64,000 nt of DNA from a virus. Shown here piece after piece: positions 1 through 64,000 of the stretch. Where the stretch lies: the IMG/VR virus record IMGVR_UViG_3300043772_001004, positions 38,736-102,735 of that record; one strand, 5' to 3'. How positions within the stretch are numbered: position 1 is the first letter of the stretch; every line of letters starts with the position of its first letter. The notes under the pieces are model-generated. The model was not told the origin of the DNA, searched no databases, and saw only the letters and a program-made list of their open reading frames with translations. A program made the translations under genes and the position numbers.

Positions 1-547
1 CATCTTCATATTCTCCACCATCATCATAATAACCACCATATTGAAATGCTCCTTCTTGTGCATATTGTTCTGAGCCAGAATCTAAATGTTGCATACCATC
101 ATACCCACTTGGCATATCTGATTCAGCTAATGCTATATCTTCATCATCATTAGTATTTGTTGGAGCTGGTTTAGGTGTTGGTTGTGGAGCTGGACCAGCA
201 GCTTGAGGATTGGTTCCTTGTGCAGTATCTTCCTCTTCCTCTTCTTCTAAATATGCTGGATCTTTATAACCTTTTTGAGCAAGCACAGTCATTACTCTAT
301 TGATCATTGCAAATGCCATCTTTTGCTCTATACCATATTTGGTAACTAAAGTTTCAAAAATAGTATTTGGATCTGCGCCATCTCTTAAACTTGCATATGT
401 ATCATTCATGATAACTTTTAATCTTTCTTGCACTTGCAATCCTTGACTGGCTTTTGGTAAAGCTTTGTTTAAGAAATTAGCTGTCTTGTTGTAGTACCCT
501 GGTTTTTCACCGGGACCAGCCTTTCTTATTCTAACAGATTTTTTCAT
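1..547 (-). CDS. Virion-associated hypothetical protein, 3' end outside window (partial)
   Basis: The start ATG reads from 547 leftward and the frame stays open to the window edge, giving 182 codons without a stop. The product begins MKKSVRIRKAGPGEKPGYYN, has an acidic run of glutamates near residue 103, then a Pro/Ala/Gln-rich linker, and reaches a Tyr/Asp-rich stretch with two GG pairs (YGGYYDDGGEYED). It carries an ALPKASQG element that recurs in the two giant proteins just upstream (DLPKASFG, ELPKASLG), so it probably belongs to the same virion/cargo system. A TAGTATAT late-type element lies about 20 nt upstream of the ATG. I do not recognise a family. Confidence 0.8.
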   Translation of the reverse strand, partial: MKKSVRIRKAGPGEKPGYYNKTANFLNKALPKASQGLQVQERLKVIMNDTYASLRDGADPNTIFETLVTKYGIEQKMAFAMINRVMTVLAQKGYKDPAYLEEEEEEDTAQGTNPQAAGPAPQPTPKPAPTNTNDDEDIALAESDMPSGYDGMQHLDSGSEQYAQEGAFQYGGYYDDGGEYED

Positions 548-566
548 ATAGCATGTTATATATTAA

Positions 567-574
567 ATATACTA
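567..574 (-). promoter_or_regulatory. Late-type element TAGTATAT upstream of the gene at 1-547
   Basis: On the minus strand this reads TAGTATATTTAATATA. It is a one-base variant of the GTATATTA core found just upstream of five other minus-strand starts. It is probably a -10-like or start-proximal element of late genes; that role is inferred. Confidence 0.4.
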
Positions 575-605
575 AATTTTAATTTATTCATTAAACTTAT
601 AAAGT

Positions 606-3600
606 TTACTCATCTTCTATAATGTATCCACCTTTGATATACTTATCTATTTCTTTTTGAGTAAGTTTTGTAGACACATATCCACCTTCTTTATAAGCTT
701 CTATTATACCTTCTCCTTTACTGTAAGATTCTGGTACTTCTAATCTTAGCCACTCATTTCCAAATTGATCTGTTTCAGGAACAGCACCAGATTTACCAAA
801 TAATTTAATGTAATGTTTTTTATAATCATTATAAATACCAGATGCTTTATCATTACCTTGTATTCGTGTAGATAATTCTGCAGTAGGTATATAAAGATAT
901 TTCTTCCCTTGATCAGCAGCATATTGTAACATCTCTTGTATTAATCTTTTTTCAGTAGATTTTTTATTGGTCATTAAAACTCTTTTTTGTTGTAAGTTTC
1001 TTTTAATGACATCAGCTGCTTCACCAGCAAATTGTTCCATATGAGATCCTGGTTTAAATTGAACATTTGGAGAAAAGTAATTACCAGTTGAATGTTGTTC
1101 AAATTCTTGCAAGTATCCTTCTAAATCAAATTCTTCACTACCATCTTTTCTATATCTTCTTTTCATTTTAGAAAACTGCTCAGCAGCATCTGATTGAATT
1201 CCTGATGCATAGAGTGCATCAGGTTGATACGCGTTTTCATAAACATGAACATGTGCTAATGTATCATTTGCATTACCATGTTCTTTTGATCCATAACCAA
1301 ATTGATCTACATTACTAAATTGAATAGTTCTTGGATTTGTAAGTTGAAAATCTGCAAAAGTATCTTTGTTAGCTAAATAAGCTTCTTGTTTTTTATTGAT
1401 AATAGCTAAATTATTTTCAAAGCTTTGTTCAAGTTCTTTAAGATATTCTGCATCTACATATTTTGAAACACCAGAATTAGTTGTAATAGTAGATTCTCCT
1501 TTTTCAAGAGCAGATTTTACTTTTTCAATTTTTTCATTTGAGCTGTAAATTAAATTACGTTTTAAAAGATCTAATCCAGTAGCATATTTATCAATTGCAT
1601 GTACTACATTAGCATTCATTCTATTATCCCCTTGTTGGTACTTTGACCATAATTTTCTAAAAGGATCCGGATATATAAAATTTAAACCATAAGTAGAATT
1701 AGGAGCTTCCCTGTAATCACCTATTTCTGGATCAAATATATCTTTACCAAATAAACTACCTTCTTCAAAAGCAAAAGGAACTTCTGTTTTATTTAATGCT
1801 GGAATAGCTTGTTGTACACTTCCTAATAATTCTTTAGCATCCATGTGTAAAACATTGGAATCTAATCCTTGCCACAAATCTGGATTATTAAATAATGATT
1901 CTATAACTTCATCTCCCCCTGCTGTTTTACGTAAAATACTGAGAGCTTGTTCAAAATTTATTTTACCTGTCTTAGGATTAATAGCTTTGTATAAAGGACT
2001 TTGAGGATTAGCTGTTACATTTAAATTTAATCCTGTAGGGGGAGTAACAGTTTCATAAATAAATGCATCTATATTAGTTGGTTCACCAGTCATAGTTTTA
2101 TATTCTTCTGGAAACCCCATTGACAGTTGTTGTCCTTGTGTAGGTTTTCCTAATACTTCTGTGCTTTGAGTATTTGGAAAAACAAGTTGAGGTTCTACAG
2201 TTGGTGCTGCTTCTCTAATTATAGGATTAGGTTCAAAAATTAATGGTAATTCAGGAGCTTTAATAATATTTTCTTTTTCTCTTTCTTTTTCTTTACCAAA
2301 TCTTTTTTCTTTAACACCTTTACCAAGACTTGCTTTAGGTAATTCTCCTCCAGACTTCAATCCTTTATTATAATACATTCTATCAACAACTGTAGGATCC
2401 ATTTTAAATGGCTTTAAGTAGTATCTTGCATCTCTAAGATTCTTATAACCATGCTTGCCTATCATTAGACCCATTCCAAGAGGAAGTATATTTTCATTTA
2501 CTTGTTTTTCGTTTCCTGTTTGAAGTCCTTCATAAATATTTTTTCCTGCTTCAATTGCAAAACCAGGATTATCAGGATTTAAGTTAAATGCATCTACTCC
2601 AAATTTAGTTAATAGTGCATTACCCGGTGTTGCAAGATTCCTTGCTATTTGATACTGTGGTAATTTAGAAACAATAGGTGCTGCTTTAGATAACTTTGGT
2701 AAAAGTCTAGCTCCCGACAATGCCTGTAAAGTTTTTGAATAAGGTGCTGCAGCAAAGAATGCATTTAAAGCAACATCTCCAGTATTAATTTCTGGATTAT
2801 CGTTTACATAATTTTGATAAGCAGTGCTTCCTGTTTGAGCAGCCCAGTGAAATGGACTAAATAAATTTATAGCCTGATCAATAGGTTTTTGGAATTCCAT
2901 AGATTTATTATAAAACAGTTGTCTTCCACCTGGACCAAATGCTTGTGTCCAAGCATCTGCTTCACTTTCTGTCATTTGATCTGTCATTGTACCAACCACA
3001 GGATCTTGCCATTGTCCAGAAGTCCACTTTTCTAAAGTATTCTTTGGTTGGTTTACAAAACTACCTAATTGATCCAATCCAAAATAAACAGGATTCATAT
3101 TATTCTGAAATTTATTCTGAAGGAATTTAGCATCTTCTAGTTCTTTTTTAGCTTTATCTCTATATTCATTTATAGCTTGATTTTTATATGTTTCTCCAAA
3201 TAAAGTTTGAGCATAAGATGGTTGTGCGCGATACTGTTGTAAAAAGTTTTGTGCTTCAGGAGAGCCTAGAAAATTTTCAAAGGTTCCATATTGCTCTACT
3301 AAATTTGAACCCCTATACTCATCAGTATTCTGAGCATTAACTTCTGTAGGTAAAATATTATTTAAAAAAGCATTCTGCAAATAAGTTTTTGCTTCTTGAT
3401 CTATTGTTTGTTTTTTCTGATTAAGAAATTTATCTGGATCTTTATATGATGTTATATCTCTATTACCACTTAATTTTCCAAGTGATATATCTGTTCCCTC
3501 AACTTTAAATTTTAATTTATTTACTTTATTATTAAACTCTTCTAGAATTTTAGCTTTTTGTTTTTGGACAGACTCTGGGTCATTAGAAACATCATAGTAT

Positions 3601-5126
3601 GCTTTTATATTAGCTGGGTTTACATCTATCCCCATATCTATTTCTGTTAAAGCATTCATCTGTTTAACAGCATCATTATATGCTTCTGCATACTCAGGGG
3701 TTACTTTATCTGAGATAGGATTAATTGGATCTAAACTACCTGACCAATTTGATCCAGATACTTTATCAAATAATAGATTATTTAATCCTAAGTAATTAGC
3801 TTGTGTATTATTTATATTATCTTCCTTTTCTACATTGTTGAAATAGGAATTAATAGTTGTTTCATAGTTTTTAAGTATGCTTTCTTCTGTATCTTGTTTT
3901 TTTCTATTTGGAAATCTAGTAGTAAAGATACTTATGTCACTATTATTAATAGTTGCTCTACCATAATCATCAGTTTTAAATAAACTTTTGTCTACTGGTT
4001 TCCAATCAAAGTTCCAAGTAAATTGATTTTTATAATCATTCTTAAAATTAGAATTATCATTAAGAACTGAAAAATTATCATTGTTCCATTGGTTTCTGCT
4101 AGTGTATTGAAAGATATTTCCTTTTGTATCTTTTTTATACATTACCCCATTGTCATCAGTAAAATATACATCTGCATTTAATTGCTTATCAATAAGCTCA
4201 CTTACATCTTTAAAGTTTTGATCTACACCTTTTTTAGTACCCCAACCTTCTTTTTCCAATTCTTTTCTGGCATCTTCTGCAGACATTCCAGATTTTATTT
4301 TTTTTAGAAGTTCCTTTGATACATTCTTGTTATAATCATTATCAGCCATTGCAATAAAACTTCCAAACTCATTTTGAATTTGTTTAGAATCTAAACCATG
4401 ATACTTTTTAAATTCATTAGGTCTAACACCTTGATCATATATTAGACCTAATATAACAGGTCTTGGATAAAAATTAACTTTCCCATCTGATCCTTTTTCA
4501 AAATAATATTCCTCAAACTGATCAATTATTGGTTGAATCTGTTGATTAAACACATCTTCAGAATATGAAAAAATTGGTTCAAGTTTTTTATGTTTATTTC
4601 CTTTCTTTAATGCATCTTTAGTATATTGCTCCCATTTTACATTAAAATTTTGTTGGTTTTGCCCAGATTTTTCTTCTTGTTTTAATTGTTCTATTTCTTG
4701 TATTTTTTGAAATATAGCTACACGTTCATCAGCATTAGCCTCATCTACTCTAATTTTTAAAAGACGAACTGTAAACTCATCTATACACTCTCCCTTATAT
4801 GGCACTTTTCCAGGAGGACAATCTTCAGGCTGTAATGTTTCATATAACCCATCTTCTGTTTCTAGTTGAGGAGCATATACCTTGTTATATAAACGATCAA
4901 TGTTTTCATTATATGTTGGTTCTTGTTGATATACAGGATCTACATTATATAAGTCAGGTTGATTAACTAATTGGTTATTATTAGTTAAGTTAGCCACTGA
5001 TGCTGGATTATTGTTTATTGGTCCAACAGGAGAATCCCAATTAGATATTGGAACTTGAGTTTTTAATTTTCTCTTAGACCCTCCATTTCTTAATTTAGGA
5101 ACTTTAATAATTTTATACTTTGCCAT
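606..5126 (-). CDS. Giant virion/cargo polyprotein with C-terminal polyvalent-type domain
   Basis: This 1506-residue protein is probably packaged in the virion and ejected, inferred from size and position after the tail genes. It starts with a basic patch containing LRNGGSKRK (GG at 15-16). A CPPGKVPYKGEC motif lies near residue 105. The middle is Asn/Gln/Lys-rich and probably helical. Alanine-rich amphipathic stretches near 790-860 could act on membranes. A second GG element, LKSGGELPKASLG, is near residue 926. Residues about 1330-1475 (HVHVYENAY, YLYIPTAELSTRIQG, GIYNDYKKHY) resemble the ART/MuF-associated domain seen at the ends of phage polyvalent proteins. It ends with a 29-residue tag, YKEGG..IDKYIKGGYIIEDE, nearly repeated inside the next giant gene. 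Its ATG overlaps the stop of that upstream gene (TAATG), implying translational coupling. No enzymatic activity is certain. Confidence 0.8.
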   Translation of the reverse strand: MAKYKIIKVPKLRNGGSKRKLKTQVPISNWDSPVGPINNNPASVANLTNNNQLVNQPDLYNVDPVYQQEPTYNENIDRLYNKVYAPQLETEDGLYETLQPEDCPPGKVPYKGECIDEFTVRLLKIRVDEANADERVAIFQKIQEIEQLKQEEKSGQNQQNFNVKWEQYTKDALKKGNKHKKLEPIFSYSEDVFNQQIQPIIDQFEEYYFEKGSDGKVNFYPRPVILGLIYDQGVRPNEFKKYHGLDSKQIQNEFGSFIAMADNDYNKNVSKELLKKIKSGMSAEDARKELEKEGWGTKKGVDQNFKDVSELIDKQLNADVYFTDDNGVMYKKDTKGNIFQYTSRNQWNNDNFSVLNDNSNFKNDYKNQFTWNFDWKPVDKSLFKTDDYGRATINNSDISIFTTRFPNRKKQDTEESILKNYETTINSYFNNVEKEDNINNTQANYLGLNNLLFDKVSGSNWSGSLDPINPISDKVTPEYAEAYNDAVKQMNALTEIDMGIDVNPANIKAYYDVSNDPESVQKQKAKILEEFNNKVNKLKFKVEGTDISLGKLSGNRDITSYKDPDKFLNQKKQTIDQEAKTYLQNAFLNNILPTEVNAQNTDEYRGSNLVEQYGTFENFLGSPEAQNFLQQYRAQPSYAQTLFGETYKNQAINEYRDKAKKELEDAKFLQNKFQNNMNPVYFGLDQLGSFVNQPKNTLEKWTSGQWQDPVVGTMTDQMTESEADAWTQAFGPGGRQLFYNKSMEFQKPIDQAINLFSPFHWAAQTGSTAYQNYVNDNPEINTGDVALNAFFAAAPYSKTLQALSGARLLPKLSKAAPIVSKLPQYQIARNLATPGNALLTKFGVDAFNLNPDNPGFAIEAGKNIYEGLQTGNEKQVNENILPLGMGLMIGKHGYKNLRDARYYLKPFKMDPTVVDRMYYNKGLKSGGELPKASLGKGVKEKRFGKEKEREKENIIKAPELPLIFEPNPIIREAAPTVEPQLVFPNTQSTEVLGKPTQGQQLSMGFPEEYKTMTGEPTNIDAFIYETVTPPTGLNLNVTANPQSPLYKAINPKTGKINFEQALSILRKTAGGDEVIESLFNNPDLWQGLDSNVLHMDAKELLGSVQQAIPALNKTEVPFAFEEGSLFGKDIFDPEIGDYREAPNSTYGLNFIYPDPFRKLWSKYQQGDNRMNANVVHAIDKYATGLDLLKRNLIYSSNEKIEKVKSALEKGESTITTNSGVSKYVDAEYLKELEQSFENNLAIINKKQEAYLANKDTFADFQLTNPRTIQFSNVDQFGYGSKEHGNANDTLAHVHVYENAYQPDALYASGIQSDAAEQFSKMKRRYRKDGSEEFDLEGYLQEFEQHSTGNYFSPNVQFKPGSHMEQFAGEAADVIKRNLQQKRVLMTNKKSTEKRLIQEMLQYAADQGKKYLYIPTAELSTRIQGNDKASGIYNDYKKHYIKLFGKSGAVPETDQFGNEWLRLEVPESYSKGEGIIEAYKEGGYVSTKLTQKEIDKYIKGGYIIEDE

Positions 5127-8100
5127 TACTTTACTTCTTCAAGTTTATAACCTAATCTTTCTAATTCTTCTTTAGAGAGATCATCTAATTCTATTTCATC
5201 CCCCACTTCATATTCAAATGCTCCACCGTATTGTTTAAAGATAATAGGATTTTCTTGTGTTAAAACCATAGGCTTACCAAATGCATCCATAGCATCTACC
5301 ATCCAAGGACTAAGATTTTTTTCATAACTATATTTGTCCATATATGCTTTACGATTAAATCCCCAAAGATCACGTGCTACTGTAGAAAATTTATCTTTTG
5401 ATAATCTTTTCAAAAAGTTCATGTGACCTTGTATATCATCATATGGATTAATAGGATTTCTTCTCAAGTGAAAACCAAATGGTAACTCTCCTTCTTTTGT
5501 TGTATTAGCATTAACTTGAAATGGAATAGTCTCTTGACCATATTGATCAAATAAATAATTTAAATTATCTTTAATAAGCCCTTCAAATTCAGATGGTGAA
5601 TATGGTGATGCATCAACAAGTTTAAGTTTTCCAGTGGTAGGGTCATAAAATGTTTTAAATTCATCACTAGTAAGTAAATTATCATTTTTATATCCTTGCA
5701 TTAGATCTACTAAAGGACCAGATGTTTTACTTTCATCTGGTATGTTTGCTAATAAACTTTTTATTGAAAGATCTTCCCCTCCTTTTATTTCAGAAAATAA
5801 CTCATAAGCTTTTAATGGACCATACCAATCTATTGCTTGTTGTAATCCAGCATCACTTTCAAAGTCATAAAATGTTGGCTCAAAACCTGTTTCATCACCA
5901 AAGAAATAATTTCTATTTAAATCTCTCTTACCTTCACCATAAAGTTGTCTAATATGTTCAGGAACTGTTTGTCCATGCATCACACCTGTACCAAAATAAC
6001 TTGCAGGATATTTTTCTGAGCCTTTTATTGCATTTATTATATCTGTATCATATCTTCCTGCGCGGTGGCTTTGTGATGCAATATCATAACCTATTTCTTT
6101 TGCTAAAAGACTAAAAGGATTATAATTAGATCTTGTAAATTTCTTTATGTTCTTTTCCCATCCAGTTGGTAGTTTATCAATTAACCCTGGTACTTTTTCA
6201 GCTATTTTTATAAGGCCGCTACCAGATTTTGGTGGCCATCCACCCTCTTTTCTTGTTAATGTAGGTACAGAAATATCTTCTACTATATATCCACCTTTAA
6301 CATATTTGTCTATATCTTTTTTAGATAATGTTAATTCAATTGATCCACCATCTTTAAAAGACATATTATCAAATAAATGCTTACCTCTTTTATCTGTATA
6401 GACAGCAGGCTGTTTTAATTTTTGACATCTACATTTTGGACATGGTCTTTCATAACCTTCTGGACAATCTCCTCTACCTAGAATTGTACCATTAGGATTT
6501 ACTTGAAGTTCTGGTGGGTTAACTTCAAAATTGTTTTCTGTAGGTGTGTCTTCCTGTGGAGTATCACCTGTGTATTCTTCATCATAGTCTTGATCATATG
6601 CATAATCATTGTATGTTTTTTTTCTTTTAATAGCAGGTAGATTTAGATCCTTTAATTTATCTATAGCACCTTCAATTGGAACTGTATATCTTACATTACC
6701 ATATGGTTTAAGTGTTATAGGAATATTATCTCCCATAGTGTCTTTACCACCATAATCTAATCTAAGTCCTCCGGTAAAAGAAGCTACCCCAGGAAAGTCT
6801 TTAAATGGTTTTATTTGAACTGTACCTTCTGGACTTAGGAAAGATATATCATATCTAGGCTCATCAGTTTTATTAATAACACCTTGAGCAGTTTTTGTTC
6901 CTTGCTCTATATCATTTGCATATGCATTTAATATATTTTGTGTTTGGATGTCATTATATTCAGGCCGTTGTCTAAGTGCAAAATTTAATACATTTAACTT
7001 AGGTATAAAAGCCATATCTCCCTGCCTTGTTAAACCTTTATCAAAATATCTTTGAGGTGATATTTTTGCATTGTTTTTTCTTCTACCAAAAACACCCATC
7101 AGACCAAGATCTGCTGTACCATAAAATCCAGGTTCAGGTGCATACCCAACATTTAAAGATCCGTATCCTGTAAAAGGTCCACTAGAAGAATCTCCAAATG
7201 CATTACCAAAAACATCCCAACCTACATTTGCTGTAAGTGGAATTCCTTTTTTATACAAAGGTTTTGCTCCTGCTAGATTTTTTGCAGCATTATATTGATT
7301 TATAATAGTTTGATTTAATTCAGAAACAGGAGTCCCTGTATAATTTGATACATCTTGTAAATATTGTTGATACTTTGGATTATTTTCACCTCCCAAAGCA
7401 GGATCATAGTAACTACTAAACAATCCTTCTTGAGGTACAAAATTTAAAGTCCGGTTTGTTAAACTTTGTGCATCAGTATTGTAAGGTCTACCTAAAGTAA
7501 AAGATAAAGGATTGGCAGATAGATCTGCTTTTTTAAATAGATTAGGTGTAGTATATGTTAAACTATAATTTGGATTTCTATTAAAGTCTGAAGCTTGACC
7601 ATAAGCAGATCTATAGTCAAATGGTGTAAATGTTAAAGATCTATCTTTTCCAGTACCTGGTAAACCAAATGAAGCTTTTGGTAAATCTTTTTTCTTTGCT
7701 CCACCATTTTTACTATATTGAATAGTATCATCAGTTTCATTATCATTTTTAGAAATGTTGTTTAACATCCATTTTATATCTTTATCAGAATAAGTTTTTC
7801 TAAGTTCATTTAATGGCTTAGAATATAATAACTTTTTATCTAACTGTTTAAATTGTCTTCCTGTTATTTTCTTATTAAAAGGATCATAAATATTTTGTTC
7901 ATCCGCACCAAATTGTATTTCTCTCAATCTTGATCTAACTTCACTTCCTTTATTACTTAATAAATAATTATTCCAATCATCAAATTTATTTTGTTCATAT
8001 ATATCTCTTGGTATTTCTTCTTCACCCATGTATTCATCTTCTAACTTACTTTGTGAGTTTTTATACCAAGCCATTTCATCTTTACCATATTGACTATTTT

Positions 8101-10351
8101 TCCAATTTAATGGAACTCTATATTGCATTGCTAATTGATCATTATATGGAATAAGTCTATCTAATTCACCAGCTGGTCTATCAGAAGAATGACTAATCTC
8201 ATGAACTAACATTTGTTTATTTCCAGGAAAAGATTGATGTATTGAAACATTACCTGTATTACTATCAGATATTCCCCATGGGGAAAAGCCATATAAATCC
8301 TCAATCAATTTTACATTAGGATTTGTTTTATCAAAATCAATATCTAGTGCTGGGATAGTTTGTATATTTTTTTTTCTTAAATCTTTTATTTCTTTAAAAA
8401 GTTTTTGAGCATCTGAATCTGTTCTAGTTGATAATTTTGATGATTTCATAAGCATTTTATCATGCATTGGAGAATCATGCCATTTATTTATCCAGGATAA
8501 TGCTTTAGAAAAATCTGAACCTAATGGACTAACACTTACTTCTGGTTCAATTTGCATGTTTGTTGCAACATCTGGATTTTCTAATAAGTATTGTGGATCA
8601 AGAGGTGCAAGTTTTCTATCAACTGGAACACAAGTTTCTCCATTCCAATAGTGATATGGTGGACATTCCTCTTGTAAATTTTCTCCACCATCAAAAAATT
8701 TAGATAATCCTCCATACTTAAATGCTCTACCTTCTGCTTGTTTTTTCTTTGATTGCTCATACTGTTCAAGCCAAGTATCTAAATTTTTATCATACTCCTC
8801 ATATTCTTTTTTATACTTCTGTTGATTCATTAAATCTCTTAAAGAAGCTGCTCCTCTAAATTCCATTTCAGAGCCAGTTGCATTGCCATAGTCTAATTCT
8901 CCAGGAACAAAGTTACCTTCTTCATCTTCATAACCTTCAAAATAATTTTTATCATAGCCTGTAGCTTTCTGTACTATTCTAGGAATTAACCTTGTTTTGT
9001 TTCTTTTACCTAGAGCAACATGTCCTTTACTATCTAATACACCTTTATCAAATAAAGCAGCAATTTTATTTTGTGGCAACTTAACATCTAGACTTAATCT
9101 ATCAGCTGTGTATGGATCTAATGTATATTGTGGAGCTTCAATAGAATCTGGAAGAGAATAGTCATGTACCTGTAATTCTCCTAGATCTTTATTTTCTAAT
9201 AAAGGAGGATCAATGATTGGTAATTCTATTGGTTCTACTTTTATATCCTCATAGATTGGATTTATAGTTTTAACATACTCACATTTTTTTCCAGTAACAG
9301 GAACTGTTTCTTCATCTGTCCCAACTAATTTTTTTCCAGAAGGTGCTTTCTTCGGTACATTATTTATAATAGTTGTTTTTGGTACACAAGGTTTAGGAGG
9401 GTTTTGAGATATTACAGGTTTTATAGGCTTTTTGTATTTAAATACTCTCCATGGTTGATTTCCTTGATAATGTGTAAATACTTTAACAGGACTAATATTT
9501 TGATAAGGATTTCCTGGCAATGCCCATGATCCAAATCCCTGATTCCTACCTTGAAATTTACTTATTGCTGCAGATGGTATTTTATATTGTGGATTTTTTA
9601 AAACATTCATGAATTGATTATATGAATTATATAATGCTAAACTATCATTATATGCTTGCATACGTTCTTTATGAGAAAGACCATTTTGTGCTTTGATCAA
9701 CTCTCCACCATCTGCATAATACTTTGCATTAGGATCAAAGATTTTATTTTTTCTTGATTTAGGTTTAGAGAATAATGGATTTTGTGCAAAGAACTTATTG
9801 GTAGCTTCAAGGCTTCTAGAGTATGCTTTTGAGTTTTTCTTATTAGGAATTTTAGGTCTCTTAGCAGAACCTCCCTTTTTAAAATTATCTGGACTTTCTA
9901 AGTCTTTAATATTATGATTATAATAGTTAGATGTTAGTTCTTCTCCAGGATTTATATTTCTTTTAGCTAACATCAATATATGATCTCCATTATCTACTTC
10001 ATATATATTTGGACTTTCACTATGATTGTAATAACCTCCTAGTTCTACAGATGGAAATGGTGCTTGATATTGCTCCCCATTTTTTGTAAAACTTTTTCTA
10101 ATATGAGAAACACCTATGACATCATCTTTAGCAATTGGCTCTTGACTAAATATACCTTTACCTTGTATTTTAGATGGGCCAACACTTAATGATTTAAATA
10201 CAGGAGCATTGACACCATTCTCAGCACTTATTACATTATCACTTTTTTTACTACCAGTTGTGTTGTTTGTATAAGCTTTGTTATACTTAGTAGCTGGTTT
10301 AGATTTATTTAAATTTCTAATTGCGTCTATTATTACTTTCTTATTGTACAT
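5126..10351 (-). CDS. Giant polyprotein with SET domain and HExxH peptidase-like domain
   Basis: This 1741-residue protein has several modules separated by GG motifs. Residues about 52-147 form a recognisable SET domain: GKGIFSQEPIAKDDVIGVSH, then the NHS core in GGYYNHSESPN, then NPGEELTSNYY; SET domains usually methylate lysines using SAM. GG motifs follow at 160, 215, 547 and 555. A second module has HEISH at 717-721 with a candidate third ligand in GSEVRSRLRE near 804, as in gluzincin-like metallopeptidases. Residues about 900-1230 are Gly/aromatic-rich with alternating beta pattern, resembling a barrel or pore. A Cys-rich CPEGYERPCPKCRC sits near 1296-1309, followed by GG sites at 1335, 1353 and 1370. 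The C-terminus ends in an acidic helix, DLSKEELERLGYKLEEV. It overlaps both giant neighbours by one base and is probably injected with the DNA. Domain roles are inferred from motifs. Confidence 0.8.
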   Translation of the reverse strand: MYNKKVIIDAIRNLNKSKPATKYNKAYTNNTTGSKKSDNVISAENGVNAPVFKSLSVGPSKIQGKGIFSQEPIAKDDVIGVSHIRKSFTKNGEQYQAPFPSVELGGYYNHSESPNIYEVDNGDHILMLAKRNINPGEELTSNYYNHNIKDLESPDNFKKGGSAKRPKIPNKKNSKAYSRSLEATNKFFAQNPLFSKPKSRKNKIFDPNAKYYADGGELIKAQNGLSHKERMQAYNDSLALYNSYNQFMNVLKNPQYKIPSAAISKFQGRNQGFGSWALPGNPYQNISPVKVFTHYQGNQPWRVFKYKKPIKPVISQNPPKPCVPKTTIINNVPKKAPSGKKLVGTDEETVPVTGKKCEYVKTINPIYEDIKVEPIELPIIDPPLLENKDLGELQVHDYSLPDSIEAPQYTLDPYTADRLSLDVKLPQNKIAALFDKGVLDSKGHVALGKRNKTRLIPRIVQKATGYDKNYFEGYEDEEGNFVPGELDYGNATGSEMEFRGAASLRDLMNQQKYKKEYEEYDKNLDTWLEQYEQSKKKQAEGRAFKYGGLSKFFDGGENLQEECPPYHYWNGETCVPVDRKLAPLDPQYLLENPDVATNMQIEPEVSVSPLGSDFSKALSWINKWHDSPMHDKMLMKSSKLSTRTDSDAQKLFKEIKDLRKKNIQTIPALDIDFDKTNPNVKLIEDLYGFSPWGISDSNTGNVSIHQSFPGNKQMLVHEISHSSDRPAGELDRLIPYNDQLAMQYRVPLNWKNSQYGKDEMAWYKNSQSKLEDEYMGEEEIPRDIYEQNKFDDWNNYLLSNKGSEVRSRLREIQFGADEQNIYDPFNKKITGRQFKQLDKKLLYSKPLNELRKTYSDKDIKWMLNNISKNDNETDDTIQYSKNGGAKKKDLPKASFGLPGTGKDRSLTFTPFDYRSAYGQASDFNRNPNYSLTYTTPNLFKKADLSANPLSFTLGRPYNTDAQSLTNRTLNFVPQEGLFSSYYDPALGGENNPKYQQYLQDVSNYTGTPVSELNQTIINQYNAAKNLAGAKPLYKKGIPLTANVGWDVFGNAFGDSSSGPFTGYGSLNVGYAPEPGFYGTADLGLMGVFGRRKNNAKISPQRYFDKGLTRQGDMAFIPKLNVLNFALRQRPEYNDIQTQNILNAYANDIEQGTKTAQGVINKTDEPRYDISFLSPEGTVQIKPFKDFPGVASFTGGLRLDYGGKDTMGDNIPITLKPYGNVRYTVPIEGAIDKLKDLNLPAIKRKKTYNDYAYDQDYDEEYTGDTPQEDTPTENNFEVNPPELQVNPNGTILGRGDCPEGYERPCPKCRCQKLKQPAVYTDKRGKHLFDNMSFKDGGSIELTLSKKDIDKYVKGGYIVEDISVPTLTRKEGGWPPKSGSGLIKIAEKVPGLIDKLPTGWEKNIKKFTRSNYNPFSLLAKEIGYDIASQSHRAGRYDTDIINAIKGSEKYPASYFGTGVMHGQTVPEHIRQLYGEGKRDLNRNYFFGDETGFEPTFYDFESDAGLQQAIDWYGPLKAYELFSEIKGGEDLSIKSLLANIPDESKTSGPLVDLMQGYKNDNLLTSDEFKTFYDPTTGKLKLVDASPYSPSEFEGLIKDNLNYLFDQYGQETIPFQVNANTTKEGELPFGFHLRRNPINPYDDIQGHMNFLKRLSKDKFSTVARDLWGFNRKAYMDKYSYEKNLSPWMVDAMDAFGKPMVLTQENPIIFKQYGGAFEYEVGDEIELDDLSKEELERLGYKLEEVK

Positions 10352-13300
10352 TACCTAAATGAATTTAAAGTTTTGTAATTGCTGAATTTCAATATCATGT
10401 TTATGTCATTACATTGATTTCTTTTTAAATTTAAGAAATTTAAGTAATGTCTGAATTTTTTTCTTTGTAATTCAGATTTATTATAATCCATGTTATTTGG
10501 ATTTAATATTCTAGTGTATCCATCTGCTGCTGTTACCCAAGTATTTTCTGAAGCATAGTTACCTTGAAGTATAGTAGTTCCTGGAATTAAAGGTCCAGTA
10601 GGAGGATAGTTAGAATTAATTGGAAACTCATCTCTATCTCTTGTTATATCCCAAAACTGATTGAATCTATATTTCTGTTCTTCTTTAGCAAATAGAATAT
10701 CATAAGATGATAAGTTAGCACCTAACTTAGGATACTGTAATGATAGTATAACATCATTCTTTGGATATAGATTTAGATTTAAATATCCGGAAACTTGTTC
10801 TGTATTATAAACAACAGCAGTATCAAAATTATAATCTAACACATGATGCTGGTCTATACAACTTCCTGAGTTTCTTCTATAACATTCCAATGCATACTCT
10901 ACTGATCTTGTAGTCATTACTGCCTGACCTGTTACAATTGGGAATTCAATCTCCCAACCAAACTGTTGACCATAGAAGTTACAGAAGTCATCACAGATAT
11001 AATTATGTTTCCAGAAACCATTTTCCTTAGTACTTAAAAATATATCTTTTGTTGGTAATAATAAATCTGGATGCCAGTCATGGAAACTGATCCAGAATTT
11101 AGATTTAGGATCAAAGCTTAATGTCCAAGATGCATTTTCAAATAAGAATGGGTCACCTAATAAAAATCTAGAGTTTTGATTATTATCTAAAATAAAAGCA
11201 TCACCTGTACCATCAGGATTTATTGGAATATATTCTACTCTTCCTTTATATAGATCTTTTAATTTATAATCTTTCTTAGCAAAGTATAAAATGTTACTAG
11301 AGCTGTCATATGTTGATTGACATCCAATTCCTGCAACAGGATTATCCTGCCAAGGATAGCTAGGGAAATCTTCTGTTAATTGATATGGCATATATAAAAT
11401 AAACCACCACTTTAATCCTGCCTGAGATATTTCTTCTAGTCCTTGACCAAATGTAAATACTCGTCCTTGGTTTTGAGACATATAGTATATACCCAATGGA
11501 GTTGATATAACAGATAGTCTGTTTTGTGATGAACCATATTCATATGCCTTATCTGCATTAGATACAGATTGTTGTGGCTGAGAAAATAATCCACCATCCC
11601 CAATAGTAATCTTAGTATTTAAATCTGTCTCAAGTGTATCTACACCTTGATACATTAAAGGACTTTCATTTTTAAATGTAATGAATATACCTGATTTGTT
11701 AATTGACTTAACTCCAGAGATTTGCCCTTTAAATTCTTTATAGTTATTTATAAGGTATATTGACCAGCTATCTTTTATTGCTTCATCTTGCTGAGGCAAT
11801 GAATAAATAATCCTATCCGGTAAGTATGTATAACATAACTTAGATACTGCAGGATTATAGTATCTTGATTGTATGCTACCTGCTGAAAAATACTGGTTGT
11901 AAAGTTTTGACACACTCAATGAGTAATCATATATGTACTCACTAAGTTTACCCATTATTGCTGGGTTCATGTCAAACATAGCAATATAATCTGTGTATCT
12001 ATATGGATCATAATGCTTACCACCTTCTGCTATACTTTGTTTTCTAAAATCTACAAGTACATCTGATTCTACAAAGAAATCTCTGATGCCAGAATTTGCT
12101 AAATAGAAGTATGCATTTCTTACAGAAAATAAACCTTCATACTTACCCACACCTTGTGTAGTGTCTGTTGCATAATCATAATATCTATTTGAATTAACAT
12201 AATAATCCATATTATAAAATGCAGTTGGCACAGGTCCTGTACCAGGAACAGAAGGTCCACTGATGTTTATTAATTCTGATAGATATCCAACATCATAATT
12301 TATACTGTTTACTTTAAATCTTGCATTTGGAATCATAGAATATAAATAGTAGTTATATTCAAAACCATCTGGCTGATCATATAACCAATTGTAAAAGAAC
12401 ATCATGTTGTTCTTCTCAGTGTATCTATTTATATATGTATCTCCCCCAAATACAATTGGTGTTCTTTGTATAGTTTTAAACTGATATGTTATTTGGTCTA
12501 TTGGACATGTCCATGGAATAGGTTGTAAGTTATAATCAGATAATTTTTGTTCACAAGAAGTTACAGCAATTTGATATTCACTACCTAGTTGACCATATTG
12601 ATTTCTAACTCTGTATTTTAATGCTCCATAATGACTTGCAATAGGTAAACTAAAAGATGTATCAAAGTTTTCAAAAGTTGGTAGGGTAGAGTTAATAAAT
12701 GCTGAATCAGAAGAATTTTGTACAACAGTTCCTAATGTAACTAATGATTTATCTCTTATACCTGTAGTAATTAAATTAGGGCCAATGCTTACTCCATCAG
12801 GATATGCTAAATTGTAATAAGGTCCAGATTTAGTACGAACAGTTATTATATCTGATCTTTTTAAATTATTAATTACATAACTAAAATACTGACCAAACTG
12901 ATTTTGATACTTAGGAACATTTTGCAAATTATCTCTAACGTAAAAATTATCTTCAATTGAAAATCTTTTTAACTCAGACTGACCAATTTTTATCATGTTA
13001 CCATAATACCCATGTGCAACAGACTGAAGTGCATATTGTCTATATGGTGTTATAGCATAAAATATTCTTAGTGTTGCTTCCGCACCTTCTGAAAAATAAT
13101 ATGAAATTTGATTTAATCCTCCAATTGCTCTAGTAATTGGATCAAGATAAGCATAGCTTGGCATTTCTACTAAACCTTGTTGAACAATTGGTGTTAATCC
13201 TGTAGCTCCACTTGTAGCATTTAGTGTGTTTATAAATAAATTTTGAGCTTGAGCATAAGATGTATCAGGGTAACCATTTGGACCAATAGGACCTGGATTA

Positions 13301-15834
13301 ATCATAATTAATGCATCAAGAAAAGCATTACCACTTGAATAATAGTTGTCTAAAAAGTTTTGATAGATACTTACAGGAGAAGTTGCTGGTGTTGGTAGTG
13401 TAGTTAGTGCTGTAAGTGCTGCAATTTGAGATGCATCGGTATTTCCAGAAATTAATCTTTGTAAGGTAGCATTTAAATCTGGTTGATTAATTGTTCTCTT
13501 ACCTAATAAAGATACTAAAGCTTCAGCTACTCCAACTACTATCATAGCAGCAACTACAGCATCACTTAACAATTTAAATTGTGGATGGTCACTAGGATTT
13601 TGAAAATTTAAATCTGCATAACCATTTAATGTTCCATATAACTTAAACTCAGATGTTGATAGATATGGTGATCTAAACATTGTATCTGGTGAATGAAATG
13701 TAAAAATATCTGTAGGTATAGTTTGATTGTAAAGTACAGTTACCGGAGGAATAATTTCTTCATTTTTAATATATGGATCATTATATAAAAAATTATGATC
13801 TGATGGGTTTAAAGAAGCTCCTATTGGAACAATTGTATTAAATGGGTAATTTGCATAGAGCCCGGTTTTATTTTGTGCAAGTGCACTTTTATTTTCATAG
13901 CTTCTAAAATTATTAACCATCCCTTTGGCAATAATTGTTTTATTACCTTCTCTAGATCCTCTTAAAATTTCATAACCAACAATACCTGGAATATCATTAC
14001 CATCTTGATCCTTTGGCAATATAATATTTTCAAATACTACTCCCATAATTCTTATGTAGAATTCATCCCCTGAAGTAGTACTGTTTGGATTTGGTCTAAA
14101 GTGCACAGCATCTGTAGATGCATTGTTATTAATAAAATTTTCTGGGAATCTATGATGCCTAATATTTTTACCACATAGATCAAAAGCACCTTCAGTTTGT
14201 CCAACTTGCACTTGTGCTGCAGGACCAGTCCAACAATAATAACTAGAATTCCATATGTCAGGTCTTTTTTCTGGATATGTTTCATCTGATTGCCAATATC
14301 CCATTTCTCCAATAGCAAGTAAAGTACCTCCATCTGGTAATACCCATTGACCATTTACAAGTGTTGCTCCCGGAAGAGTTGCTGGGTATAACAATTGTGT
14401 TGCTGTATTATATACTTCAAATACACTGTCATCTGTTGCTAATGCATTTTGATCATGAGTTACTAAAAAATTATCTGCCTCATTCATTACTATTCCACCA
14501 GGTATTTGAAAGTTCCTAGGAGCTCTTCCTGGAATATGATAAGAAGCAGATTTATCTCCAGTGTCATATACCCATCTTATGTAAAAGGTATATACTTCAT
14601 CTCTAAGATAATTTGTTTTATTGCCACCCTTTATATAATAATCAGCTGGATATTCAACACTAGCCCATCTTGCTTGAATCATATTTGCAAGTGGTTGATA
14701 ATTAAAATCAAATCTAGATCTTGGACCAACTCTTAAAAGATAATTATTTACATCTGTCATTTGATCAGATGTTTCATATACTGGAGTTGTAATAGGTAAT
14801 TGCTCTAATGGAATTTTTACAAGACTAGGGTTAATTAAATCTAATTCTATTCTAGAAGTTTTAGTTGAGTAAAATCCAATTTGATAACCTACTGTTTGTT
14901 GATTTACAGTAGCAACAAGAACTAAAACAAACTCATCAAAGTTTTCAGAATCTGCATCTACAGTTAATGTTAATGAACCTTCTATATCTCTAACATTATA
15001 AATAAATTGATTATTACTTTGTGAAAAGAAATCTGTAACTCTTTGACCTTTTATTGTATATGCTATTAGTGCAAAGTAAGTTCCATTAGATAATGTTCCA
15101 CCAGATTGTCCCAATGTTAAGTTAAGACATGGTGTTTCCATCAATCTAGCTAATCTTGTTTTTGGACAATCTAATCTATTAATATTATTACAAAATTCAC
15201 ATGGTGTTGCTGGTGTACATTTTTCTTCCCAATGAACTCCTGGCCATAAGAAAGTTGTATCAACTCCATTAGAATAATAATTCATTGTTGCTGATGTGCC
15301 ACCTAGCCATGAGTAATCTGGAGTTGGCCAAGTTCTAGGGTCACCAATATTTAAAAATCTATCAGGATTAAATCCATCAGCCCAGTATACTTGCCAAGAA
15401 CAATCTTCTTTTTCTCTTGATGATCCAGATATAAGATATCTTTTGTCAAAGTTTAAACAAGGGTCCTGAACTATCTCTCTATATTTACATACATCTTCTT
15501 CTAATAATCCTATTTCTGATGTAATTCTTTTACCTGTATTATCATGTCCTGCAGTAAAAACAACCCACTTGTCAGAATATAAATAAATAGCACCGATGAT
15601 ATATTTTTTAGTTACAGTAAGAGGCATTGATGTTCCTGTTGCTGAGCACAAGAAATTTGATGTCTCATTTGATAATGTTCCTATGTCACCTTCAATTGTA
15701 TTGTTTACAGCATTTACTGCATGCGTCCACATACCCTCTGACACAAATGAAGGGTCAGAGTCTTTATTTAAACCTTTAATAAAAGAGCTTGTGGTGACCT
15801 TACCAGTTTCTTGTAAACCTTGTTTCTTTGCCAT
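10351..15834 (-). CDS. Very large tail nozzle/muzzle-type protein
   Basis: The product is 1827 residues, rich in Tyr, Asn, Ser and Thr and predicted largely beta. Its N-terminus, SSFIKGLNKDSDPSFV followed by GDIGTLSNE, matches the style of crAss-like and T7 gp12-type tail tubular/nozzle proteins, which begin with an arm that captures the tail and then build propeller-like domains. No signal peptide or membrane helix is seen. It sits between two connector-like genes upstream and the giant cargo genes downstream, as expected for the distal tail barrel of a podovirus. The start is the ATG directly after the preceding gene, three bases from that gene's stop. A different identity, such as a baseplate or receptor hub, cannot be excluded. 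Confidence 0.75.
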   Translation of the reverse strand: MAKKQGLQETGKVTTSSFIKGLNKDSDPSFVSEGMWTHAVNAVNNTIEGDIGTLSNETSNFLCSATGTSMPLTVTKKYIIGAIYLYSDKWVVFTAGHDNTGKRITSEIGLLEEDVCKYREIVQDPCLNFDKRYLISGSSREKEDCSWQVYWADGFNPDRFLNIGDPRTWPTPDYSWLGGTSATMNYYSNGVDTTFLWPGVHWEEKCTPATPCEFCNNINRLDCPKTRLARLMETPCLNLTLGQSGGTLSNGTYFALIAYTIKGQRVTDFFSQSNNQFIYNVRDIEGSLTLTVDADSENFDEFVLVLVATVNQQTVGYQIGFYSTKTSRIELDLINPSLVKIPLEQLPITTPVYETSDQMTDVNNYLLRVGPRSRFDFNYQPLANMIQARWASVEYPADYYIKGGNKTNYLRDEVYTFYIRWVYDTGDKSASYHIPGRAPRNFQIPGGIVMNEADNFLVTHDQNALATDDSVFEVYNTATQLLYPATLPGATLVNGQWVLPDGGTLLAIGEMGYWQSDETYPEKRPDIWNSSYYCWTGPAAQVQVGQTEGAFDLCGKNIRHHRFPENFINNNASTDAVHFRPNPNSTTSGDEFYIRIMGVVFENIILPKDQDGNDIPGIVGYEILRGSREGNKTIIAKGMVNNFRSYENKSALAQNKTGLYANYPFNTIVPIGASLNPSDHNFLYNDPYIKNEEIIPPVTVLYNQTIPTDIFTFHSPDTMFRSPYLSTSEFKLYGTLNGYADLNFQNPSDHPQFKLLSDAVVAAMIVVGVAEALVSLLGKRTINQPDLNATLQRLISGNTDASQIAALTALTTLPTPATSPVSIYQNFLDNYYSSGNAFLDALIMINPGPIGPNGYPDTSYAQAQNLFINTLNATSGATGLTPIVQQGLVEMPSYAYLDPITRAIGGLNQISYYFSEGAEATLRIFYAITPYRQYALQSVAHGYYGNMIKIGQSELKRFSIEDNFYVRDNLQNVPKYQNQFGQYFSYVINNLKRSDIITVRTKSGPYYNLAYPDGVSIGPNLITTGIRDKSLVTLGTVVQNSSDSAFINSTLPTFENFDTSFSLPIASHYGALKYRVRNQYGQLGSEYQIAVTSCEQKLSDYNLQPIPWTCPIDQITYQFKTIQRTPIVFGGDTYINRYTEKNNMMFFYNWLYDQPDGFEYNYYLYSMIPNARFKVNSINYDVGYLSELINISGPSVPGTGPVPTAFYNMDYYVNSNRYYDYATDTTQGVGKYEGLFSVRNAYFYLANSGIRDFFVESDVLVDFRKQSIAEGGKHYDPYRYTDYIAMFDMNPAIMGKLSEYIYDYSLSVSKLYNQYFSAGSIQSRYYNPAVSKLCYTYLPDRIIYSLPQQDEAIKDSWSIYLINNYKEFKGQISGVKSINKSGIFITFKNESPLMYQGVDTLETDLNTKITIGDGGLFSQPQQSVSNADKAYEYGSSQNRLSVISTPLGIYYMSQNQGRVFTFGQGLEEISQAGLKWWFILYMPYQLTEDFPSYPWQDNPVAGIGCQSTYDSSSNILYFAKKDYKLKDLYKGRVEYIPINPDGTGDAFILDNNQNSRFLLGDPFLFENASWTLSFDPKSKFWISFHDWHPDLLLPTKDIFLSTKENGFWKHNYICDDFCNFYGQQFGWEIEFPIVTGQAVMTTRSVEYALECYRRNSGSCIDQHHVLDYNFDTAVVYNTEQVSGYLNLNLYPKNDVILSLQYPKLGANLSSYDILFAKEEQKYRFNQFWDITRDRDEFPINSNYPPTGPLIPGTTILQGNYASENTWVTAADGYTRILNPNNMDYNKSELQRKKFRHYLNFLNLKRNQCNDINMILKFSNYKTLNSFR

Positions 15835-15836
15835 AA

Positions 15837-16883
15837 TTATACAACTTGAATGCTTCTTGCGTTTCTATAATAAGGATTGTTAGGTGAATAACTTTGGAAC
15901 ATTGTATAATACTTACCATACATAGCTTTTCTGTTTGTCCACCACATTTTTTCCATCTCTTTAAAGTTTGGTGTGTTAACTAAACTGAGTGCTTGATTTC
16001 TTGCAGTCTTAAGTCTTTGTTCTATCAATTGCATTCTTTGTGCAACATCTTCACCATTTAAATATAAGTTTTCAAAGATCCTTGACTTTAGTGCATACTC
16101 ATAATATTCATTTAAAAGATCATGATCTGGAACCATTAAATTCCCTTGGTCATCTTCCATTTGACCTTGATAGTTTAAATAAACTTTTCCTGTTTCAAAT
16201 GTTGTAAATAAAAATCCTCCTTTAATCCAACCTTGATTGTTTGTGTTGTAATAAAGATTTGGGCAGTCACATTCTATTTCTTGACTTGCCTTCATTCTTA
16301 ATGGAATTAAATCAGTATACACTCTTGTTGTTCCTGTATTGTTCATTACTTGAACTAGTTCCCATTTCTCCCCTTTACAGTTCATAAATACTCTTGGAGC
16401 AATACAAGTATTACCATAAGGATTTAATGGATCATAAGCTGTAGGTATTGGGTCTACTATAGGATGATTAAGGTCACATGCTGCAGTTTGATTACATGGA
16501 TGAGAGTTACATGTTCTACAGTTCACTGTTGGTGGAGCACATACATCTATAGTAGATGGTACTTCTTGATAAGGTACTTCTACTATTGTTGTTCCACCTG
16601 AAGCTGCATCATACCCTAGACGCTCTACATAGTTACCACAAATAAATGCAAAATTAAATGTGTAAAAATCATCAGGCAGTTTAACTTTATTGTGACATAC
16701 ATCTAGTATGATTTCTTTTTGCTGATTGATTCTTAAACCTAAATCATAGTTTATTTTTTTGGTAAGTTTAATAAGCTGTTGTGGCTCTATTAAATTTTCT
16801 AAAGCAAAAGTATTTAAGTCAACTGTTACATCTTCTAACAATTGGTCAAATGTTCTGTATCTAAGAGTATAATTAAAATCCAT
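15837..16883 (-). CDS. Connector/ring-type virion protein
   Basis: This 348-residue protein starts with an alpha-helical region (TFDQLLEDVTVDLNTFALENLI) typical of phage neck proteins. The centre has a Cys/Pro-rich insert (VNCRTCNSHPCNQTAACD, residues about 118-135), and a long C-terminal helical part (NLYLNGEDVAQRMQLIEQRLKTARNQ) could pack in a dodecameric ring. Its ATG overlaps the end of the upstream connector gene by one base. Position between a smaller connector and the nozzle protein supports a ring protein of the portal-tail barrel. The family name is uncertain. Confidence 0.7.
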   Translation of the reverse strand: MDFNYTLRYRTFDQLLEDVTVDLNTFALENLIEPQQLIKLTKKINYDLGLRINQQKEIILDVCHNKVKLPDDFYTFNFAFICGNYVERLGYDAASGGTTIVEVPYQEVPSTIDVCAPPTVNCRTCNSHPCNQTAACDLNHPIVDPIPTAYDPLNPYGNTCIAPRVFMNCKGEKWELVQVMNNTGTTRVYTDLIPLRMKASQEIECDCPNLYYNTNNQGWIKGGFLFTTFETGKVYLNYQGQMEDDQGNLMVPDHDLLNEYYEYALKSRIFENLYLNGEDVAQRMQLIEQRLKTARNQALSLVNTPNFKEMEKMWWTNRKAMYGKYYTMFQSYSPNNPYYRNARSIQVV

Positions 16884-17548
16884 TATCTAAGAGTGTTTTG
16901 ACCATCATCAGCACCATCTGAAGGTACTTGCATAGTCATGGTTAATTCTTTAATTACAAATTGCTCTACTTCAGAAAATAAATATTCTGGAATATTCAGT
17001 TGTTTATCTTGAGCTATTTCACATTGTTCTTTATCATTGCAAGGATCAGTAACTCCGTCAAATACTGCCTCTACTTTAATTGCTTCCCAATCAATATTAG
17101 GTGCATATAAGTAACCATTTAAATACCAGAAATACTTTCTAGTGTTATATTTAAATGTTGTTGTTTTAGTCATAGAAACCCAAGTACCTGGATCTGTTCT
17201 AAACATTTCTATACTACCATCTATTGAAGACACTGTACGTATAATAGGTCCCATTGCACCATTGAGAATAGTTGGAAGCTTTTCTTTTGATCTTTTAAAG
17301 TAACATCCTGAATAAACTCCAAAACAACCAGCCTCTACCTTATCTACATCAATAAGCTCTACATAGGGAAGAACTTGAAAGATTGAACTAATCTTCATTA
17401 ACCTAAACTGGTTGTCTTCTCTCTTCATAAGAGTTTGACCATACTTTAGCAATGAGCTATAAATTACCCTATCAGTTAAGAACGGATCTTCCTTAACTGC
17501 TTTTAGAGTATTTCTAACTCTTGATATTGCTTCTCCAATAGTTGTCAT
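16883..17548 (-). CDS. Head-tail connector / ring protein
   Basis: 221 residues. The N-terminal part (TTIGEAISRVRNTLKAVKEDPFLTDRVIYSSLLKYG) is the helical opening seen in crAss-like ring/adaptor proteins, followed by a compact beta core and a C-terminal helix (LFSEVEQFVIKELTMTMQVPSD). Such proteins stack beneath the portal and join it to the tail barrel. It overlaps both neighbours by 1-4 bases, so the 15.8-18.1 kb genes form one translationally coupled unit. The structural role is inferred from context and pattern, not from a catalytic motif. Confidence 0.7.
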   Translation of the reverse strand: MTTIGEAISRVRNTLKAVKEDPFLTDRVIYSSLLKYGQTLMKREDNQFRLMKISSIFQVLPYVELIDVDKVEAGCFGVYSGCYFKRSKEKLPTILNGAMGPIIRTVSSIDGSIEMFRTDPGTWVSMTKTTTFKYNTRKYFWYLNGYLYAPNIDWEAIKVEAVFDGVTDPCNDKEQCEIAQDKQLNIPEYLFSEVEQFVIKELTMTMQVPSDGADDGQNTLR

Positions 17549-18126
17549 AGTTCAAATTCATTATAGTTTTCTAATTTTTTCTTATCAGCACTAATAAGAT
17601 AATCTGCATAAAGTTTTCCAGTATATAGCTTATCTATTTTAGCTGTGGGTAAAACCTGCAAATAAATATTCCAGTTTTCTGTATATGCTTTTGCTACTGC
17701 TCTTTTAAATTCTCTGCATGCAGTAAATCCCCAAAATTCTCTATTCTTCATTTTGTGTTTAGGAGCATAGTTTGAAAAAAATATTTTAGCAAGTTTACCA
17801 TCTGTTTCCCAGTTTTTATTTGTTACCGCAACACCATACTTATTAGACTTAGCAAAATCAATATTATCTTTCTTACTTGTTTGACATGTTCCAATAAATA
17901 ACCATCCCACCTGCTCTGGTAACAATACTCCATCTCTTGTATCAATAACTGTCTGATATAAAATTTGATTAAATCTTTTAATGATCTTTCTCAAATCTTT
18001 ATCATCCATGTTTTTATACTTAGGATGTTTCTTTTTAAAACTTTCAAAGAACTCTTTGTTCATTGTTGTGTGCACGTCAGGTCTATACCTGGGAGCAGTA
18101 AGATCTGGCTTTTTAAATTCCTTCAT
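17545..18126 (-). CDS. Conserved phage protein next to connectors, function unknown
   Basis: 193 residues, strongly basic and mixed alpha/beta. The segment DLRKIIKRFNQILYQTVIDTRDGVLLPEQVGWLFIGTC (about 44-81) is the most distinctive part; its amphipathic helix followed by an 'RDGVxLPE..G.l.IGTC' strand recalls small nucleic-acid-binding folds, but I cannot name the family. It is the first gene of the connector/nozzle/cargo transcription unit, with a GTATATTA late element 11 nt upstream of the ATG and a terminator further upstream. It could be a tail-completion or DNA-interacting virion protein. Confidence 0.65.
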   Translation of the reverse strand: MKEFKKPDLTAPRYRPDVHTTMNKEFFESFKKKHPKYKNMDDKDLRKIIKRFNQILYQTVIDTRDGVLLPEQVGWLFIGTCQTSKKDNIDFAKSNKYGVAVTNKNWETDGKLAKIFFSNYAPKHKMKNREFWGFTACREFKRAVAKAYTENWNIYLQVLPTAKIDKLYTGKLYADYLISADKKKLENYNEFEL

Positions 18127-18137
18127 ACTATACTATT

Positions 18138-18147
18138 TAATATACTA
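18138..18147 (-). promoter_or_regulatory. Late-type element TAGTATATTA
   Basis: Minus strand TAGTATATTA, followed 11 nt later by the ATG at 18126. An identical ten-base copy precedes the gene starting at 20207. It lies just after a terminator, so a new transcript probably begins here. Confidence 0.5.
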
Positions 18148-18183
18148 AAAAATAATGACTTTAACAAATATAGGAATAAAAGC

Positions 18184-18209
18184 AAAACCCCCGCTAGTGC
18201 AGGGGTTCT
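18184..18209 (-). terminator. Rho-independent-type terminator after the Cys-rich small protein
   Basis: On the minus strand AACCCC pairs with GGGGTT (18202-18207 with 18186-18191) around a ten-base loop, followed by TTTTGCTTTT. It closes the transcript that carries the genes at 18250-22434 and separates them from the connector/nozzle operon. Confidence 0.7.
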
Positions 18210-18249
18210 ACCCGTTGTTACAGAAACCAACAAACTGCAACTTTATATT

Positions 18250-18495
18250 TTAACAGAAGTAAGCAACAATTAACTGTAGTGCTTCTGCCATATTTGTATT
18301 AGTAGGTACAACAACCTCTAAACCACAAAGAATTGGATCTCCTGTGTATACTACACATTCTGCATCAAAAACTTCAGAACATGTTAAAGGTGTTGGGCAT
18401 CCTGCTGGAGTTGGACATGGTGCAGGAGATACTAGAGCAGTATCTGAACATCCGCATTTTTTACATCCACAAGAAGTACAAGTATTATGAGCCAT
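18250..18495 (-). CDS. Small cysteine-rich virion-type protein
   Basis: 81 residues. It opens with a metal-knuckle-like CTSCGCKKCGC, then a Pro/Cys-rich linker, then a C-terminal module CVVYTGDPILCGLEVVVPTN ending in NMAEALQLIVAYFC. The same module, in the form C[VI].[YW].G..I.C....G.....V, begins the adjacent 566-residue gene, so the two are partial paralogues. Small proteins of this style occur beside appendage genes in large Bacteroidota phages. The function is unknown; a docking or decoration role is plausible. A terminator follows immediately downstream. Confidence 0.65.
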   Translation of the reverse strand: MAHNTCTSCGCKKCGCSDTALVSPAPCPTPAGCPTPLTCSEVFDAECVVYTGDPILCGLEVVVPTNTNMAEALQLIVAYFC

Positions 18496-18506
18496 AGTTT
18501 AATTTA

Positions 18507-20207
18507 TTAAGGACAAACAATTGGTGTTGGTATATCAGTAGTACAAGGATCTATATATGCAACTAAGCCATCAAGTTGAATTCTAAATCCAGCAACTTGT
18601 TGCTCATCATTTGCATTGCAAGCAAAAGGATACGTTAGTGCTGCATTATATTCCATATCTAGTGCAATAGTTCCAGCTGCAGCATTACTATTCACATTAG
18701 TATTAGCATTATTAAATGATGGAACATAGTCTCCCAATCTAACATGTGATACAATATAATTTAAATGTGAAGTGTTAAGACCACCTGATCCCGAAAAGGC
18801 ATTTTGTTCAGCATTTTTAGGAAGAGAAAGGGTTAGTATTTTATTTGCAGTAATTGAAATATTAAACAATCCAGATAAAATACTACTTGTTACTGGAGAA
18901 GCATCAACTTGTATTGGTCTTGCTCCAATTAAAAAATTAGTTGAATATGTATTATCAAATACCTCACCTGCACCCATAATAGAAGCTGGTATAACTGAGT
19001 TACCTTGATTAAATGTAACTGAACCAGCAGCTGATGTAACTACTGATCCTGCTCCAACAGAAGCTGGTGTAACAGTAGTAGAAAGATAGTAAGTATCTAC
19101 AGCAGGTGCAAAACCATAGTTCCATCCTAAAACAGAACCAGTTCCATCATCAATTGGAATAACTAGAAGTCCTCTAAAGTGTACAACATTACCAATTCTT
19201 CTTGCTTGTGGTACAAGAGTTGATCCAGTAGTTCCTGAGTAATATCCAAATCCATCAAGATCTACCCAACCTGTATCTAATAGTTTTGCAGAAAAAGTAT
19301 GTGCAGGTCCACTAGATACAGTTAATTGTATTGTTGATGTTGTATCTCCGGTAAAGGTTAATGATGTTAAATAGTTATAAATATCACAAACAGTAATCCA
19401 TAAATTAGTAATTGCATCTGCTACTGTTGTTGGTGTGTTTACCCAACTACCTAAGTATTCAGTTGCAAATGGAACTGGAGGATTTGTTAGTGTTACTGAT
19501 GTATTTGCAATACACTGACTTAATACAGAACTTGCAATTGCTGAAGGTAATCCTGTTGATGTCAATAATGCACAATAACCATAAGTATTATCATTTACTA
19601 ATGCATTAAGAACAATATCAATTGTATATGTATTTCCTGCAATTACTGTTGGATTAGATAATGTACAGTCTACTGAAATTGATGGAGTAGTAAATGATGG
19701 AGGAGGAGCACTTTCTAATGCTGTAACTCTAATATTTAAATTATCTAGTTGAGTATTAATAAGAGTTATCTGATCAACAATAGAACAAATTTTAGCACCC
19801 ATTGCTTGAGCATATTCAGCAATAGTCATTACAGTTGTTGTACCAATAACAAAACATGGAGCAATAGAAACAAGAGTATCTGCACCTGTTGATTTAGGTA
19901 CAGATCCTGGTGTTGCAGCTTCTGCTGCATTTACTGCTTCAAGATCACAAATTCTTCCAATTAAAAACTGAATTAACTCTTGAATATTTTGAGGCTTACA
20001 ACTTGCTAAATCAAAACAAGATAAGTCATAACCATTAACATCCAAAAGATCCATGATGTTACAAAGCTCCATACCAAGCTTGTAAACTACATTAGATACT
20101 GTATCTCCCGTACAAAGTTTAATACATGGAATATCTGGACCTTGCCAAATCACACAGTTACTTGAGATTGGGCTACATGGACTGTTATCTAAATTTATAG
20201 GTTTCAT
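18507..20207 (-). CDS. Virion appendage protein with N-terminal Cys module
   Basis: 566 residues. Residues about 18-80 carry the module shared with the preceding small protein (CVIWQGPDIPCIKLCTGDTV). A helical segment with DQITLINTQLDNLNIRVTALES (about 143-164) looks like a short trimeric coiled coil. The remainder is Thr/Ser/Val-rich beta sequence like a fibre shaft or head-decoration domain. No enzymatic motif is seen. A TAGTATATTA element lies only 5 nt upstream of the ATG, suggesting its own promoter or start signal. I infer a head or tail fibre; which surface it attaches to cannot be told. Confidence 0.65.
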   Translation of the reverse strand: MKPINLDNSPCSPISSNCVIWQGPDIPCIKLCTGDTVSNVVYKLGMELCNIMDLLDVNGYDLSCFDLASCKPQNIQELIQFLIGRICDLEAVNAAEAATPGSVPKSTGADTLVSIAPCFVIGTTTVMTIAEYAQAMGAKICSIVDQITLINTQLDNLNIRVTALESAPPPSFTTPSISVDCTLSNPTVIAGNTYTIDIVLNALVNDNTYGYCALLTSTGLPSAIASSVLSQCIANTSVTLTNPPVPFATEYLGSWVNTPTTVADAITNLWITVCDIYNYLTSLTFTGDTTSTIQLTVSSGPAHTFSAKLLDTGWVDLDGFGYYSGTTGSTLVPQARRIGNVVHFRGLLVIPIDDGTGSVLGWNYGFAPAVDTYYLSTTVTPASVGAGSVVTSAAGSVTFNQGNSVIPASIMGAGEVFDNTYSTNFLIGARPIQVDASPVTSSILSGLFNISITANKILTLSLPKNAEQNAFSGSGGLNTSHLNYIVSHVRLGDYVPSFNNANTNVNSNAAAGTIALDMEYNAALTYPFACNANDEQQVAGFRIQLDGLVAYIDPCTTDIPTPIVCP

Positions 20208-20212
20208 ATCTA

Positions 20213-20222
20213 TAATATACTA
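20213..20222 (-). promoter_or_regulatory. Late-type element TAGTATATTA
   Basis: Exact copy of the element at 18138-18147, here 5 nt before the ATG at 20207. The very short distance means a transcript starting from it would be nearly leaderless, or that the element acts at translation. Confidence 0.5.
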
Positions 20223-20226
20223 ATTA

Positions 20227-22434
20227 TTATTGAGAATTACAAGGAATAGTTGCAGTACACCCACAAGATGATTGTCCGCATGATGGTGTATTTGGACAAC
20301 AAGGATTTACCACAGTACATTCATAGTCTGGATCTCTAAGTGCATCCAAATCTATAAGTTCCTTTTTGATTAACCATTTGTCAGTATCTTCTGGACAACA
20401 ATCTGATATACCATATCTTAAATAGAGTACTTGTTTGTAATATACTTCTGCAGACTTACAAGATATTTTTTCATATTTTGCTGTAGTACATGCTGGTGTA
20501 TTATATCCTGGTTGTACACTTCTTCTTGGATAAACAATTGCTGGACATTCCCAAACATCAGTTGATGTTTCCGTACAATTACCAAAGGTTTCTATATAGT
20601 CTGTTTCAGGATAATATTGTGCCCATGCGCGTATGCAGAATCTTTCAGAAGTTTCACCAGCTACAAGTGTAAATATTTGCAATCCAAGTTCACAATCATA
20701 GTATTGATATTCTTTAGTTGTAGTGCTATCATTTCTAACTGTTGTACAAATACAAGGGAATGTAAGTAAACATTCTTCACAGTCATTATATTCTACTTCT
20801 GGAATTACTATACCAGCATTTGTAGCCAATGGTGTTGTAGCTACTGACCAACAAGTTTCAGGACAATAGAGTATTTTAATTACATCTCCTACATATTGAC
20901 TAAGATCTGTATAAGTAATAATTGGATCTTTATATCCTGTACAATCTGTAAGCAAGTAATAATCCCTTGCACATTCTATACAATCTATATATGCTACATC
21001 TACAGTTATAGGTACGTCAGATGGTATGTCTTCTATTTCTTCTACATACCAACATCCAGGACAATCTAATCTAGTAATTACTTGACCAACATAAGCACTT
21101 AAATCTGTACTAGTATAAACTATAAGTGTTTGATTATCACAATTAGTTAGTTTATATTTTGGTGCATTTTGACATGTGGGACAGTCTTCATATGATTGTA
21201 ACACAGTTACATCTATTGCACAATCACATTCTGCAGTATCTGCAACTTCCCAACAAGTACCAGGATAACCATCAAGTACTACAATTTTACCTAAAATTGC
21301 ATATGGACTTAATGAAGGCTTAGTAGCATATATTGGATCTAAGATTCCAGCACAGTCTGTTAAAACAAAACACTCTGGTGGACAGCTCCATTCTCCAGTA
21401 GTTAAATCATTTTCACATGGTCCACTGCTAGTTACTACAGGAATATTTGGTGTTGGTCCTGGAATTACTGGATATATTTGTGAACATATTTGTAATTCCG
21501 GAAGAGTTAATGGTATACTTTCAATTTCTCCTGTTTCACAATTAAGATAAAATACAGCTTTAGCCTCCCCTATAATAGTATAACAAGTACATTCACAATT
21601 ACATTCTTGACCAATTACCTCTACTTCTACAGCATCTGCACAAGTTCCGGCTGTTGTTAATTGAACATAAAAACATCCTAATGATGGTTCCCCAATTAAA
21701 TTTATTTCTACAAACTCTCCTATATAGTCCTCAAGATCAGTGTATGTATTAAATGGAGGAATAGTACCGTCACATGAGTATAATCTATAACAAGGAACAT
21801 CACATCCTGGACATACTGTTGTATCATTACAATCTAATGCTTCTGTGTAATTAGCTGTACTATTAGCTGGTACATCTGGAAGATTACCATAATAAGTAGG
21901 ATCTTGTGTAGTAGCATTAGCTACTGTATAACAAGTATTTGTTTCTAATCCTTGATATGGAGCACCTGTATATAAATATGTTCCCGGTGCTATGCTAACA
22001 AAAGCTATTTTACCGGGACCAAATGAAAGAACTTCTAGTGTACAGCAATTTGTAAACTCATAGTATCTAAAACTTGTAAGGCAAGGTTCTGCTGCATTAA
22101 ATTCTATCTCTGCTTCAGTACAAAGAATTACATTATTAATATCTGTGTTATCATAAAATGCTGCAGTTACTATACATCCATTAGCACCATTAGAAATTAA
22201 ATTATTAAGTGTATATGATATTGTAACTACTGCATTATCTGGAAATGGTCCTGTTGCAACAAAATTAGATCCACCACCACAGGTAGTTCCAAAAACTACA
22301 TAACCATCTGTTCCAGAATTTAATTGTCCAGGAGGATTTATTATTGATATTTGACCAGTAATAGAATATAACCCAGTAAGTGGGTCACATGCTGATACTA
22401 TTGCCGTAAATGAACCTGGAACAACTACACACAT
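20227..22434 (-). CDS. Cysteine-rich repeat protein of the virion surface
   Basis: 735 residues with 58 cysteines by my count, very high for a cytoplasmically assembled phage protein. At least four tandem copies of a 60-85 residue unit occur, with the pattern YxLTxC.....-I-Y-TDLS.YVG.VI..-CP.-CW.V..., for example beginning PCYRLYSCDG, CFVLTDCAG, KYKLTNCDN and YYLLTDCTG. The C-terminal tail is CCPNTPSCGQSSCGC. The N-terminal 120 residues look Ig-like. It is translationally coupled to the upstream zinc-knuckle gene (shared TAATG). It is probably a repeat-based surface fibre or adhesin. Whether the cysteines form disulfides after release or bind metal is unknown. Confidence 0.7.
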   Translation of the reverse strand: MCVVVPGSFTAIVSACDPLTGLYSITGQISIINPPGQLNSGTDGYVVFGTTCGGGSNFVATGPFPDNAVVTISYTLNNLISNGANGCIVTAAFYDNTDINNVILCTEAEIEFNAAEPCLTSFRYYEFTNCCTLEVLSFGPGKIAFVSIAPGTYLYTGAPYQGLETNTCYTVANATTQDPTYYGNLPDVPANSTANYTEALDCNDTTVCPGCDVPCYRLYSCDGTIPPFNTYTDLEDYIGEFVEINLIGEPSLGCFYVQLTTAGTCADAVEVEVIGQECNCECTCYTIIGEAKAVFYLNCETGEIESIPLTLPELQICSQIYPVIPGPTPNIPVVTSSGPCENDLTTGEWSCPPECFVLTDCAGILDPIYATKPSLSPYAILGKIVVLDGYPGTCWEVADTAECDCAIDVTVLQSYEDCPTCQNAPKYKLTNCDNQTLIVYTSTDLSAYVGQVITRLDCPGCWYVEEIEDIPSDVPITVDVAYIDCIECARDYYLLTDCTGYKDPIITYTDLSQYVGDVIKILYCPETCWSVATTPLATNAGIVIPEVEYNDCEECLLTFPCICTTVRNDSTTTKEYQYYDCELGLQIFTLVAGETSERFCIRAWAQYYPETDYIETFGNCTETSTDVWECPAIVYPRRSVQPGYNTPACTTAKYEKISCKSAEVYYKQVLYLRYGISDCCPEDTDKWLIKKELIDLDALRDPDYECTVVNPCCPNTPSCGQSSCGCTATIPCNSQ

Positions 22435-22592
22435 TATTTAATAAATTTTTGTAAATTATCGTTGGGCTTATTAACTTTTAATTTTGCTTCATATTTTGCT
22501 AAACAATTAGCACAAACTTGTTGACCATCAGATGCTTTTCTTTTCTGACATCCACAAGATAATTTTGATTTGCAATTTCCACATACTGACAT
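22434..22592 (-). CDS. Tiny zinc-knuckle protein
   Basis: 52 residues beginning MSVCGNCKSKLSCGCQKRKA, then a second pair VCANCLAKY and a basic tail. The two CxxC pairs (C4/C7 and C29/C32) plus C13/C15 could bind zinc. The stop overlaps the ATG of the 735-residue Cys-rich gene (TAATG), so the two are probably co-translated. The gene fills what would otherwise be an empty gap. The function is unknown; an assembly helper for its Cys-rich partner is one guess. Confidence 0.6.
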   Translation of the reverse strand: MSVCGNCKSKLSCGCQKRKASDGQQVCANCLAKYEAKLKVNKPNDNLQKFIK

Positions 22593-22613
22593 AACTATTG
22601 GTTTTTATTTGGT

Positions 22614-23183
22614 TTAACAATTTGTACAAGACATTTTATTTAAAAGTTTAAGGGCATAATTGTATAAGCTCATACCTTTCTGTGGCTCAAGACAAAACTC
22701 TACCTTAGACTTTGCTGCTTGAAGATACATAAATATTAATCTAAGTTCTTCAAGTTTTTGTTGAATTTTATATGGGGGATCACATGCTGCAACATCTATA
22801 TCACAAAGAATTTTGTAATACTTATTTAGTGCAGCTGTCATTCTCATATGATTATACTCTACATATACAGTGTCATTTGGGGACACACTGTATTTTATAA
22901 TATATATACCGTCTGGTAAATTAAAATACTTAGTACCGCATTCTGTAGTTTGTAATTGTAAATCACATGCAGTTAAAGTTATGTGACCTGTATTAACAAA
23001 ATTAGTCATTGCAGTTCCTTCTATCTGGTTAGAATAACCAAATCCCGGTACTGTAACATTTAGTGTAGGGCATACTATTGGAATAGCAGGATCTGCTGTC
23101 TGATATACACTTGTGTCAAGTATCTTAAGAATGCATTCATTCATTACTTGAGGCACCTCTAAACTTAATACATGATTTGCCAT
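22614..23183 (-). CDS. Conserved virion-region protein, unknown function
   Basis: 189 residues. The N-terminal half is beta-rich with an Ig-like or fibre-adaptor look (LPDGIYIIKYSVSPNDTVYVEYNHMRMTAAL), and the C-terminal half is a helical bundle (IQQKLEELRLIFMYLQAAKSKVEFC) ending in KMSCTNC. It is the first gene after the terminator that ends the abundant 554-residue gene and is followed by the Cys-rich cluster. The mix suggests an adaptor between the capsid or tail and the appendages, but I do not recognise the family. Confidence 0.65.
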   Translation of the reverse strand: MANHVLSLEVPQVMNECILKILDTSVYQTADPAIPIVCPTLNVTVPGFGYSNQIEGTAMTNFVNTGHITLTACDLQLQTTECGTKYFNLPDGIYIIKYSVSPNDTVYVEYNHMRMTAALNKYYKILCDIDVAACDPPYKIQQKLEELRLIFMYLQAAKSKVEFCLEPQKGMSLYNYALKLLNKMSCTNC

Positions 23184-23197
23184 AACTTTATTTTAAA

Positions 23198-23236
23198 AAT
23201 AAAGGGAGAGGAGTATAAACTCTCTCTCCCCTTTAT
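23198..23236 (-). terminator. Strong terminator after the 554-residue virion gene
   Basis: The minus strand reads AAAGGGGAGAGAGAG, a short loop, then CTCCTCTCCCTTT and TATTTTT. The long GC-containing stem and T-rich tail form a clear terminator placed 20 nt after the gene at 23258-24922. Only the capsid gene has a comparable dedicated terminator in this block. Confidence 0.85.
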
Positions 23237-23257
23237 CTATTTATTAACCTTTAATTC

Positions 23258-24922
23258 TTAGATTCCACACTGAGCTGGAAGAGCTGGGAATGCAATTGCT
23301 AAGCAATTTGAAAGACAAGCAAATGTCTCAATGTTACAGTCATTATCACAGTTTGTTAACCATGTGGTTACTGCAGCTTCAAATGCTGTAGCGGTAGTAG
23401 AATCAGTAAAGATAACTTCTAATAGGTATTGATCATTGTCAAATGTACCAGTTGGATTATTAAATCTTGGAACACTATGTTGCAAGTAATCTCTATAGTA
23501 GAGTGCTTGTCTGTTGATAGCATTTACAATTTGGTTACCTTGAGTGATCTCCCGGATTCTGAAATCAGAAGAGAAGAAATTTTGTCTGTAAGACTCAGAA
23601 AGAATAATATCTCTAAGAACTGACTCACCAAGACCCATTGCTTGAGATCCTAAACACTCATTAACTACACAAAGACCTGTAAATTCACATGGATCACCAT
23701 TTAAGTCTACTTCACTTACATGTAAATCAACTGGTTGTTTCTCATAGAAGTCAGAAATTTGGAAAGTACAATCTCCAAATCTAGTATCTACATAAGCACC
23801 ATTAAGGATCAAACCTGCACAAGCATTAGTTGTGTGTCCTGGAGATACATAATTATCCCAAGTATCAGCACCTTCAGCAGCTAAGAAAGTAGCATCTGTT
23901 CCTGGAGCATACCAAATAACACCAGTCTCATCTTGAATAGCAATCTGAATGAATGGAGATACAATTGGAGAGTTTAACAAGTCATTAGCCCAAAGGATCA
24001 TTACTTCAGTAGAATCTACTGGAGTTGGAGCAATAGTTCCTGCAGGACAACAACCAGTATAAGCAGTTGCAGTATAGTATGCATTGTGATTTAAGAATCT
24101 CAAAGCTGGAGAACCTTTAACATCTAAACGAAGATTATAAGTCTCACCACATAAAAACTCTTTACAACAATTTGTTCCAGGGATAACTGGATCAATTGCA
24201 GGAGTAACAAATACAATAGTGTATACAGCAAGAGTACCAGGTGTTCCAGAAGGAGAATTAATTGTTACAGTATCACCAACTTCATAACCCTTACCAAGAC
24301 TTGCAATTCCTGTTACAGTTGGTACACCAGCAGCAATTGTAATAAACAATGTAAGACCAGTACCAGTACCTGATGTAGTTACTGTATCAACAACTACAGC
24401 TGTTGCAGAGTTAGGTGCATATCCAACACCTGGAGTAGTAACAGAACCAGTTGTTACACCACCACCTAAACTAGAATAAGTAGAACCAACGTGTACTACA
24501 TTGTTAGATGGAGGACAAGAATCTACACCATAAAATCTAGATACATATCTAGGATTGATTAATTTAGATTTGTTAGTCTCTTGGTATCCACCTAAGAACG
24601 GACTAATTTTGTCCTCACAGTAGATTGCAGAACCTACTAAGTAAAGTGGACAACATGTAGTTAAATCTCCAGTAGATACAGAAACCATATTTTTTGTAAA
24701 TAATCCAACATAATTGTTAGAGTAATTACCTTGTGAAATAGTTGCTGCTGCAGCCAACTGATTCATAACAATAGTTGGTAAAAGAGAAGATGCAGTACTC
24801 AAAAATCCACCAACTGCTGTTGCTGGACCAAGAGATGCACCAGCTGGATTTGTAGCTGTTATGGTAATATCATCACCAGTAGCTAAAAACGTTTTCTTAA
24901 ACGCATGATTAAAATAAGCCAT
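23258..24922 (-). CDS. Probable second major virion protein
   Basis: 554 residues, mostly beta, with a Gly/Thr/Val-rich insert at about 150-225 (GVGYAPNSATAV, GKGYEVGDTVTI) of the kind inserted in phage surface proteins, and a conserved C-terminal half (QAMGLGESVLRDIILSESYRQNFFSSD) ending Cys-rich. It has its own strong terminator, a gap with an AT-rich promoter-like stretch (CTATATTATAATATATATTTATG) upstream, and fewer A/T third positions than its neighbours; all suggest high expression. Tail tube, head-decoration or head-fibre protein are possible. It lies after the capsid, small basic and connector genes. The exact role is unknown. Confidence 0.7.
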   Translation of the reverse strand: MAYFNHAFKKTFLATGDDITITATNPAGASLGPATAVGGFLSTASSLLPTIVMNQLAAAATISQGNYSNNYVGLFTKNMVSVSTGDLTTCCPLYLVGSAIYCEDKISPFLGGYQETNKSKLINPRYVSRFYGVDSCPPSNNVVHVGSTYSSLGGGVTTGSVTTPGVGYAPNSATAVVVDTVTTSGTGTGLTLFITIAAGVPTVTGIASLGKGYEVGDTVTINSPSGTPGTLAVYTIVFVTPAIDPVIPGTNCCKEFLCGETYNLRLDVKGSPALRFLNHNAYYTATAYTGCCPAGTIAPTPVDSTEVMILWANDLLNSPIVSPFIQIAIQDETGVIWYAPGTDATFLAAEGADTWDNYVSPGHTTNACAGLILNGAYVDTRFGDCTFQISDFYEKQPVDLHVSEVDLNGDPCEFTGLCVVNECLGSQAMGLGESVLRDIILSESYRQNFFSSDFRIREITQGNQIVNAINRQALYYRDYLQHSVPRFNNPTGTFDNDQYLLEVIFTDSTTATAFEAAVTTWLTNCDNDCNIETFACLSNCLAIAFPALPAQCGI

Positions 24923-24988
24923 TTTTTTAAATTTTAGTTAAACATAAATATATATTATAATATAGTAAAAATATTTCTAACTCCAAAA

Positions 24989-25447
24989 TTATTTTAAGAA
25001 AAGTAATTTATACTTTCCAGAGTTAATAGTATCTTTTACTGTATCTAATGAGTTTACAATTTCTGAATAAGGCATTTTAGCTTGTAAGGTATTTATCATT
25101 TGATACATATCTCTTAGGTAAGCAATACCTTCTTCAACTGTATTTAAAGTTCTTGGTGCAGATTCTTTGTAATCAAGAAGTTTTTCTGAAGCACCTTGAT
25201 ATCCTTCTGCAAGATCATCTGCATGACCAGGAAGAGCATCATATAATTCATTCAATGCTTTGTGTGCAGCATATGATCCTGCACCTTTTACTTTTAAGTG
25301 TAGTTTGTGAATACTAGTTGCAGCATTCATTAATTCTGATACACAAGCTGCAGTCATTGTATCACAATTAGCTGATCCAGCAGAAGGCGCACTTGAGTAA
25401 GATGCTGATGTCATTGCATCTCTTTTTAACATTCTAGGTTTTTCCAT
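24989..25447 (-). CDS. Dps/ferritin-like protein in the virion operon
   Basis: 152 residues, helical after a Ser/Ala-rich N-terminus. The segment HLKVKGAGSYAAHKAL...HADDLAE contains H50, H62, D77 and E81. Those spacings (12, 15 and 4) are the same as H51, H63, D78 and E82 of the E. coli Dps ferroxidase site, although the usual aspartate four residues after the second His is Asn here. The remaining helices (VEEGIAYLRDMYQMINTLQ, SLDTVKDTINSGKYK) fit a four-helix bundle. I believe it matches the phage ferritin-like family DUF5856. It sits between the connector and the abundant virion gene, so it may be packaged or bind phage DNA; metal chemistry is inferred. Confidence 0.75.
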   Translation of the reverse strand: MEKPRMLKRDAMTSASYSSAPSAGSANCDTMTAACVSELMNAATSIHKLHLKVKGAGSYAAHKALNELYDALPGHADDLAEGYQGASEKLLDYKESAPRTLNTVEEGIAYLRDMYQMINTLQAKMPYSEIVNSLDTVKDTINSGKYKLLFLK

Positions 25448-25450
25448 TTT

Positions 25451-26152
25451 TTAGTTGTTTCTTTCTGCAGTTTCTTGTGCTCTAGAGAACTGGTTTCCAG
25501 ATTCTATATCTCCAGCTAAAATACTTACTGCTTCATCAATTAGTAATTCTATTATATCATCTTTAAATTCACATTCTACATTTACTGTAGATTGAACTCC
25601 TGTATAAGGATCTGTGCAACCTTGAATTTGTATCTTTCTAGGTTGTCTATAGTATGTAAGTTCTACCTCTGGGATGTTAAATTCACCATTAGTGTAGATA
25701 TTAATACTGTCATTTATTAAAGTAGCAAATGTTTCTGCCCACTCAAAGCTTGGTTTTTTTAATGCGTCTCTAAGAAGTATAGATACATTACCTTCTTCTG
25801 CAAGATATATTACCATTCTTCTTTTATTACAACAATCTCTTTGAGCAAATACATCTACTCTTTTCCACTGTAGATAATTTCCGGGAATACTTAAAAAAGA
25901 ATAATCCCCTTTATCTGTTAAATTAGTTATAGTAGTTTTATTAAGAAGAACTTGTAAGTCATCTTTTCTCCGGGTAGATTGCTCATCACCTTCTTTTACT
26001 ACATTGATACCATGAAGCTGTCTTCTAGCCCATTCTACTTGAGCCTTATTAAAAGACTCAACTACTTGCCAGCAGGTTATGTTATCATAATCCTGACTAT
26101 CAAGCTTATTCAGCCTTTGTTTCATCTTTATGGTAATAGTACTATTTAACAT
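25451..26152 (-). CDS. Head-tail connector / ring protein
   Basis: 233 residues. The opening MKQRLNKLDSQDYDNITCWQVVESFNKAQVEWARRQ is a recognisable signature of connector/ring proteins in crAss-like and other large Bacteroidota phages: helices containing a conserved 'RLNK.dS.DYdNI..W...EaFNKAq..W.Rrq' pattern. A beta core follows and the C-terminus is a helix (DDIIELLIDEAVSILAGDIES). It is separated by 3 bases from the Dps-like gene. It probably attaches beneath the portal. The function is inferred from pattern and position. Confidence 0.7.
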   Translation of the reverse strand: MLNSTITIKMKQRLNKLDSQDYDNITCWQVVESFNKAQVEWARRQLHGINVVKEGDEQSTRRKDDLQVLLNKTTITNLTDKGDYSFLSIPGNYLQWKRVDVFAQRDCCNKRRMVIYLAEEGNVSILLRDALKKPSFEWAETFATLINDSINIYTNGEFNIPEVELTYYRQPRKIQIQGCTDPYTGVQSTVNVECEFKDDIIELLIDEAVSILAGDIESGNQFSRAQETAERNN

Positions 26153-26155
26153 TTT

Positions 26156-26767
26156 TTATTTTCTTTTTCTTTTATTAGAGCCACCTCTCTTATATAACTT
26201 CATTCCAGCTCCTGTATCCTTATCTACAGCAGCATTTTCAGACCTTCTCAGTGCACTATTTACATCAATATCTTGATCATTCCAATTAATATTTTTTCCC
26301 TCATATTTAACAGTTCCATTTTTACCCGTTAAATTTCCATATTCTTTATTTCTTTTTTGAACAAATTCATCACTTGATCTTGCCAAATTTTCAAGTCTTT
26401 CTCTTGCTGCTTGTTGTTTTTGAAGTTTAGTATACCCTTTGGCATTTGGATCAGGATTATAATAACCTCTTCCTGGCATTTGTTTTGATCCACTATCTTC
26501 AGATAAGAATGGACCATTCCAAGAATCTTTTGTTGTTAATGGATATTGTTTATCCATATATTTTGAATCTTCTTCATTCAAAGGACCTTGATATACATTT
26601 CTAATACCTCTTTCTTGTAAAGTTGGTATACCATATAAACCACCACCATTATCTTTTTTAGGTAATGACTTCTTATACTTAGACATTTCTCCACCAGCTT
26701 TCTTAATAGCAGCAGCTTTAAGATTATTAAAGTGAGTAAGTGGATTTACTTTATTATTTTTTTTCAT
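26156..26767 (-). CDS. Lys-rich small virion protein with GG motifs
   Basis: 203 residues, strongly basic and low in hydrophobics. It contains KKAGGEMSKYKK near residue 20, a GGG at about 41-43, and ends YKRGGSNKRKRK. The middle is Asn/Asp/Arg-rich and likely disordered. It begins a run of eight short basic genes. The GG elements match those in the giant proteins and in the other small genes of this cluster. Possible roles are internal-head DNA condensation or a processed packaging protein; neither is shown. Confidence 0.65.
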   Translation of the reverse strand: MKKNNKVNPLTHFNNLKAAAIKKAGGEMSKYKKSLPKKDNGGGLYGIPTLQERGIRNVYQGPLNEEDSKYMDKQYPLTTKDSWNGPFLSEDSGSKQMPGRGYYNPDPNAKGYTKLQKQQAARERLENLARSSDEFVQKRNKEYGNLTGKNGTVKYEGKNINWNDQDIDVNSALRRSENAAVDKDTGAGMKLYKRGGSNKRKRK

Positions 26768-26769
26768 GA

Positions 26770-27126
26770 TTATTTATTTTTAGCCATTTTTTTAAATGTT
26801 CTAGCAAGAGCTTTTCTCTTAGGTGTACATGTAGGTTTAGACATAGGAGTACAGTAACCTTTATGTTTAGGGTTTACTGCTTTTTGAATCCACTTCTTAT
26901 CTGTTGCTCCACCTTTTTTAGCTTTATAGATTTGTGGTTCTTTAGCCATTGGTGGTTCATCAATTTGAATTGATGGTTTATTAACACCTCTCAATACTCC
27001 TTTAAGTGTTCTTGTTTCTTTAACACTTTCAGGTGAGCCATATCTTTTTTTAACTACTGTTTTGTAGTTACCATCTGGAGAATAAAACTTTTGTTTTGCT
27101 TCTCTTGGACTTTTTTTATCAGGCAT
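26770..27126 (-). CDS. Small basic phage protein, WIQKA type
   Basis: 118 residues, very Lys-rich. It has an IYKAKKGGATDKKWIQKAV element and a C-terminal GYCTPMSKPTCTPKRKALARTFKKMAKNK-type region. The 'KKWIQ.A...GYCTPM.K.TC.P.rKALA.tfKkm' pattern recurs in small proteins of many large and marine phages, with no known function that I can name. It lies 3 bases from the preceding gene in the small-protein cluster. A nucleic-acid-binding internal protein is plausible. Confidence 0.65.
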   Translation of the reverse strand: MPDKKSPREAKQKFYSPDGNYKTVVKKRYGSPESVKETRTLKGVLRGVNKPSIQIDEPPMAKEPQIYKAKKGGATDKKWIQKAVNPKHKGYCTPMSKPTCTPKRKALARTFKKMAKNK

Positions 27127-27171
27127 GACTTTACTTTTTTACTTTACCTTTTCCTCTACAGCTACACATGA

Positions 27172-27522
27172 TTATTTCTTTTTACGTGCATTTTTCTTAG
27201 CTCCAGCAATTCTATCTGCAGCAGTAGCTTTATCATATGGAGGAGCTAAAGCAGCAAACTTTTTAATAGCACCACCTGATTTAAATTTTCTATCACCACA
27301 ACTACCATCGGGCATTCTCACATTACCACCTTTACAAATAGGTAATGATGAACTACCACCTTTCTTCATCATCATAGGACCAGTAGTACCACTCATAGCA
27401 ACACCATTTTTATTAATGATATCTTTTAATGTAGCAGCTCCACCACTTTTCATTTTCTTTATTGGTTTTGTTGCAGCACCACCAGATTTCATTTTACCAC
27501 AACCCATTTTACAAGTTTTCAT
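27172..27522 (-). CDS. Small basic protein with five GG motifs
   Basis: 116 residues. It contains two nearly identical MKSGGAAT copies near 12-31, then MMKKGGSSS, CKGGN and FKSGGAIKK, and a Lys/Arg-rich C-terminus. The density of the hydrophobic-K-x-GG-[AS] element is the highest in the window, so this gene is the best place to see its consensus. A processed internal-head protein is one possibility. No enzyme motif is seen. Confidence 0.65.
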   Translation of the reverse strand: MKTCKMGCGKMKSGGAATKPIKKMKSGGAATLKDIINKNGVAMSGTTGPMMMKKGGSSSLPICKGGNVRMPDGSCGDRKFKSGGAIKKFAALAPPYDKATAADRIAGAKKNARKKK

Positions 27523-27538
27523 AATTACATATATTAAA

Positions 27539-27820
27539 TTAACAATTCCACTTTCTTAAAGACTTATTGATTCTAGAGTTAGGATCATTAGCTGTCTTTG
27601 AGCTTGTTAGTTTTTTCTTCATTCCTGACATTCTTGCACAGAAACTTTTACGTCTTCCTGCAGCTTCACTTCCAGGTTTTAGTTTAGATGGTTTAGTAGT
27701 TACAGCTGTCTTAAGTTTACTACCAGGATTAGCTGCTCTATAACTAGCCACTCCTTTAGCATTAAGACCTCCTTCTGGGTTCTTACCTGCTTTTCTTTGC
27801 CATGCGGGTGACTTTGCCAT
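27539..27820 (-). CDS. Small basic protein, SPAWQRKAGKN family
   Basis: 93 residues. The opening SPAWQRKAGKNPEGGLNAKG, the central RRKSFCARMSGMKK and the ending SLRKWNC are typical of a small phage protein family that I think is DUF6321. The CxRMxGM centre and terminal WNC may bind metal or nucleic acid. It overlaps the upstream small gene by 38 bases. The family is widespread in large marine and gut phages, but its role is unknown. Confidence 0.7.
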   Translation of the reverse strand: MAKSPAWQRKAGKNPEGGLNAKGVASYRAANPGSKLKTAVTTKPSKLKPGSEAAGRRKSFCARMSGMKKKLTSSKTANDPNSRINKSLRKWNC

Positions 27821-28046
27821 CTTTTTTCTTTTTAGGATAAGGATTTTCTCTATGCCATTTCTTTGTTGCTGCTATACCTTGTTTAATAGTCTTTGCTCCT
27901 GACTTTTCTGTTAGATCAATAGTGTCCCACTTTCCTTTGTCTTTAGTAGGATGATTAACCATAATATTGCCTACTTTTCCTTCTCCTTTTTTAGTAGTCT
28001 TTTTATAGATCTTATGTTTCTCTCCACCAGCAGTTACTCTTGCCAT
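27783..28046 (-). CDS. Small basic phage protein
   Basis: 87 residues, Lys-rich. The central DKGKWDTIDLTEKSGAKTI followed by GIAATKKWHRENPYP is a pattern I have seen in small phage proteins beside the SPAWQRK family. The C-terminus is a run of basic residues. Its 3' end overlaps the next gene. The function is unknown; the location suggests an internal virion component. Confidence 0.65.
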   Translation of the reverse strand: MARVTAGGEKHKIYKKTTKKGEGKVGNIMVNHPTKDKGKWDTIDLTEKSGAKTIKQGIAATKKWHRENPYPKKKKDGKVTRMAKKSR

Positions 28047-28048
28047 GA

Positions 28049-28285
28049 TTAAAACTTTTTACCAGCTGCAATACTATTAAACTCTTTAGCTTTTTCTGCT
28101 GCTAATTTCTTAACATCATTCATAAGCTTTGCATTCTTCTGAATTTCAGAAGCTCTTTGTAATGTAGACATAGCAGATTCAATTTCCCATTTTCTTTGTT
28201 CTGCTTTACCACCTCCAAAAATAGAAATACCAACTGAAGAACTTTTCTTAGCTGGTGTTGATTTAGTTGTTTTCTTAATTGCCAT
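28049..28285 (-). CDS. Small Lys/Ala-rich helical protein
   Basis: 78 residues. A basic N-terminus (IKKTTKSTPAKKSS) precedes a Gly-rich FGGGKAEQ and then a continuous helical region (KWEIESAMSTLQRASEIQKN...VKKLAAEKAKEFNSIAAG). It resembles an H1-like or scaffold tail rather than an enzyme. It lies within the small-protein cluster with 2-base spacing to both neighbours. The function is unknown. Confidence 0.6.
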   Translation of the reverse strand: MAIKKTTKSTPAKKSSSVGISIFGGGKAEQRKWEIESAMSTLQRASEIQKNAKLMNDVKKLAAEKAKEFNSIAAGKKF

Positions 28286-28287
28286 AA

Positions 28288-28626
28288 CTATACTTTTTTA
28301 ACTCTACTTCCCATTCCTACTCTTGATTTCTCAGCTTTCTTAGCAGCTAGTTTAGAAGGAGTTAGTTCATACTTTGTTTTAGGTGTATCCTTAGATACTC
28401 TTTTTGTAGGCCGGCAGTATTCATTTTTACCACCGGCACCACAAGCTTTTCCTGATTTAGTATCTTGCCATTTCTCAGCTTGCCATCTTTTTAGTTCTGC
28501 ACCTTTCTCAGTCTTTCTTACTTGACCTTTACCTTTACGGCATTTGGCAATAGCTTGAGAAGCTCTAGCAGAAGGGAACACAGCATACCGTGCTTTTACA
28601 CTATGATAGCAAGAATCTTTAGGCAT
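28288..28626 (-). CDS. Small Cys/Lys protein of the VKARY..FPSARAS type
   Basis: 112 residues. The pattern KDSCYHSVKARYAVFPSARA, then AIAKCRKGKGQVRK, KWQDTKSGKACG and EYCRPTKRVSKDTPKT matches a compact Cys-containing domain found in many large phages and some giant viruses; I think it is DUF5872. The four cysteines (about 6, 29, 62, 71) may bind zinc. It is encoded inside the basic-protein cluster next to the capsid block. No activity is known. Confidence 0.7.
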   Translation of the reverse strand: MPKDSCYHSVKARYAVFPSARASQAIAKCRKGKGQVRKTEKGAELKRWQAEKWQDTKSGKACGAGGKNEYCRPTKRVSKDTPKTKYELTPSKLAAKKAEKSRVGMGSRVKKV

Positions 28627-28628
28627 TA

Positions 28629-28841
28629 CTATTTCTTTTTAGCACCACCTCTTTTCATCATGCCTGGTTTCATAGACATGCCATTCTTAGCTTTTGGAGT
28701 AACAATAGCTTTAGGATTTAAGCCAACTGTAGTTCCTTTAGATCCAGGAGTTTTATCAACTAAAATTTTAGCATTAGAGTTTGCCATACCACCTGTTTTC
28801 ATCATTGTTTTGCCATACATGGCTTTACCCATTTTTTTCAT
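28629..28841 (-). CDS. Small Met/Lys-rich GG-motif protein
   Basis: 70 residues with MMKTGGMANSN at about 15-25 and a C-terminal MMKRGGAKKK. The whole product is Lys, Met and Gly and very likely unstructured. Both ends carry the hydrophobic-K-x-GG element shared with its cluster neighbours and the giant proteins. It is separated by 12 bases from the capsid-neighbour gene upstream. The role is unknown. Confidence 0.6.
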   Translation of the reverse strand: MKKMGKAMYGKTMMKTGGMANSNAKILVDKTPGSKGTTVGLNPKAIVTPKAKNGMSMKPGMMKRGGAKKK

Positions 28842-28853
28842 TTTATTTTAATT

Positions 28854-29879
28854 TTATGTGTTCCAATATCTTTCACAAGATGTAATTAAATCTTTAAGAA
28901 TATCCTCATTTAAAGGATTCTTTAAATACTCTATTACATCTGATACATTTCTACCAAGTAAGCTGTTAGACTTAGAATGATAAATATGACCATCTGCTTT
29001 ATTAATAATATACTTAAAAAATACGGAATCTCTAACAACTGATTTAATTTTTAGTGTCTCCATATCCATATTTACTGCATCAATGAAAGTTTTGCATGCT
29101 CTTTCTTTGTTGCTTTCTCCACCATCACCATTTATGTATAAGTCCATATTTTCATAAATGACATCATTTGGAGTAGATTTTCTATACTGTGTGCTATTAA
29201 TATCTACTACTTTAGCAACATAGAATAGTTTTGTACTGTTCTTGTCATATAACTTCTGTAATTCAGAAAGTGCTTTATTACGCATTTTCTTGTACTCAGT
29301 TCTAACCATTACAGTTTCTTCTTCTTTATCTAAATAAAACTTTGGTGGTTTAGATTTTGATCTTGCATCTTCATAGCTTTTTGCTACAATAGAAAAACCT
29401 CCAGCCTCAATAGCATAAAGTCTAACTCTATCAAAAGGATCTTTTGGATCAAGATAAACTGGCTCATTACCACATTTAATATCTATCTTATTCCAGAAGT
29501 CTTTGTTATTTGGAGTAAGTAATTTTACTTTATTCCAAAAATCTTTATCATCAATATCAATAACATTTGCTGCTAGTTCTCTTTCTAGTTCAGCAATTGC
29601 TGTTCTGATTTCTTTAATCTTAGCTGCTTTTTGTTCATCAGGTAACATTTTAATCTCAGGTGCAAATTCATTTAAACCTGTGATATATCTAATTACCCCA
29701 TTAACTTCCAAACAAGCTAATTGTTCATGGTGTTTAACTCCATCAAACAATACTTGGTCATAAGTTTCAAGCCCCATGTTAGAAGCATTTTTATCAAAGA
29801 ACGGTCTAATAGCAATAGCTGTTTTTCTTGCGGTGGCAGCTTTGTTAATTTCCACCATTGTAAATTCTGAATTTTCCAT
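28854..29879 (-). CDS. Capsid-neighbour virion protein (candidate auxiliary capsid protein)
   Basis: 341 residues, mixed helix and strand. It begins with a helix (TMVEINKAATARKTAIAIRPFFD) and has a Lys/Glu-rich coiled segment near 85-105 and a C-terminal helical domain (NVSDVIEYLKNPLNEDILKDLI). It lies directly after the major capsid gene and its terminator, the position taken by auxiliary capsid proteins in crAss-like phages. No protease triad can be seen. The role as a capsid cement or accessory protein is inferred from position only. Confidence 0.65.
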   Translation of the reverse strand: MENSEFTMVEINKAATARKTAIAIRPFFDKNASNMGLETYDQVLFDGVKHHEQLACLEVNGVIRYITGLNEFAPEIKMLPDEQKAAKIKEIRTAIAELERELAANVIDIDDKDFWNKVKLLTPNNKDFWNKIDIKCGNEPVYLDPKDPFDRVRLYAIEAGGFSIVAKSYEDARSKSKPPKFYLDKEEETVMVRTEYKKMRNKALSELQKLYDKNSTKLFYVAKVVDINSTQYRKSTPNDVIYENMDLYINGDGGESNKERACKTFIDAVNMDMETLKIKSVVRDSVFFKYIINKADGHIYHSKSNSLLGRNVSDVIEYLKNPLNEDILKDLITSCERYWNT

Positions 29880-29911
29880 TTTTTTGTTGGTTTTAAATTT
29901 TAAAAAATAAG

Positions 29912-29940
29912 TAAAAAGAGGGAGCTTTTACACTCCCTCT
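29912..29940 (-). terminator. Terminator after the major capsid gene
   Basis: The minus strand reads AGAGGGAG, an eight-base loop, then CTCCCTCT followed by TTTTTAC. The perfect 8-bp stem (29933-29940 with 29917-29924) and T-run form a clear terminator 14 nt after the capsid stop. Read-through would be needed for co-expression of the next gene. Confidence 0.85.
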
Positions 29941-29954
29941 TATACTTTGATCTA

Positions 29955-31571
29955 TTATAGAGAGCCACCAGTAACTGGGTTTCTCATAACAATTTTCAAG
30001 ACTTTAGTTGGATCTTTAACCCAAATAGCTGGCATTGTTTGAGACATCATTACACGGTAACCATTGAATTGTCCAGAAGACTGGAACCCTTGAGTTCTAC
30101 CCATGTAGTCCATAGTACCATTTTGATACCACCACTTCAATTGGTTGTCCCAAGAAAGTTTCAATAAGAAGATATTATCATTAGTGTTATCAGTGATATC
30201 AAAGATAATGAATGAGTAAGAAGATAATGGGAAACCATCAATGATTGGGTTCTCAATATCATTTGTATGAACATTGTCAAATGCTGGGTTAAGAACAAAC
30301 TTAACATTTGCCAAGAATGGAATTACATATGAAGTATAAGCAAATCCAAAGTTCAAGTCCATACCTTTACCAGTGATAGCACCAATATCAGCAGCCTGAA
30401 TTAATAAACCTGATGCAATAGCTTCTTGTCTAATGGCCTCATTAACCATTCTCATTCCACCCATACCAGTTTGTACAACCAATGATCTTTTTGGATCTGG
30501 TCCTTGGAACTCAACCTTACCATTGAAGAAGTTATAGATTTCTCCACGGAATAAGTCAAGAGTAAAGTTATTTTTGTTGTATACTCTTTTGAACGCATTG
30601 TTCAACTGTTGCCAAAGTCCAGTAGAAAGTCTGATGTCATCTGGTCCATCTTGCTTAACTCTACCACCTTGTCCCCACATTAAGTAAGTCTCAATGTCAC
30701 TTGCAATTTTAGTTAAGTGAGCAGCTTCCATTTGAGTTAAGAAAGTTCTAGAAAGATCTCCATTATCAAATGCTTTTTTAACTTTATCCTTACCTAAAAC
30801 TTTTACCATATCTTCTAAAGATGTGATAGAAGGATCATTAGTAGCACCAAAGTTTCTCCAGATCTCAGTTACAGGAACTGTACCATCTGCATTCATACCA
30901 CCTTTGATCATTAAATCTGCTCTTGAAGAAACTGAATAATGTACGTGAGCTTCAGCACCACCAACAAAGTTGTAGTACTCACGGAAACCAGTTCTTGTAG
31001 TGATGTCAGAGAATCTTTCACCATACTCACCTCTTGCAGAACCTTTTCTAAAGAATCTAGTTCCATTGTTTAAGTATGAGTTATCCAAGAATTTAGTGTT
31101 GTCATTGTTCACAAGTTGAACTGTGTAAACATAACCATCACCTAATGGAAGAATATCTTCATCTGTAATGTACATCTCAACCCCATTATATTTGTCATAA
31201 GTGATGATATCACCATGTCCAAACTCTCTGCGGCTTAATTTAATTCTAAAGGTTGTTCCATCAATACCTTTGAAAGTATTAAGTGGTTCAATATCCTCAA
31301 GAATGTATGGAAGATCTGTAGAGACAGGAGTCTGCCACTTATACTCTCCACGAGCATTATCTACCATAATTACATTTTTCCCACCAAAACTTGACATTTG
31401 GTAAAGAGGCATTTCTACCTTTTGAGACATAGCCCAAAGGTCAACTGGACCTAAATCCATAGGTTCAGCATCTTTTAGCATGTTTACCAAGTGGTAAGAA
31501 TCCACATGGGAACTTGCATTGTAAGCGGTATCCCGAAGGAATATACCATTGTTTAAAATTGGAGTTGCCAT
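29955..31571 (-). CDS. Major capsid protein
   Basis: 538 residues. It lies right after the scaffold gene and before a dedicated terminator, in the order TerL, portal, scaffold, capsid. The sequence shows HK97-fold style features: a flexible N-arm (residues 1-45), a long spine-like helical region (about 265-300, LSRTFLTQMEAAHLTKIASDIETYLMWG) and beta P-domain/A-domain segments (SSYSFIIFDITD, KVLKIVMRNPVTGG at the C-terminus). Codon third positions are less A/T-biased than most neighbours, suggesting strong expression. It would assemble the icosahedral head around the scaffold. The assignment rests on position, length and pattern. Confidence 0.85.
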   Translation of the reverse strand: MATPILNNGIFLRDTAYNASSHVDSYHLVNMLKDAEPMDLGPVDLWAMSQKVEMPLYQMSSFGGKNVIMVDNARGEYKWQTPVSTDLPYILEDIEPLNTFKGIDGTTFRIKLSRREFGHGDIITYDKYNGVEMYITDEDILPLGDGYVYTVQLVNNDNTKFLDNSYLNNGTRFFRKGSARGEYGERFSDITTRTGFREYYNFVGGAEAHVHYSVSSRADLMIKGGMNADGTVPVTEIWRNFGATNDPSITSLEDMVKVLGKDKVKKAFDNGDLSRTFLTQMEAAHLTKIASDIETYLMWGQGGRVKQDGPDDIRLSTGLWQQLNNAFKRVYNKNNFTLDLFRGEIYNFFNGKVEFQGPDPKRSLVVQTGMGGMRMVNEAIRQEAIASGLLIQAADIGAITGKGMDLNFGFAYTSYVIPFLANVKFVLNPAFDNVHTNDIENPIIDGFPLSSYSFIIFDITDNTNDNIFLLKLSWDNQLKWWYQNGTMDYMGRTQGFQSSGQFNGYRVMMSQTMPAIWVKDPTKVLKIVMRNPVTGGSL

Positions 31572-31600
31572 TTTTTATATTTGTTTTATTTGTTACTTAA

Positions 31601-32854
31601 TTAAAATCTTTTAAATAGATTATTTTTTGTTAATTTTTTAGGTTGTGAAGGAGCAGATGGTCTTCTTGGTTGTTCATCATATTGTGAATTTGTAGATGAT
31701 GTTAACCTTCTAGACTGTTCAGTTTTTAATTGCTTAACTACTTTTTCAGTTGCTTGCTTGCTACCTTGTTCTTTAACTCTGTTTTTATATCCATTTGGAT
31801 CTGCCAATAACCAAAGTGCTTCAGCAATTAGGTCATGTCTTGGCTCTACAAACTGGTACTTCTCTAATAAGTGTCCAAGTAAGTTTGTAGGTTTACCAGA
31901 AATAGATGGATAATTAGGTTGAACTAATCCGGAGAACAACAAGCTTTGTATTTTTTTATCTAATTTAATTCCTCCAATAGCTCCTGCAGATAATGTATTG
32001 TATACATTTTCCTGGTATGCTTTGGCTTGCTCAGCTTGTAATTGTTTTCTTTCTTCTTGTTCTTCAAGTTGTTGCTGTACAATTTCAGCTTGCATTGCAT
32101 CAAGCTTAGGTTTAAATTGATTTGCTTTTTGCTCAAGTCTGTTTAAATCTTTCCAGTCTTGGATTTCTTCTTCAATCTCTTCAGGAGTACCAAATTGAGT
32201 AGCATGTAAATACTGTCTTGCAATTTCTGCTTGATCATATTCATCTGATGGATCAAGTTGTCTCATCTCTTCTACATGAGCAAGAGTTCTAAACAGTCCT
32301 TTAAGATCAGTACCACCATCAGCAACATATTTAGCTGCAACTTGAAGTTCTTCTGGCAATGCCTCAAAGAATTCTCTTGGTGTATCTCTTCTAACTTGTT
32401 CTTCTCTTTCTTGAAAATTTGCTTCAAATAGTTCACGGAAATCTTTTGTTGTGTATTCTTCTAATGGTTTATCATCTTCAAAAGGAATAAGTGTTCCTTC
32501 ATCTATCATCTTAATAGCTAGATCATACAAACCTGATTTATCTACTTTTGGTCTTCCTTTATTACCTGCATCTTCTTCCTGTGTGATAAGTTCATTAAGC
32601 TCATTGATTGTACTTTCAATCTCTTCTGGCTTAACATCTTCCTCATCTTTTTTTTCAGAGTCAGTTTTTTTGTCAAAGAACGATGTATCTACACTTTCCT
32701 TAGAAAACATAGATTTTGGTTTCTCTTCTTCTGCTGGGAGCATTACACTTTCTGCCCCAGGCATTCCAAAGATTTCATCAATATTTACATCCACTTGTCC
32801 TACCGCTGTAGAATCTTCTACCTGATTATCAGGATTTTCAATGTTTTCACTCAT
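31601..32854 (-). CDS. Capsid scaffold protein
   Basis: 417 residues, very acidic at the N-terminus (VDVNIDEIFG, then Asp/Glu-rich to about 110) and Gln/Glu/Lys-rich coiled coil at about 215-290 (LEQKANQFKPKLDAMQAEIVQQQLEEQEERKQ). The C-terminus is basic and ends KKLTKNNLFKRF, typical of a scaffold that binds the capsid shell interior. It lies between the portal and the major capsid genes. A fused protease domain is not visible. A GTATATTA element lies 23 nt upstream of the ATG. Confidence 0.8.
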   Translation of the reverse strand: MSENIENPDNQVEDSTAVGQVDVNIDEIFGMPGAESVMLPAEEEKPKSMFSKESVDTSFFDKKTDSEKKDEEDVKPEEIESTINELNELITQEEDAGNKGRPKVDKSGLYDLAIKMIDEGTLIPFEDDKPLEEYTTKDFRELFEANFQEREEQVRRDTPREFFEALPEELQVAAKYVADGGTDLKGLFRTLAHVEEMRQLDPSDEYDQAEIARQYLHATQFGTPEEIEEEIQDWKDLNRLEQKANQFKPKLDAMQAEIVQQQLEEQEERKQLQAEQAKAYQENVYNTLSAGAIGGIKLDKKIQSLLFSGLVQPNYPSISGKPTNLLGHLLEKYQFVEPRHDLIAEALWLLADPNGYKNRVKEQGSKQATEKVVKQLKTEQSRRLTSSTNSQYDEQPRRPSAPSQPKKLTKNNLFKRF

Positions 32855-32877
32855 CTTGTTGGTTTTATGTTATACTT

Positions 32878-32886
32878 TAATATACA
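32878..32886 (-). promoter_or_regulatory. Late-type element TGTATATTA before the scaffold gene
   Basis: Minus strand TGTATATTA, 23 nt before the scaffold ATG and inside the gap after the portal gene. It shares the GTATATTA core with four other gene starts. This could give the scaffold/capsid pair its own promoter. Confidence 0.5.
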
Positions 32887-32942
32887 GAATAAACTTCAAA
32901 AATTTAATCTTCTAGAAAAAAATACTGTAATATATAGCTAAG

Positions 32943-35687
32943 TTATTTTTCTTTCTTTGGATTGCCATCATATTTGTTTTTGTTTTCCTGTGCAATTTGT
33001 AGTTGTTTCTCTGCAATTTCCCTTTCTGTCTGAAGTCTTTCTCTTTCTATCTGGTTCTTCTGGTTCTCAATAGTCATTCTATTTACTTCTTTTTCTCTTT
33101 GAAGTCCAGTTTGTTCTTGATACTGTTCAGTCTCTCTAATATCTTTCATTGCATCTCTATAGTCAGACATTTGATTTTGATCAACATCTGCCGTAGCTCC
33201 ATAACCTGCAGCTCTAATTTCAGCAACCAAGATATCTCTTTGTCTGTTTTTCTCATTTTCAGCAGCAACAGAATCAATCTTCATTTGCTCAATCTCTTGT
33301 TGTTTTTGAAGTTGTTCTTGTTGCATTTGCTGTTGCTGTTGCATTTCTTGTTGTTTCTGCTGTTGTTGTTTTTGTTCAGAATCCTTAAGAACAACATTAA
33401 GAGCAGCAATAGAGTCTGACTGAACAACTTTACCTAGATCAAAAATAGATGCGCCTGTAGTATTATTTTGAATTGCCATTTGCTTTAACTGCTCAAGAAT
33501 AGCTCTATGATTTGCATTAGTACTAATAGCAATATTAAGATCTCTAAGTAAAAGATCAGTACCGTTAATTTCAAAGTTTACTTTCTCATCTGCAGAAGTA
33601 ATATAAGTTAATCTAGCAGATGGTTTAGTAGAATGATAGTATTGAGCTAAGTCAGTTCTCATCTGATGCACCCTAGGCATTAGATAATCACAATGCTGAA
33701 TAAAGAATATTTCTGTTTGAGCATAAGATGCTTGCATTGCCTGTTCTACTCCGGTAGCAGTTGATTGAGATAATTGTTGCCCCATTCTTTGAGGGTTAAC
33801 TCCAATTACTTCATATGCTTGTTGTTTAAAGTAGTTAGCTAAATTTATCCTAGACATTAATCTATTTGTTTGTTCTAGATCTAGTTTTTGGAAGTGTTGG
33901 AAGTTTAATGCATTCTCTGTATTTGTGATAGATGTATCTAAAGGAAGAATCTGGAAATTCTTCATTGCTACATAAGCTTTAGCATAATTACCTTTACCCC
34001 AATCTTCACCTAATGAATGTCTTGGTAAAGAGTTTTGATCAAGCATGATTACTGTACCAAGCTCATCAATTAATATATCTGCAATCTGATTGTTTACAAT
34101 GTTATATCCAATCTGGTATGGCTTCATTAAGTCAATAAGTGCAGTAGACTTAGTATTTCTATCTGAGAATACAGATCCTTCTACAGGAAGTTTACATCCA
34201 TATAAATTAGAATCTCCTTTAAACTGAAACTTAAGTGGGCCAATGTGGTTTCTATTTACACCAATATAGATAGGTGAGAATCCACCTGGGTTATTCATAC
34301 CCCAGAATGAAGGTACATTTGGTCCTATTTTTACTCCACCCCATACCTCATTAATCCAGATCCAATCTATATGCTCTCCAAAAAGTAAATTATCTTTTGT
34401 TTTATTTTTAAAGAGTCTAGTATCATATATTGGTTTATCTGTTATCTTATAGTCTTCTGTAACTATATCATTACTTACTTCACCTTCTTCTGTGATCTTT
34501 ACAAGATGTCCAACTTTTCTTTGTGACTTCCAGTATGCTTGAGTTACTCTAAGTAAGTATGCCGTACCTTGATCATAGTAATCTTCACCCTGAGAAAGTA
34601 TCTGAGTAACAACATCTGCTCCATCTAATACATTACCAGACATGAAAGATGTGTATTGTCTATATGCAAGAGATGGCATATTAGTATTCCATTCATGTGT
34701 TTTTGTACCATCATAGAATGAACCATCATTTTGTAGACCCCCAATATTATATCCAGCAGATCTAATTGGATATACAGACTCTAGAGCCTCATGTTGTTCT
34801 GTAGTAAGTAAGTGTCCAAATTTATCAATTACATCTGACACAGTGTACATATCTGTTTTACCTACCCAGTTTCCTTGTGAGGTATATCTAACATCTGGAG
34901 ACTTGTGATAGAATGTTAAAAGTGGATTCCATAATTCTACATCATAGTCATCTTCCATCATGTGAAAATGCCAGAACTCTCTATCAGTAATAAGCATATC
35001 TCTAAATGCTCTTTCCTCAAGTTCATCCATTCTAAATCTTTCTACATCTACTTTATGCTGATGTTCTGCCCACTGCTCTACCATTGAACGGTAATCTTTT
35101 TTGAAAAACTGTTCAATCTCTGGTAAAGTTTTTAAATTTTCAGGCTGTAGTTGTTTTGTGGCTTCTTCTGAATTTGGATCTAAACCTTGTTCAAGCATAG
35201 CTGCTAACATTTTAGTTGCAGCATCTGCCATTAAAGTTTGCTCAACCATTCCTCTTTTTTGCTCAAGCATCTCATTGTAAGAGAAATCATCAATGGCTCT
35301 ATAGGTAAGTCTAGTAGATCTTTTAGCAAATTCAGCTACTAGTACATTAACAACATTGGGTATAATAGGATAAAACTTTAGTTCAAGGGCTGATACATCT
35401 TCTTTGGTTAATACCTCTATAATATCTTTATACTCATTATCCTCTTCAAAAATATAGTCAGATCTATCAATTACCCCTTTTGCAAGTTTATAGTTTTTTA
35501 GTAACCGTCTAGCATTTCTTCTTATTTGTTTTAATCCTTGCCATTCTAACCAGTCTAAGTTCCAGGCAGCCCATTCTTCAGTTTTATCTTTTTTAGGTAA
35601 AAACTGTAATGGTTGGGTAATACTACCTAATCTATTCTGTTCTGTTTTAGCTCCTTTCTTAAGTTGTAATGCGTTATATACTTGCAT
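32943..35687 (-). CDS. Portal protein
   Basis: 914 residues, long for a portal but in the range of crAss-like portals. Residues about 110-145 (FYPIIPNVVNVLVAEFAKR) give the 'P..vnvlv.Ef.kR' helix typical of that group; the core contains a helical stem and wing domains. The C-terminal 200 residues are a long Gln/Glu/Lys-rich coiled coil (runs such as QQQQKQQEMQQQQQM and QIERERLQTEREIAEKQL), probably the barrel that projects into the capsid. It lies six bases from the terminase gene. The portal is the unique vertex through which DNA is packaged and ejected. Confidence 0.85.
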   Translation of the reverse strand: MQVYNALQLKKGAKTEQNRLGSITQPLQFLPKKDKTEEWAAWNLDWLEWQGLKQIRRNARRLLKNYKLAKGVIDRSDYIFEEDNEYKDIIEVLTKEDVSALELKFYPIIPNVVNVLVAEFAKRSTRLTYRAIDDFSYNEMLEQKRGMVEQTLMADAATKMLAAMLEQGLDPNSEEATKQLQPENLKTLPEIEQFFKKDYRSMVEQWAEHQHKVDVERFRMDELEERAFRDMLITDREFWHFHMMEDDYDVELWNPLLTFYHKSPDVRYTSQGNWVGKTDMYTVSDVIDKFGHLLTTEQHEALESVYPIRSAGYNIGGLQNDGSFYDGTKTHEWNTNMPSLAYRQYTSFMSGNVLDGADVVTQILSQGEDYYDQGTAYLLRVTQAYWKSQRKVGHLVKITEEGEVSNDIVTEDYKITDKPIYDTRLFKNKTKDNLLFGEHIDWIWINEVWGGVKIGPNVPSFWGMNNPGGFSPIYIGVNRNHIGPLKFQFKGDSNLYGCKLPVEGSVFSDRNTKSTALIDLMKPYQIGYNIVNNQIADILIDELGTVIMLDQNSLPRHSLGEDWGKGNYAKAYVAMKNFQILPLDTSITNTENALNFQHFQKLDLEQTNRLMSRINLANYFKQQAYEVIGVNPQRMGQQLSQSTATGVEQAMQASYAQTEIFFIQHCDYLMPRVHQMRTDLAQYYHSTKPSARLTYITSADEKVNFEINGTDLLLRDLNIAISTNANHRAILEQLKQMAIQNNTTGASIFDLGKVVQSDSIAALNVVLKDSEQKQQQQKQQEMQQQQQMQQEQLQKQQEIEQMKIDSVAAENEKNRQRDILVAEIRAAGYGATADVDQNQMSDYRDAMKDIRETEQYQEQTGLQREKEVNRMTIENQKNQIERERLQTEREIAEKQLQIAQENKNKYDGNPKKEK

Positions 35688-35693
35688 AACCTA

Positions 35694-37892
35694 TTATTTA
35701 ATATTTTTAAATGCAGATCTTTTAAACCCTCCACTACTGTTCATCATTTTATTCCCCATATGTTTAAACGGACTCTTATTTAATTTAAACAAATTTTCTG
35801 ACTTTTGCAAGTTTTTAGCAGCATCATCCATTATTGCTCTTCTTAAATAACCTCTGTTAGATTGTTGTATTTTCATGAACCCAACCAATGCTGCAAAAGA
35901 AACCAGTCTATCCACGTTTACACCTTCTGAGTATTCTCTCATCTCTTTGATTAACATTGGATCAGGAATTCTTTCTATACCATAAACTGTTTTTACTACA
36001 GTACCATCTGGTTTTACTTCTTGATCTAATTCTTCTTTAGTATATTCTATAGCATAGCTTAGTAAGTGTGCTTTAAATAATGTACCGGTATTTTTCCATC
36101 CATATTCTTGAAACACATTGTTGTTAGAACCTAAGTCTTTTAGAAACATAATCTGACTTTTTGGAACTAAATACCTTTGCTTTCTTCTTTGGATCATGTA
36201 CTGTATAAACAATGAGATATTATTTTCTACTAGTGCCCAAGCATTATACCACTCTATTATAAGTTCTAATTGTTTATGTGTTTGATTAATATCATCATAT
36301 CTACCACACCAAGCTGCTACTATTTTATCTTGTTCTATATATGTCTCTATCTCAGTACCTGTATGTCTTGCTACTTGTACTGGAGCTTTCATTATATATA
36401 TGGAACATAGTGATTCTGAGGTAGTTGTCTTTCCTTCACCAACAGGGTCAATAGATGCATAATACTGTCCAAATTGTGGATCTGCAATAGGTCTTTCCCA
36501 AACAACTAGACATCCAGTTTTATCTTCTGTCTTCTTATTAACTGGGAATTCCATGATAGGCCTTTTGTTACTTTTTGTAACTATAGCTTTTCCTTCTGCA
36601 TCTGCAGAAATATCTAAGAACTCATAAGCATATTCTTTTTCTTCTATTCTTCTTTCCTGTGCAGCAAGAAGATGTGGTGGGAATACAGATACTGTTCTAT
36701 GGGCAAATGCCTCTCTAATATTTCTAGGATGCTGAGAGATTCTTAACTGATAATCTTCTGGGGCAAGTTCTTCCTTCCACTGTTTAAACTGTTTGTCCAA
36801 TGCTTCTAATGCATCTTCTACAAGTGAATTACCATAATCATCTATGTGTGGAGGCATAGACCATTGCTCAGGAATAAACAAACCTGAGAGACCTGTTGTT
36901 CCTTTCTCATCTATTAGATCTGTTTCCACTGCATAGATATCTTTAGATGTAGGATTTAAGATCATGTCCTTAAGTGGAAGACATTGTGATAAATCACCCA
37001 CAGATCCTGCAGCTATAAATACTCCTGTAGTAAGTAAACCAGATCTCATTGCTGGTCTCATGTACTCATATGTATGGTCCATCTTAGGTGCAATCCCAGC
37101 TTCTTCATGAAAGAAGTATTTAACTGGACCCCCTACACCATTTGTTGGATCTTTCTCAAATGACATGCCTTGCATTGTACCTTTAAGACCAACTTCATTT
37201 TTTCTATCTCCTTTTCTTACTTCAATCTTCTGTTGCCACATCATTACTTTATGTGGAGTCATTGGCCTATACCATGCAGTATGCTCATTTAAGAAAGCAG
37301 CATATTCATCTAAGAACTTCCAAGAACCTTTCTCATTTATATAATCTTTAAGACTTGCTCCTATTTTCAGAGTAACCCCAGCTTCAAACCAAATCTGGTT
37401 TAATAGCTTAGCCATGTGAAAATAAGAAGAAGCTATCTGTCTTTTTTTAAGAATAGCTACATGCTTATAGTTGAGCTCTGCCAATAGTTCATAGAGGGCC
37501 ATGTGATATTGGGCATCCCTGATTTTAGCAAAGTCAAAGATTTGTTGTTCCTTATCAAATATTGGTAAGAAATTGAGCCACATATAGTAATCTCTTGTAA
37601 GATACCAAGTGTTTTCTCCTGACTTGTAAATAACTCCTCTTCTACATCTAAGCTTTTGTTCATCCCAGTAATTGATGAAGTCTTTGGACTTAAATGGAGA
37701 GTCGCAGTAATATCCATTTCCTCTAAAGGTTCTTGATTCAGAATTAAATAATAAGCTAGTTTCATCAAAATTATATTTACCAGGTTCTTTAAAAATGTCT
37801 CTTATAAATGTAGCAAAGTCTTCTCTTGAAGAAAAGTCTGTAACAGTCCAAGTTCCATTGTCATAGGTTGGTATGTTTTCAAATATCTCCAT
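35694..37892 (-). CDS. terL: Terminase large subunit
   Basis: 732 residues, the packaging motor. The ATPase Walker A region is LKKRQIASSYFHMAK at about 148-162, a variant of the 'KKRQiG.S' form seen in crAss-like terminases with a degenerate P-loop. Walker B is KYFFHEEAG with E263/E264. The nuclease domain begins YYASIDPVGEG with D482, followed by acidic positions in ALVENN and near DRLVSFAAL. The C-terminus is basic and ends SSGGFKRSAFKNIK, a GG-bearing tail. It lies directly upstream of the portal gene. The ATG overlaps the upstream gene's stop by one base. Confidence 0.9.
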   Translation of the reverse strand: MEIFENIPTYDNGTWTVTDFSSREDFATFIRDIFKEPGKYNFDETSLLFNSESRTFRGNGYYCDSPFKSKDFINYWDEQKLRCRRGVIYKSGENTWYLTRDYYMWLNFLPIFDKEQQIFDFAKIRDAQYHMALYELLAELNYKHVAILKKRQIASSYFHMAKLLNQIWFEAGVTLKIGASLKDYINEKGSWKFLDEYAAFLNEHTAWYRPMTPHKVMMWQQKIEVRKGDRKNEVGLKGTMQGMSFEKDPTNGVGGPVKYFFHEEAGIAPKMDHTYEYMRPAMRSGLLTTGVFIAAGSVGDLSQCLPLKDMILNPTSKDIYAVETDLIDEKGTTGLSGLFIPEQWSMPPHIDDYGNSLVEDALEALDKQFKQWKEELAPEDYQLRISQHPRNIREAFAHRTVSVFPPHLLAAQERRIEEKEYAYEFLDISADAEGKAIVTKSNKRPIMEFPVNKKTEDKTGCLVVWERPIADPQFGQYYASIDPVGEGKTTTSESLCSIYIMKAPVQVARHTGTEIETYIEQDKIVAAWCGRYDDINQTHKQLELIIEWYNAWALVENNISLFIQYMIQRRKQRYLVPKSQIMFLKDLGSNNNVFQEYGWKNTGTLFKAHLLSYAIEYTKEELDQEVKPDGTVVKTVYGIERIPDPMLIKEMREYSEGVNVDRLVSFAALVGFMKIQQSNRGYLRRAIMDDAAKNLQKSENLFKLNKSPFKHMGNKMMNSSGGFKRSAFKNIK

Positions 37893-38407
37893 TACTGATC
37901 ATATGCCATTCCAATACCACCTCTTACTCTACTAGATTGTTCTTCCTGTAGATCTTTATATGCACCTTTAAATGATGCTCTAATTGCCTCATAGTTCTTA
38001 GCAGCATTTACTAAAGCTGTAATATTACCATCCCGCCCGTGTGTGATAGGTGTAGTTTCCATATATCTACCTAATCTATCTAACATGGATGCAATACCTT
38101 TGTATGCTCTGGATGTAGGTGTTTCATACATTCTCTGGCAAAACTGTAATGCTATGTATATATCTTCATCTTCAGTAGAAAAATCTGCATCTATTTGTTC
38201 CAGAATTAAAGACTCCTTATCTAAATCCGGTGTATAGAAAAATGGATTAAGATCTGGATTAGGACATGTCATATAAAATAAGTACTGATATATCTTGATA
38301 TAGTTATCAGGATAGTTATCCATAACCATCTTAAGTGCCTTCAAGGTATAGCAATGTTCTGTGGGAATTACTTTACCATTCTGTATGTCAAATAGTTTTA
38401 CAATCAT
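37892..38407 (-). CDS. Conserved gene before TerL; candidate small terminase or packaging factor
   Basis: 171 residues. It has an N-terminal beta/helix part (MIVKLFDIQNGKVIPTEHCYTL), a helical middle and a C-terminal segment with NYEAIRASFKGAYKDLQEEQ followed by RVRGGIGMAYDQ. It overlaps TerL by one base and the upstream nuclease gene by four, so it is part of the packaging operon. TerS genes usually lie here, but no helix-turn-helix can be confirmed. The call is by position. Confidence 0.65.
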   Translation of the reverse strand: MIVKLFDIQNGKVIPTEHCYTLKALKMVMDNYPDNYIKIYQYLFYMTCPNPDLNPFFYTPDLDKESLILEQIDADFSTEDEDIYIALQFCQRMYETPTSRAYKGIASMLDRLGRYMETTPITHGRDGNITALVNAAKNYEAIRASFKGAYKDLQEEQSSRVRGGIGMAYDQ

Positions 38408-39237
38408 TTCTTTTTAATTTTATCTTTATTATCATGCAAGTAATGCATAATAGCTGTTACTTCATCTTTTAGATAAGGTATCTCCATTTGTACTACATCT
38501 TTAACAATAGGGTCACCATTGTCATCATAGCTTGTTAATGGATACCCATATCTATCTTCCCCCTCTGTCTCAAATAGTATATGATGAATAAATATTTTCC
38601 CAGGTTGCAATTTGGGATTATGCTTTAGAATCATATACATATAAATACTTAGCTGTAAACAGTAGTGATTAAAATTACAGTCATCTAAATTAGATACAGG
38701 AGAGAGTAACTTTTCAGAAACTCCCTCCCAATCTTTGTATGATTCAGTCTTGATCTCTTTATTAGTTTTGTAATCAATAATGTTTATTTTACCATTAACT
38801 ACTTCTACGAGATCTGACTGACCACAGATGCCTACTGATTTAAGATAAACCATATGCTCTGGATACACGCCTGGCTCTAATTTTTGTGTAGGAGCTGTCT
38901 TAATTCCATTTGCTAAATCATTAGGTTTAAACACTGGAACTGTAACACCTTCTCTTTCTATTGAAGCTAAAGAACATAAGTCAGCTTCTCTTTGGTTATG
39001 ATAGAATGTTCCAAGAGTAACTGCTCTTTCTGATTCTGCATTCCAAATAGATATAATATCTTTTGGTGAAAAGCCATACCATTTAGATCTCTTATTCTTA
39101 CATACCTTCTTTGCAATTTTCTCTGCATCAAAAGGTTTTTTAAAATGAGATACTAGTGTAGTAACACTTATCCAATTAATCTCTGAGCCATCATTGCTTT
39201 TATAGCTATGATCTTTGGCATTAAATACTATACTCAT
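38404..39237 (-). CDS. PD-(D/E)XK nuclease, RecB/Cas4-like exonuclease
   Basis: 277 residues. The catalytic core is visible as GQSDLVEVVNGKINIIDYKT, giving a D in GQSD, then D-x-K in IIDYKTNKE, the PD-(D/E)XK order seen in RecB-family and phage exonucleases. The N-terminal region (FNAKDHSYKSNDGSEINWISVTTLVSHF) matches the opening of PDDEXK_1-type proteins. A helix with NHYCLQLSIYMYML fits the conserved glutamine-containing QxxxY motif. It is coupled by overlap to the genes on both sides. It probably processes DNA ends during replication or packaging. Confidence 0.8.
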   Translation of the reverse strand: MSIVFNAKDHSYKSNDGSEINWISVTTLVSHFKKPFDAEKIAKKVCKNKRSKWYGFSPKDIISIWNAESERAVTLGTFYHNQREADLCSLASIEREGVTVPVFKPNDLANGIKTAPTQKLEPGVYPEHMVYLKSVGICGQSDLVEVVNGKINIIDYKTNKEIKTESYKDWEGVSEKLLSPVSNLDDCNFNHYCLQLSIYMYMILKHNPKLQPGKIFIHHILFETEGEDRYGYPLTSYDDNGDPIVKDVVQMEIPYLKDEVTAIMHYLHDNKDKIKKK

Positions 39238-39527
39238 AGTTTTTCTAATTGTTGTTCTTCTTCTTCTGTACTAATAGCTTGCCATTTACCAAGAGGACAT
39301 TCTGAAGCTAATGATCTGGTTTTAAATGTAAGTGAACACCCACATTCATTGCAACAAGGTGCTGTTCCTTTTACTGCACATTTTCTACCTTTGCTTGGAC
39401 AACTATCACAGATATCATATCTAAGTCTAGATATTTCTTCTACTGTTTCATCTCTAATAACACTATTAGTTATCCCCTCCACTATCTGTTTCCGGTTTTC
39501 CCAAATTAGTTTTAGTGTATTTTTCAT
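39234..39527 (-). CDS. Zinc-binding phage protein, CDSCPS...CGCSL type
   Basis: 97 residues. The opening LIWENRKQIVEGITN and the central CDSCPSKGRKCAV, CCNECGCSLTFKTRS, CPLGKW match a small zinc protein common in large Bacteroidota phages. The cysteine pairs are C40/C43, C49 and C58-59/C62/C64, with C77. It overlaps the upstream HU-like gene by 62 bases, which seems real because both products look conserved. The function is unknown; DNA or RNA binding is likely. Confidence 0.75.
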   Translation of the reverse strand: MKNTLKLIWENRKQIVEGITNSVIRDETVEEISRLRYDICDSCPSKGRKCAVKGTAPCCNECGCSLTFKTRSLASECPLGKWQAISTEEEEQQLEKL

Positions 39528-39873
39528 CTTTAAAGTTTTTTCTTTTTAGTAATTCATTTTCTGCCTTATCATGAATTTTATTTAAAAGATCTAATTTCTC
39601 TTCTACATTCTTTTTATTATGATAAGCACCAAATGTAGAGACATCATGATTCTTTAAAACCTTTTCATAATGGGGAATTGCTTTTTTTACCTTTTGAATT
39701 TTAATTACAAAATGACCTAAACCATCTACATTTATTCTTAAATCAGTAAGATTGCTTAGTTTTTTTCTTAATGTTTTATAATAAAATTCAATTAAATCTT
39801 CTGCTAAACCTTCTTGTATTTCAAACTCCTTAGTTAGTTCTTTGTATAATTTATTTGCCTTCTTTGGAGTCAT
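39466..39873 (-). CDS. HU/IHF-like DNA-binding protein
   Basis: 135 residues. The segment LAEDLIEFYYKTLRKKLSNLTDLRINVDGLGHFVIKI (about 23-59) resembles the helix-helix-strand start of the HU/IHF family ('d.iea.yk.irk.ls....i.v.GlG.F.i'). A Lys-rich helical tail follows, ending in SGGDN. HU proteins bend and compact DNA. It overlaps neighbours by 22 and 62 bases. The assignment is by pattern and needs a profile search. Confidence 0.65.
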   Translation of the reverse strand: MTPKKANKLYKELTKEFEIQEGLAEDLIEFYYKTLRKKLSNLTDLRINVDGLGHFVIKIQKVKKAIPHYEKVLKNHDVSTFGAYHNKKNVEEKLDLLNKIHDKAENELLKRKNFKDEKYTKTNLGKPETDSGGDN

Positions 39874-40231
39874 TACTTAAAAATTTAAAATCTAAAAGTA
39901 TAATACCTTCTGTTTGAACTTTTAAATCAGGATTTAACATTATAAATTTTTTATTGTTAGGATCCTTGATAACAAGTTTATTTTTCTCAGCTTTATTTAT
40001 ACAATTTCTAACAGTTTGCGGAGATTTAAAAATCCAATCTTCTTCTGAAGAAGCATCAAGACAAAAATTACTTAGTTCTATTGGTTGATTGAAACTAAGT
40101 AAAGCAAGGCAATTTAAATCAGATTCACTTAATGATACTCTATTAATATAAGAATATGTAAGGATCTGGAATTTAACTACATCCCATTTAGGCATTTTAA
40201 CCTTTTTCTGAACTTGATTAACAAGTGCCAT
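39851..40231 (-). CDS. Winged-helix-like DNA-binding protein
   Basis: 126 residues. After a basic start (QVQKKVKMPKWDVVKFQILTYSYINRV) the segment SLSESDLNCLALLSFNQPIELSNFC...SPQTVRNCINKAEKNKLVIKDPNNKKFIML fits a winged helix: three helices, a recognition helix at QTVRNCINKAEKN and a beta wing. Phage terminase small subunits or operon regulators can look like this. It is in the DNA-handling block before terminase. No family is certain. Confidence 0.65.
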   Translation of the reverse strand: MALVNQVQKKVKMPKWDVVKFQILTYSYINRVSLSESDLNCLALLSFNQPIELSNFCLDASSEEDWIFKSPQTVRNCINKAEKNKLVIKDPNNKKFIMLNPDLKVQTEGIILLDFKFLSNDSKEGK

Positions 40232-40512
40232 TAACCTCTTTTAAGTTTTTTACCATTAGAAGGTGCTTGTTCTGTAGGCATTGTAGAATCATCTTCTTCT
40301 TGTGTAGGTTGAGCAGCAGCCATCATTGTTGCATATTGCATTTGCATTGAAACTCTTTTGTACCTAGCTTCTTCAACTTCTGTAAGCAGTTTCTCATATT
40401 TAGCTTGTGCTTCTAAATAAGGAACTGAGCTTTCATAAAATTGTTTCATTTCTTCTCTTCTAGCTTCTAACTGTTCTGGAGATAGTTGCTCATTCATTTG
40501 TTGGTTTTCCAT
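40231..40512 (-). CDS. Small Gln/Glu-rich coiled-coil protein
   Basis: 93 residues. It is helical from the start (SPEQLEARREEMKQFYESSVPYLEAQAKYEKLLTEVEEARYKR) and ends with an acidic/Lys tail (TQEEDDSTMPTEQ... KKLKRG). It appears to be a coiled coil without an enzymatic motif. It is the first gene of the block after the lysis cassette's terminator, one base from the winged-helix gene. The function is unknown. Confidence 0.6.
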   Translation of the reverse strand: MENQQMNEQLSPEQLEARREEMKQFYESSVPYLEAQAKYEKLLTEVEEARYKRVSMQMQYATMMAAAQPTQEEDDSTMPTEQAPSNGKKLKRG

Positions 40513-40570
40513 AATATTTTTATTTAAAGTTTACACAAATATATATAAAATAAGTTTAAATAAAACAAGT

Positions 40571-40605
40571 TTAAAATAAAATCCAGGCATAGTATATACC
40601 TGGAT
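40571..40605 (-). terminator. Terminator at the end of the lysis cassette
   Basis: The minus strand reads ATCCAGG, an eleven-base loop, CCTGGAT, then TTTATTTTAA. The 7-bp stem (40599-40605 with 40581-40587) lies about 30 nt after the small gene that ends at 40634, closing the fibre/lysis transcript. Confidence 0.75.
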
Positions 40606-40633
40606 CACCTTACTTAGAGAAGTTTAAGTAATA

Positions 40634-40792
40634 TTATCTGTTCTTAATAGTAAGATTTAATATGGTCAGTAAGTAAAAGTTTCTAGATATATCCATTTCA
40701 AATGAAAGAATATCTAATGAAGACAATCTTACTCTAATCATTATCTTATCCCATTGTTTTGTGGATGATTTCCAAGAGTTTCTAAATTTCAT
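40634..40792 (-). CDS. Small gene coupled to the endolysin
   Basis: 52 residues (MKFRNSWKSSTKQWDKIMIR, then a Leu/Ile-rich C-terminus). Its ATG lies 2 bases from the endolysin stop and the terminator follows about 30 nt after its own stop, so the position fits a real gene. The product is basic then hydrophobic, but no clear membrane helix is seen. No family is recognised; it might be a lysis regulator. Confidence 0.4.
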   Translation of the reverse strand: MKFRNSWKSSTKQWDKIMIRVRLSSLDILSFEMDISRNFYLLTILNLTIKNR

Positions 40793-40793
40793 A

Positions 40794-41441
40794 TTATAGG
40801 TTTTTTAACATGTCTATTACTTTAGGATCTGGATACATGTCACTCTTATCTTTTCTTACAGAGTTGTGTGTATAGATTCCAGGAACCCCTTTAAATGCTT
40901 CTTTATCAATTGCCCAGATTTCTGATCTATAAGTCTTAGGAATATCATATGTTTCACATAAGTATTCTACAAGTTGTCTTAGAGATTCAATCTGTGCATC
41001 TGAATATTTGTACCAATATTTGGTACCTTTAAATGGTGTCTCAAGAGTTGTTATATTCTCTGGTTTAACTACACCATTTACATAGTTATAGTATTTGCCA
41101 TTGCGGAGTTTTAATGGACCCCAGTTGCAAACTTCTATACCTACAGAAAGTTTATTTAAGTTCTGATACTTTGCACCATTCTTAGTAAAGTCTTCTGAAT
41201 CAATACCTAAATGCCAAGCCCAATGTTTAGATGAGAAGCATTGTACAATGTCCCCATTCTCACCAATAACAAATGCAGTTGCTATTCTTGTATCATTACT
41301 ATTCCAGTATCTTGATACAGCTACTGCATTGCCTCCACCTGCTGTATGATGCAGGTAGATTTGTGTCTTCTTAGACTCTTCAGCATAGAACTGATCTTTG
41401 TCTAATCTTGCTTGAACAATTTTATTAATATCCAGTTTCAT
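40794..41441 (-). CDS. Endolysin, N-acetylmuramoyl-L-alanine amidase (Amidase_2)
   Basis: 215 residues. The Amidase_2 core is clear: QIYLHHTAGGG with H31/H32, AFVIGENGDIVQCFSSKHWAWHLG, NKLSVGIEVCNWG, and the C-terminal THNSVRKDKSD with H192 and D201. These supply the zinc ligands and catalytic residues of peptidoglycan amidases of the T7 lysozyme/PGRP type. No signal peptide is present, so export needs the neighbouring holin. It is one base from the holin gene and three genes form a spanin-holin-endolysin cassette. Confidence 0.9.
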   Translation of the reverse strand: MKLDINKIVQARLDKDQFYAEESKKTQIYLHHTAGGGNAVAVSRYWNSNDTRIATAFVIGENGDIVQCFSSKHWAWHLGIDSEDFTKNGAKYQNLNKLSVGIEVCNWGPLKLRNGKYYNYVNGVVKPENITTLETPFKGTKYWYKYSDAQIESLRQLVEYLCETYDIPKTYRSEIWAIDKEAFKGVPGIYTHNSVRKDKSDMYPDPKVIDMLKNL

Positions 41442-41938
41442 TAGTTCTTGATGTCTTTGTAAGTGTCTGATGCGTCTTTTAAACCTTTTCTTAATTTCTT
41501 TACAGTATCACAAGTTTTTCTAAGTACATTGTTTCCGGTAATATCAAACCAGTTTTCATTAATAGAAGCTAATTCTATAATTGAGAATATACCTAGTAGG
41601 ATATTAGTTAAAATAGCTGGTACAGAAATTACAAAAGAAAACCCTAAGAAGTCAAGTAAGCTATTTGCAAATGGAGTTAATGCATAATAGTCTAATGGAA
41701 ATACTACACCTGCAGTGATATAATATCCTAGAGATTTGTATACATATCCTTGTCTAAGAATTCTAGATTGAAATATATCTCTGTATTTTCTTTTAGTTTG
41801 TTTAGCTATTTTTCTAAGAGATATTAGTTTAACTACAGTATCTACAAAGATTATAAACATTAAAACAAGAACCATAATTTCAATTGGTGCAAAGAAAGAA
41901 GAGACTGCCAAGATTCCTAAAGTTATATTTGTTTTCAT
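41441..41938 (-). CDS. Holin, phage_holin_4-like
   Basis: 165 residues with hydrophobic segments at about 5-37 (ITLGILAVSSFFAPIEIMVLVLMFIIFVD), 76-94 and 98-122 (FSFVISVPAILTNILLGIFSI), separated by a basic loop (RKIAKQTKRKYRD). The C-terminus is Lys-rich and soluble. The arrangement matches Bacteroidota phage holins of the holin_4 type that control access of the amidase to the cell wall. It overlaps the spanin gene by four bases and the endolysin gene by one. Confidence 0.75.
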   Translation of the reverse strand: MKTNITLGILAVSSFFAPIEIMVLVLMFIIFVDTVVKLISLRKIAKQTKRKYRDIFQSRILRQGYVYKSLGYYITAGVVFPLDYYALTPFANSLLDFLGFSFVISVPAILTNILLGIFSIIELASINENWFDITGNNVLRKTCDTVKKLRKGLKDASDTYKDIKN

Positions 41939-42423
41939 ATTGTAGGTATTTGAGCTTTAATCAGACGGTATATAATATATAATATAATAATTATTAACCA
42001 TATACCACCCAACCATGCTAGGAAGTTGACCCAACCTGGGATGTATTTTATCTTTTGTGGCTTTTGAGTTTTTGTTACTAATCTAGTTTTATAAATAGTA
42101 TTACCTCTTACAGTTCTGTAGATAGTATCTACGCGGGCAATTACTTTATATTTATTATCTCTAACTCTTGATTGTAACTTAATAATAGTTCCATCTTTCT
42201 CTGCTAGTCTAGAGGCATATACATTACCTAATGAATCACAGAATAATGTATCTTCTATATATACAGTTTCTCCCGGGATATTAATAGTAGTATCTCTAAT
42301 TTGTGTTATAGTAACTATACTATCTTTCTGAGTACAAAGCGGGCAGTATTTTTCAAGTCTTCTTTCTAATGAACAAGAACTGATAAACATTAACAGTAAA
42401 GAAACTATAAATAAATTTTTCAT
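41935..42423 (-). CDS. Unimolecular spanin-like lipoprotein (u-spanin topology)
   Basis: 162 residues. The N-terminus has a lipoprotein signal peptide ending FISSC (lipobox cysteine at 17), which would attach the protein to the outer membrane. A beta-rich periplasmic region (TQIRDTTINIPGETVYIEDT, KYKVIARVDTIYRTVRGN) follows. The C-terminus is a strong transmembrane helix, NFLAWLGGIWLIIIILYIIYRL. A lipid anchor at one end and an inner-membrane helix at the other is the layout of T1-type u-spanins, which fuse the membranes at lysis. It is coupled to the holin by a four-base overlap. Confidence 0.75.
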   Translation of the reverse strand: MKNLFIVSLLLMFISSCSLERRLEKYCPLCTQKDSIVTITQIRDTTINIPGETVYIEDTLFCDSLGNVYASRLAEKDGTIIKLQSRVRDNKYKVIARVDTIYRTVRGNTIYKTRLVTKTQKPQKIKYIPGWVNFLAWLGGIWLIIIILYIIYRLIKAQIPTI

Positions 42424-42890
42424 TATGCGCCAAATGTTCTTATGTCATACTTAATTACAAATCTCAATGTGCCATTTCCAAGAGTAGGATTAACATCCCC
42501 CCATGTTCTTAATACAATAGGTTTATTTATCCATGTACCATTAAATTGATAGTTAACAGAATTAGCTGTATCAAGAGCACCCTCAAAATGTGTAAAGTGC
42601 ATTGCTTTATTTCCAGCAGTTGTCATAAATCCTTTTTGCATAAACATGTTTCCTGTAGCACTTGGATTAATAAAGATATATGGATTGGCACCTGTACCAA
42701 TAGTATAAGGTGTTCCATTATCTGTAAACTCCATGGCAACTGAATAAATAGCATAATATTGATTTGCTCCTGGTGCAGGTAAAATTACTGCAGGACTTGA
42801 TCCAGTACTTAAAATTTGAGCAGCAGATAAATTTACAACAGTTTCTGTTACACTGCTCCCACCACCACTTAATTGTATTAACGTACTCAT
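42423..42890 (-). CDS. Small beta-sandwich appendage protein
   Basis: 155 residues, Ala/Thr/Gly-rich with alternating beta pattern (YYAIYSVAMEFTDNGTPYTIG, NPYIFINPSATGNMFM, TLRFVIKYDIRTFGA). It shows no catalytic motif and resembles the tip or adaptor of a receptor-binding fibre. It ends one base before the spanin start and follows a larger structural gene. Such small beta proteins often accompany fibre genes. The role is inferred. Confidence 0.6.
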   Translation of the reverse strand: MSTLIQLSGGGSSVTETVVNLSAAQILSTGSSPAVILPAPGANQYYAIYSVAMEFTDNGTPYTIGTGANPYIFINPSATGNMFMQKGFMTTAGNKAMHFTHFEGALDTANSVNYQFNGTWINKPIVLRTWGDVNPTLGNGTLRFVIKYDIRTFGA

Positions 42891-42916
42891 TTGAATTAAT
42901 ATATTTTATTTATAGT

Positions 42917-44167
42917 TTATCTACTTATTTCTTCCCAATCTACAGAAACATATCCACCTAAAGTTCCTCCTATAGTATCAATAGCCATTTCAACTACTAA
43001 TTCAAAAGGAGTTCCTGTAAAAGTATTTCTTTCAAGTTGAGTTGCAAATAAAGCTTCTTTTAATATGTTAATACTTGGAGAACCTTGGTTAGAAGAGTTT
43101 ACATACCCCTGTGCTAACACCCTACCTCCAGCAGCAGATGTACCTGTTAAGTTATATGCAACAGCAGAATCAACCCCAACAGGAGTCCATAAACCACCAG
43201 TTATAGTTGCAGATTGAACAACTCTCCAAGCATAGTTTTTACCATTACCTAAACCTAATATAGACGCAGCAGTAAGTATTACAATTGCATCTAGTTTAGT
43301 TGGCACAAGTCTTAACCCTACAATAGGATAATAAGTTCCTGCTGCAGCAAATGTTCTTGGAGTAAGTATTGGTGTACCAACAGCTTGTTGTGCCCCTCTT
43401 AACTCATATCCTCCCTCTGATATTACAGAAGAACAAACTTGTTTTAATGTGGTTGCTGTTGCAGTTGATGCATTAAGTATCTCGTATCTTAATGGTAATG
43501 AAGCTGTAGTAATATAAGTAGAAGTAATTAAGTTAGCATGATTAAATCTATGACAAACTATAAAGTTTCCATCTATTATAAACCCTATTCTTACTGTGCC
43601 TTCACCTAACCACTCAATATCCATAAATAGAATCTGAGCTTTACTAATATCTAAAGTTATTCCTGATGGTCCATTACCATCCATTGTATCAGCATTCCAA
43701 GAAGCTTGATCTACAACAGTTTCAGTTACAACACCTGTAACCAAACTTCTTTCTACAAAACTTAAAGTGTTGTCTCTTAATTGAATATATATACCATTTT
43801 CTGTTCCAAAATAACCCACTCTTTGTCTTAGGTTAGTTTGAGCTGGAGCCATCACAAAGGTATTCATAACCAACAAAGACTTACCTGGTTGATAAGAAAA
43901 TACCTTTGCTGTTTCTCTTAGTACTTCAGATCCAGCTGTGCCAGTTACATTTAGATTTACTAATCCTTCATTTGGACTAAATACTGCAGTACCTCCACTT
44001 GTTGTAGAAGTATTCCATAAACCATTATCTCTATATCTATGAGATGAATCAAATAATGTTAATGGTTGTGCTGTTCTAATTCTACCAAATGCATCTGTGA
44101 GCATTGGGTATTGGGTAAGAATATCATTAGAACCTGAACCCCCAGCTATGGAAACTATAGTACCCAT
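42917..44167 (-). CDS. Large phage surface/fibre protein with DAFGRIRTAQP signature
   Basis: 416 residues, beta-rich. An early YPMLTDAFGRIRTAQPLTLF motif matches a common phage surface-protein domain ('DAFGRlRvs.P.tlFds') that often precedes a jelly-roll lectin-like fold. The middle (SFVERSLVTGVVTETVVDQ, QILFMDIEWLGEGTVRIGF) and C-terminus (VEMAIDTIGGTLGGYVSVDWEE) are consistent with it. It is probably part of the receptor-binding or baseplate appendage. The family is widespread; the target is unknown. Confidence 0.7.
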   Translation of the reverse strand: MGTIVSIAGGSGSNDILTQYPMLTDAFGRIRTAQPLTLFDSSHRYRDNGLWNTSTTSGGTAVFSPNEGLVNLNVTGTAGSEVLRETAKVFSYQPGKSLLVMNTFVMAPAQTNLRQRVGYFGTENGIYIQLRDNTLSFVERSLVTGVVTETVVDQASWNADTMDGNGPSGITLDISKAQILFMDIEWLGEGTVRIGFIIDGNFIVCHRFNHANLITSTYITTASLPLRYEILNASTATATTLKQVCSSVISEGGYELRGAQQAVGTPILTPRTFAAAGTYYPIVGLRLVPTKLDAIVILTAASILGLGNGKNYAWRVVQSATITGGLWTPVGVDSAVAYNLTGTSAAGGRVLAQGYVNSSNQGSPSINILKEALFATQLERNTFTGTPFELVVEMAIDTIGGTLGGYVSVDWEEISR

Positions 44168-44170
44168 AGT

Positions 44171-44509
44171 TTATGATATCCAAGTAATTAAAAATGTAGT
44201 ACCTGTTGCATCATAAGTAATACCACTTAGAGAGTTATTCTTATCAGGAGCAAAATTTACAGTTGTTCCTGCAGGTAATGTAACACCATTAACTGTTCCA
44301 GAAGCAGCTCCAACATTGGCTATTGAAAAACCATATGTTACTGATATAGCTCCAGCACCAATATCAGAAAGAATTACAGGTGTTCTTGTTGCTACTACAC
44401 TACTTCCTACTAAAAAATCATAAATTTTTTGTAGACCTTCAAGTACTTTCAATTGCCAAGGAAAATTATTTCCCTTGTTTCCGTAGTCTTTTAAATTTCC
44501 TATTGACAT
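44171..44509 (-). CDS. Small fibre-region protein
   Basis: 112 residues. A short N-terminal helical part (NLKDYGNKGNNFPWQLKVLEGLQKIYDFL) precedes a beta domain (ISVTYGFSIANVGAASGTVNGVTLPAGTTVNFAPDKN). It lies between two fibre genes and has no enzyme motif. The helical start may dock on the neighbouring 416-residue protein. The function is unknown. Confidence 0.55.
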   Translation of the reverse strand: MSIGNLKDYGNKGNNFPWQLKVLEGLQKIYDFLVGSSVVATRTPVILSDIGAGAISVTYGFSIANVGAASGTVNGVTLPAGTTVNFAPDKNNSLSGITYDATGTTFLITWIS

Positions 44510-44526
44510 AATTAGTATTTTATATG

Positions 44527-45009
44527 TTATTGAGGATTAATGATTAAGAAATGAATGTTTAATGGTTGATCCAATGGGCCAGAAGTATCTGGATTTCTAA
44601 TAATAATCCTTGCAGAATTACCCAGTGCATTAATTTCTGAAGATACTACTGGAGTACCTGACCCAACAGCTGGATAATTAACACTTAAAAGCAAAATTGA
44701 ATTTGCTTGTATATTTGTATTATTTAATATAAATACATCCGGTGTACCTGGTGCAGTACCTGCATTTACTGTATTAATAACTCCGGCATGTGTATTCAAA
44801 GTAACAGCTGTTGTAATAGAAGTTAACTGAGTTACAGTACCTGTATTATACAAAGATTGTAACGGTGCTGCATTTACTGCTAATGGTAACCAAGCATCAT
44901 CTCTAGTTACATCTCTAGACCCAATTGCTAAAAGATTAGGTACATCTGTTGGTAAAGTGGTTCTATAATTACCCGCTTTAATCCATGATATAAAATTTAA
45001 AATATCCAT
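44527..45009 (-). CDS. Short fibre gene with the MDILNFISWIK module
   Basis: 160 residues. The N-terminus, MDILNFISWIKAG followed by TRDDAWLPLAVN, is shared with the genes at 45039-46031 and 46979-47323, showing a common virion docking module. The rest is a compact beta domain (VTLNTHAGVINTVNAG, ILLLSVNYPAVG). It is probably a short fibre or adaptor attached to the same site as the others. The function is inferred from the shared module. Confidence 0.65.
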   Translation of the reverse strand: MDILNFISWIKAGNYRTTLPTDVPNLLAIGSRDVTRDDAWLPLAVNAAPLQSLYNTGTVTQLTSITTAVTLNTHAGVINTVNAGTAPGTPDVFILNNTNIQANSILLLSVNYPAVGSGTPVVSSEINALGNSARIIIRNPDTSGPLDQPLNIHFLIINPQ

Positions 45010-45038
45010 TTTACTTTGTTTTATATATAATTATTAAT

Positions 45039-46031
45039 TTAAATTCTTGCTACTGAAAGAAATCTAGCTCCAATAGAAGATGTTCCTCCAACGGATTCTA
45101 CAGTAACTACAATGTATGTGTTAAGTGACCAGTTTATAGTTCCAAATGACAAAGCATTTTCAAAAATTCCAGAATTGTATGTTGCTCCAGCATTACTTCC
45201 AATACCTGAATCAGAGAATGCTTCATTTGGATCTGTACCATTATTTAAAAACTGGCAAAGATTATTAGTAAACCAAATATCTCTTTCAATTTTTACAACT
45301 CTTTGATTTACACCTGATGTTGCAGTACTTGTATTTGCAATAAGAGTTGCGCCAGTAGCATTAAAAACAGTTCCTTGAAAAGGGGCTGTATTAGTTATAT
45401 AAACTTTTGTGTTTAAAGTTGTTGCTGCTGCTACTTTTTGTAATGCAGTTTTTATGCAAAAAATAGGCCAAGAACTATTATTATACGTGTTACCAGGTAT
45501 TGTACTAAATGTAACTACTATATCAGATCCTGGTGCTACAGAAACTAATCCTGAAGGTACAATACTAAAACTTGGTGTAGCAGTTCCAGATGGACCTACT
45601 GGACCTTGAATACCTTGAGGACCTTGAGGACCAGTTGCACCTTGAGAAGCTAACAATGCCCAGTTAACTGTATCTGTAGCAGGATCTGTAGGAGAAGGCC
45701 CTACTGGATTAATACAAAAATAGGATGCCCCACCAAAACCTACTGCATCATTAGCTACATAAGTACCTGCTGCTGACCATGCACCTTGCCAATTAAGACC
45801 TGCTGGTCCTACTGGTCCTGGTACACCTTGTGGGCCTATTGGGCCTTGTGCGCCAGCAGGTATGTTTGCTGCAACTTGTGTTGTAAAATTTTGTACTGTA
45901 ATAGCACCTGTTAAATATTCATCATCTCTTCTATCATCTTGAAGAGCCACAGGTAGTAATGTTTTATTAGGGTCAACAGAATTTACAATTCTACGACCTC
46001 TAATCCAAGAAATAAAATTTAAAATATCCAT
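45039..46031 (-). CDS. Collagen-like tail fibre with carbohydrate-binding-like domain
   Basis: 330 residues. After the shared MDILNFISWIRG...RRDDEYL docking module there are two Gly-X-Y collagen-like runs, GPIGPQGVPGPVGPAG and GPQGPQGIQGPVGPSG, giving trimeric stalks. Between them is a WQGAWSAAGTYVANDAV...YFCIN domain resembling CBM5/12-type carbohydrate-binding modules. The C-terminus is a beta tip with Asn-rich loops. The design is that of a trimeric receptor-binding fibre. It lies upstream of the similar short genes. Confidence 0.75.
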   Translation of the reverse strand: MDILNFISWIRGRRIVNSVDPNKTLLPVALQDDRRDDEYLTGAITVQNFTTQVAANIPAGAQGPIGPQGVPGPVGPAGLNWQGAWSAAGTYVANDAVGFGGASYFCINPVGPSPTDPATDTVNWALLASQGATGPQGPQGIQGPVGPSGTATPSFSIVPSGLVSVAPGSDIVVTFSTIPGNTYNNSSWPIFCIKTALQKVAAATTLNTKVYITNTAPFQGTVFNATGATLIANTSTATSGVNQRVVKIERDIWFTNNLCQFLNNGTDPNEAFSDSGIGSNAGATYNSGIFENALSFGTINWSLNTYIVVTVESVGGTSSIGARFLSVARI

Positions 46032-46040
46032 TATTATTTA

Positions 46041-46982
46041 TTATTTATTTTTTAATGTTTCTAGTTCTTCTTTCAAAGATTTAACTTCTGAACTTAAATC
46101 TTGAATAGCTTTAACTAATACAGGTAATAATTTACCGTAAGATGCTTCTAGTTTTTCAGGGTTTTCTTCATAAACTAAACCAAGGTAATTTGCATTTGCT
46201 TCTTCTTGTGATGCTTTTAAATCCTGAGCAATAAACCCAAAATCTTCTATATCATGCTTACCTTCCTCATTTCTATCATCCCATGTAAACTTAACTGGTT
46301 TTAGTTTTTCTACAAACTCTAATCCTACTGGTAGTTCTTCTATTTCTTTTTTGTCTCTTGCATCTGAAAGAGATGTAATTGTAGTAACAGCACAACGTAA
46401 AACATTATGAGAGGCATTACCTAAAGTAATAGAATTGTTTGTTGTTGCTGTAGCAGTTTGTGTATCATCACCTAATAAAACATTGTTACTTCCTGTAGTT
46501 AAAGTCGCTCCAGAAGAAGTTCCAACAATAACATTGTAACTACCTGTAGTTATAAAACCAGCTGAATTCCCAATACAAACATTTTCTGTTCCATTGTTTT
46601 GATATAATGCTTGTTGTCCTATTGCAACATTGTTACTTCCTGTAGTAATAGTATATAATGCAGCTTCTCCAAGTGCGCTATTTGAAGAACCAGTTGTATT
46701 ATTAAATAAAGCATCCTTGCCTAAACTAGTATTATTACTCCCAGTTGAGTTATTTCTTAATGCATTTGAACCTATTGCTGTATTTGAATTTCCAGTATTT
46801 ACTGGCATTGCTCTACTACCAACAATGGTAACATTATTACCAGTTGATGTATTTGGTGTAAATGCGGTTCCTCCATAAAGAATGAATCTATTATTAGCAT
46901 TTATTTCTTTTATTACTACTCCATTGACATTTACATCACTTCCTGACTGCGGAATTATATCATCTACATTTATTTGACTCAT
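46041..46982 (-). CDS. Tail fibre with intramolecular chaperone (peptidase S74)
   Basis: 313 residues from the preferred start MSQINVDDIIPQSG, whose ATG overlaps the upstream stop (ATGA); an in-frame ATG 18 codons upstream is less likely. The middle has about six YadA-head-like repeats with the core N[NT].[AS]LG..AL and TGS.N. The C-terminal 110 residues form an S74 chaperone domain: SDARDKKEIEELP, then FGFIAQDL, ending in a coiled coil (SSEVKSLKEELETLK). S74 domains trimerise the fibre and cleave themselves off after folding. Confidence 0.8.
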   Translation of the reverse strand: MSQINVDDIIPQSGSDVNVNGVVIKEINANNRFILYGGTAFTPNTSTGNNVTIVGSRAMPVNTGNSNTAIGSNALRNNSTGSNNTSLGKDALFNNTTGSSNSALGEAALYTITTGSNNVAIGQQALYQNNGTENVCIGNSAGFITTGSYNVIVGTSSGATLTTGSNNVLLGDDTQTATATTNNSITLGNASHNVLRCAVTTITSLSDARDKKEIEELPVGLEFVEKLKPVKFTWDDRNEEGKHDIEDFGFIAQDLKASQEEANANYLGLVYEENPEKLEASYGKLLPVLVKAIQDLSSEVKSLKEELETLKNK

Positions 46983-47323
46983 GGTATTATTGTTAAAGTT
47001 GTTCCTACTGGAATGGTTAAAGTTTTCCCTACGCACATTGCTAGGGGTGTTTTATAAGTTAAATTAGCATTATTTGGTAATGTAATATTTTCATTAATAC
47101 AACCTACTACTGTAAAACCATTTGCCCAAATAGATGAGGTAACAGCTGGACCTGGAGGTGTAGGAATTTGTGAGATAAAATCTTGAACAGTCATAGTAAC
47201 TGGTACATAATCATCATCTCTTCTATTAGTTTTTACACCAAGAGGAATAAGTGTTTTTTGTGGATCTACAGTAGAGACAAGTCTACTACCCTTAATCCAA
47301 CTAATAAAATTTAAGATATCCAT
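46979..47323 (-). CDS. Short fibre with the MDILNFISWIK module
   Basis: 114 residues. The first 55 residues are the shared docking module (MDILNFISWIKGSRLVSTVD, RRDDDYVPVTMTVQDF). The remaining 60 residues are a small beta segment (GFTVVGCINENITLPNNANLTYKT). It seems to be a truncated fibre whose tip may be supplied by the next gene: its stop overlaps the S74 fibre ATG. A split fibre made of an anchor and a chaperone-bearing tip is plausible. Confidence 0.65.
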   Translation of the reverse strand: MDILNFISWIKGSRLVSTVDPQKTLIPLGVKTNRRDDDYVPVTMTVQDFISQIPTPPGPAVTSSIWANGFTVVGCINENITLPNNANLTYKTPLAMCVGKTLTIPVGTTLTIIP

Positions 47324-47383
47324 TTCTAAATAATTACATACTATATCTATAATATAATGAAAATTATTTAGATAACAAACTAA

Positions 47384-47518
47384 TTAAGATATTATATCTC
47401 CAATTTCTAATGTGTCAGAAATGATGTAGGTTGTTTCAGATAACATGTGCATATTATCCTGCTCAATTGCAATTATATTCTCTACAATATTATCTACTAT
47501 TATTGCTACGCGTATCAT
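47384..47518 (-). CDS. Small acidic protein, fibre-assembly candidate
   Basis: 44 residues, MIRVAIIVDNIVENIIAIEQ then DNMHMLSETTYIISDTLEIGD. The ATG overlaps the stop of the large Gly-rich fibre gene. The Ile/Val-rich N-terminus and acidic end recall the short N-terminal domain of phage fibre-assembly proteins, which place an 'iVdn.vvNiiv' strand first. It is too short to be sure. Other fibre-assembly chaperones in phages are encoded directly after the fibre gene, as here. Confidence 0.5.
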   Translation of the reverse strand: MIRVAIIVDNIVENIIAIEQDNMHMLSETTYIISDTLEIGDIIS

Positions 47519-48918
47519 TAGAAATATGTTATAATTATACAGTATCCATTACCACCTGTACCACCAGCTCCAGATGCTGCACTATTTGTAGATGCTCCAC
47601 CACCCCCACCTCCAGCACATATACCACCATTACCACCTCTTCCCCCAGCTATTGTTCCTGCTGCATCTCCTGATGCTCCACCTGCTCCCCCAGATGATAA
47701 TACAGCAAAGTTTGCATCTGTTAATGAAAATGTACCATTTGCACCAACAGCACCTGCTGCTACTCCACCAGATGTGGTATAAAACAATGTAGCTAAATCC
47801 ATTTTTCTATTTTGAATAGAAGAACCTGAGTATCTATTATTTGCTGTATCTATTCCACCACCATATACACCACATGTAATTGGTCTAACATTGAACACGT
47901 TATTAGTAGTAAAACTACTTGCACTGAATGATCCTGTACCATATGCATTAACACCATATACTCCATAGATAAGCTGTGCTGCTGATTGACCACTACTATT
48001 TGCAACGTTAGTTCCACCAAAACCACTTCCCCCACCTGGAGCTATTATTTTAGCAGTTGCTGCATTTCCAGTTCCACCTATGTATGAAGTTCCACCAACA
48101 CTACCTGCTAAACCATTTGTATTATCTACAGTAACAACACTGGCACCATTGCCTCCAATACCAATCCAAATATTTTCTGTAGCTGATAATACTGAAGCAT
48201 CCATTTTATTAATTACAACAGAACCAGTAGCTGCGCCACCACCTCCATATCTTCCTGTTGTTGGTGCACCTCTTCTACCAGCACCTCCTCCACCGCCTGC
48301 ACCAAATAAAAATACCTCTACTAGTTTTGCATTTGCAGGTTTAGTCCATACTCCACTTGATGTAAATGTTTGTATATTGACTGGTGTTCCACCACTACTT
48401 GCATAATTAGGAATATTTAATGTAGATCCTACTAATGTTGCTGCTCCACTTGTTCCTGTTGTAGTTAAACTTAATATTGGTTGATAGGTACTAGCTGCTG
48501 TAGCAGAAGTAAGGTAAGGTGTTAATGCAGAAGAATTAATATATCCTGCTGGATTTGTTGCATCATAAGGAGTAAAACCCAAAGCACTAGTAACCATAGA
48601 TCCTGTTATACCTGAGATATATCCATTAGGATTTGTAAGTGGATAATACGTACTTGCTGCTGCTGCTACAGTTAAATAACCTGACAGAGCTGCAGTTGTA
48701 ATATACCCTGCTGGATTTAAACTTAGTGGATAATACTGTAAGTCATAAGTAGGTAAACCATTACTCCATACTACTCCTGGGTTAGGATAAAATCCAGAAA
48801 GATCTCCACCAGCAGCTCCTGTTGGAGGACCACCACCAATAGTCTTTGGCTTACCATCTGGACCATTTACTTGTAATCCACCACCAAATATATTTCCATT
48901 ATTATCAACTACTTGCAT
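47518..48918 (-). CDS. Gly-rich receptor-binding fibre
   Basis: 466 residues. The N-terminal half has repeats of the GDLSGFYPNPG, NPAGYI, ALSGYLT type, a common fibre stalk. From about residue 205 onward a Gly-rich domain begins (FLFGAGGGGGAGRRGA), with many GGxG runs such as APGGGSGFGG and GGAGGASGD, ending NGYCIIITYF. Such Gly-rich ends resemble the polyglycine-sandwich adhesins of T-even-type gp38, where variable loops contact receptors. It overlaps the upstream 103-residue gene by 14 bases. A host-range determinant is likely. Confidence 0.75.
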   Translation of the reverse strand: MQVVDNNGNIFGGGLQVNGPDGKPKTIGGGPPTGAAGGDLSGFYPNPGVVWSNGLPTYDLQYYPLSLNPAGYITTAALSGYLTVAAAASTYYPLTNPNGYISGITGSMVTSALGFTPYDATNPAGYINSSALTPYLTSATAASTYQPILSLTTTGTSGAATLVGSTLNIPNYASSGGTPVNIQTFTSSGVWTKPANAKLVEVFLFGAGGGGGAGRRGAPTTGRYGGGGAATGSVVINKMDASVLSATENIWIGIGGNGASVVTVDNTNGLAGSVGGTSYIGGTGNAATAKIIAPGGGSGFGGTNVANSSGQSAAQLIYGVYGVNAYGTGSFSASSFTTNNVFNVRPITCGVYGGGIDTANNRYSGSSIQNRKMDLATLFYTTSGGVAAGAVGANGTFSLTDANFAVLSSGGAGGASGDAAGTIAGGRGGNGGICAGGGGGGASTNSAASGAGGTGGNGYCIIITYF

Positions 48919-49216
48919 AATCTATACCATATACATAATAAGTTGTTCCTGGGATATTAGAGTATACAACTAATTCATCCCCTTCTTTTAGAGCATATAT
49001 TAAATCATCAGTTACTGTATCACCAGCTCCTAGTGTTAATTCATACAATGTTTCACTAGTAGCAGATATTGCATCATATCTTTCTAGTGTAAGCACATAT
49101 GGTAGAGGATTATAAAATCTTAAGTTTGTAATTTTAGTTAATATAACACCATTACTACCTATATAGAGTATAGTGCCTGCTACATTAACTTCTCCTTGCT
49201 TAACAATTTCTGCCAT
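48905..49216 (-). CDS. Small structural protein upstream of the fibre
   Basis: 103 residues, mostly beta (EVNVAGTILYIGSNGVILTKITNLRFYNPLPYVLTLERYDA, DELVVYSNIPGTTYYVYGIDY). It is the first gene after a terminator and has a TGTATATTA element 4 nt before the ATG. It may be a baseplate/fibre adaptor that opens the fibre operon. No family is recognised. Confidence 0.6.
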   Translation of the reverse strand: MAEIVKQGEVNVAGTILYIGSNGVILTKITNLRFYNPLPYVLTLERYDAISATSETLYELTLGAGDTVTDDLIYALKEGDELVVYSNIPGTTYYVYGIDYASS

Positions 49217-49220
49217 ACAC

Positions 49221-49229
49221 TAATATACA
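49221..49229 (-). promoter_or_regulatory. Late-type element TGTATATTA
   Basis: Minus strand TGTATATTA directly after the T-run of the preceding terminator and 4 nt before the ATG at 49216. It shares the GTATATTA core with other late starts. Overlap of a terminator tail with a start element is unusual and makes a leaderless transcript possible. Confidence 0.5.
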
Positions 49230-49257
49230 AAAAAATCCCCAGCTTTGCAACTGGGGA
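49229..49257 (-). terminator. Terminator before the fibre operon
   Basis: The minus strand reads TCCCCAG, an eight-base loop, CTGGGGA then seven T. The 7-bp GC-rich stem and T-run form a textbook terminator, closing the 49299-52187 transcript. Confidence 0.9.
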
Positions 49258-49298
49258 CGAGCCTGTTTGTATTAACCTTGGAAACAGAGAGATACAGG

Positions 49299-49490
49299 CT
49301 ATAGTAGTAGGCCGATTGCTAGAGAAAGGCTTAACATCAATAGAATACAAATATTTGCAAGTTTAAAATCATCTTCATTAATTACATACTGCTGTGAGAT
49401 CTTATCATACACAGGTTTGTATAGTATATGTGCTATTGCCCATAACATGGCAATAACAGCAAACATGATTATAACTGCAGCTATTCTCAT
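49299..49490 (-). CDS. Small membrane protein
   Basis: 63 residues with two hydrophobic segments, about 2-23 (RIAAVIIMFAVIAMLWAIAHIL) and 45-63 (LANICILLMLSLSLAIGLLL), joined by a short polar loop. It is coupled by one base to the gene upstream. It might be a membrane-insertion or lysis-timing protein, but nothing specific identifies it. Confidence 0.6.
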   Translation of the reverse strand: MRIAAVIIMFAVIAMLWAIAHILYKPVYDKISQQYVINEDDFKLANICILLMLSLSLAIGLLL

Positions 49491-49744
49491 TATTCCATTT
49501 TTAATAGTTTCTCAGACATAAGTAAAGCTCTTGTCAAGTCACCTATAGTCTGATCAAATAATAAACTCTTTACTGGAGATCTATTAAGATTATAGTTCTC
49601 TTTAAGATCTTCAGCTAATTTAGAAAATACTTTTCTAAGCTCAATAATTTCTTCAGACTCATTAATCTCTTCTGAGTCTAAACCAACTAAGATATCCCCA
49701 AAGGAATAGATCTTAGTTTCTTTAAAAGCTACTTGCTCACTCAT
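49490..49744 (-). CDS. Small acidic helical protein
   Basis: 84 residues, acidic (DSEEINESEEIIELRKVFSKL) and helical throughout. No motif is recognised. It is coupled to both neighbours by 1-4 base overlaps in the operon carrying the DUF3310 and GroES-like genes. The function is unknown. Confidence 0.6.
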   Translation of the reverse strand: MSEQVAFKETKIYSFGDILVGLDSEEINESEEIIELRKVFSKLAEDLKENYNLNRSPVKSLLFDQTIGDLTRALLMSEKLLKME

Positions 49745-50049
49745 AATTTATCAATTCTTCTTTGTAAATATACTAAAGCTTTTTGTAAGTCTTCTTTTTT
49801 GTTAGAAGTTTTTTTACCAGCTCGTGCTAAATACTTTATAACATTCCCCAAATAAAAGTCTTCATCTAAACCCCAGGCTTCTAATACATTAAATACTTCA
49901 TAAGTATTTCCTGCTCCACCATAATACTTAGGTCTATTATAATCTAATACTCTATCTGCATATGGTTTTTCCATAGCATTTATTGTATTATACTTTCTGT
50001 ACATTTGAGTATTGTACAAGTTCTCTGATTCTTCTGTAAGATTTACCAT
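49741..50049 (-). CDS. DUF3310 (SaV-like) protein
   Basis: 102 residues. The C-terminal half, TYEVFNVLEAWGLDEDFYLGNVIKYLARAGKK followed by KEDLQKALVYLQRRIDKL, is the DUF3310 domain ('v.d..eaWgl.f.lGnaiKYi.RagkK...edL.KA..YL.r.i'). In T7 the gp1.7 nucleotide kinase contains it; in general it is linked to phage nucleotide metabolism. The N-terminal 45 residues are variable. It overlaps the neighbouring genes by 4-7 bases. Confidence 0.8.
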   Translation of the reverse strand: MVNLTEESENLYNTQMYRKYNTINAMEKPYADRVLDYNRPKYYGGAGNTYEVFNVLEAWGLDEDFYLGNVIKYLARAGKKTSNKKEDLQKALVYLQRRIDKL

Positions 50050-50318
50050 ACTATTGCAATGTCTCTTTCAGCAACCATTAACTTCATTCCATCTTCTAGC
50101 TCAACAGCCTCAGATGATTGTAGTCCAATAATACCAATATAGACTTTGCTTCCTACATGTATATTTTCTACTTCATCTCCTACAGCATAAACTTCTAATC
50201 TAGTCCATGTCTTTCTCATGTCCATCTCAATAGCAAGTTTATCAGCTTCACTTAATTCAAATGGAGATTCTTTTACTTCTGGTTTATTTAATAAAACCCG
50301 TTTTCCTTTTAGTTGCAT
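50043..50318 (-). CDS. GroES-like co-chaperonin
   Basis: 91 residues. The pattern LKGKRVLLNKPEVKE, then TRLEVYAVGDEVENIHVGSKVYIG and finally AVELEDGMKLMVAERDIAIVW matches the GroES barrel: an N-terminal strand with a conserved Lys-Pro, 'v.avG..v..i.vGd.V', and the terminal 'l..ed.l.v.' strand. GroES proteins cap GroEL; T4 gp31 does this for capsid folding. The internal mobile loop (about residues 15-35, SPFELSEADKLAIEMDMRK) differs from host GroES. It probably helps fold phage proteins. Confidence 0.75.
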   Translation of the reverse strand: MQLKGKRVLLNKPEVKESPFELSEADKLAIEMDMRKTWTRLEVYAVGDEVENIHVGSKVYIGIIGLQSSEAVELEDGMKLMVAERDIAIVW

Positions 50319-50356
50319 TTTATTGGTTTTTAATTACAAGCAAATATAAACAAAAT

Positions 50357-50494
50357 TTATTTACCTTGTCCTCTATATAACTTTTTATATTTTTTGCTTG
50401 ACTTAAGTTGACTAGTTTTAGTTTTAGCATGTATGCCTGGACGGGATACTTTAGTTGTAACTAGTTTTGTTGTTAGTTCTTTTATTTTTGCCAT
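50357..50494 (-). CDS. Small basic protein, SRPGIHAKTKTS type
   Basis: 45 residues, MAKIKELTTKLVTTKVSRPG then IHAKTKTSQLKSSKKYKKLY and RGQGK. The pattern 'sRPGiHaKtKtS..K.sknY.k.YRGQGk' is one I recognise from many large phages, and the repeat of the pattern across phages makes this a real gene despite its length. It is probably a nucleic-acid-binding or virion-assembly protein; its role is unknown. Confidence 0.65.
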   Translation of the reverse strand: MAKIKELTTKLVTTKVSRPGIHAKTKTSQLKSSKKYKKLYRGQGK

Positions 50495-50496
50495 GA

Positions 50497-50850
50497 TTAT
50501 TTTCTTTTAGATTTTCTTTTAGATTTTATTACTCCTCCTTTTTTATTTTCCTGTAAAGATTTTAGTGTTGAAGGAACTTGACTTCTTGGTATTTTCTTTC
50601 TAGATACATTTGTAACTTTTCCAATACTTGTGTTATCTCCGGTTCCCTTTTTTATAACTACAGTAAAAGAAGGCTTACCTTTAGAATATCCTGTTGTATC
50701 AATTGAAGTTGTTTTAAATTCATATGGTTCAAATAAACCTCCAGATGTTGTTCTAGTCATTTCTGTTTTAAAAACTCCCATATTAGGTTTGTTTCCACTA
50801 ACAATAGTGGTTCCATTTTTCTTAACTTTACCTTTCTTTGGCTGTAGCAT
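50497..50850 (-). CDS. Small basic protein with a GG tail
   Basis: 117 residues. A beta/Gly-rich middle (RTTSGGLFEPYEFKTTSIDTTGYS, FTVVIKKGTGDNTSIGKVTNVSRKK) is followed by a tail NKKGGVIKSKRKSKRK. The KKGG element matches the small basic virion cluster at 26-29 kb, even though this gene is more than 20 kb away. The function is unknown; the shared tail suggests related handling. Confidence 0.6.
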   Translation of the reverse strand: MLQPKKGKVKKNGTTIVSGNKPNMGVFKTEMTRTTSGGLFEPYEFKTTSIDTTGYSKGKPSFTVVIKKGTGDNTSIGKVTNVSRKKIPRSQVPSTLKSLQENKKGGVIKSKRKSKRK

Positions 50851-50881
50851 AATAATTAGTTTATAGTATTAATATATAAAA

Positions 50882-51079
50882 TTATTTAATTATTCTGTGA
50901 AAAGTTATATTACTTTTTGCACGTATGTCCTTATGGGTATACTGCCAGAACTCACCTGTTTCATTTATTATCACAGTGTATATAGTATCTGTTTCATGCC
51001 CATAGTCAGTAACTAACCAAATAACCCCCGGGCCTTTTGGTGTAATAACTTCTACTCTGTTTGTAGGTTCATAGATCAT
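50882..51079 (-). CDS. Small beta protein
   Basis: 65 residues, a compact beta fold by pattern (RVEVITPKGPGVIWLVTDYGHETDTIYTVIINETGEFWQYTHKDI), resembling an SH3- or KOW-like barrel that could bind RNA or a peptide. It overlaps the ATE-like transferase gene by four bases. The function is unknown; coupling suggests work with that enzyme. Confidence 0.6.
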   Translation of the reverse strand: MIYEPTNRVEVITPKGPGVIWLVTDYGHETDTIYTVIINETGEFWQYTHKDIRAKSNITFHRIIK

Positions 51080-51744
51080 GGCAGTTCCATTTTAATTTTT
51101 TCATCCCGCTCTACTAGTGTCTTATATAACTCTATATCTGTTGACCATTCTGCACCTGTCCAAAACTCAAACCCAGAATAGTTAGATTTATACAAACAAC
51201 ACTGCTCATACCCACCCAACAAATATACATATTCACAGCCTAATATTCTAGCTGTTTCACATTCATACATTTGAGCTACAGTACCCAGTGATAATTTAGG
51301 ATTAGCATAATCCCATATAAACTGGTATGCCACAAATTGATCATTGAATGTTTTGTACAAACTAATCCCTACCAAATCTCCATCCCAGTATTCTATAACA
51401 GAGCAATCTTCAAATGATGATAAACTAATATCCCGCTTAAACCCATGATAGTCACAATACTTCTCATAGAGCTCAGAATACTTTTCTCTTTCAGCAGCTA
51501 CATTGCCTGCTTGAACTATAACTCTCTTTGATAATTTCTTAGTAGTCTTTGATGGGGAGTACTCATTTAAATTAATCCGGGTACTTCTTTCATTGTACCA
51601 CTTACCCTCCCAGGGAATCCATCCTTGTTTAAGTGCATCTGTAGAAGATTCATTAGGATCTAGTATACCATAAGCACAATTGACTATAACTTCTAGATCA
51701 CTTACTTTGCCAAACCCATTAATGTGATCAAAGTAGACTTTCAC
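51076..51744 (-). CDS. ATE/Bpt-like aminoacyl-tRNA-protein transferase fold (GNAT)
   Basis: 222 residues. The C-terminal half shows the ATE_C/Bpt signature: SVIEYWDGDLVGISLYKTFND at about 115-134, NPKLSLGTVAQMYECETARILGCEYVYLLGGYE at 148-180 and YKSNYSGFEFWTGAEW at 185-200. These align with the family pattern of a short beta core, then 'SLGty....ie.a...glpYvYLGyyi.gc..YKa.f.p.e'. In the N-terminal half, ALKQGWIPW, the basic SPSKTTKKLSKR and ELYEKYCDYHG also fit. The N-terminal zinc cysteines of arginyltransferases are absent. These enzymes attach Leu/Arg/Phe to protein N-termini in the N-degron pathway. It is four bases from a small metallopeptidase gene. Confidence 0.7.
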   Translation of the reverse strand: MKVYFDHINGFGKVSDLEVIVNCAYGILDPNESSTDALKQGWIPWEGKWYNERSTRINLNEYSPSKTTKKLSKRVIVQAGNVAAEREKYSELYEKYCDYHGFKRDISLSSFEDCSVIEYWDGDLVGISLYKTFNDQFVAYQFIWDYANPKLSLGTVAQMYECETARILGCEYVYLLGGYEQCCLYKSNYSGFEFWTGAEWSTDIELYKTLVERDEKIKMELP

Positions 51745-52187
51745 TTTCTAGAGAAGAAGTTTTTCTTAGGTGTCTCTACCTTGGTAGTTTTAAGTTTCTC
51801 AATGATCTTGTTTGCTTCATCTTCAGCAAACTGAATAACCTCTTCTTCTTTATCCTTGATATTCCAGTTGTTTAGTAGAATACTCATGTGCATAGTTTCA
51901 TGCATAACAGCTGTGGCTTTCTCTGTAGTAGAATACTTCTTGAAAGTTCCTAAGTTCAAAAACAAGAAAGGTTTGTTGGGAGCTTTTGCTGTAAGTTTTG
52001 TATCAGCAGGATCATAGTTAGTAAGACCATACATGTAAACTCCATTGCCTTTGGTCTTATCTACTTCTTCAGCCTGAGCATCTGCTCTGTTTAAGCCATG
52101 CATCTCCGGGACCTTGTAATAGTCAAAGATCTCAGTAGCATCATTACCAATGAGTAGGATATACTTACCCATGTCAAACTTCTTCAT
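51741..52187 (-). CDS. HETMH zinc metallopeptidase-like protein
   Basis: 148 residues. The active site is ATAVMHETMHMSILL with H96-E97-H100 and an acidic helix (KDKEEEVIQFAEDEAN) that can give the third ligand near 116. No signal peptide is present, so it would act in the cytoplasm. The N-terminus (YILLIGNDATEIFDYYKVPEMHGLN) looks like a prodomain or substrate-binding strand. It is the first gene of the left arm, with a TGTATATTA element 4 nt before the ATG. It is translationally coupled to the ATE-like gene. Confidence 0.7.
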   Translation of the reverse strand: MKKFDMGKYILLIGNDATEIFDYYKVPEMHGLNRADAQAEEVDKTKGNGVYMYGLTNYDPADTKLTAKAPNKPFLFLNLGTFKKYSTTEKATAVMHETMHMSILLNNWNIKDKEEEVIQFAEDEANKIIEKLKTTKVETPKKNFFSRK

Positions 52188-52191
52188 ATAC

Positions 52192-52200
52192 TAATATACA
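52192..52200 (-). promoter_or_regulatory. Late-type element TGTATATTA
   Basis: Minus strand TGTATATTA 4 nt before the ATG at 52187. It is identical to the copies at 49221 and 32878. It lies between a tiny lipoprotein gene and the peptidase gene. Confidence 0.5.
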
Positions 52201-52202
52201 AA

Positions 52203-52334
52203 TTATTTCTTAAACTCTGTATTACTATAAGCATCACACTTTTGGGAGGACTTGCACCCAGTCATAAGATACCCTATAGCAACTCCTATACATAAAGCAA
52301 ATATATATAGGCAAAATAGTTTATACTTTTCCAT
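52203..52334 (-). CDS. Tiny lipoprotein with CDAYxxTE motif
   Basis: 43 residues. A hydrophobic signal (LFCLYIFALCIGVAIGYLMT) ends in a lipobox-like LMTGC, and the short mature part is CKSSQKCDAYSNTEFKK. It matches the plus-strand gene at 57241 in CDAY-x-x-TE and overall design. Such tiny lipoproteins occur in Bacteroidota genomes. It is the first potential gene left of the hub. The function is unknown; a membrane-associated exclusion or signalling role is possible. Confidence 0.55.
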   Translation of the reverse strand: MEKYKLFCLYIFALCIGVAIGYLMTGCKSSQKCDAYSNTEFKK

Positions 52335-52354
52335 GTAACAAATATAATAAAATA

Positions 52355-52388
52355 ACAAAGGCCCGGGCTTTCAACTCCAGACCTTTGT
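52355..52388 (-). terminator. Possible terminator at the hub
   Basis: ACAAAGG (52355-52361) pairs with CCTTTGT (52382-52388) around a 20-base interior with extra GC pairing. On the minus strand the stem is followed by TATTTTATTATATTT, on the plus strand by no T-run. Because no minus-strand gene enters from the right, it may block stray leftward transcription into the left arm, or it may be regulatory. Confidence 0.4.
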
Positions 52389-52439
52389 GCTATTTATTAA
52401 CCCTTAAAAATAACATGACAAATATAAAACTAAATTTTA

Positions 52440-52614
52440 AAATTCCAAACCGGTAGGCAAAATATTTTATAGTAGAGATAGTGTGGACCCCCCTATAGCA
52501 ACCCCCCCGCCCCACTGGCCAGCCCTGGTACCCCCCCACAAAGCCAGCACACTACCATCACACAACAAAAAATAAAACATTTTCCTTGGGGGAAAATCTT
52601 CTATTTTTTCTAGA
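52440..52614. other. Gene-free hub with C-rich, G-quadruplex-capable island
   Basis: No ORF is credible here. At 52488-52537 runs of 6, 7, 4, 3 and 7 cytosines stand out in an AT-rich genome, and the opposite strand could fold a G-quadruplex. A hairpin (ATTTTCC/GGAAAAT) lies at 52579-52597. The position at the divergence of the two arms suggests a replication or regulatory site. Confidence 0.5.
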
Positions 52615-52641
52615 TACAACCCTTGACATAGTATAAATTTA
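52615..52641 (+). promoter_or_regulatory. Early promoter-like element with TACAACCC box
   Basis: TACAACCC at 52615-52622 is followed directly by TTGAC and then TATAAATTTA at 52632-52641. Two more copies of this arrangement lie at 53038 and 53683. The TA-n-n-TTTA end fits the Bacteroidota -7 element. The box upstream may bind a phage factor. The ATG at 52646 would be close to the start of transcription. Confidence 0.6.
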
Positions 52642-52647
52642 TACTAT
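52628..52647. promoter_or_regulatory. 20-bp perfect palindrome overlapping a start codon
   Basis: ATAGTATAAA is followed directly by its reverse complement, TTTATACTAT, ending inside the ATG of the gene at 52646. It overlaps the promoter-like element and could be an operator or a start-site hairpin. It is the only 20-bp perfect palindrome that I noticed in this stretch. Confidence 0.55.
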
Positions 52648-52975
52648 GAAAACATACACACACTATGCAAAAATTACTATTGAAATGTTTGCAAGCACCA
52701 AGAATGAGAATAACATTCTTGTAAAAGATATAATTAGTGAGCATATAGTATGCAATAAGCACATTAATTATATCAAGAAACTTGGTCTAGAACTCAATAA
52801 ACCTTATATGGTTACTATTGCATTCTATACCAATGAAAGAGGATACAAAGAAGCAGATTTTATATATGGTAAAATCTACTCCTATGTACCCGAACAAACC
52901 AACCAATCTCAGACTCAGAAGCCAACAGCACAAGCCACAGCACCTTCTAAGCCTAAGCCTAGTTGGTTACGCTAA
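52646..52975 (+). CDS. First gene of the right arm, unknown function
   Basis: 109 residues. The N-terminal 75 residues are a beta/alpha fold (KTYTHYAKITIEMFASTKNENN, YMVTIAFYTNERGYKEADFIYGKIYSYVPE); the C-terminal tail is Gln/Pro/Lys-rich (SQTQKPTAQATAPSKPKPSW). The start ATG lies in a palindrome and very near the predicted promoter, so translation may be leaderless; an internal ATG at 52685 is a fallback. A strong terminator follows within 8 nt, so it forms a single-gene transcript. The function is unknown. Confidence 0.65.
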   Translation: MKTYTHYAKITIEMFASTKNENNILVKDIISEHIVCNKHINYIKKLGLELNKPYMVTIAFYTNERGYKEADFIYGKIYSYVPEQTNQSQTQKPTAQATAPSKPKPSWLR

Positions 52976-52982
52976 CAGCTTA

Positions 52983-53017
52983 AGAGATAATGGGGCCCTT
53001 CCCATTATCTCTTTTTT
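52983..53017 (+). terminator. Strong terminator
   Basis: AGAGATAATGGG (52983-52994) pairs with CCCATTATCTCT (53001-53012), a 12-bp stem, followed by TTTTT. It closes the single-gene transcript from 52646. Confidence 0.9.
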
Positions 53018-53037
53018 CCTTCACACACCTTTTTTTT

Positions 53038-53083
53038 TACAACCCTTAACTTGACAAAAATATATTTATTAATCCTTTAAAAA
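53038..53083 (+). promoter_or_regulatory. Early promoter and leader, second TACAACCC copy
   Basis: TACAACCC at 53038, TTGAC at 53051 and TATATTTA from 53061. The part from 53055 to 53083 matches 58658-58686 at 26 of 29 positions. It precedes the ATG at 53091 by a short A/T-rich leader. Confidence 0.65.
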
Positions 53084-53090
53084 TTGACTT

Positions 53091-53600
53091 ATGAGCAATG
53101 CAAAGAAAACAGAGACAACTGAACAAACAAATTTGGCAAAGAGTACTAAAATTGTTGCTGTGTATGCAGGACGTGGTACCAATAATCAACAAGGGCATAA
53201 AAACTTTGGGAAGAAATTCTTTAAATATGACCTTGAAGGACCGGCCTCTGATATAAAAGAATTTCTAGAACATCCATCTAATGTAGAGTATGGCGTGAAA
53301 TATAACAGAGATAACAAGCCACAGTATTGGTGCAACTGGAAAGATGCTTTTGGAACAATAGGTACTAGATACAAAGTAAACGTGTCTATATATGGGACTT
53401 ATGTATTAGACAAGGAAGAGTCCTATGATATAGAAGATACTTTGGAAGCATTAGAAAACCGTGGTCTAAGTACTGCGGCAAGAGTATATGCTGAACAAGT
53501 CCTAGGTAGTAGACTAGGATTAGGCTTGAATAAAGCAAGTGTAAGCAGACATACTGTAACAGCATCTGATGGAAGCGACGCTAGTTTAGACCAGGAATAG
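53091..53600 (+). CDS. Early protein, unknown function
   Basis: 169 residues. A basic/Thr-rich start (KTETTEQTNLAKSTKIVAV) precedes an alpha/beta body (GTNNQQGHKNFGKKFFKYDLEGPASDIKEFLEHP, KPQYWCNWKDAFGTIGTRYKVNVSIYG) and a helical C-terminus. It has its own promoter-like element and a terminator, so it is an independent, probably strongly expressed early unit. Its promoter/leader is shared with the conserved gene at 58695. No family is recognised. Confidence 0.65.
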   Translation: MSNAKKTETTEQTNLAKSTKIVAVYAGRGTNNQQGHKNFGKKFFKYDLEGPASDIKEFLEHPSNVEYGVKYNRDNKPQYWCNWKDAFGTIGTRYKVNVSIYGTYVLDKEESYDIEDTLEALENRGLSTAARVYAEQVLGSRLGLGLNKASVSRHTVTASDGSDASLDQE

Positions 53601-53618
53601 GTCTAGGCATACCCTAAT

Positions 53619-53670
53619 GGAACATACAGTGGTACTAGAAATAGTGCTACTGTATAGTTCCTTTTGTTTT
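53619..53670 (+). terminator. Terminator after the 169-residue gene
   Basis: GGAAC and ACAGT (from 53619) pair with ACTGT and GTTCC (to 53661), with a mid-stem bulge, followed by TTTTGTTTT. It lies about 20 nt after the stop at 53600. Confidence 0.75.
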
Positions 53671-53682
53671 ACCTTTATTTTG

Positions 53683-53713
53683 TACAACCCGCCACTTGGC
53701 AAAAATATGTTTT
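53683..53713 (+). promoter_or_regulatory. Third TACAACCC promoter-like copy
   Basis: TACAACCC at 53683-53690, TTGGC at 53696-53700 and TATGTTTT at 53706-53713. No sizeable ORF follows for 300 nt, so it probably drives the small genes and hairpin-rich RNA between 54.0 and 54.5 kb. Confidence 0.55.
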
Positions 53714-54028
53714 AGTTTCTTATCTTATATATTTATATTATATATTTTAGATACTACAAGATATCTACTAAAACACACCAATAAGCTAGTATTACTTAGG
53801 AGATACAGTATAATACTTAAATGATATGTGATATTTATTATTTATGTGTATACATATTGTAAATAAGTGTATGTTATTGTAAGTAACTGATTATTAACCC
53901 AATCACTCTACTTAACTATACTTATACTTAGTATTTATATATTATATTATTATATCTATAATAATATTTATATAGCTAACTTATTACTTAATCAGTATTG
54001 TCTAACCCTTATATATAAATCTTATCTT
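53714..54028. other. AT-rich gene-free stretch
   Basis: About 315 nt with dense TATATTA-type runs and no credible coding. I see no clear stem-loop of terminator grade. An origin-type or regulatory function is possible but unsupported. Confidence 0.3.
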
Positions 54029-54160
54029 ATGATTTTTAAAACTATGATTCAGATGTTTCAAGGTAACTTACACCTTGTACAGTATGTTAAGTACTCTAAT
54101 GGTAAAGTAGTAAAAAGAGTGCTTGATAAACAAGGACTCCCGATTGCTATTTTCAGCTAA
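54029..54160 (+). CDS. Small gene in the ORF-poor hub
   Basis: 43 residues, MIFKTMIQMFQGNLHLVQYV, then KYSNGKVVKRVLDKQGLPIA and IFS. The hydrophobic/basic alternation and KxxNGKVVKRVLDKxGxP pattern look like a short folded beta unit. It lies downstream of the third TACAACCC element. Coding is plausible but not certain. Confidence 0.45.
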   Translation: MIFKTMIQMFQGNLHLVQYVKYSNGKVVKRVLDKQGLPIAIFS

Positions 54161-54179
54161 CCATATTATTCTTAGTACT

Positions 54180-54248
54180 ATGACAACAGCAATTATCTGG
54201 GGATTTGTATTCTTATTATCTTATATTAAATATTGGATAATAAAATAA
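54180..54248 (+). CDS. Possible membrane micropeptide
   Basis: 22 residues, MTTAIIWGFVFLLSYIKYWIIK, a single transmembrane helix with Lys at the end. It lies right after the 43-residue gene. It is too short to be confident about coding. Confidence 0.25.
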   Translation: MTTAIIWGFVFLLSYIKYWIIK

Positions 54249-54255
54249 TCCCAAC

Positions 54256-54512
54256 TATCCTGAGTAGGATATAAAACTGCTCTTTATATACTCTCATCCA
54301 AGCAGGAATATTATTCATAGGATGTATGATTCTGTCACCACCTATACATTGTGGGGTAACTGAATAATATTTGTTACAAGGATTGCAACCTTGTGAGAGT
54401 ACCAATAATCAGATAGAGAAGAAAGTTCTCACTCAGCAGTATAACTGACTAGTATACACTTATGTCTAGTCAACATAAGAAAAACTGAGAGGTCAGCAGG
54501 TGAAAGTCCTGC
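54256..54512 (+). ncRNA. Candidate structured RNA, chain of hairpins
   Basis: A 257-nt stretch with no credible ORF holds successive stems: TATCC/GGATA (54256, 54267), ACAAGG/CCTTGT (54376, 54389), GAGAA/TTCTC (54416, 54426), TGACTAG/CTAGTCA (54446, 54466), CTTATGT/ACATAAG (54459, 54473) and GCAGG/CCTGC (54496, 54508). The two 7-bp stems at 54446-54479 share a segment and exclude each other, as in an RNA switch. The last hairpin, AGGTGAAAGTCCT, resembles loops of self-splicing introns but no splicing protein lies near. Function unknown. Confidence 0.45.
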
Positions 54513-54547
54513 TTCTGATTAAGAATTATTCACTTAAAAATATAACT

Positions 54548-54721
54548 ATGTACGAATACTGTATAAATAGTGAAATATTATTCTCTACATATGACTTAAG
54601 AAGACATATTAGAATAATGAAAGCAAGAATGAACCACCATAAAAGTATTGGTGGTAAAGTAGGTTACTTTAAAAACCAAATCAAAATTGCAGAAAAAAAA
54701 CTTCTTAAGAAACTTTATTAA
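54548..54721 (+). CDS. Small basic protein
   Basis: 57 residues from ATG 54548 (MYEYCINSEILFSTYDLRRH); an in-frame upstream start would lie inside the hairpin region and is unlikely. It has a helical, Lys/Arg-rich C-terminus (IRIMKARMNHHKSIGGKVGYFKN then IAEKKLLKKLY). It may bind nucleic acid. It is the first gene after the candidate RNA. Confidence 0.55.
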   Translation: MYEYCINSEILFSTYDLRRHIRIMKARMNHHKSIGGKVGYFKNQIKIAEKKLLKKLY

Positions 54722-54742
54722 TCACTTATAAATAAACTTAAA

Positions 54743-55546
54743 ATGAAAATTCATTTAAACTCAAGACAAGGTCTCTTTGAAGTAGAGACATATGGTAGAG
54801 ATACAATTACATTATCTACCAAACATAATGTGTTTCAAGTACCAGTATCTGATTTTAAATCATTTGCTGGCGGTAATTGGAACTTTAATGTATCCAAAGA
54901 AAAAATGGATACATTCTTATCAGTTGTTCAACCTGATAAATATAAAATACAAGTTGAACAAGAGAATCAAATACTAACTCTAGCTGTTAGATTAGGTATG
55001 ATTCAAGATGCAGTTAAAGCACAACAATCAGTTGTTGTAGAAGAATCAGATGATTATCAAGATATACCATTTGAAACTGATGAACCAACCAAAGATGAAT
55101 ATGAAAAATGGTGGAGAGATAAATGTGATGAGCTTAATAGTACAAGAAATAAAATGAGAAGTATTGCACGTGAAGTGTATTCTCAGAATCTTGACTTCAG
55201 TAATTTTCAGAATACCAAGGGTATTAAGTTTATCATACAGCAGGATCATGTTGATGAAAACTCATACAGACTATGTTGGGATCCATATGGATTTGTATCC
55301 AATGGTCACTCAGATATTAGTAGTATTTATCGTGATAATATATGGGGTACAATCAATGGTGGTTGGATTAAAATTATTGGTGATGATGTCATCTTGTATT
55401 TTAAATCTGGTGACTATGGTGTGTATGATAATGCTATTGCTACTGAATGTGCAAAGAAAGTATTTCCAGGAAAGACTATACATTCATTTGCAGGTAGACA
55501 ATGGGATTCTGAATTAGATTCTATGTTTGAATCTTTACCATTTTAA
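54743..55546 (+). CDS. Conserved-type early protein, unknown function
   Basis: 267 residues. The N-terminal 70 residues form a small beta domain (FEVETYGRDTITLSTKHNVFQV). A Glu/Asp-rich linker (EESDDYQDIPFETDE) follows, then a charged helical segment (KDEYEKWWRDKCDELNSTRNKM) and a C-terminal beta domain (HVDENSYRLCWDPYGFV, GGWIKIIGDDVILYFKSGDYGVYDNAIATEC), ending ESLPF. No enzyme motif is recognised. It is the first sizeable gene of the right arm after the hub. Confidence 0.65.
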   Translation: MKIHLNSRQGLFEVETYGRDTITLSTKHNVFQVPVSDFKSFAGGNWNFNVSKEKMDTFLSVVQPDKYKIQVEQENQILTLAVRLGMIQDAVKAQQSVVVEESDDYQDIPFETDEPTKDEYEKWWRDKCDELNSTRNKMRSIAREVYSQNLDFSNFQNTKGIKFIIQQDHVDENSYRLCWDPYGFVSNGHSDISSIYRDNIWGTINGGWIKIIGDDVILYFKSGDYGVYDNAIATECAKKVFPGKTIHSFAGRQWDSELDSMFESLPF

Positions 55547-55630
55547 CTCTATGTCCTGAGTATGACAATAAAGTGCTCATTTTTTCAACTTAAAAATCAA
55601 TTTATTATTAACTCTCAAAAACCAAAACAA

Positions 55631-56542
55631 ATGAGAAATTTATCTACTAAGGGTTTAAGCATGTCCCAAGCACAATCAATATCTAACTTGTGTAATCAAA
55701 ATGCTGTTGAGATTCAACGTGAGTTGGATTCTTACAACAACTGCAGTAAAACTATTACTGTTAATGGTGAAAGCTACTTATTACAAGAAGGAATATCTAT
55801 TCCTGATAATGTAATTGAGAAGCTTAAAATCAAGGGTGATTTACATGCTTGTCAAGCTTTCCTTATGGAAGCTATCAAGGGTAAAGAAGCTTACATGGAT
55901 GATTTAAGGAGAGCTACTCCTGATTTATCTAACTTAGTTAAACCTGAAAGGGTTTATGCTCCTGACTTTGATGAGTTACCAGGTGTAACAGAATCATGGG
56001 GTTGGACACAACTAAGTGATAGTGAGTATTCTGAGTACTTACAAGCTGAAGCAATGGCTTCTCACTTGGGTCAATTTATCCATAGAAATGGTAAGTTATC
56101 TGAGTTGAGAAAGCAACTACCTCATATTGCTAGTATTGAGTGGTTTGAAGTGGAAGAAGGTAAAAAGACTCCGGTCAAAGTTACCAAGCATCACATGTCA
56201 AGCCCATTAATGGTACTACATGAGGAGATTGCTGAACAACATAGAAAGTATGAGCAACGTGTTAATTACTTCAAAGCTAAGGTTAAGAACTTAACTAGTG
56301 ATGAGAATGCACGTATTCAGAAATTGAATGCAGATAAAGCTGCTGAATTCTTAATCATTGAGCAAAAACTCAATGAAGAGTATCAGTTAGCTATGGATGC
56401 ATATCATGGTGAAGTGCTTAGACTTACTATGGAGTTTAATAGTCAACGAGAGTTGGATATTAAAGCTGCTGCAGCATTGAGAATCAATGTTGATCCTAGA
56501 TTTCAAGATGTAATAAACTTGTTTGTTGCTCCTGAGAAATAG
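55631..56542 (+). CDS. Early helical protein
   Basis: 303 residues from ATG 55631, preferred over an upstream in-frame start because of the A-rich leader (CAAAAACCAAAACAAATG). It is largely helical: MSQAQSISNLCNQNAVEIQR at the start, KGKEAYMDDLRRATPDLSN, an Asp/Glu-rich mid-region and a long coiled-coil C-terminus (ENARIQKLNADKAAEFLIIEQKLNEEYQ). It could be a DNA-associated scaffold protein. No family is recognised. A terminator follows 18 nt after the stop. Confidence 0.65.
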   Translation: MRNLSTKGLSMSQAQSISNLCNQNAVEIQRELDSYNNCSKTITVNGESYLLQEGISIPDNVIEKLKIKGDLHACQAFLMEAIKGKEAYMDDLRRATPDLSNLVKPERVYAPDFDELPGVTESWGWTQLSDSEYSEYLQAEAMASHLGQFIHRNGKLSELRKQLPHIASIEWFEVEEGKKTPVKVTKHHMSSPLMVLHEEIAEQHRKYEQRVNYFKAKVKNLTSDENARIQKLNADKAAEFLIIEQKLNEEYQLAMDAYHGEVLRLTMEFNSQRELDIKAAAALRINVDPRFQDVINLFVAPEK

Positions 56543-56559
56543 GAACTTACATACTAGGT

Positions 56560-56594
56560 GAGCAAGAGATAGGCACAAGCTGATTCTCTTGCTC
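56560..56594 (+). terminator. Terminator
   Basis: GAGCAAGAGA (56560-56569) pairs with TCTCTTGCTC (56585-56594), a 10-bp stem, followed by TTTATGTT. It closes the transcript from 54.7 kb. Confidence 0.7.
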
Positions 56595-56677
56595 TTTATG
56601 TTAAGTGACAAGAATTTTTTTATTTGTGATTGATTATCACACAATAATTAATAAAATTAATACAACTAATTTTACCG

Positions 56678-56798
56678 CTTCTCTTCAAACTTTATAAAAA
56701 CTGAGATAGAACTCCCACATTAGACAGGTTATGCATAATATATGCAATTGGCTAACATTGAGACTTAGTATTTGTATTTGCCTTTGTGTGAAGAGAAG
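56678..56798 (+). ncRNA. Candidate structured RNA closed by a 10-bp stem
   Basis: CTTCTCTTCA (56678-56687) is the exact reverse complement of TGAAGAGAAG (56789-56798), closing about 100 nt. Inside, TGCATA/TATGCA forms a hairpin (56732-56746). No convincing ORF lies in this 350-nt gap. It precedes the gene at 56892 and could be a regulatory RNA or leader. Confidence 0.4.
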
Positions 56799-56891
56799 GT
56801 CTTTGAATTTGTTTTTGTATTTGATTTTAGCTATATATTCTTGTCACTTGATGACTATTTACTTATCTGATTACAATTTAAAATTACACTT

Positions 56892-57230
56892 ATGAATAAA
56901 TCAATCCCCTTTGGTTACCACTATATAGGTAGCCACACAATCATTAAACTTAACATGAATCTCACACCTGCAGATGCAGATGAAATTAGAAATCTATTTG
57001 GTTTTTCTGTTTCACATGTAGGAAGATATGGCTCTATGCTATGTAGAATAGAAGCAGTAGTTCCTTGGAATGGTATGGGAAATGAAAACTTTAGAAACTG
57101 GTTTAATAAACTTGAGATTTATAAGATCAATGCTAAGATGGAAAAACTAGCAAACAAAAAAGTAGAAGCATTAGACAGAGCACTTAATGCTGAGAATTTA
57201 TTAATTAATTTGAATGATTTACCCTTTTAA
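56892..57230 (+). CDS. Small early protein, unknown
   Basis: 112 residues. The N-terminal half is an alpha/beta unit (NKSIPFGYHYIGSHTIIKLNMNLTPADADEIRNLFGF), the C-terminal half helical (EIYKINAKMEKLANKKVEALDRALNAENLL), ending NLNDLPF like other early genes here that end in L-P-F. It opens a run of closely spaced small genes leading to the tRNA. No family is recognised. Confidence 0.6.
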   Translation: MNKSIPFGYHYIGSHTIIKLNMNLTPADADEIRNLFGFSVSHVGRYGSMLCRIEAVVPWNGMGNENFRNWFNKLEIYKINAKMEKLANKKVEALDRALNAENLLINLNDLPF

Positions 57231-57240
57231 TAAAATAATT

Positions 57241-57378
57241 ATGAAAACAATTGGAATAGTACTAGCATGGTTTGTATTTATTGGAGTTCTAGCATCTTTT
57301 GTTAGCTGCAGTAGTACAGTACACTGTGATGCTTATGGTCAAACAGAACAAGTACAAAATAAAACTGTAAGCAAATGA
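57241..57378 (+). CDS. Tiny lipoprotein with CDAYGQTE motif
   Basis: 45 residues. A hydrophobic signal (IGIVLAWFVFIGVLASF) ends in a lipobox-like FVSC, and the mature part is CSSTVHCDAYGQTEQVQNKT. It is a close relative of the minus-strand gene at 52203-52334 (shared CDAY..TE). It overlaps the next gene by four bases. It would be anchored to a membrane by a lipidated cysteine. The function is unknown. Confidence 0.65.
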   Translation: MKTIGIVLAWFVFIGVLASFVSCSSTVHCDAYGQTEQVQNKTVSK

Positions 57379-57620
57379 TTTATAGAAAGTTAACAAAACT
57401 AAAAAAGCAAAAGAGGGATATAGAGTCCCTCATTAATGCTGCATATCAGTCTAAGGCTGACCCTGAAGTGGTTATACTTAGAGTAGGTGACTTACAATGG
57501 GACCTTAGTATAGTAGAAAAAGAAATAGAGGAAGAAAAAATGATGCTTCCTTTTAAATTAACTCTTGCTGCATTTGTAGTAGGTAGTATAGGTTTATTAA
57601 TTTATGGATTAACACTTTAA
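57375..57620 (+). CDS. Coiled-coil plus membrane protein
   Basis: 81 residues. A basic coiled coil (RKLTKLKKQKRDIESLINAAY, SIVEKEIEEEKM) is followed by a hydrophobic segment (KLTLAAFVVGSIGLLIYGLTL). It resembles small anchor proteins. It overlaps the lipoprotein gene by four bases, suggesting they act together at the membrane. The function is unknown. Confidence 0.6.
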   Translation: MIYRKLTKLKKQKRDIESLINAAYQSKADPEVVILRVGDLQWDLSIVEKEIEEEKMMLPFKLTLAAFVVGSIGLLIYGLTL

Positions 57621-57622
57621 TT

Positions 57623-57817
57623 ATGGCGAATTTAATTTTTGTATGGTATCTTCTTACAGGAACTGTACAGTATCAACAGACAATGGATGGACACAAGCAA
57701 TATGCTTTGTTCTTTGAAGATGGAAAGGTTATAGACTATGCATATAAGGGTGAAATCTTAGAATACATAGAGACCGGAACATTTGAGTATAATGAAGATT
57801 TAGAACTTAGTAAATAA
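57623..57817 (+). CDS. Small beta protein
   Basis: 64 residues, MANLIFVWYLLTGTVQYQQT, then a beta-rich part (KQYALFFEDGKVIDYAYKGEILEYIETG). The start may be weakly hydrophobic and not a clear signal. It is 2 bases from the preceding gene and 7 bases from the tRNA. No family is recognised. Confidence 0.55.
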   Translation: MANLIFVWYLLTGTVQYQQTMDGHKQYALFFEDGKVIDYAYKGEILEYIETGTFEYNEDLELSK

Positions 57818-57824
57818 TCTTTTT

Positions 57825-57898
57825 GGTCCTGTAGCTCAGCTGGATAGAGCAATTGCCTTCTAAGCAATAGGTCCTTGGTTCGAATCCAAGCAGGATCA
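57825..57898 (+). tRNA. tRNA-Arg (anticodon UCU)
   Basis: The acceptor stem GGTCCTG pairs with CAGGATC, the D-arm has AGCTCAGCTGGATAGAGC, the anticodon arm ATTGC-CTTCTAA-GCAAT gives anticodon TCT, and the T-arm is CTTGGTTCGAATCCAAG. The discriminator is A and no CCA is encoded. UCU reads AGA, the favoured Arg codon of this AT-rich genome. A phage tRNA that supplements a rare host codon is likely. Confidence 0.93.
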
Positions 57899-57918
57899 CT
57901 AACTTTTAAATATATTAT

Positions 57919-58149
57919 ATGAGAAATACAGACTATAAACTTATAACATCTGTCATGGGATTTAATTTAAAGGTCACAGTTAAAGATGAGAATAACCAAA
58001 TGGTTAAAACAGGTATTAAACACACTATTCAACGTGCAGAAGGTAGTATATCTGCATTTAAAAATAGAATAGGTGATAAGAAATGGTTTACTCACTTTAA
58101 TGATGGTCTTTACAACAAAATTCTAGACTACAGAAAAAACAATGATTAA
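57919..58149 (+). CDS. Small early protein after the tRNA
   Basis: 76 residues, alpha/beta (ITSVMGFNLKVTVKDENNQMVKTGIKHTIQRAEGS, FKNRIGDKKWFTHFNDGLYNKIL). No motif identifies it. It shares a transcript with the tRNA, ended by the terminator at 58199. Confidence 0.55.
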   Translation: MRNTDYKLITSVMGFNLKVTVKDENNQMVKTGIKHTIQRAEGSISAFKNRIGDKKWFTHFNDGLYNKILDYRKNND

Positions 58150-58198
58150 GATTTTTAAGATAGTGTATTCTGTGAATATACTTTTCCAATCCAAATAG

Positions 58199-58229
58199 CA
58201 AGGGGTAGCAATACCCCTTGTTTATTGTT
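58199..58229 (+). terminator. Terminator with GCAA tetraloop
   Basis: CAAGGGGTA (58199-58207) pairs with TACCCCTTG (58212-58220), a 9-bp stem closed by a GNRA-type GCAA loop and followed by TTTATTGTT. It closes the tRNA transcript. Confidence 0.85.
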
Positions 58230-58307
58230 AGCTATATATTACAGTATTTTATTTTGTACAAGCAATTCTACTTGATTTTATCACGTATTTTTACTACAGA
58301 ATAAATA

Positions 58308-58580
58308 ATGTTATATCAATTACCTAACGGAAAAGTTGTTCACCTGAGCATTGAAGAATACTTAAGTCTTACAGATTTAGATATACAGTTCTTAATGTCT
58401 ATAGATTATGGTGAACATATCTTAGACCCTTTTACCGGTTCTGCTGTTGAGAAAAACACCAGAGAAAAATATATTGATACAGACTTTCTTCCACTAGAAG
58501 ATTATGACCTTAATGATATACCATCAGATGATTTACCATTTGATGATATCATTGACTTAGAGGATCCACTGGATAACTAG
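58308..58580 (+). CDS. Acidic early protein
   Basis: 90 residues. An N-terminal small domain (LYQLPNGKVVHLSIEEYLSLTDLDIQFLM) precedes an acidic C-terminus (LPLEDYDLNDIPSDDLPFDDIIDLEDPLDN). The strong negative charge at the end recalls DNA-mimic or adaptor proteins, without proof. It is a single gene followed by a palindrome. Confidence 0.6.
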   Translation: MLYQLPNGKVVHLSIEEYLSLTDLDIQFLMSIDYGEHILDPFTGSAVEKNTREKYIDTDFLPLEDYDLNDIPSDDLPFDDIIDLEDPLDN

Positions 58581-58606
58581 TATTGCTAATCGCGATATGC
58601 AATACT
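58579..58606. promoter_or_regulatory. 28-nt imperfect palindrome with ATCGCGAT core
   Basis: AGTATTGC (58579-58586) pairs with GCAATACT (58599-58606) around a core that contains the self-complementary ATCGCGAT. CG pairs are rare in this AT-rich region. It has no T-run after it, so it looks more like an operator or switch than a terminator. Confidence 0.45.
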
Positions 58607-58657
58607 AAACACTTATCACTTAGCTTGAGTAACTAATGGTATAGTAAAATCTACACT

Positions 58658-58686
58658 CAAAAATCTATTTATTAATTTTTTAAAAA
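58658..58686 (+). promoter_or_regulatory. Promoter/leader shared with 53055-53083
   Basis: CAAAAATCTATTTATTAAT followed by TTTAAAAA matches the leader at 53055-53083 at 26 of 29 positions, 8 nt upstream of the ATG at 58695. It lacks the TACAACCC box. Confidence 0.55.
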
Positions 58687-58694
58687 CAAAAAAG

Positions 58695-59177
58695 ATGAAC
58701 TCTAAAGTAATCGTAACAGCTGACCCTACAACTAATGCAGTAATTAATGTATCACAAAATAAACCTGAATGGGGTTATATCCGTGTACAACAAGTAAGAA
58801 CAATGATTGATGATAATGGTTTCTTGAAAAGAAAAACAGTATCTGCAATTGTTCCTTCTTTACTAGTAGATTTACAAGCATCAGGTTTCTTTGCTGGTCA
58901 GCAATTAGATGGTAAAATTGTGATTGAAGAATCACTTGAGCCATTCAATGATAAAACACCAGAGCGTGATTTAAAAATTGCTGGTGAAACAGGTATTGTA
59001 TGTACATTAGCAGGACAACCAATCTATAGAAGAACTAAATTTTCTTTTGATGGTAATATTTCTGATACTTTAATCAAACATGATAATGTTGAAGAGTTGC
59101 GTGCTGCTTATGCTATTAGTTCTAAACCAAATACTGAAGCATTGAAGAATGCTGCAAGCCAGGATTTTAATCTATAA
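58695..59177 (+). CDS. Conserved early protein, SSB-like candidate
   Basis: 160 residues. The sequence opens SKVIVTADPTTNAVINVSQN, then EWGYIRVQQVRTMIDDNGFLKRK and continues LVDLQASGFFAGQQLDGKIVIEESLEPFN, PERDLKIAGETGIVCTLAGQPIYR. I recognise this pattern from conserved small early proteins in crAss-like and other Bacteroidota phages. The compact beta design could bind single-stranded nucleic acid, but that is unproved. It has its own leader and a terminator right after, suggesting high expression. Confidence 0.7.
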   Translation: MNSKVIVTADPTTNAVINVSQNKPEWGYIRVQQVRTMIDDNGFLKRKTVSAIVPSLLVDLQASGFFAGQQLDGKIVIEESLEPFNDKTPERDLKIAGETGIVCTLAGQPIYRRTKFSFDGNISDTLIKHDNVEELRAAYAISSKPNTEALKNAASQDFNL

Positions 59178-59199
59178 GATATAAGGTTGATGGAAGTAG

Positions 59200-59228
59200 A
59201 TGGGGCTGGGAAACTGGCCCCATTTATT
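59200..59228 (+). terminator. Terminator
   Basis: ATGGGGC (59200-59206) pairs with GCCCCAT (59217-59223), a 7-bp GC-rich stem with a ten-base loop, followed by TTATT. It lies 22 nt after the stop of the conserved gene and just before the next gene's true start. Confidence 0.8.
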
Positions 59229-59240
59229 ATGATTTATAAT

Positions 59241-59744
59241 ATGAAAATGTATAAAAAAATGGAAAAGTTAAAACAGGAAATTAGAAATTATCAGTTAAAT
59301 GCAGGTAAAACTTACATGCAATATGAATCAGATGGATACTCTCAGTATCAGAACTATTTGTATAAAAGAGCATTGTATGGTTTAAATGCATTGACACAAG
59401 AAGAGCTTGCTTCTATGTGTAGCAAGAAGAAACAAAGAATACTCAATGTTTATAAGCGTGCACAGAAAGTACTTAATGTATTTAAGCAACAAGTAACAAA
59501 TCAGTATAGTAACTATATCTTCAAAACTCTGTTCCCAAAGAGTCCATGGACTGATGATATGCTTGCATATTCAGAGGTAGATGAGAAGTTTACTAACACT
59601 CTAACTTTTAAAGATTTAAATATCTCTAAACAGGATATTATTGGTATCTTTATTACTGAAGGAATCCTTCCTAAAAACTTTTTAAGTTTAAAAGAAGCAC
59701 CAGTAACATTACCAAGATTAAAGCATGAAGTTAAAAGTATGTGA
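59241..59744 (+). CDS. Early helical protein
   Basis: 167 residues from ATG 59241 (MKMYKKMEKLKQEIRNYQLN); upstream in-frame starts lie in the terminator hairpin and are rejected. It is helical and basic (KAYLYKRALYGLNALTQEELASMCSKKKQ-type middle), then a small acidic C-terminal domain (YSEVDEKFTNTLTFKDLNISKQDIIGIFITEG). Its end overlaps the HNH gene start by 20 bases. The function is unknown. Confidence 0.6.
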   Translation: MKMYKKMEKLKQEIRNYQLNAGKTYMQYESDGYSQYQNYLYKRALYGLNALTQEELASMCSKKKQRILNVYKRAQKVLNVFKQQVTNQYSNYIFKTLFPKSPWTDDMLAYSEVDEKFTNTLTFKDLNISKQDIIGIFITEGILPKNFLSLKEAPVTLPRLKHEVKSM

Positions 59745-60129
59745 TGCCTGTCAAAAAGAGACAGTAATATGGAAGAACCATGGGGGATTTAAATACTGTA
59801 AATATTGTTGGAGTTGCCAAAAAGCCATTGATAGTGACAGTGTACAGAAACCAACTGACTATAAAATTCCCCAGGTTTCTTCTAAGCGGAAGAAGAAAGA
59901 CCAAGAGTATTTAAAACTAAGAAACAGATTTCTTACTGATTTCAGTCTATGTCAGATTGCAGTAAAAGGTTGTTCTGTTAATGCTACAGATGTACATCAT
60001 ACATATGCTGGTGCTAACAGAGATGCTTTTTACTTAGTACAATCTACATGGCTTGCAGTCTGTAGGAATTGCCATGATTGGGTGCACAGTCACCCAAAAG
60101 AGTCTAGAGCTCTTGGATATTTAAAATGA
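59725..60129 (+). CDS. HNH/treble-clef endonuclease-like protein
   Basis: 134 residues. Two Cys pairs begin it (CDACQK, YCKYCWSC), and the C-terminal domain TDVHHTYAGANRDAFYLVQS then TWLAVCRNCHDWVHSHP has HH at 91-92, CRNCH at 113-117 and H121/H123, typical of HNH/treble-clef folds such as phage NinG- or endonuclease VII-type nucleases. C76 and C83 may bind a second zinc. It probably cuts DNA during replication or recombination. Confidence 0.7.
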   Translation: MKLKVCDACQKETVIWKNHGGFKYCKYCWSCQKAIDSDSVQKPTDYKIPQVSSKRKKKDQEYLKLRNRFLTDFSLCQIAVKGCSVNATDVHHTYAGANRDAFYLVQSTWLAVCRNCHDWVHSHPKESRALGYLK

Positions 60130-60135
60130 TTTATT

Positions 60136-60429
60136 ATGGGATCAAAATCAAACATGATTATTGTACAAACAATATTAGAGTATAATATAGAAAGAAGACG
60201 TGAGTTTAATATACTTAAAGAACAATTAAAAACATGTTGTTGCTTTCCAACTAGAAGAAAAATAAAATTTAGGATGGAGGAGCTTAATAAGATTTTAAGT
60301 AGAGATTATATGCTTCCTAAGTATGACTTAGTTCAAACATTAGGTATTAAGTATAAAGAACTTAAAAAGTATCCAGAGTTAATTGAAATTACAAGAAAGA
60401 AAAAAGAACTTCAAAGACTAGTAGCATGA
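60136..60429 (+). CDS. Small basic helical protein
   Basis: 97 residues, helical and basic (EYNIERRREFNILKEQLKTCC, TRRKIKFRMEELNKILSRDYML, KYKELKKYPELIEITRKKKELQRLV). It resembles a small DNA-binding or replication accessory protein, with no clear family. It lies between the HNH and helicase genes. Confidence 0.6.
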   Translation: MGSKSNMIIVQTILEYNIERRREFNILKEQLKTCCCFPTRRKIKFRMEELNKILSRDYMLPKYDLVQTLGIKYKELKKYPELIEITRKKKELQRLVA

Positions 60430-60605
60430 GTAAACCAAATAAGAAACAAATTAAAAGTATTGCCGATAAGTCTGAGACTGTTGGTAATGAATTGTATGAT
60501 GAATTTCAAAAAAGTAAAAAACTTGAAACTGCAAAAGTAGCTATAGCAGCATTTAGAAATACTCTTTATGCTAATAGTTTACTAATAAAGAATGAAAAGA
60601 TATAA
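60426..60605 (+). CDS. Small gene upstream of the helicase
   Basis: 59 residues, MSKPNKKQIKSIADKSETVG, then NELYDEFQKSKKLETAKVAI and AAFRNTLYANSLLIKNEKI. It overlaps the upstream gene by four bases and ends 5 bases before the helicase, so it fits the operon. Helical throughout. Short 'AI.AFR.a..a....i' proteins of this kind are common in related phages. Function unknown. Confidence 0.55.
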   Translation: MSKPNKKQIKSIADKSETVGNELYDEFQKSKKLETAKVAIAAFRNTLYANSLLIKNEKI

Positions 60606-60610
60606 AAATA

Positions 60611-61705
60611 ATGAACAGAGAAGAAATACAAGATGAAGCTTTAAAAGCTAGTGAGGGTAAACAAAGATGCACAATTGTACTTGGTACAGGTGTAGGTAAG
60701 ACTCTTGTTGGCTTAAAGCATATGGAGAAACATTATTCTCCATTACAAAGTATTCTGATTGTTGCTCCCAAACTGTCTATCATAAGCTCATGGAGATATG
60801 AGGCTGAGAAATTTGGATTAAGCAAAGTATTGGAAAATGCTAAGTTTACTACTTATCTTAGTTTAAACAAACATAATCCTGGTGAATATGATGCAGTTTA
60901 CTTTGATGAAGTTCACAGTTTATTAGATAGTCACAGATCTTTTCTTAATAATTATGCAGGTAGAGTACTGGGTTTAACCGGTACTCCACCTAAGCATAAA
61001 ACATCTGAGAAAGGTAGATTAGTATCTGAATATTGTCCAGTTGTCTATACTTTTAAGGCAGATGATGCAATAGAATCAGGTATTATTAATGATTATCAAA
61101 TAATTGTGCATGAGATTAATCTTGATACTGCAAAGAACTATAAAGTCTCAACAAAGAATGGTGGTTTTCTTACATCTGAGTTGCAAAACTATGGTTATTG
61201 GGGTACAAGGATTGATACAGCATCAGGGCAACCTCATATACTTAGAGTAATGAGAATGAAAGCTATGATGGAGTATCCAAGCAAAGAAAGATATGCAAAA
61301 GCTTTGTTAAACAGTATAACAAGCAAGTGTATTGTATTTGCTAATACTCAAGAACAAGCTGATAGAATGTGTACACATAGCTATCATAGTAATAATCAAG
61401 ATTCTGAAGAGAATCTGCTTGATTTTAAGAATGGTAAGATAAATAAACTTTCATGTGTGTTGCAATTAAATGAAGGTGTAAACATACCAGGTTTAAAACA
61501 AGGTATTATTATGCATGCATATGGTAATGAGCGTAAGGCTAGTCAAAGAATAGGAAGACTTTTGCGTTTAAATCCAGATGACAAAGCTATTGTGCACATA
61601 CTATGCTATGTAAATACAGTTGATGAGAAATGGGTTAAAGATGCTTTAGAAGACTTTGACCAGAGTAAAATAGTGTGGAGAAGTTATAGCCTACAACATA
61701 CATAA
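60611..61705 (+). CDS. Superfamily 2 helicase
   Basis: 364 residues with a full set of motifs: Walker A GTGVGKT (25-31), SILIVAPKLSIISSW (motif Ia area), DEVH (99-102), LTGTPP (122-127) and motif VI QRIGRLLR (312-319), with ANTQEQA and GVNIPG between. It is compact for a DEAD/DEAH or UvsW-type helicase. It is likely to unwind or remodel nucleic acid during replication or recombination. It opens the helicase-ClpS-DnaA-like gene run. Confidence 0.85.
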   Translation: MNREEIQDEALKASEGKQRCTIVLGTGVGKTLVGLKHMEKHYSPLQSILIVAPKLSIISSWRYEAEKFGLSKVLENAKFTTYLSLNKHNPGEYDAVYFDEVHSLLDSHRSFLNNYAGRVLGLTGTPPKHKTSEKGRLVSEYCPVVYTFKADDAIESGIINDYQIIVHEINLDTAKNYKVSTKNGGFLTSELQNYGYWGTRIDTASGQPHILRVMRMKAMMEYPSKERYAKALLNSITSKCIVFANTQEQADRMCTHSYHSNNQDSEENLLDFKNGKINKLSCVLQLNEGVNIPGLKQGIIMHAYGNERKASQRIGRLLRLNPDDKAIVHILCYVNTVDEKWVKDALEDFDQSKIVWRSYSLQHT

Positions 61706-61721
61706 TTCTTATATTTAATAT

Positions 61722-61976
61722 ATGGAAGATGTTAAGACACATAAACTTATTTTGCATAATGACAAGAAGAACACATTTACATATGTAATGGCTTGTCTCA
61801 TAAGATTTTGTGAGCACCATCCAACGCAGGCAGAGCAATGTGCTTTGCTTGCACATGAGATGGGTAAATGCACAGTAAAATCTGGTGACTTACTAGAAAT
61901 GCTTGAGATTTCAGAATCTTTGCGTAATTTAGAGCTTAAAACATCAGTAGAACAGTATGAGAGCAATATGCATTGA
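61722..61976 (+). CDS. clpS-like: ClpS-like N-degron adaptor with altered pocket
   Basis: 84 residues. HKLILHNDKKNTFTYVMACL, then HPTQAEQCALLAHEMGKCTV and LLEMLEISESLRNLELKTSV follow the full ClpS fold. The pocket residue N13 (E. coli N34) and H45 (H66) are kept, but the second Asp of the NDD motif (D36 in E. coli) is K15. In characterised ClpS proteins the Asn, that Asp and the His bind the alpha-amino group of N-degrons. The unusual Lys may change specificity or make it a decoy on ClpA/ClpC. It resembles Bacteroidota ClpS, suggesting host origin. It overlaps the next gene by 20 bases. Confidence 0.85.
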   Translation: MEDVKTHKLILHNDKKNTFTYVMACLIRFCEHHPTQAEQCALLAHEMGKCTVKSGDLLEMLEISESLRNLELKTSVEQYESNMH

Positions 61977-62232
61977 TGCTTCAAATAGACCAAGTAAAGT
62001 GCCTGAGAATGAGTGGGTTGTAGAAGGTGAAGTTTATACTATCACTAGAATTGTTAGAATGGGATTGCAGGATAATAAATTTGGCGTTCTATTAAAGGAA
62101 GTTAAGCTATCAGCTGAATCTTTTCCTTATGAACTATATGATGCAGAAAGATTCTTACCACTTGATTTATTATCACAAGCATTCACAGAAACTAAAGAAA
62201 CAGTAAAAGAAGCTGACTTAGAACTAATTTAA
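61957..62232 (+). CDS. Conserved small phage protein, unknown
   Basis: 91 residues. The opening AICIDASNRPSKVPENEWVVEGEVYTITR and AESFPYELYDAERFLPL match a small family found in many Bacteroidota phages ('a.cI....rP..ip...Wv..G..Yti......FpYe..da.RF'). It probably has a small beta fold; the function is unknown. It is coupled to ClpS by overlap. Confidence 0.65.
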   Translation: MRAICIDASNRPSKVPENEWVVEGEVYTITRIVRMGLQDNKFGVLLKEVKLSAESFPYELYDAERFLPLDLLSQAFTETKETVKEADLELI

Positions 62233-62236
62233 ATTT

Positions 62237-62692
62237 ATGGTAGAAGATTTATATGAACTTAACAAAGTTGTAAATCAAGATATAGTTGAGATTATTGATA
62301 AATATCAACTAAATACAAAAAGTAGAAAAAGAGAAAAAGCTTACATGAGATACTATCTCTATGATGTTTTAAAAAAGAGGAGATTTCTTACACATGCAAT
62401 GATTGGTATGTTTTTTAACCGTGATCATTCATCAGTAACTCTTGGTCTTCAAGAACATGAGTATTGGTGGAAGCATAAAGATATTGACTATTTAAAAGCT
62501 ATTCAACCTATAGTAGATATTATTGATATGAGAAAAACTGATTTGGGTTTATTTGGTATTAAAACAAACTACATTGATGTTGAAGAATCTCAGATAGTAA
62601 TCACTGGTAACTTTAATCTTAATCTACTTGACAAACTTCCTGAAAAAATGACCAAAGAAGAATTATTGAATGTCTTTAAAATAATAAACTAA
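62237..62692 (+). CDS. DnaA-domain-IV-like DNA-binding protein
   Basis: 151 residues. The segment REKAYMRYYLYDVLKKRRFL, then THAMIGMFFNRDHSSVTLGL and QEHEYW matches the DNA-binding domain IV of DnaA ('..iG..F.rDHstV.h....'), without the AAA+ part. It may bind DnaA-box-like sites to regulate replication or compete with host DnaA. Its C-terminal 60 residues are unrelated. It lies four bases after the preceding gene and runs into the next. Confidence 0.7.
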   Translation: MVEDLYELNKVVNQDIVEIIDKYQLNTKSRKREKAYMRYYLYDVLKKRRFLTHAMIGMFFNRDHSSVTLGLQEHEYWWKHKDIDYLKAIQPIVDIIDMRKTDLGLFGIKTNYIDVEESQIVITGNFNLNLLDKLPEKMTKEELLNVFKIIN

Positions 62693-62922
62693 TGGGAAGA
62701 ATGAAAGAAGCATACATTCAAATAATGAATGAGAATGGCGGTATACCAGAAGACATGACTCTTGGAGACATGTTAAGAATGAAAGAATTAAACATTTATC
62801 ATTGGCAAGAGTATGAAAGAGCGCAAGAAAGAGCCAGACTACAATCTAATAAACAAACAGATTTGGGAGAGGCTGCAAAAGATTCTGAAGGAGAGCCCAT
62901 CAGAAGAGAAGAAAACAATTAA
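62692..62922 (+). CDS. Small charged helical protein
   Basis: 76 residues, MGRMKEAYIQIMNENGGIPE, then TLGDMLRMKELNIYHWQEYERAQERARLQSNK and an acidic tail. It overlaps the DnaA-like gene by one base. No family is recognised. Confidence 0.55.
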   Translation: MGRMKEAYIQIMNENGGIPEDMTLGDMLRMKELNIYHWQEYERAQERARLQSNKQTDLGEAAKDSEGEPIRREENN

Positions 62923-62934
62923 AAAACCAAAAAA

Positions 62935-63195
62935 ATGAAAAAATTATTGTTAGCATTTATTTTAGTTAGTGCTGTATTAACTTCTTGTAATAAAGAGAAG
63001 TTCTGTAAAAATTCTACTTGCGGAACTATTGTAAATGATGAGATAACATTTGATGCTGCAGGTAATGCGTGTTATTCTCTATCAGTTAAAAATAAGTGTT
63101 CAGATAATGTAAAAACATTTTGTTTTGATTATAGCACTTGGTTTGATGGAAATATTGGAGAGGAGTTTTGTGTAGAAGGGACAACCCCTTGGTAA
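62935..63195 (+). CDS. Lipoprotein
   Basis: 86 residues. A signal peptide (KKLLLAFILVSAVL) ends in LTSC, the lipobox, and the mature protein has eight cysteines (CNKEKFCKNSTCG, CYSLSVKNKCSD, FCFDY, EFCVEG). The Cys spacing suggests disulfides. It probably sits on the host outer membrane and may block superinfection. It begins the envelope gene cluster. Confidence 0.65.
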   Translation: MKKLLLAFILVSAVLTSCNKEKFCKNSTCGTIVNDEITFDAAGNACYSLSVKNKCSDNVKTFCFDYSTWFDGNIGEEFCVEGTTPW

Positions 63196-63224
63196 TTATT
63201 ATTTAAATTTAAAAAATCAAAAAA

Positions 63225-63671
63225 ATGAAAAGTTTATTATTAGGTTTATTATTAGTGGTATCAGGAACATGCATGTCACAGGTTAAAATAGAAGTTAAAG
63301 AGAAGTCATATTTATACTTATTAACCACAACATATGAGATAATACCTTCAAGTGATGGTACTACTACTTATTATCAAAAAATATTTCTGACAGGATATGA
63401 ATATCCTACAATACGGGAAGGATTTTATATAAATAGTATTTTTACAGATATAAATGGATTAGTAAAACATTATACTGAACTTGTTAATCTTGAAAATTTG
63501 GAAGATGGGGAGTATAACTTATCTGCTCGTGTTAGGGGTGGCATACATGCAATTAAAACAGGTAGTAAAATTAAATTAAAAGACGGCTATAATATCTATA
63601 ATTATGGAAAATATAAGATAGAAGATATCAAGACTGACCTAGCTTTATTAAAATCAATGTCAGGATTATAG
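63225..63671 (+). CDS. Secreted protein
   Basis: 148 residues with a signal peptide (KSLLLGLLLVVSGTCMSQ) and a likely cleavage site near MSQ-V. The mature part is beta-rich (VKIEVKEKSYLYLLTTTYEIIPSSDG). It probably folds in the periplasm. It shares the 'AAAAAATCAAAAAAATG' leader style with the lipoprotein before it. No family is recognised. Confidence 0.6.
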   Translation: MKSLLLGLLLVVSGTCMSQVKIEVKEKSYLYLLTTTYEIIPSSDGTTTYYQKIFLTGYEYPTIREGFYINSIFTDINGLVKHYTELVNLENLEDGEYNLSARVRGGIHAIKTGSKIKLKDGYNIYNYGKYKIEDIKTDLALLKSMSGL

Positions 63672-63672
63672 T

Positions 63673-63867
63673 TTGAAACACTTTGTTAAATATCTAGTGG
63701 TATGGATAAGCCAAAACTTATCCATACCATTTTGGATGGTAGGTCACATACATTTATCAGTAAATGTGTATGAAGACATCCATGAGATATTAATGTCATT
63801 TGGTATGAACCTCATAGTAGCTATAGGATTTACTATAGATTACTTAGAACAAAGAAAACAAAAATGA
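63673..63867 (+). CDS. Small membrane protein, TTG start
   Basis: 64 residues if it begins at TTG 63673; the first in-frame ATG would remove the first membrane segment. It has two hydrophobic stretches (FVKYLVVWISQNLSIPFWMV and ILMSFGMNLIVAIGFTIDYL) and a basic end (EQRKQK). It overlaps the RlpA-like gene by four bases (ATGA). Use of a TTG start is unusual, so the start is uncertain. Confidence 0.45.
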   Translation: MKHFVKYLVVWISQNLSIPFWMVGHIHLSVNVYEDIHEILMSFGMNLIVAIGFTIDYLEQRKQK

Positions 63868-64000
63868 AAGTACTACTAATATTTGCCGTGTTGTTCAGCT
63901 TTGTAGATCCTAATCCTTTAGTTACTAAGGGAAGAGTAAGCTACTATGGACAACATTGGACAGGAAGATTAACTGCTTCCGGAGAAAGATTTCATGCAGA
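63864..64000 (+). CDS. RlpA-like double-psi beta-barrel protein (partial)
   Basis: The frame stays open to the window edge (45 codons). A signal peptide (KVLLIFAVLFSF) is followed by a segment GRVSYYGQHWTGRLTASGERFHA that matches the start of the RlpA/DPBB domain ('G.aSyYg..f.Gr.TAsGe.f'). RlpA proteins bind or cleave peptidoglycan. It ends the secreted/membrane cluster and is truncated by the window, not by mutation. Confidence 0.7.
   Translation, partial: MKVLLIFAVLFSFVDPNPLVTKGRVSYYGQHWTGRLTASGERFHA

Follow-up and report, generated by a model that had tools for sequence, protein, structure and literature searches.

The clpS locus and its neighbours

The stretch of DNA analysed here (the window, 64,000 nucleotides) corresponds to bases 38736-102735 of a 102,735-base virus record. 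The virus is crAss-like (Crassvirales), since the Crassvirus muzzle protein is encoded at 10351-15834 (Pfam crAss_MUZ, E=5.8e-30), and portal, terminase large subunit and major head PHROGs are matched in the record. Together with the Bacteroidota-like sequence of its ClpS, this type of virus indicates that the host is probably a member of the Bacteroidota. The genes that define the locus, in window coordinates, are:

60611-61705 (+), DEAD/ResIII-type helicase, the constant upstream neighbour (Pfam ResIII E=2.7e-12, Helicase_C E=1.3e-09)
61722-61976 (+), phage clpS gene, 84 aa
61957-62232 (+), 91-aa ORF, the constant downstream neighbour, overlapping the end of clpS by 20 bases (no Pfam or PHROG match)
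62692-62922 (+), 76-aa ORF, a conserved third neighbour two genes past the 91-aa ORF (no Pfam or PHROG match)

The clpS gene is a stable, syntenic part of these crAss-like genomes. The helicase adjoins it in 103 of 103 testable loci, the 91-aa ORF in 119 of 119, and the 76-aa ORF is retained in 116 of 118, some contigs occurring twice in these counts. A HNH endonuclease-like protein (59725-60129, +; PHROG 2323, E=1.9e-09) occurs in 75 of 85 testable relatives. The 151-aa protein at 62237-62692 (+), which shows a weak, below cut-off match to the DnaA C-terminal helix-turn-helix (Pfam E=6.6e-4), is limited to 35 of the 119 related loci; its place in L201 and L042 is taken by an ORF of comparable length that looks unrelated. 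The clpS block is followed by two small proteins with signal-peptide-like starts (62935-63195 and 63225-63671, both +), the first of them lipoprotein-like (MKKLLLAFILVSAVLTSC); similar small secreted-looking ORFs occupy this position in L201 and L042.

Searches for Clp partners gave matches to both Clp_N and ClpP in the four Bacteroidota genomes searched alongside, and to neither in the 102.7-kb phage record; as the record may be incomplete, the phage is only probably without a Clp partner of its own.

Identity of the protein

The ORF runs from ATG to TGA and its 84-residue product is MEDVKTHKLILHNDKKNTFTYVMACLIRFCEHHPTQAEQCALLAHEMGKCTVKSGDLLEMLEISESLRNLELKTSVEQYESNMH. Its N-terminus is fixed by an in-frame TAA at 61716-61718, one codon 5' of the ATG. 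Relatives keep the reading frame at low dN/dS (0.05-0.16 in most pairs of the clade formed by the window and L007-L011, with one outlier of 0.34), which marks it as a real gene and not a chance ORF; on these ratios it is under purifying selection. Minus-strand ORFs over the gene (61715-61993 and 61635-61856) are unsupported. The last ClpS residues, YESNMH (61955-61976), overlap the start of the next ORF, and their conservation may be a product of that overlap.

ClpS is the bacterial adaptor that passes proteins bearing particular first amino acids to a protease. The core of the phage protein matches the Pfam ClpS profile PF02617 (E=3.7e-13; score 49.5 bits, cut-off 23), while the NCBIfam ClpS equivalogs give weak matches under their cut-offs, and PHROGs offer no useful family (best E=0.018; none at 0.01). 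The AlphaFold2 model (mean pLDDT 89.3) has the strand and helix order of ClpS, and in a Foldseek search of the PDB hits 1-23 are all ClpS, the best coming from Mycolicibacterium, E. coli, Caulobacter, Arabidopsis and Agrobacterium (top E=8.6e-07, rmsd 0.9). By its core, therefore, the protein is a member of the ClpS family. It has the QAEQCA core in common with 80 Bacteroidota loci. An earlier note on this DNA had described a phage ClpS of Bacteroidota style, and both parts of that description agree with these results. Five parts of the protein are considered below (E. coli residue numbers are used for alignment sites throughout):

61722-61742 (+), residual N-terminus MEDVKTH, where hosts have an N-terminal extension; 12 residues precede N34
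61758-61766 (+), N13-D14-K15 (E. coli N34-D35-D36), the alpha-amino-binding motif with Lys in third place (translation; column statistics)
61767-61781 (+), pocket rim K16-N17-T18-F19-T20 (E. coli 37-41), with gatekeeper F19 and the acidic site 41 lost (column statistics)
61854-61856 (+), H45 (E. coli H66), the invariant pocket histidine (column and tree statistics)
61890-61928 (+), helix alpha3, residues 57-69, with a hydrophobic face of L58, L61 and I63 (secondary structure; host and phage columns)

The N-degron pocket and the lysine at site 36

In Caulobacter ClpS, Asn47, Asp49 and His79 (E. coli 34, 36 and 66) touch the alpha-amino group of the N-degron (PMC12493166). N13-D14-K15 and H45 of the phage protein fall, without gaps, on E. 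coli N34-D35-D36 and H66, so the earlier reading of the NDD motif as NDK, with the histidine kept and K15 equivalent to E. coli D36 and Caulobacter D49, is correct. The substitution reverses the charge at a position in contact with the N-degron in model ClpS proteins. An identical NDK motif is present in six further viral contigs (L006-L011).

Site 36 is variable in the phage family. Among 58 distinct phage relatives it is D in 43, K in 6, N in 4, S in 3, and E and H in one each; P occurs in one further, distorted member (L205). Of the six Lys sequences, five form the window clade and the sixth (L195) stands apart. On the ClpS tree at least 11 changes at this site are needed among the phages, compared with a mean of 6.2 over all sites (rank 14 of 70) and with none at sites 34, 35 and 66; on the tree of the neighbouring helicase it likewise needs 11 changes, with at least two origins of Lys. 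The same substitution recurs in other phage ClpS proteins within this family; the jumbo phages Atu_ph07, Paride and Kaldavass have other residues there (see below). Hosts vary too: 80 Bacteroidota loci have D in 70, E in 7, N in 2 and H in 1, and a second survey, made with a DNA pattern, gave 58 ClpS genes among 292 Bacteroidota genomes, with D in 45, E in 12 and H in 1. Lys was found in 0 of the 80 loci and 0 of the 58 genes, two samples that may overlap. Three matches to an NDK pattern in 296 Bacteroidota genomes are not ClpS: the first two lie within glycosyltransferase-like and PAS/histidine-kinase-like proteins, and the third has an in-frame TGA in the matched sequence. Asp at site 36, absent from the window protein, does not define the ClpS family, because hosts can have E, N or H there and M. 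tuberculosis ClpS has Pro (PMC6274998). Its loss is neither rare nor limited to the window phage.

The remainder of the pocket is constant. No change at N34, D35, A62, H66 or G69 occurs in any of the 58 distinct phage or 80 host sequences, and the Lys members are no exception at N34, D35 and H66. This bears directly on the earlier proposal of a decoy that occupies ClpA/ClpC, taken here to mean that Lys15 abolishes N-degron binding and leaves the protein only that action. A charge clash is indeed expected beside the alpha-amino group, and in E. coli ClpS the triple substitution D35A/D36A/H66A lowers substrate binding substantially (PMC9810338). A dead pocket, however, would let N34, D35 and H66 drift; moreover, most family members keep the Asp, natural ClpS proteins with Pro or Asn at site 36 exist, and crystals of M. 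smegmatis ClpS have been grown with PheAla and TrpSer. A pocket killed by Lys15 is therefore very unlikely, and with A62 also invariant and site 36 taking D, K, N, S, E, H or P, neither the decoy nor the idea of Lys15 as a singular switch is supported. If the idea of a Clp decoy is kept, the missing N-terminal extension (below), a feature of the whole phage family, would be a better reason for it than Lys15.

Charge of the pocket rim

In E. coli ClpS, D36 and E41 lie on either side of the pocket, and their proposed role is to repel acidic residues at P2-P5 of the substrate (PMC12258705). The corresponding residues in the window protein are K15 and T20. Site 41 is D or E in 75 of 80 hosts and in 58 of 58 genes of the second survey, against mostly L, A, Q, G or T in the phages. 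Most hosts are acidic at 36 and 41 alike. Summed over sites 36, 37 and 41, the rim carries a charge of -2 in 71 of 80 hosts and of 0 or -1 in most phages. In the window clade the sum is +2, and Glu at site 67 (E46, beside the pocket histidine) partly counters this basic rim. Lys15 is one of several independent rim changes, together with K16 and T20, that turn an acidic rim into a basic one. With such a rim the bias against acidic P2-P5 residues is predicted to be relaxed or reversed, and overall binding possibly weakened. That the substitution could change specificity, as the earlier note suggested, is accordingly the part of its proposal that remains plausible, in the form of an altered preference for the residues after the first one. 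With its repeated losses of Asp36, the site forms a natural set of variants (D, E, N, S, H, K, P) in which to ask how the pocket rim sets specificity.

The view that Lys15 is neutral or nearly so, a residue without functional meaning at a tolerant rim position, draws on the same variability: site 36 is in the faster-changing fifth of all sites, and hosts vary there as well. Against it, neither host sample contains Lys, the substitution is accompanied by loss of the acid at site 41 and by Lys at site 37, so that the rim charge is reversed, and the gene is under purifying selection; we give neutrality the least credence.

The missing N-terminal extension

Canonical delivery adaptors have a disordered N-terminal extension (NTE) of about 20-25 residues. 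It is absent from the window protein. Phage relatives have 11-12 residues ahead of N34 (one distorted member aside), and in host loci the nearest upstream Met is at least 24 residues before it. In some relatives an in-frame stretch lies upstream (LKLFGKILIFHYISS), and it was rejected as an extension: it has no ATG and overlaps the helicase end in another frame, and in other members, including most of the Lys clade, similar stretches meet a stop within one to five codons.

The NTE of E. coli ClpS enters the ClpA channel, where it is bound by pore loops and pulled, so that ClpS is remodelled and the substrate passed on; delivery is inhibited when the NTE is prevented from entering (PMC9663308). 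ClpS with a truncated NTE is no longer degraded by ClpAP in vivo (PMC12974527). A phage family with the pocket and without the tail has the look of a binder or competitor, not of an adaptor for delivery. The missing tail, and not Lys15, is the main argument for interference, because it is true of Asp and Lys members alike. What appears to be new here is that the extension of the characterised delivery adaptors has been lost while the core was kept. The evidence that the NTE is required comes from E. coli ClpAP, and Bacteroidota ClpC may differ.

An alternative is that the protein is a working delivery adaptor of shifted specificity, bringing chosen host or phage proteins, perhaps ones acidic after the first residue, to host ClpCP without a long extension. 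The invariant pocket residues fit this, as does the change of rim charge, which gives a plausible shift in specificity, and delivery to host ClpAP has been proposed for jumbo-phage ClpS (PMC7824862). Yet the family has no NTE, whose pulling is needed for delivery in E. coli (PMC9663308), and some other phage ClpS proteins (Phosso, Paride and three ~640-kb phages) do keep a host-like N-terminal length. Delivery is thus conceivable, though on balance unlikely.

Helix alpha3 and possible docking on ClpA/ClpC

Helix alpha3 of E. coli ClpS binds the ClpA N-domain through Glu79, Glu82 and Lys84 (PMC12493166). These residues align with L58, L61 and I63 of the window protein; hosts also lack Glu82 and Lys84. 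Columns 79, 82 and 84 are L/M, L/F and I/L in phages, unlike in hosts, where they are mixed and often charged (charged or polar at 79 and 82, which in phages are mostly L/M and L/F). Column 45 is invariant Ala in phages, again unlike hosts. Docking on host ClpC is not assured, because the phage helix differs from those of both E. coli and hosts: either the Bacteroidota ClpC contact differs or the phage protein has another partner.

An explanation built on the second possibility is that the ClpS fold was recruited for a new partner, with no usual ClpC docking, the pocket and the new hydrophobic helix face serving to bind or shield the N-terminus of a phage or host protein. The hydrophobic columns 79, 82 and 84, the invariant Ala at column 45 and the constant neighbours of no known family speak for it. 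The pocket and the core columns common with hosts are nevertheless unchanged, and the loss of Glu82 and Lys84 says little, since Bacteroidota hosts are also without them; we regard a wholly new partner as rather improbable.

Origin of the phage gene

In a ClpS tree built on few columns, all the phage sequences group together in a single clade (100/100), separate from hosts and from three ~640-kb phages. The simplest history compatible with it would be one acquisition from a host in the Bacteroidota, after which the extension was lost; the tree does not name the donor. In one contig (3300031963_008088, L009/L129) ClpS belongs to the Lys clade of the window and the helicase to the other main clade, a mismatch that suggests recombination between phages at or near clpS.

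Proposed role in infection

Since neither a Clp ATPase nor ClpP was found in the record, the phage ClpS must act on N-degron proteins and/or on the host Clp machine. The reading we favour, though tentatively, is that of a core-only ClpS that binds N-degrons and competes with or retunes the host ClpS. The pocket for a bulky first amino acid is kept, through N13, D14, H45 and the hydrophobic lining. The tail is absent by which the pore of ClpA takes hold of ClpS and opens it so that the substrate moves on. The most likely action of such a protein would be competitive: it is predicted to bind N-degron proteins, and perhaps the N-domain of ClpC or ClpA, without efficient hand-off; docking, competition and the shift in specificity are likewise predictions. 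Host N-degron degradation might then be damped or redirected during infection, and the tail-less phage protein should itself evade degradation by ClpAP. A bolder form, which we consider unlikely, is that in a large group of crAss-like phages ClpS has become a natural, degradation-resistant anti-N-degron factor, which holds N-degron proteins or the Clp ATPase without hand-over, and whose fast-evolving rim (Asp to Lys, Asn or Ser) tracks which N-termini are shielded or withheld.

The N-degron pathway is conserved from bacteria to humans, and to our knowledge its natural modulators in phages are almost unstudied. A ClpS with the pocket and without the delivery tail is the natural counterpart of a laboratory mutant, and would show what phages gain from acting on this pathway.

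Comparison with known ClpS proteins

The nearest known proteins are those of Bacteroidota (for example L103, from Flavobacterium luminosum, L047 and L049), which have the QAEQCA core, N34, D35, A62, H66 and G69 in common with the phage protein; the best host matches are 41-59% identical over the aligned part. They differ at the N-terminus and rim (at least 24 residues before N34 and a rim charge of -2, compared with 12 residues and +2), and in the tail after G69, which has 36-37 residues in the phages and mostly 29-31 in hosts (about 5-8 longer). The ClpS proteins of E. coli (1MBU, 2WA8, 3O2B) and Caulobacter (3DNJ) have the same fold and N34, D35 and H66. Relative to E. coli, D36 is replaced by Lys, the gatekeeper Met40 by Phe and E41 by Thr, the NTE is absent, and the alpha3 contacts Glu79, Glu82 and Lys84 are not kept. 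The best Foldseek match is M. smegmatis ClpS (9AYO/9B1P, rmsd 0.9), of which crystal structures with PheAla and TrpSer are among the PDB hits; it has no Lys at site 36. In M. tuberculosis ClpS, Asp replaces Asn34, unlike in the window protein.

Phage-borne ClpS also occurs in jumbo phages, lineages different from the crAss-like family: Atu_ph07, Paride/PA5oct, Vibrio phage 2.275, Erwinia Kaldavass, Sinorhizobium Phosso and the uncultured ~640-kb phages LR756504, LR745206 and LR756502. That ClpS-type proteins in phages are rarely discussed, as the earlier note put it, is fair, but they are not new to the literature: jumbo-phage ClpS proteins have been described, with the conjecture that they deliver targets to host ClpAP (PMC7824862; see also PMC6102473). 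A literature search, with most subscription journals outside it, found no paper linking ClpS with crAss-like phages. In Vibrio phage 2.275 (L220/L224) and Paride (L005) clpS lies near a gene for ribosomal protein S21, and in the Vibrio phage near IF-3 too. Site 36 is Q in Atu_ph07, N in Paride and P in Kaldavass, compared with K in the window. H66 is changed in Atu_ph07 (Glu) and Vibrio phage 2.275 (Asp), and in no crAss-like member. Most jumbo-phage ClpS proteins keep the N-terminal stretch, with a host-like length in Phosso, Paride and the three ~640-kb phages, while that of Vibrio phage 2.275 also has 12 residues before N34, a shortening that is apparently independent of the one in the crAss-like family.
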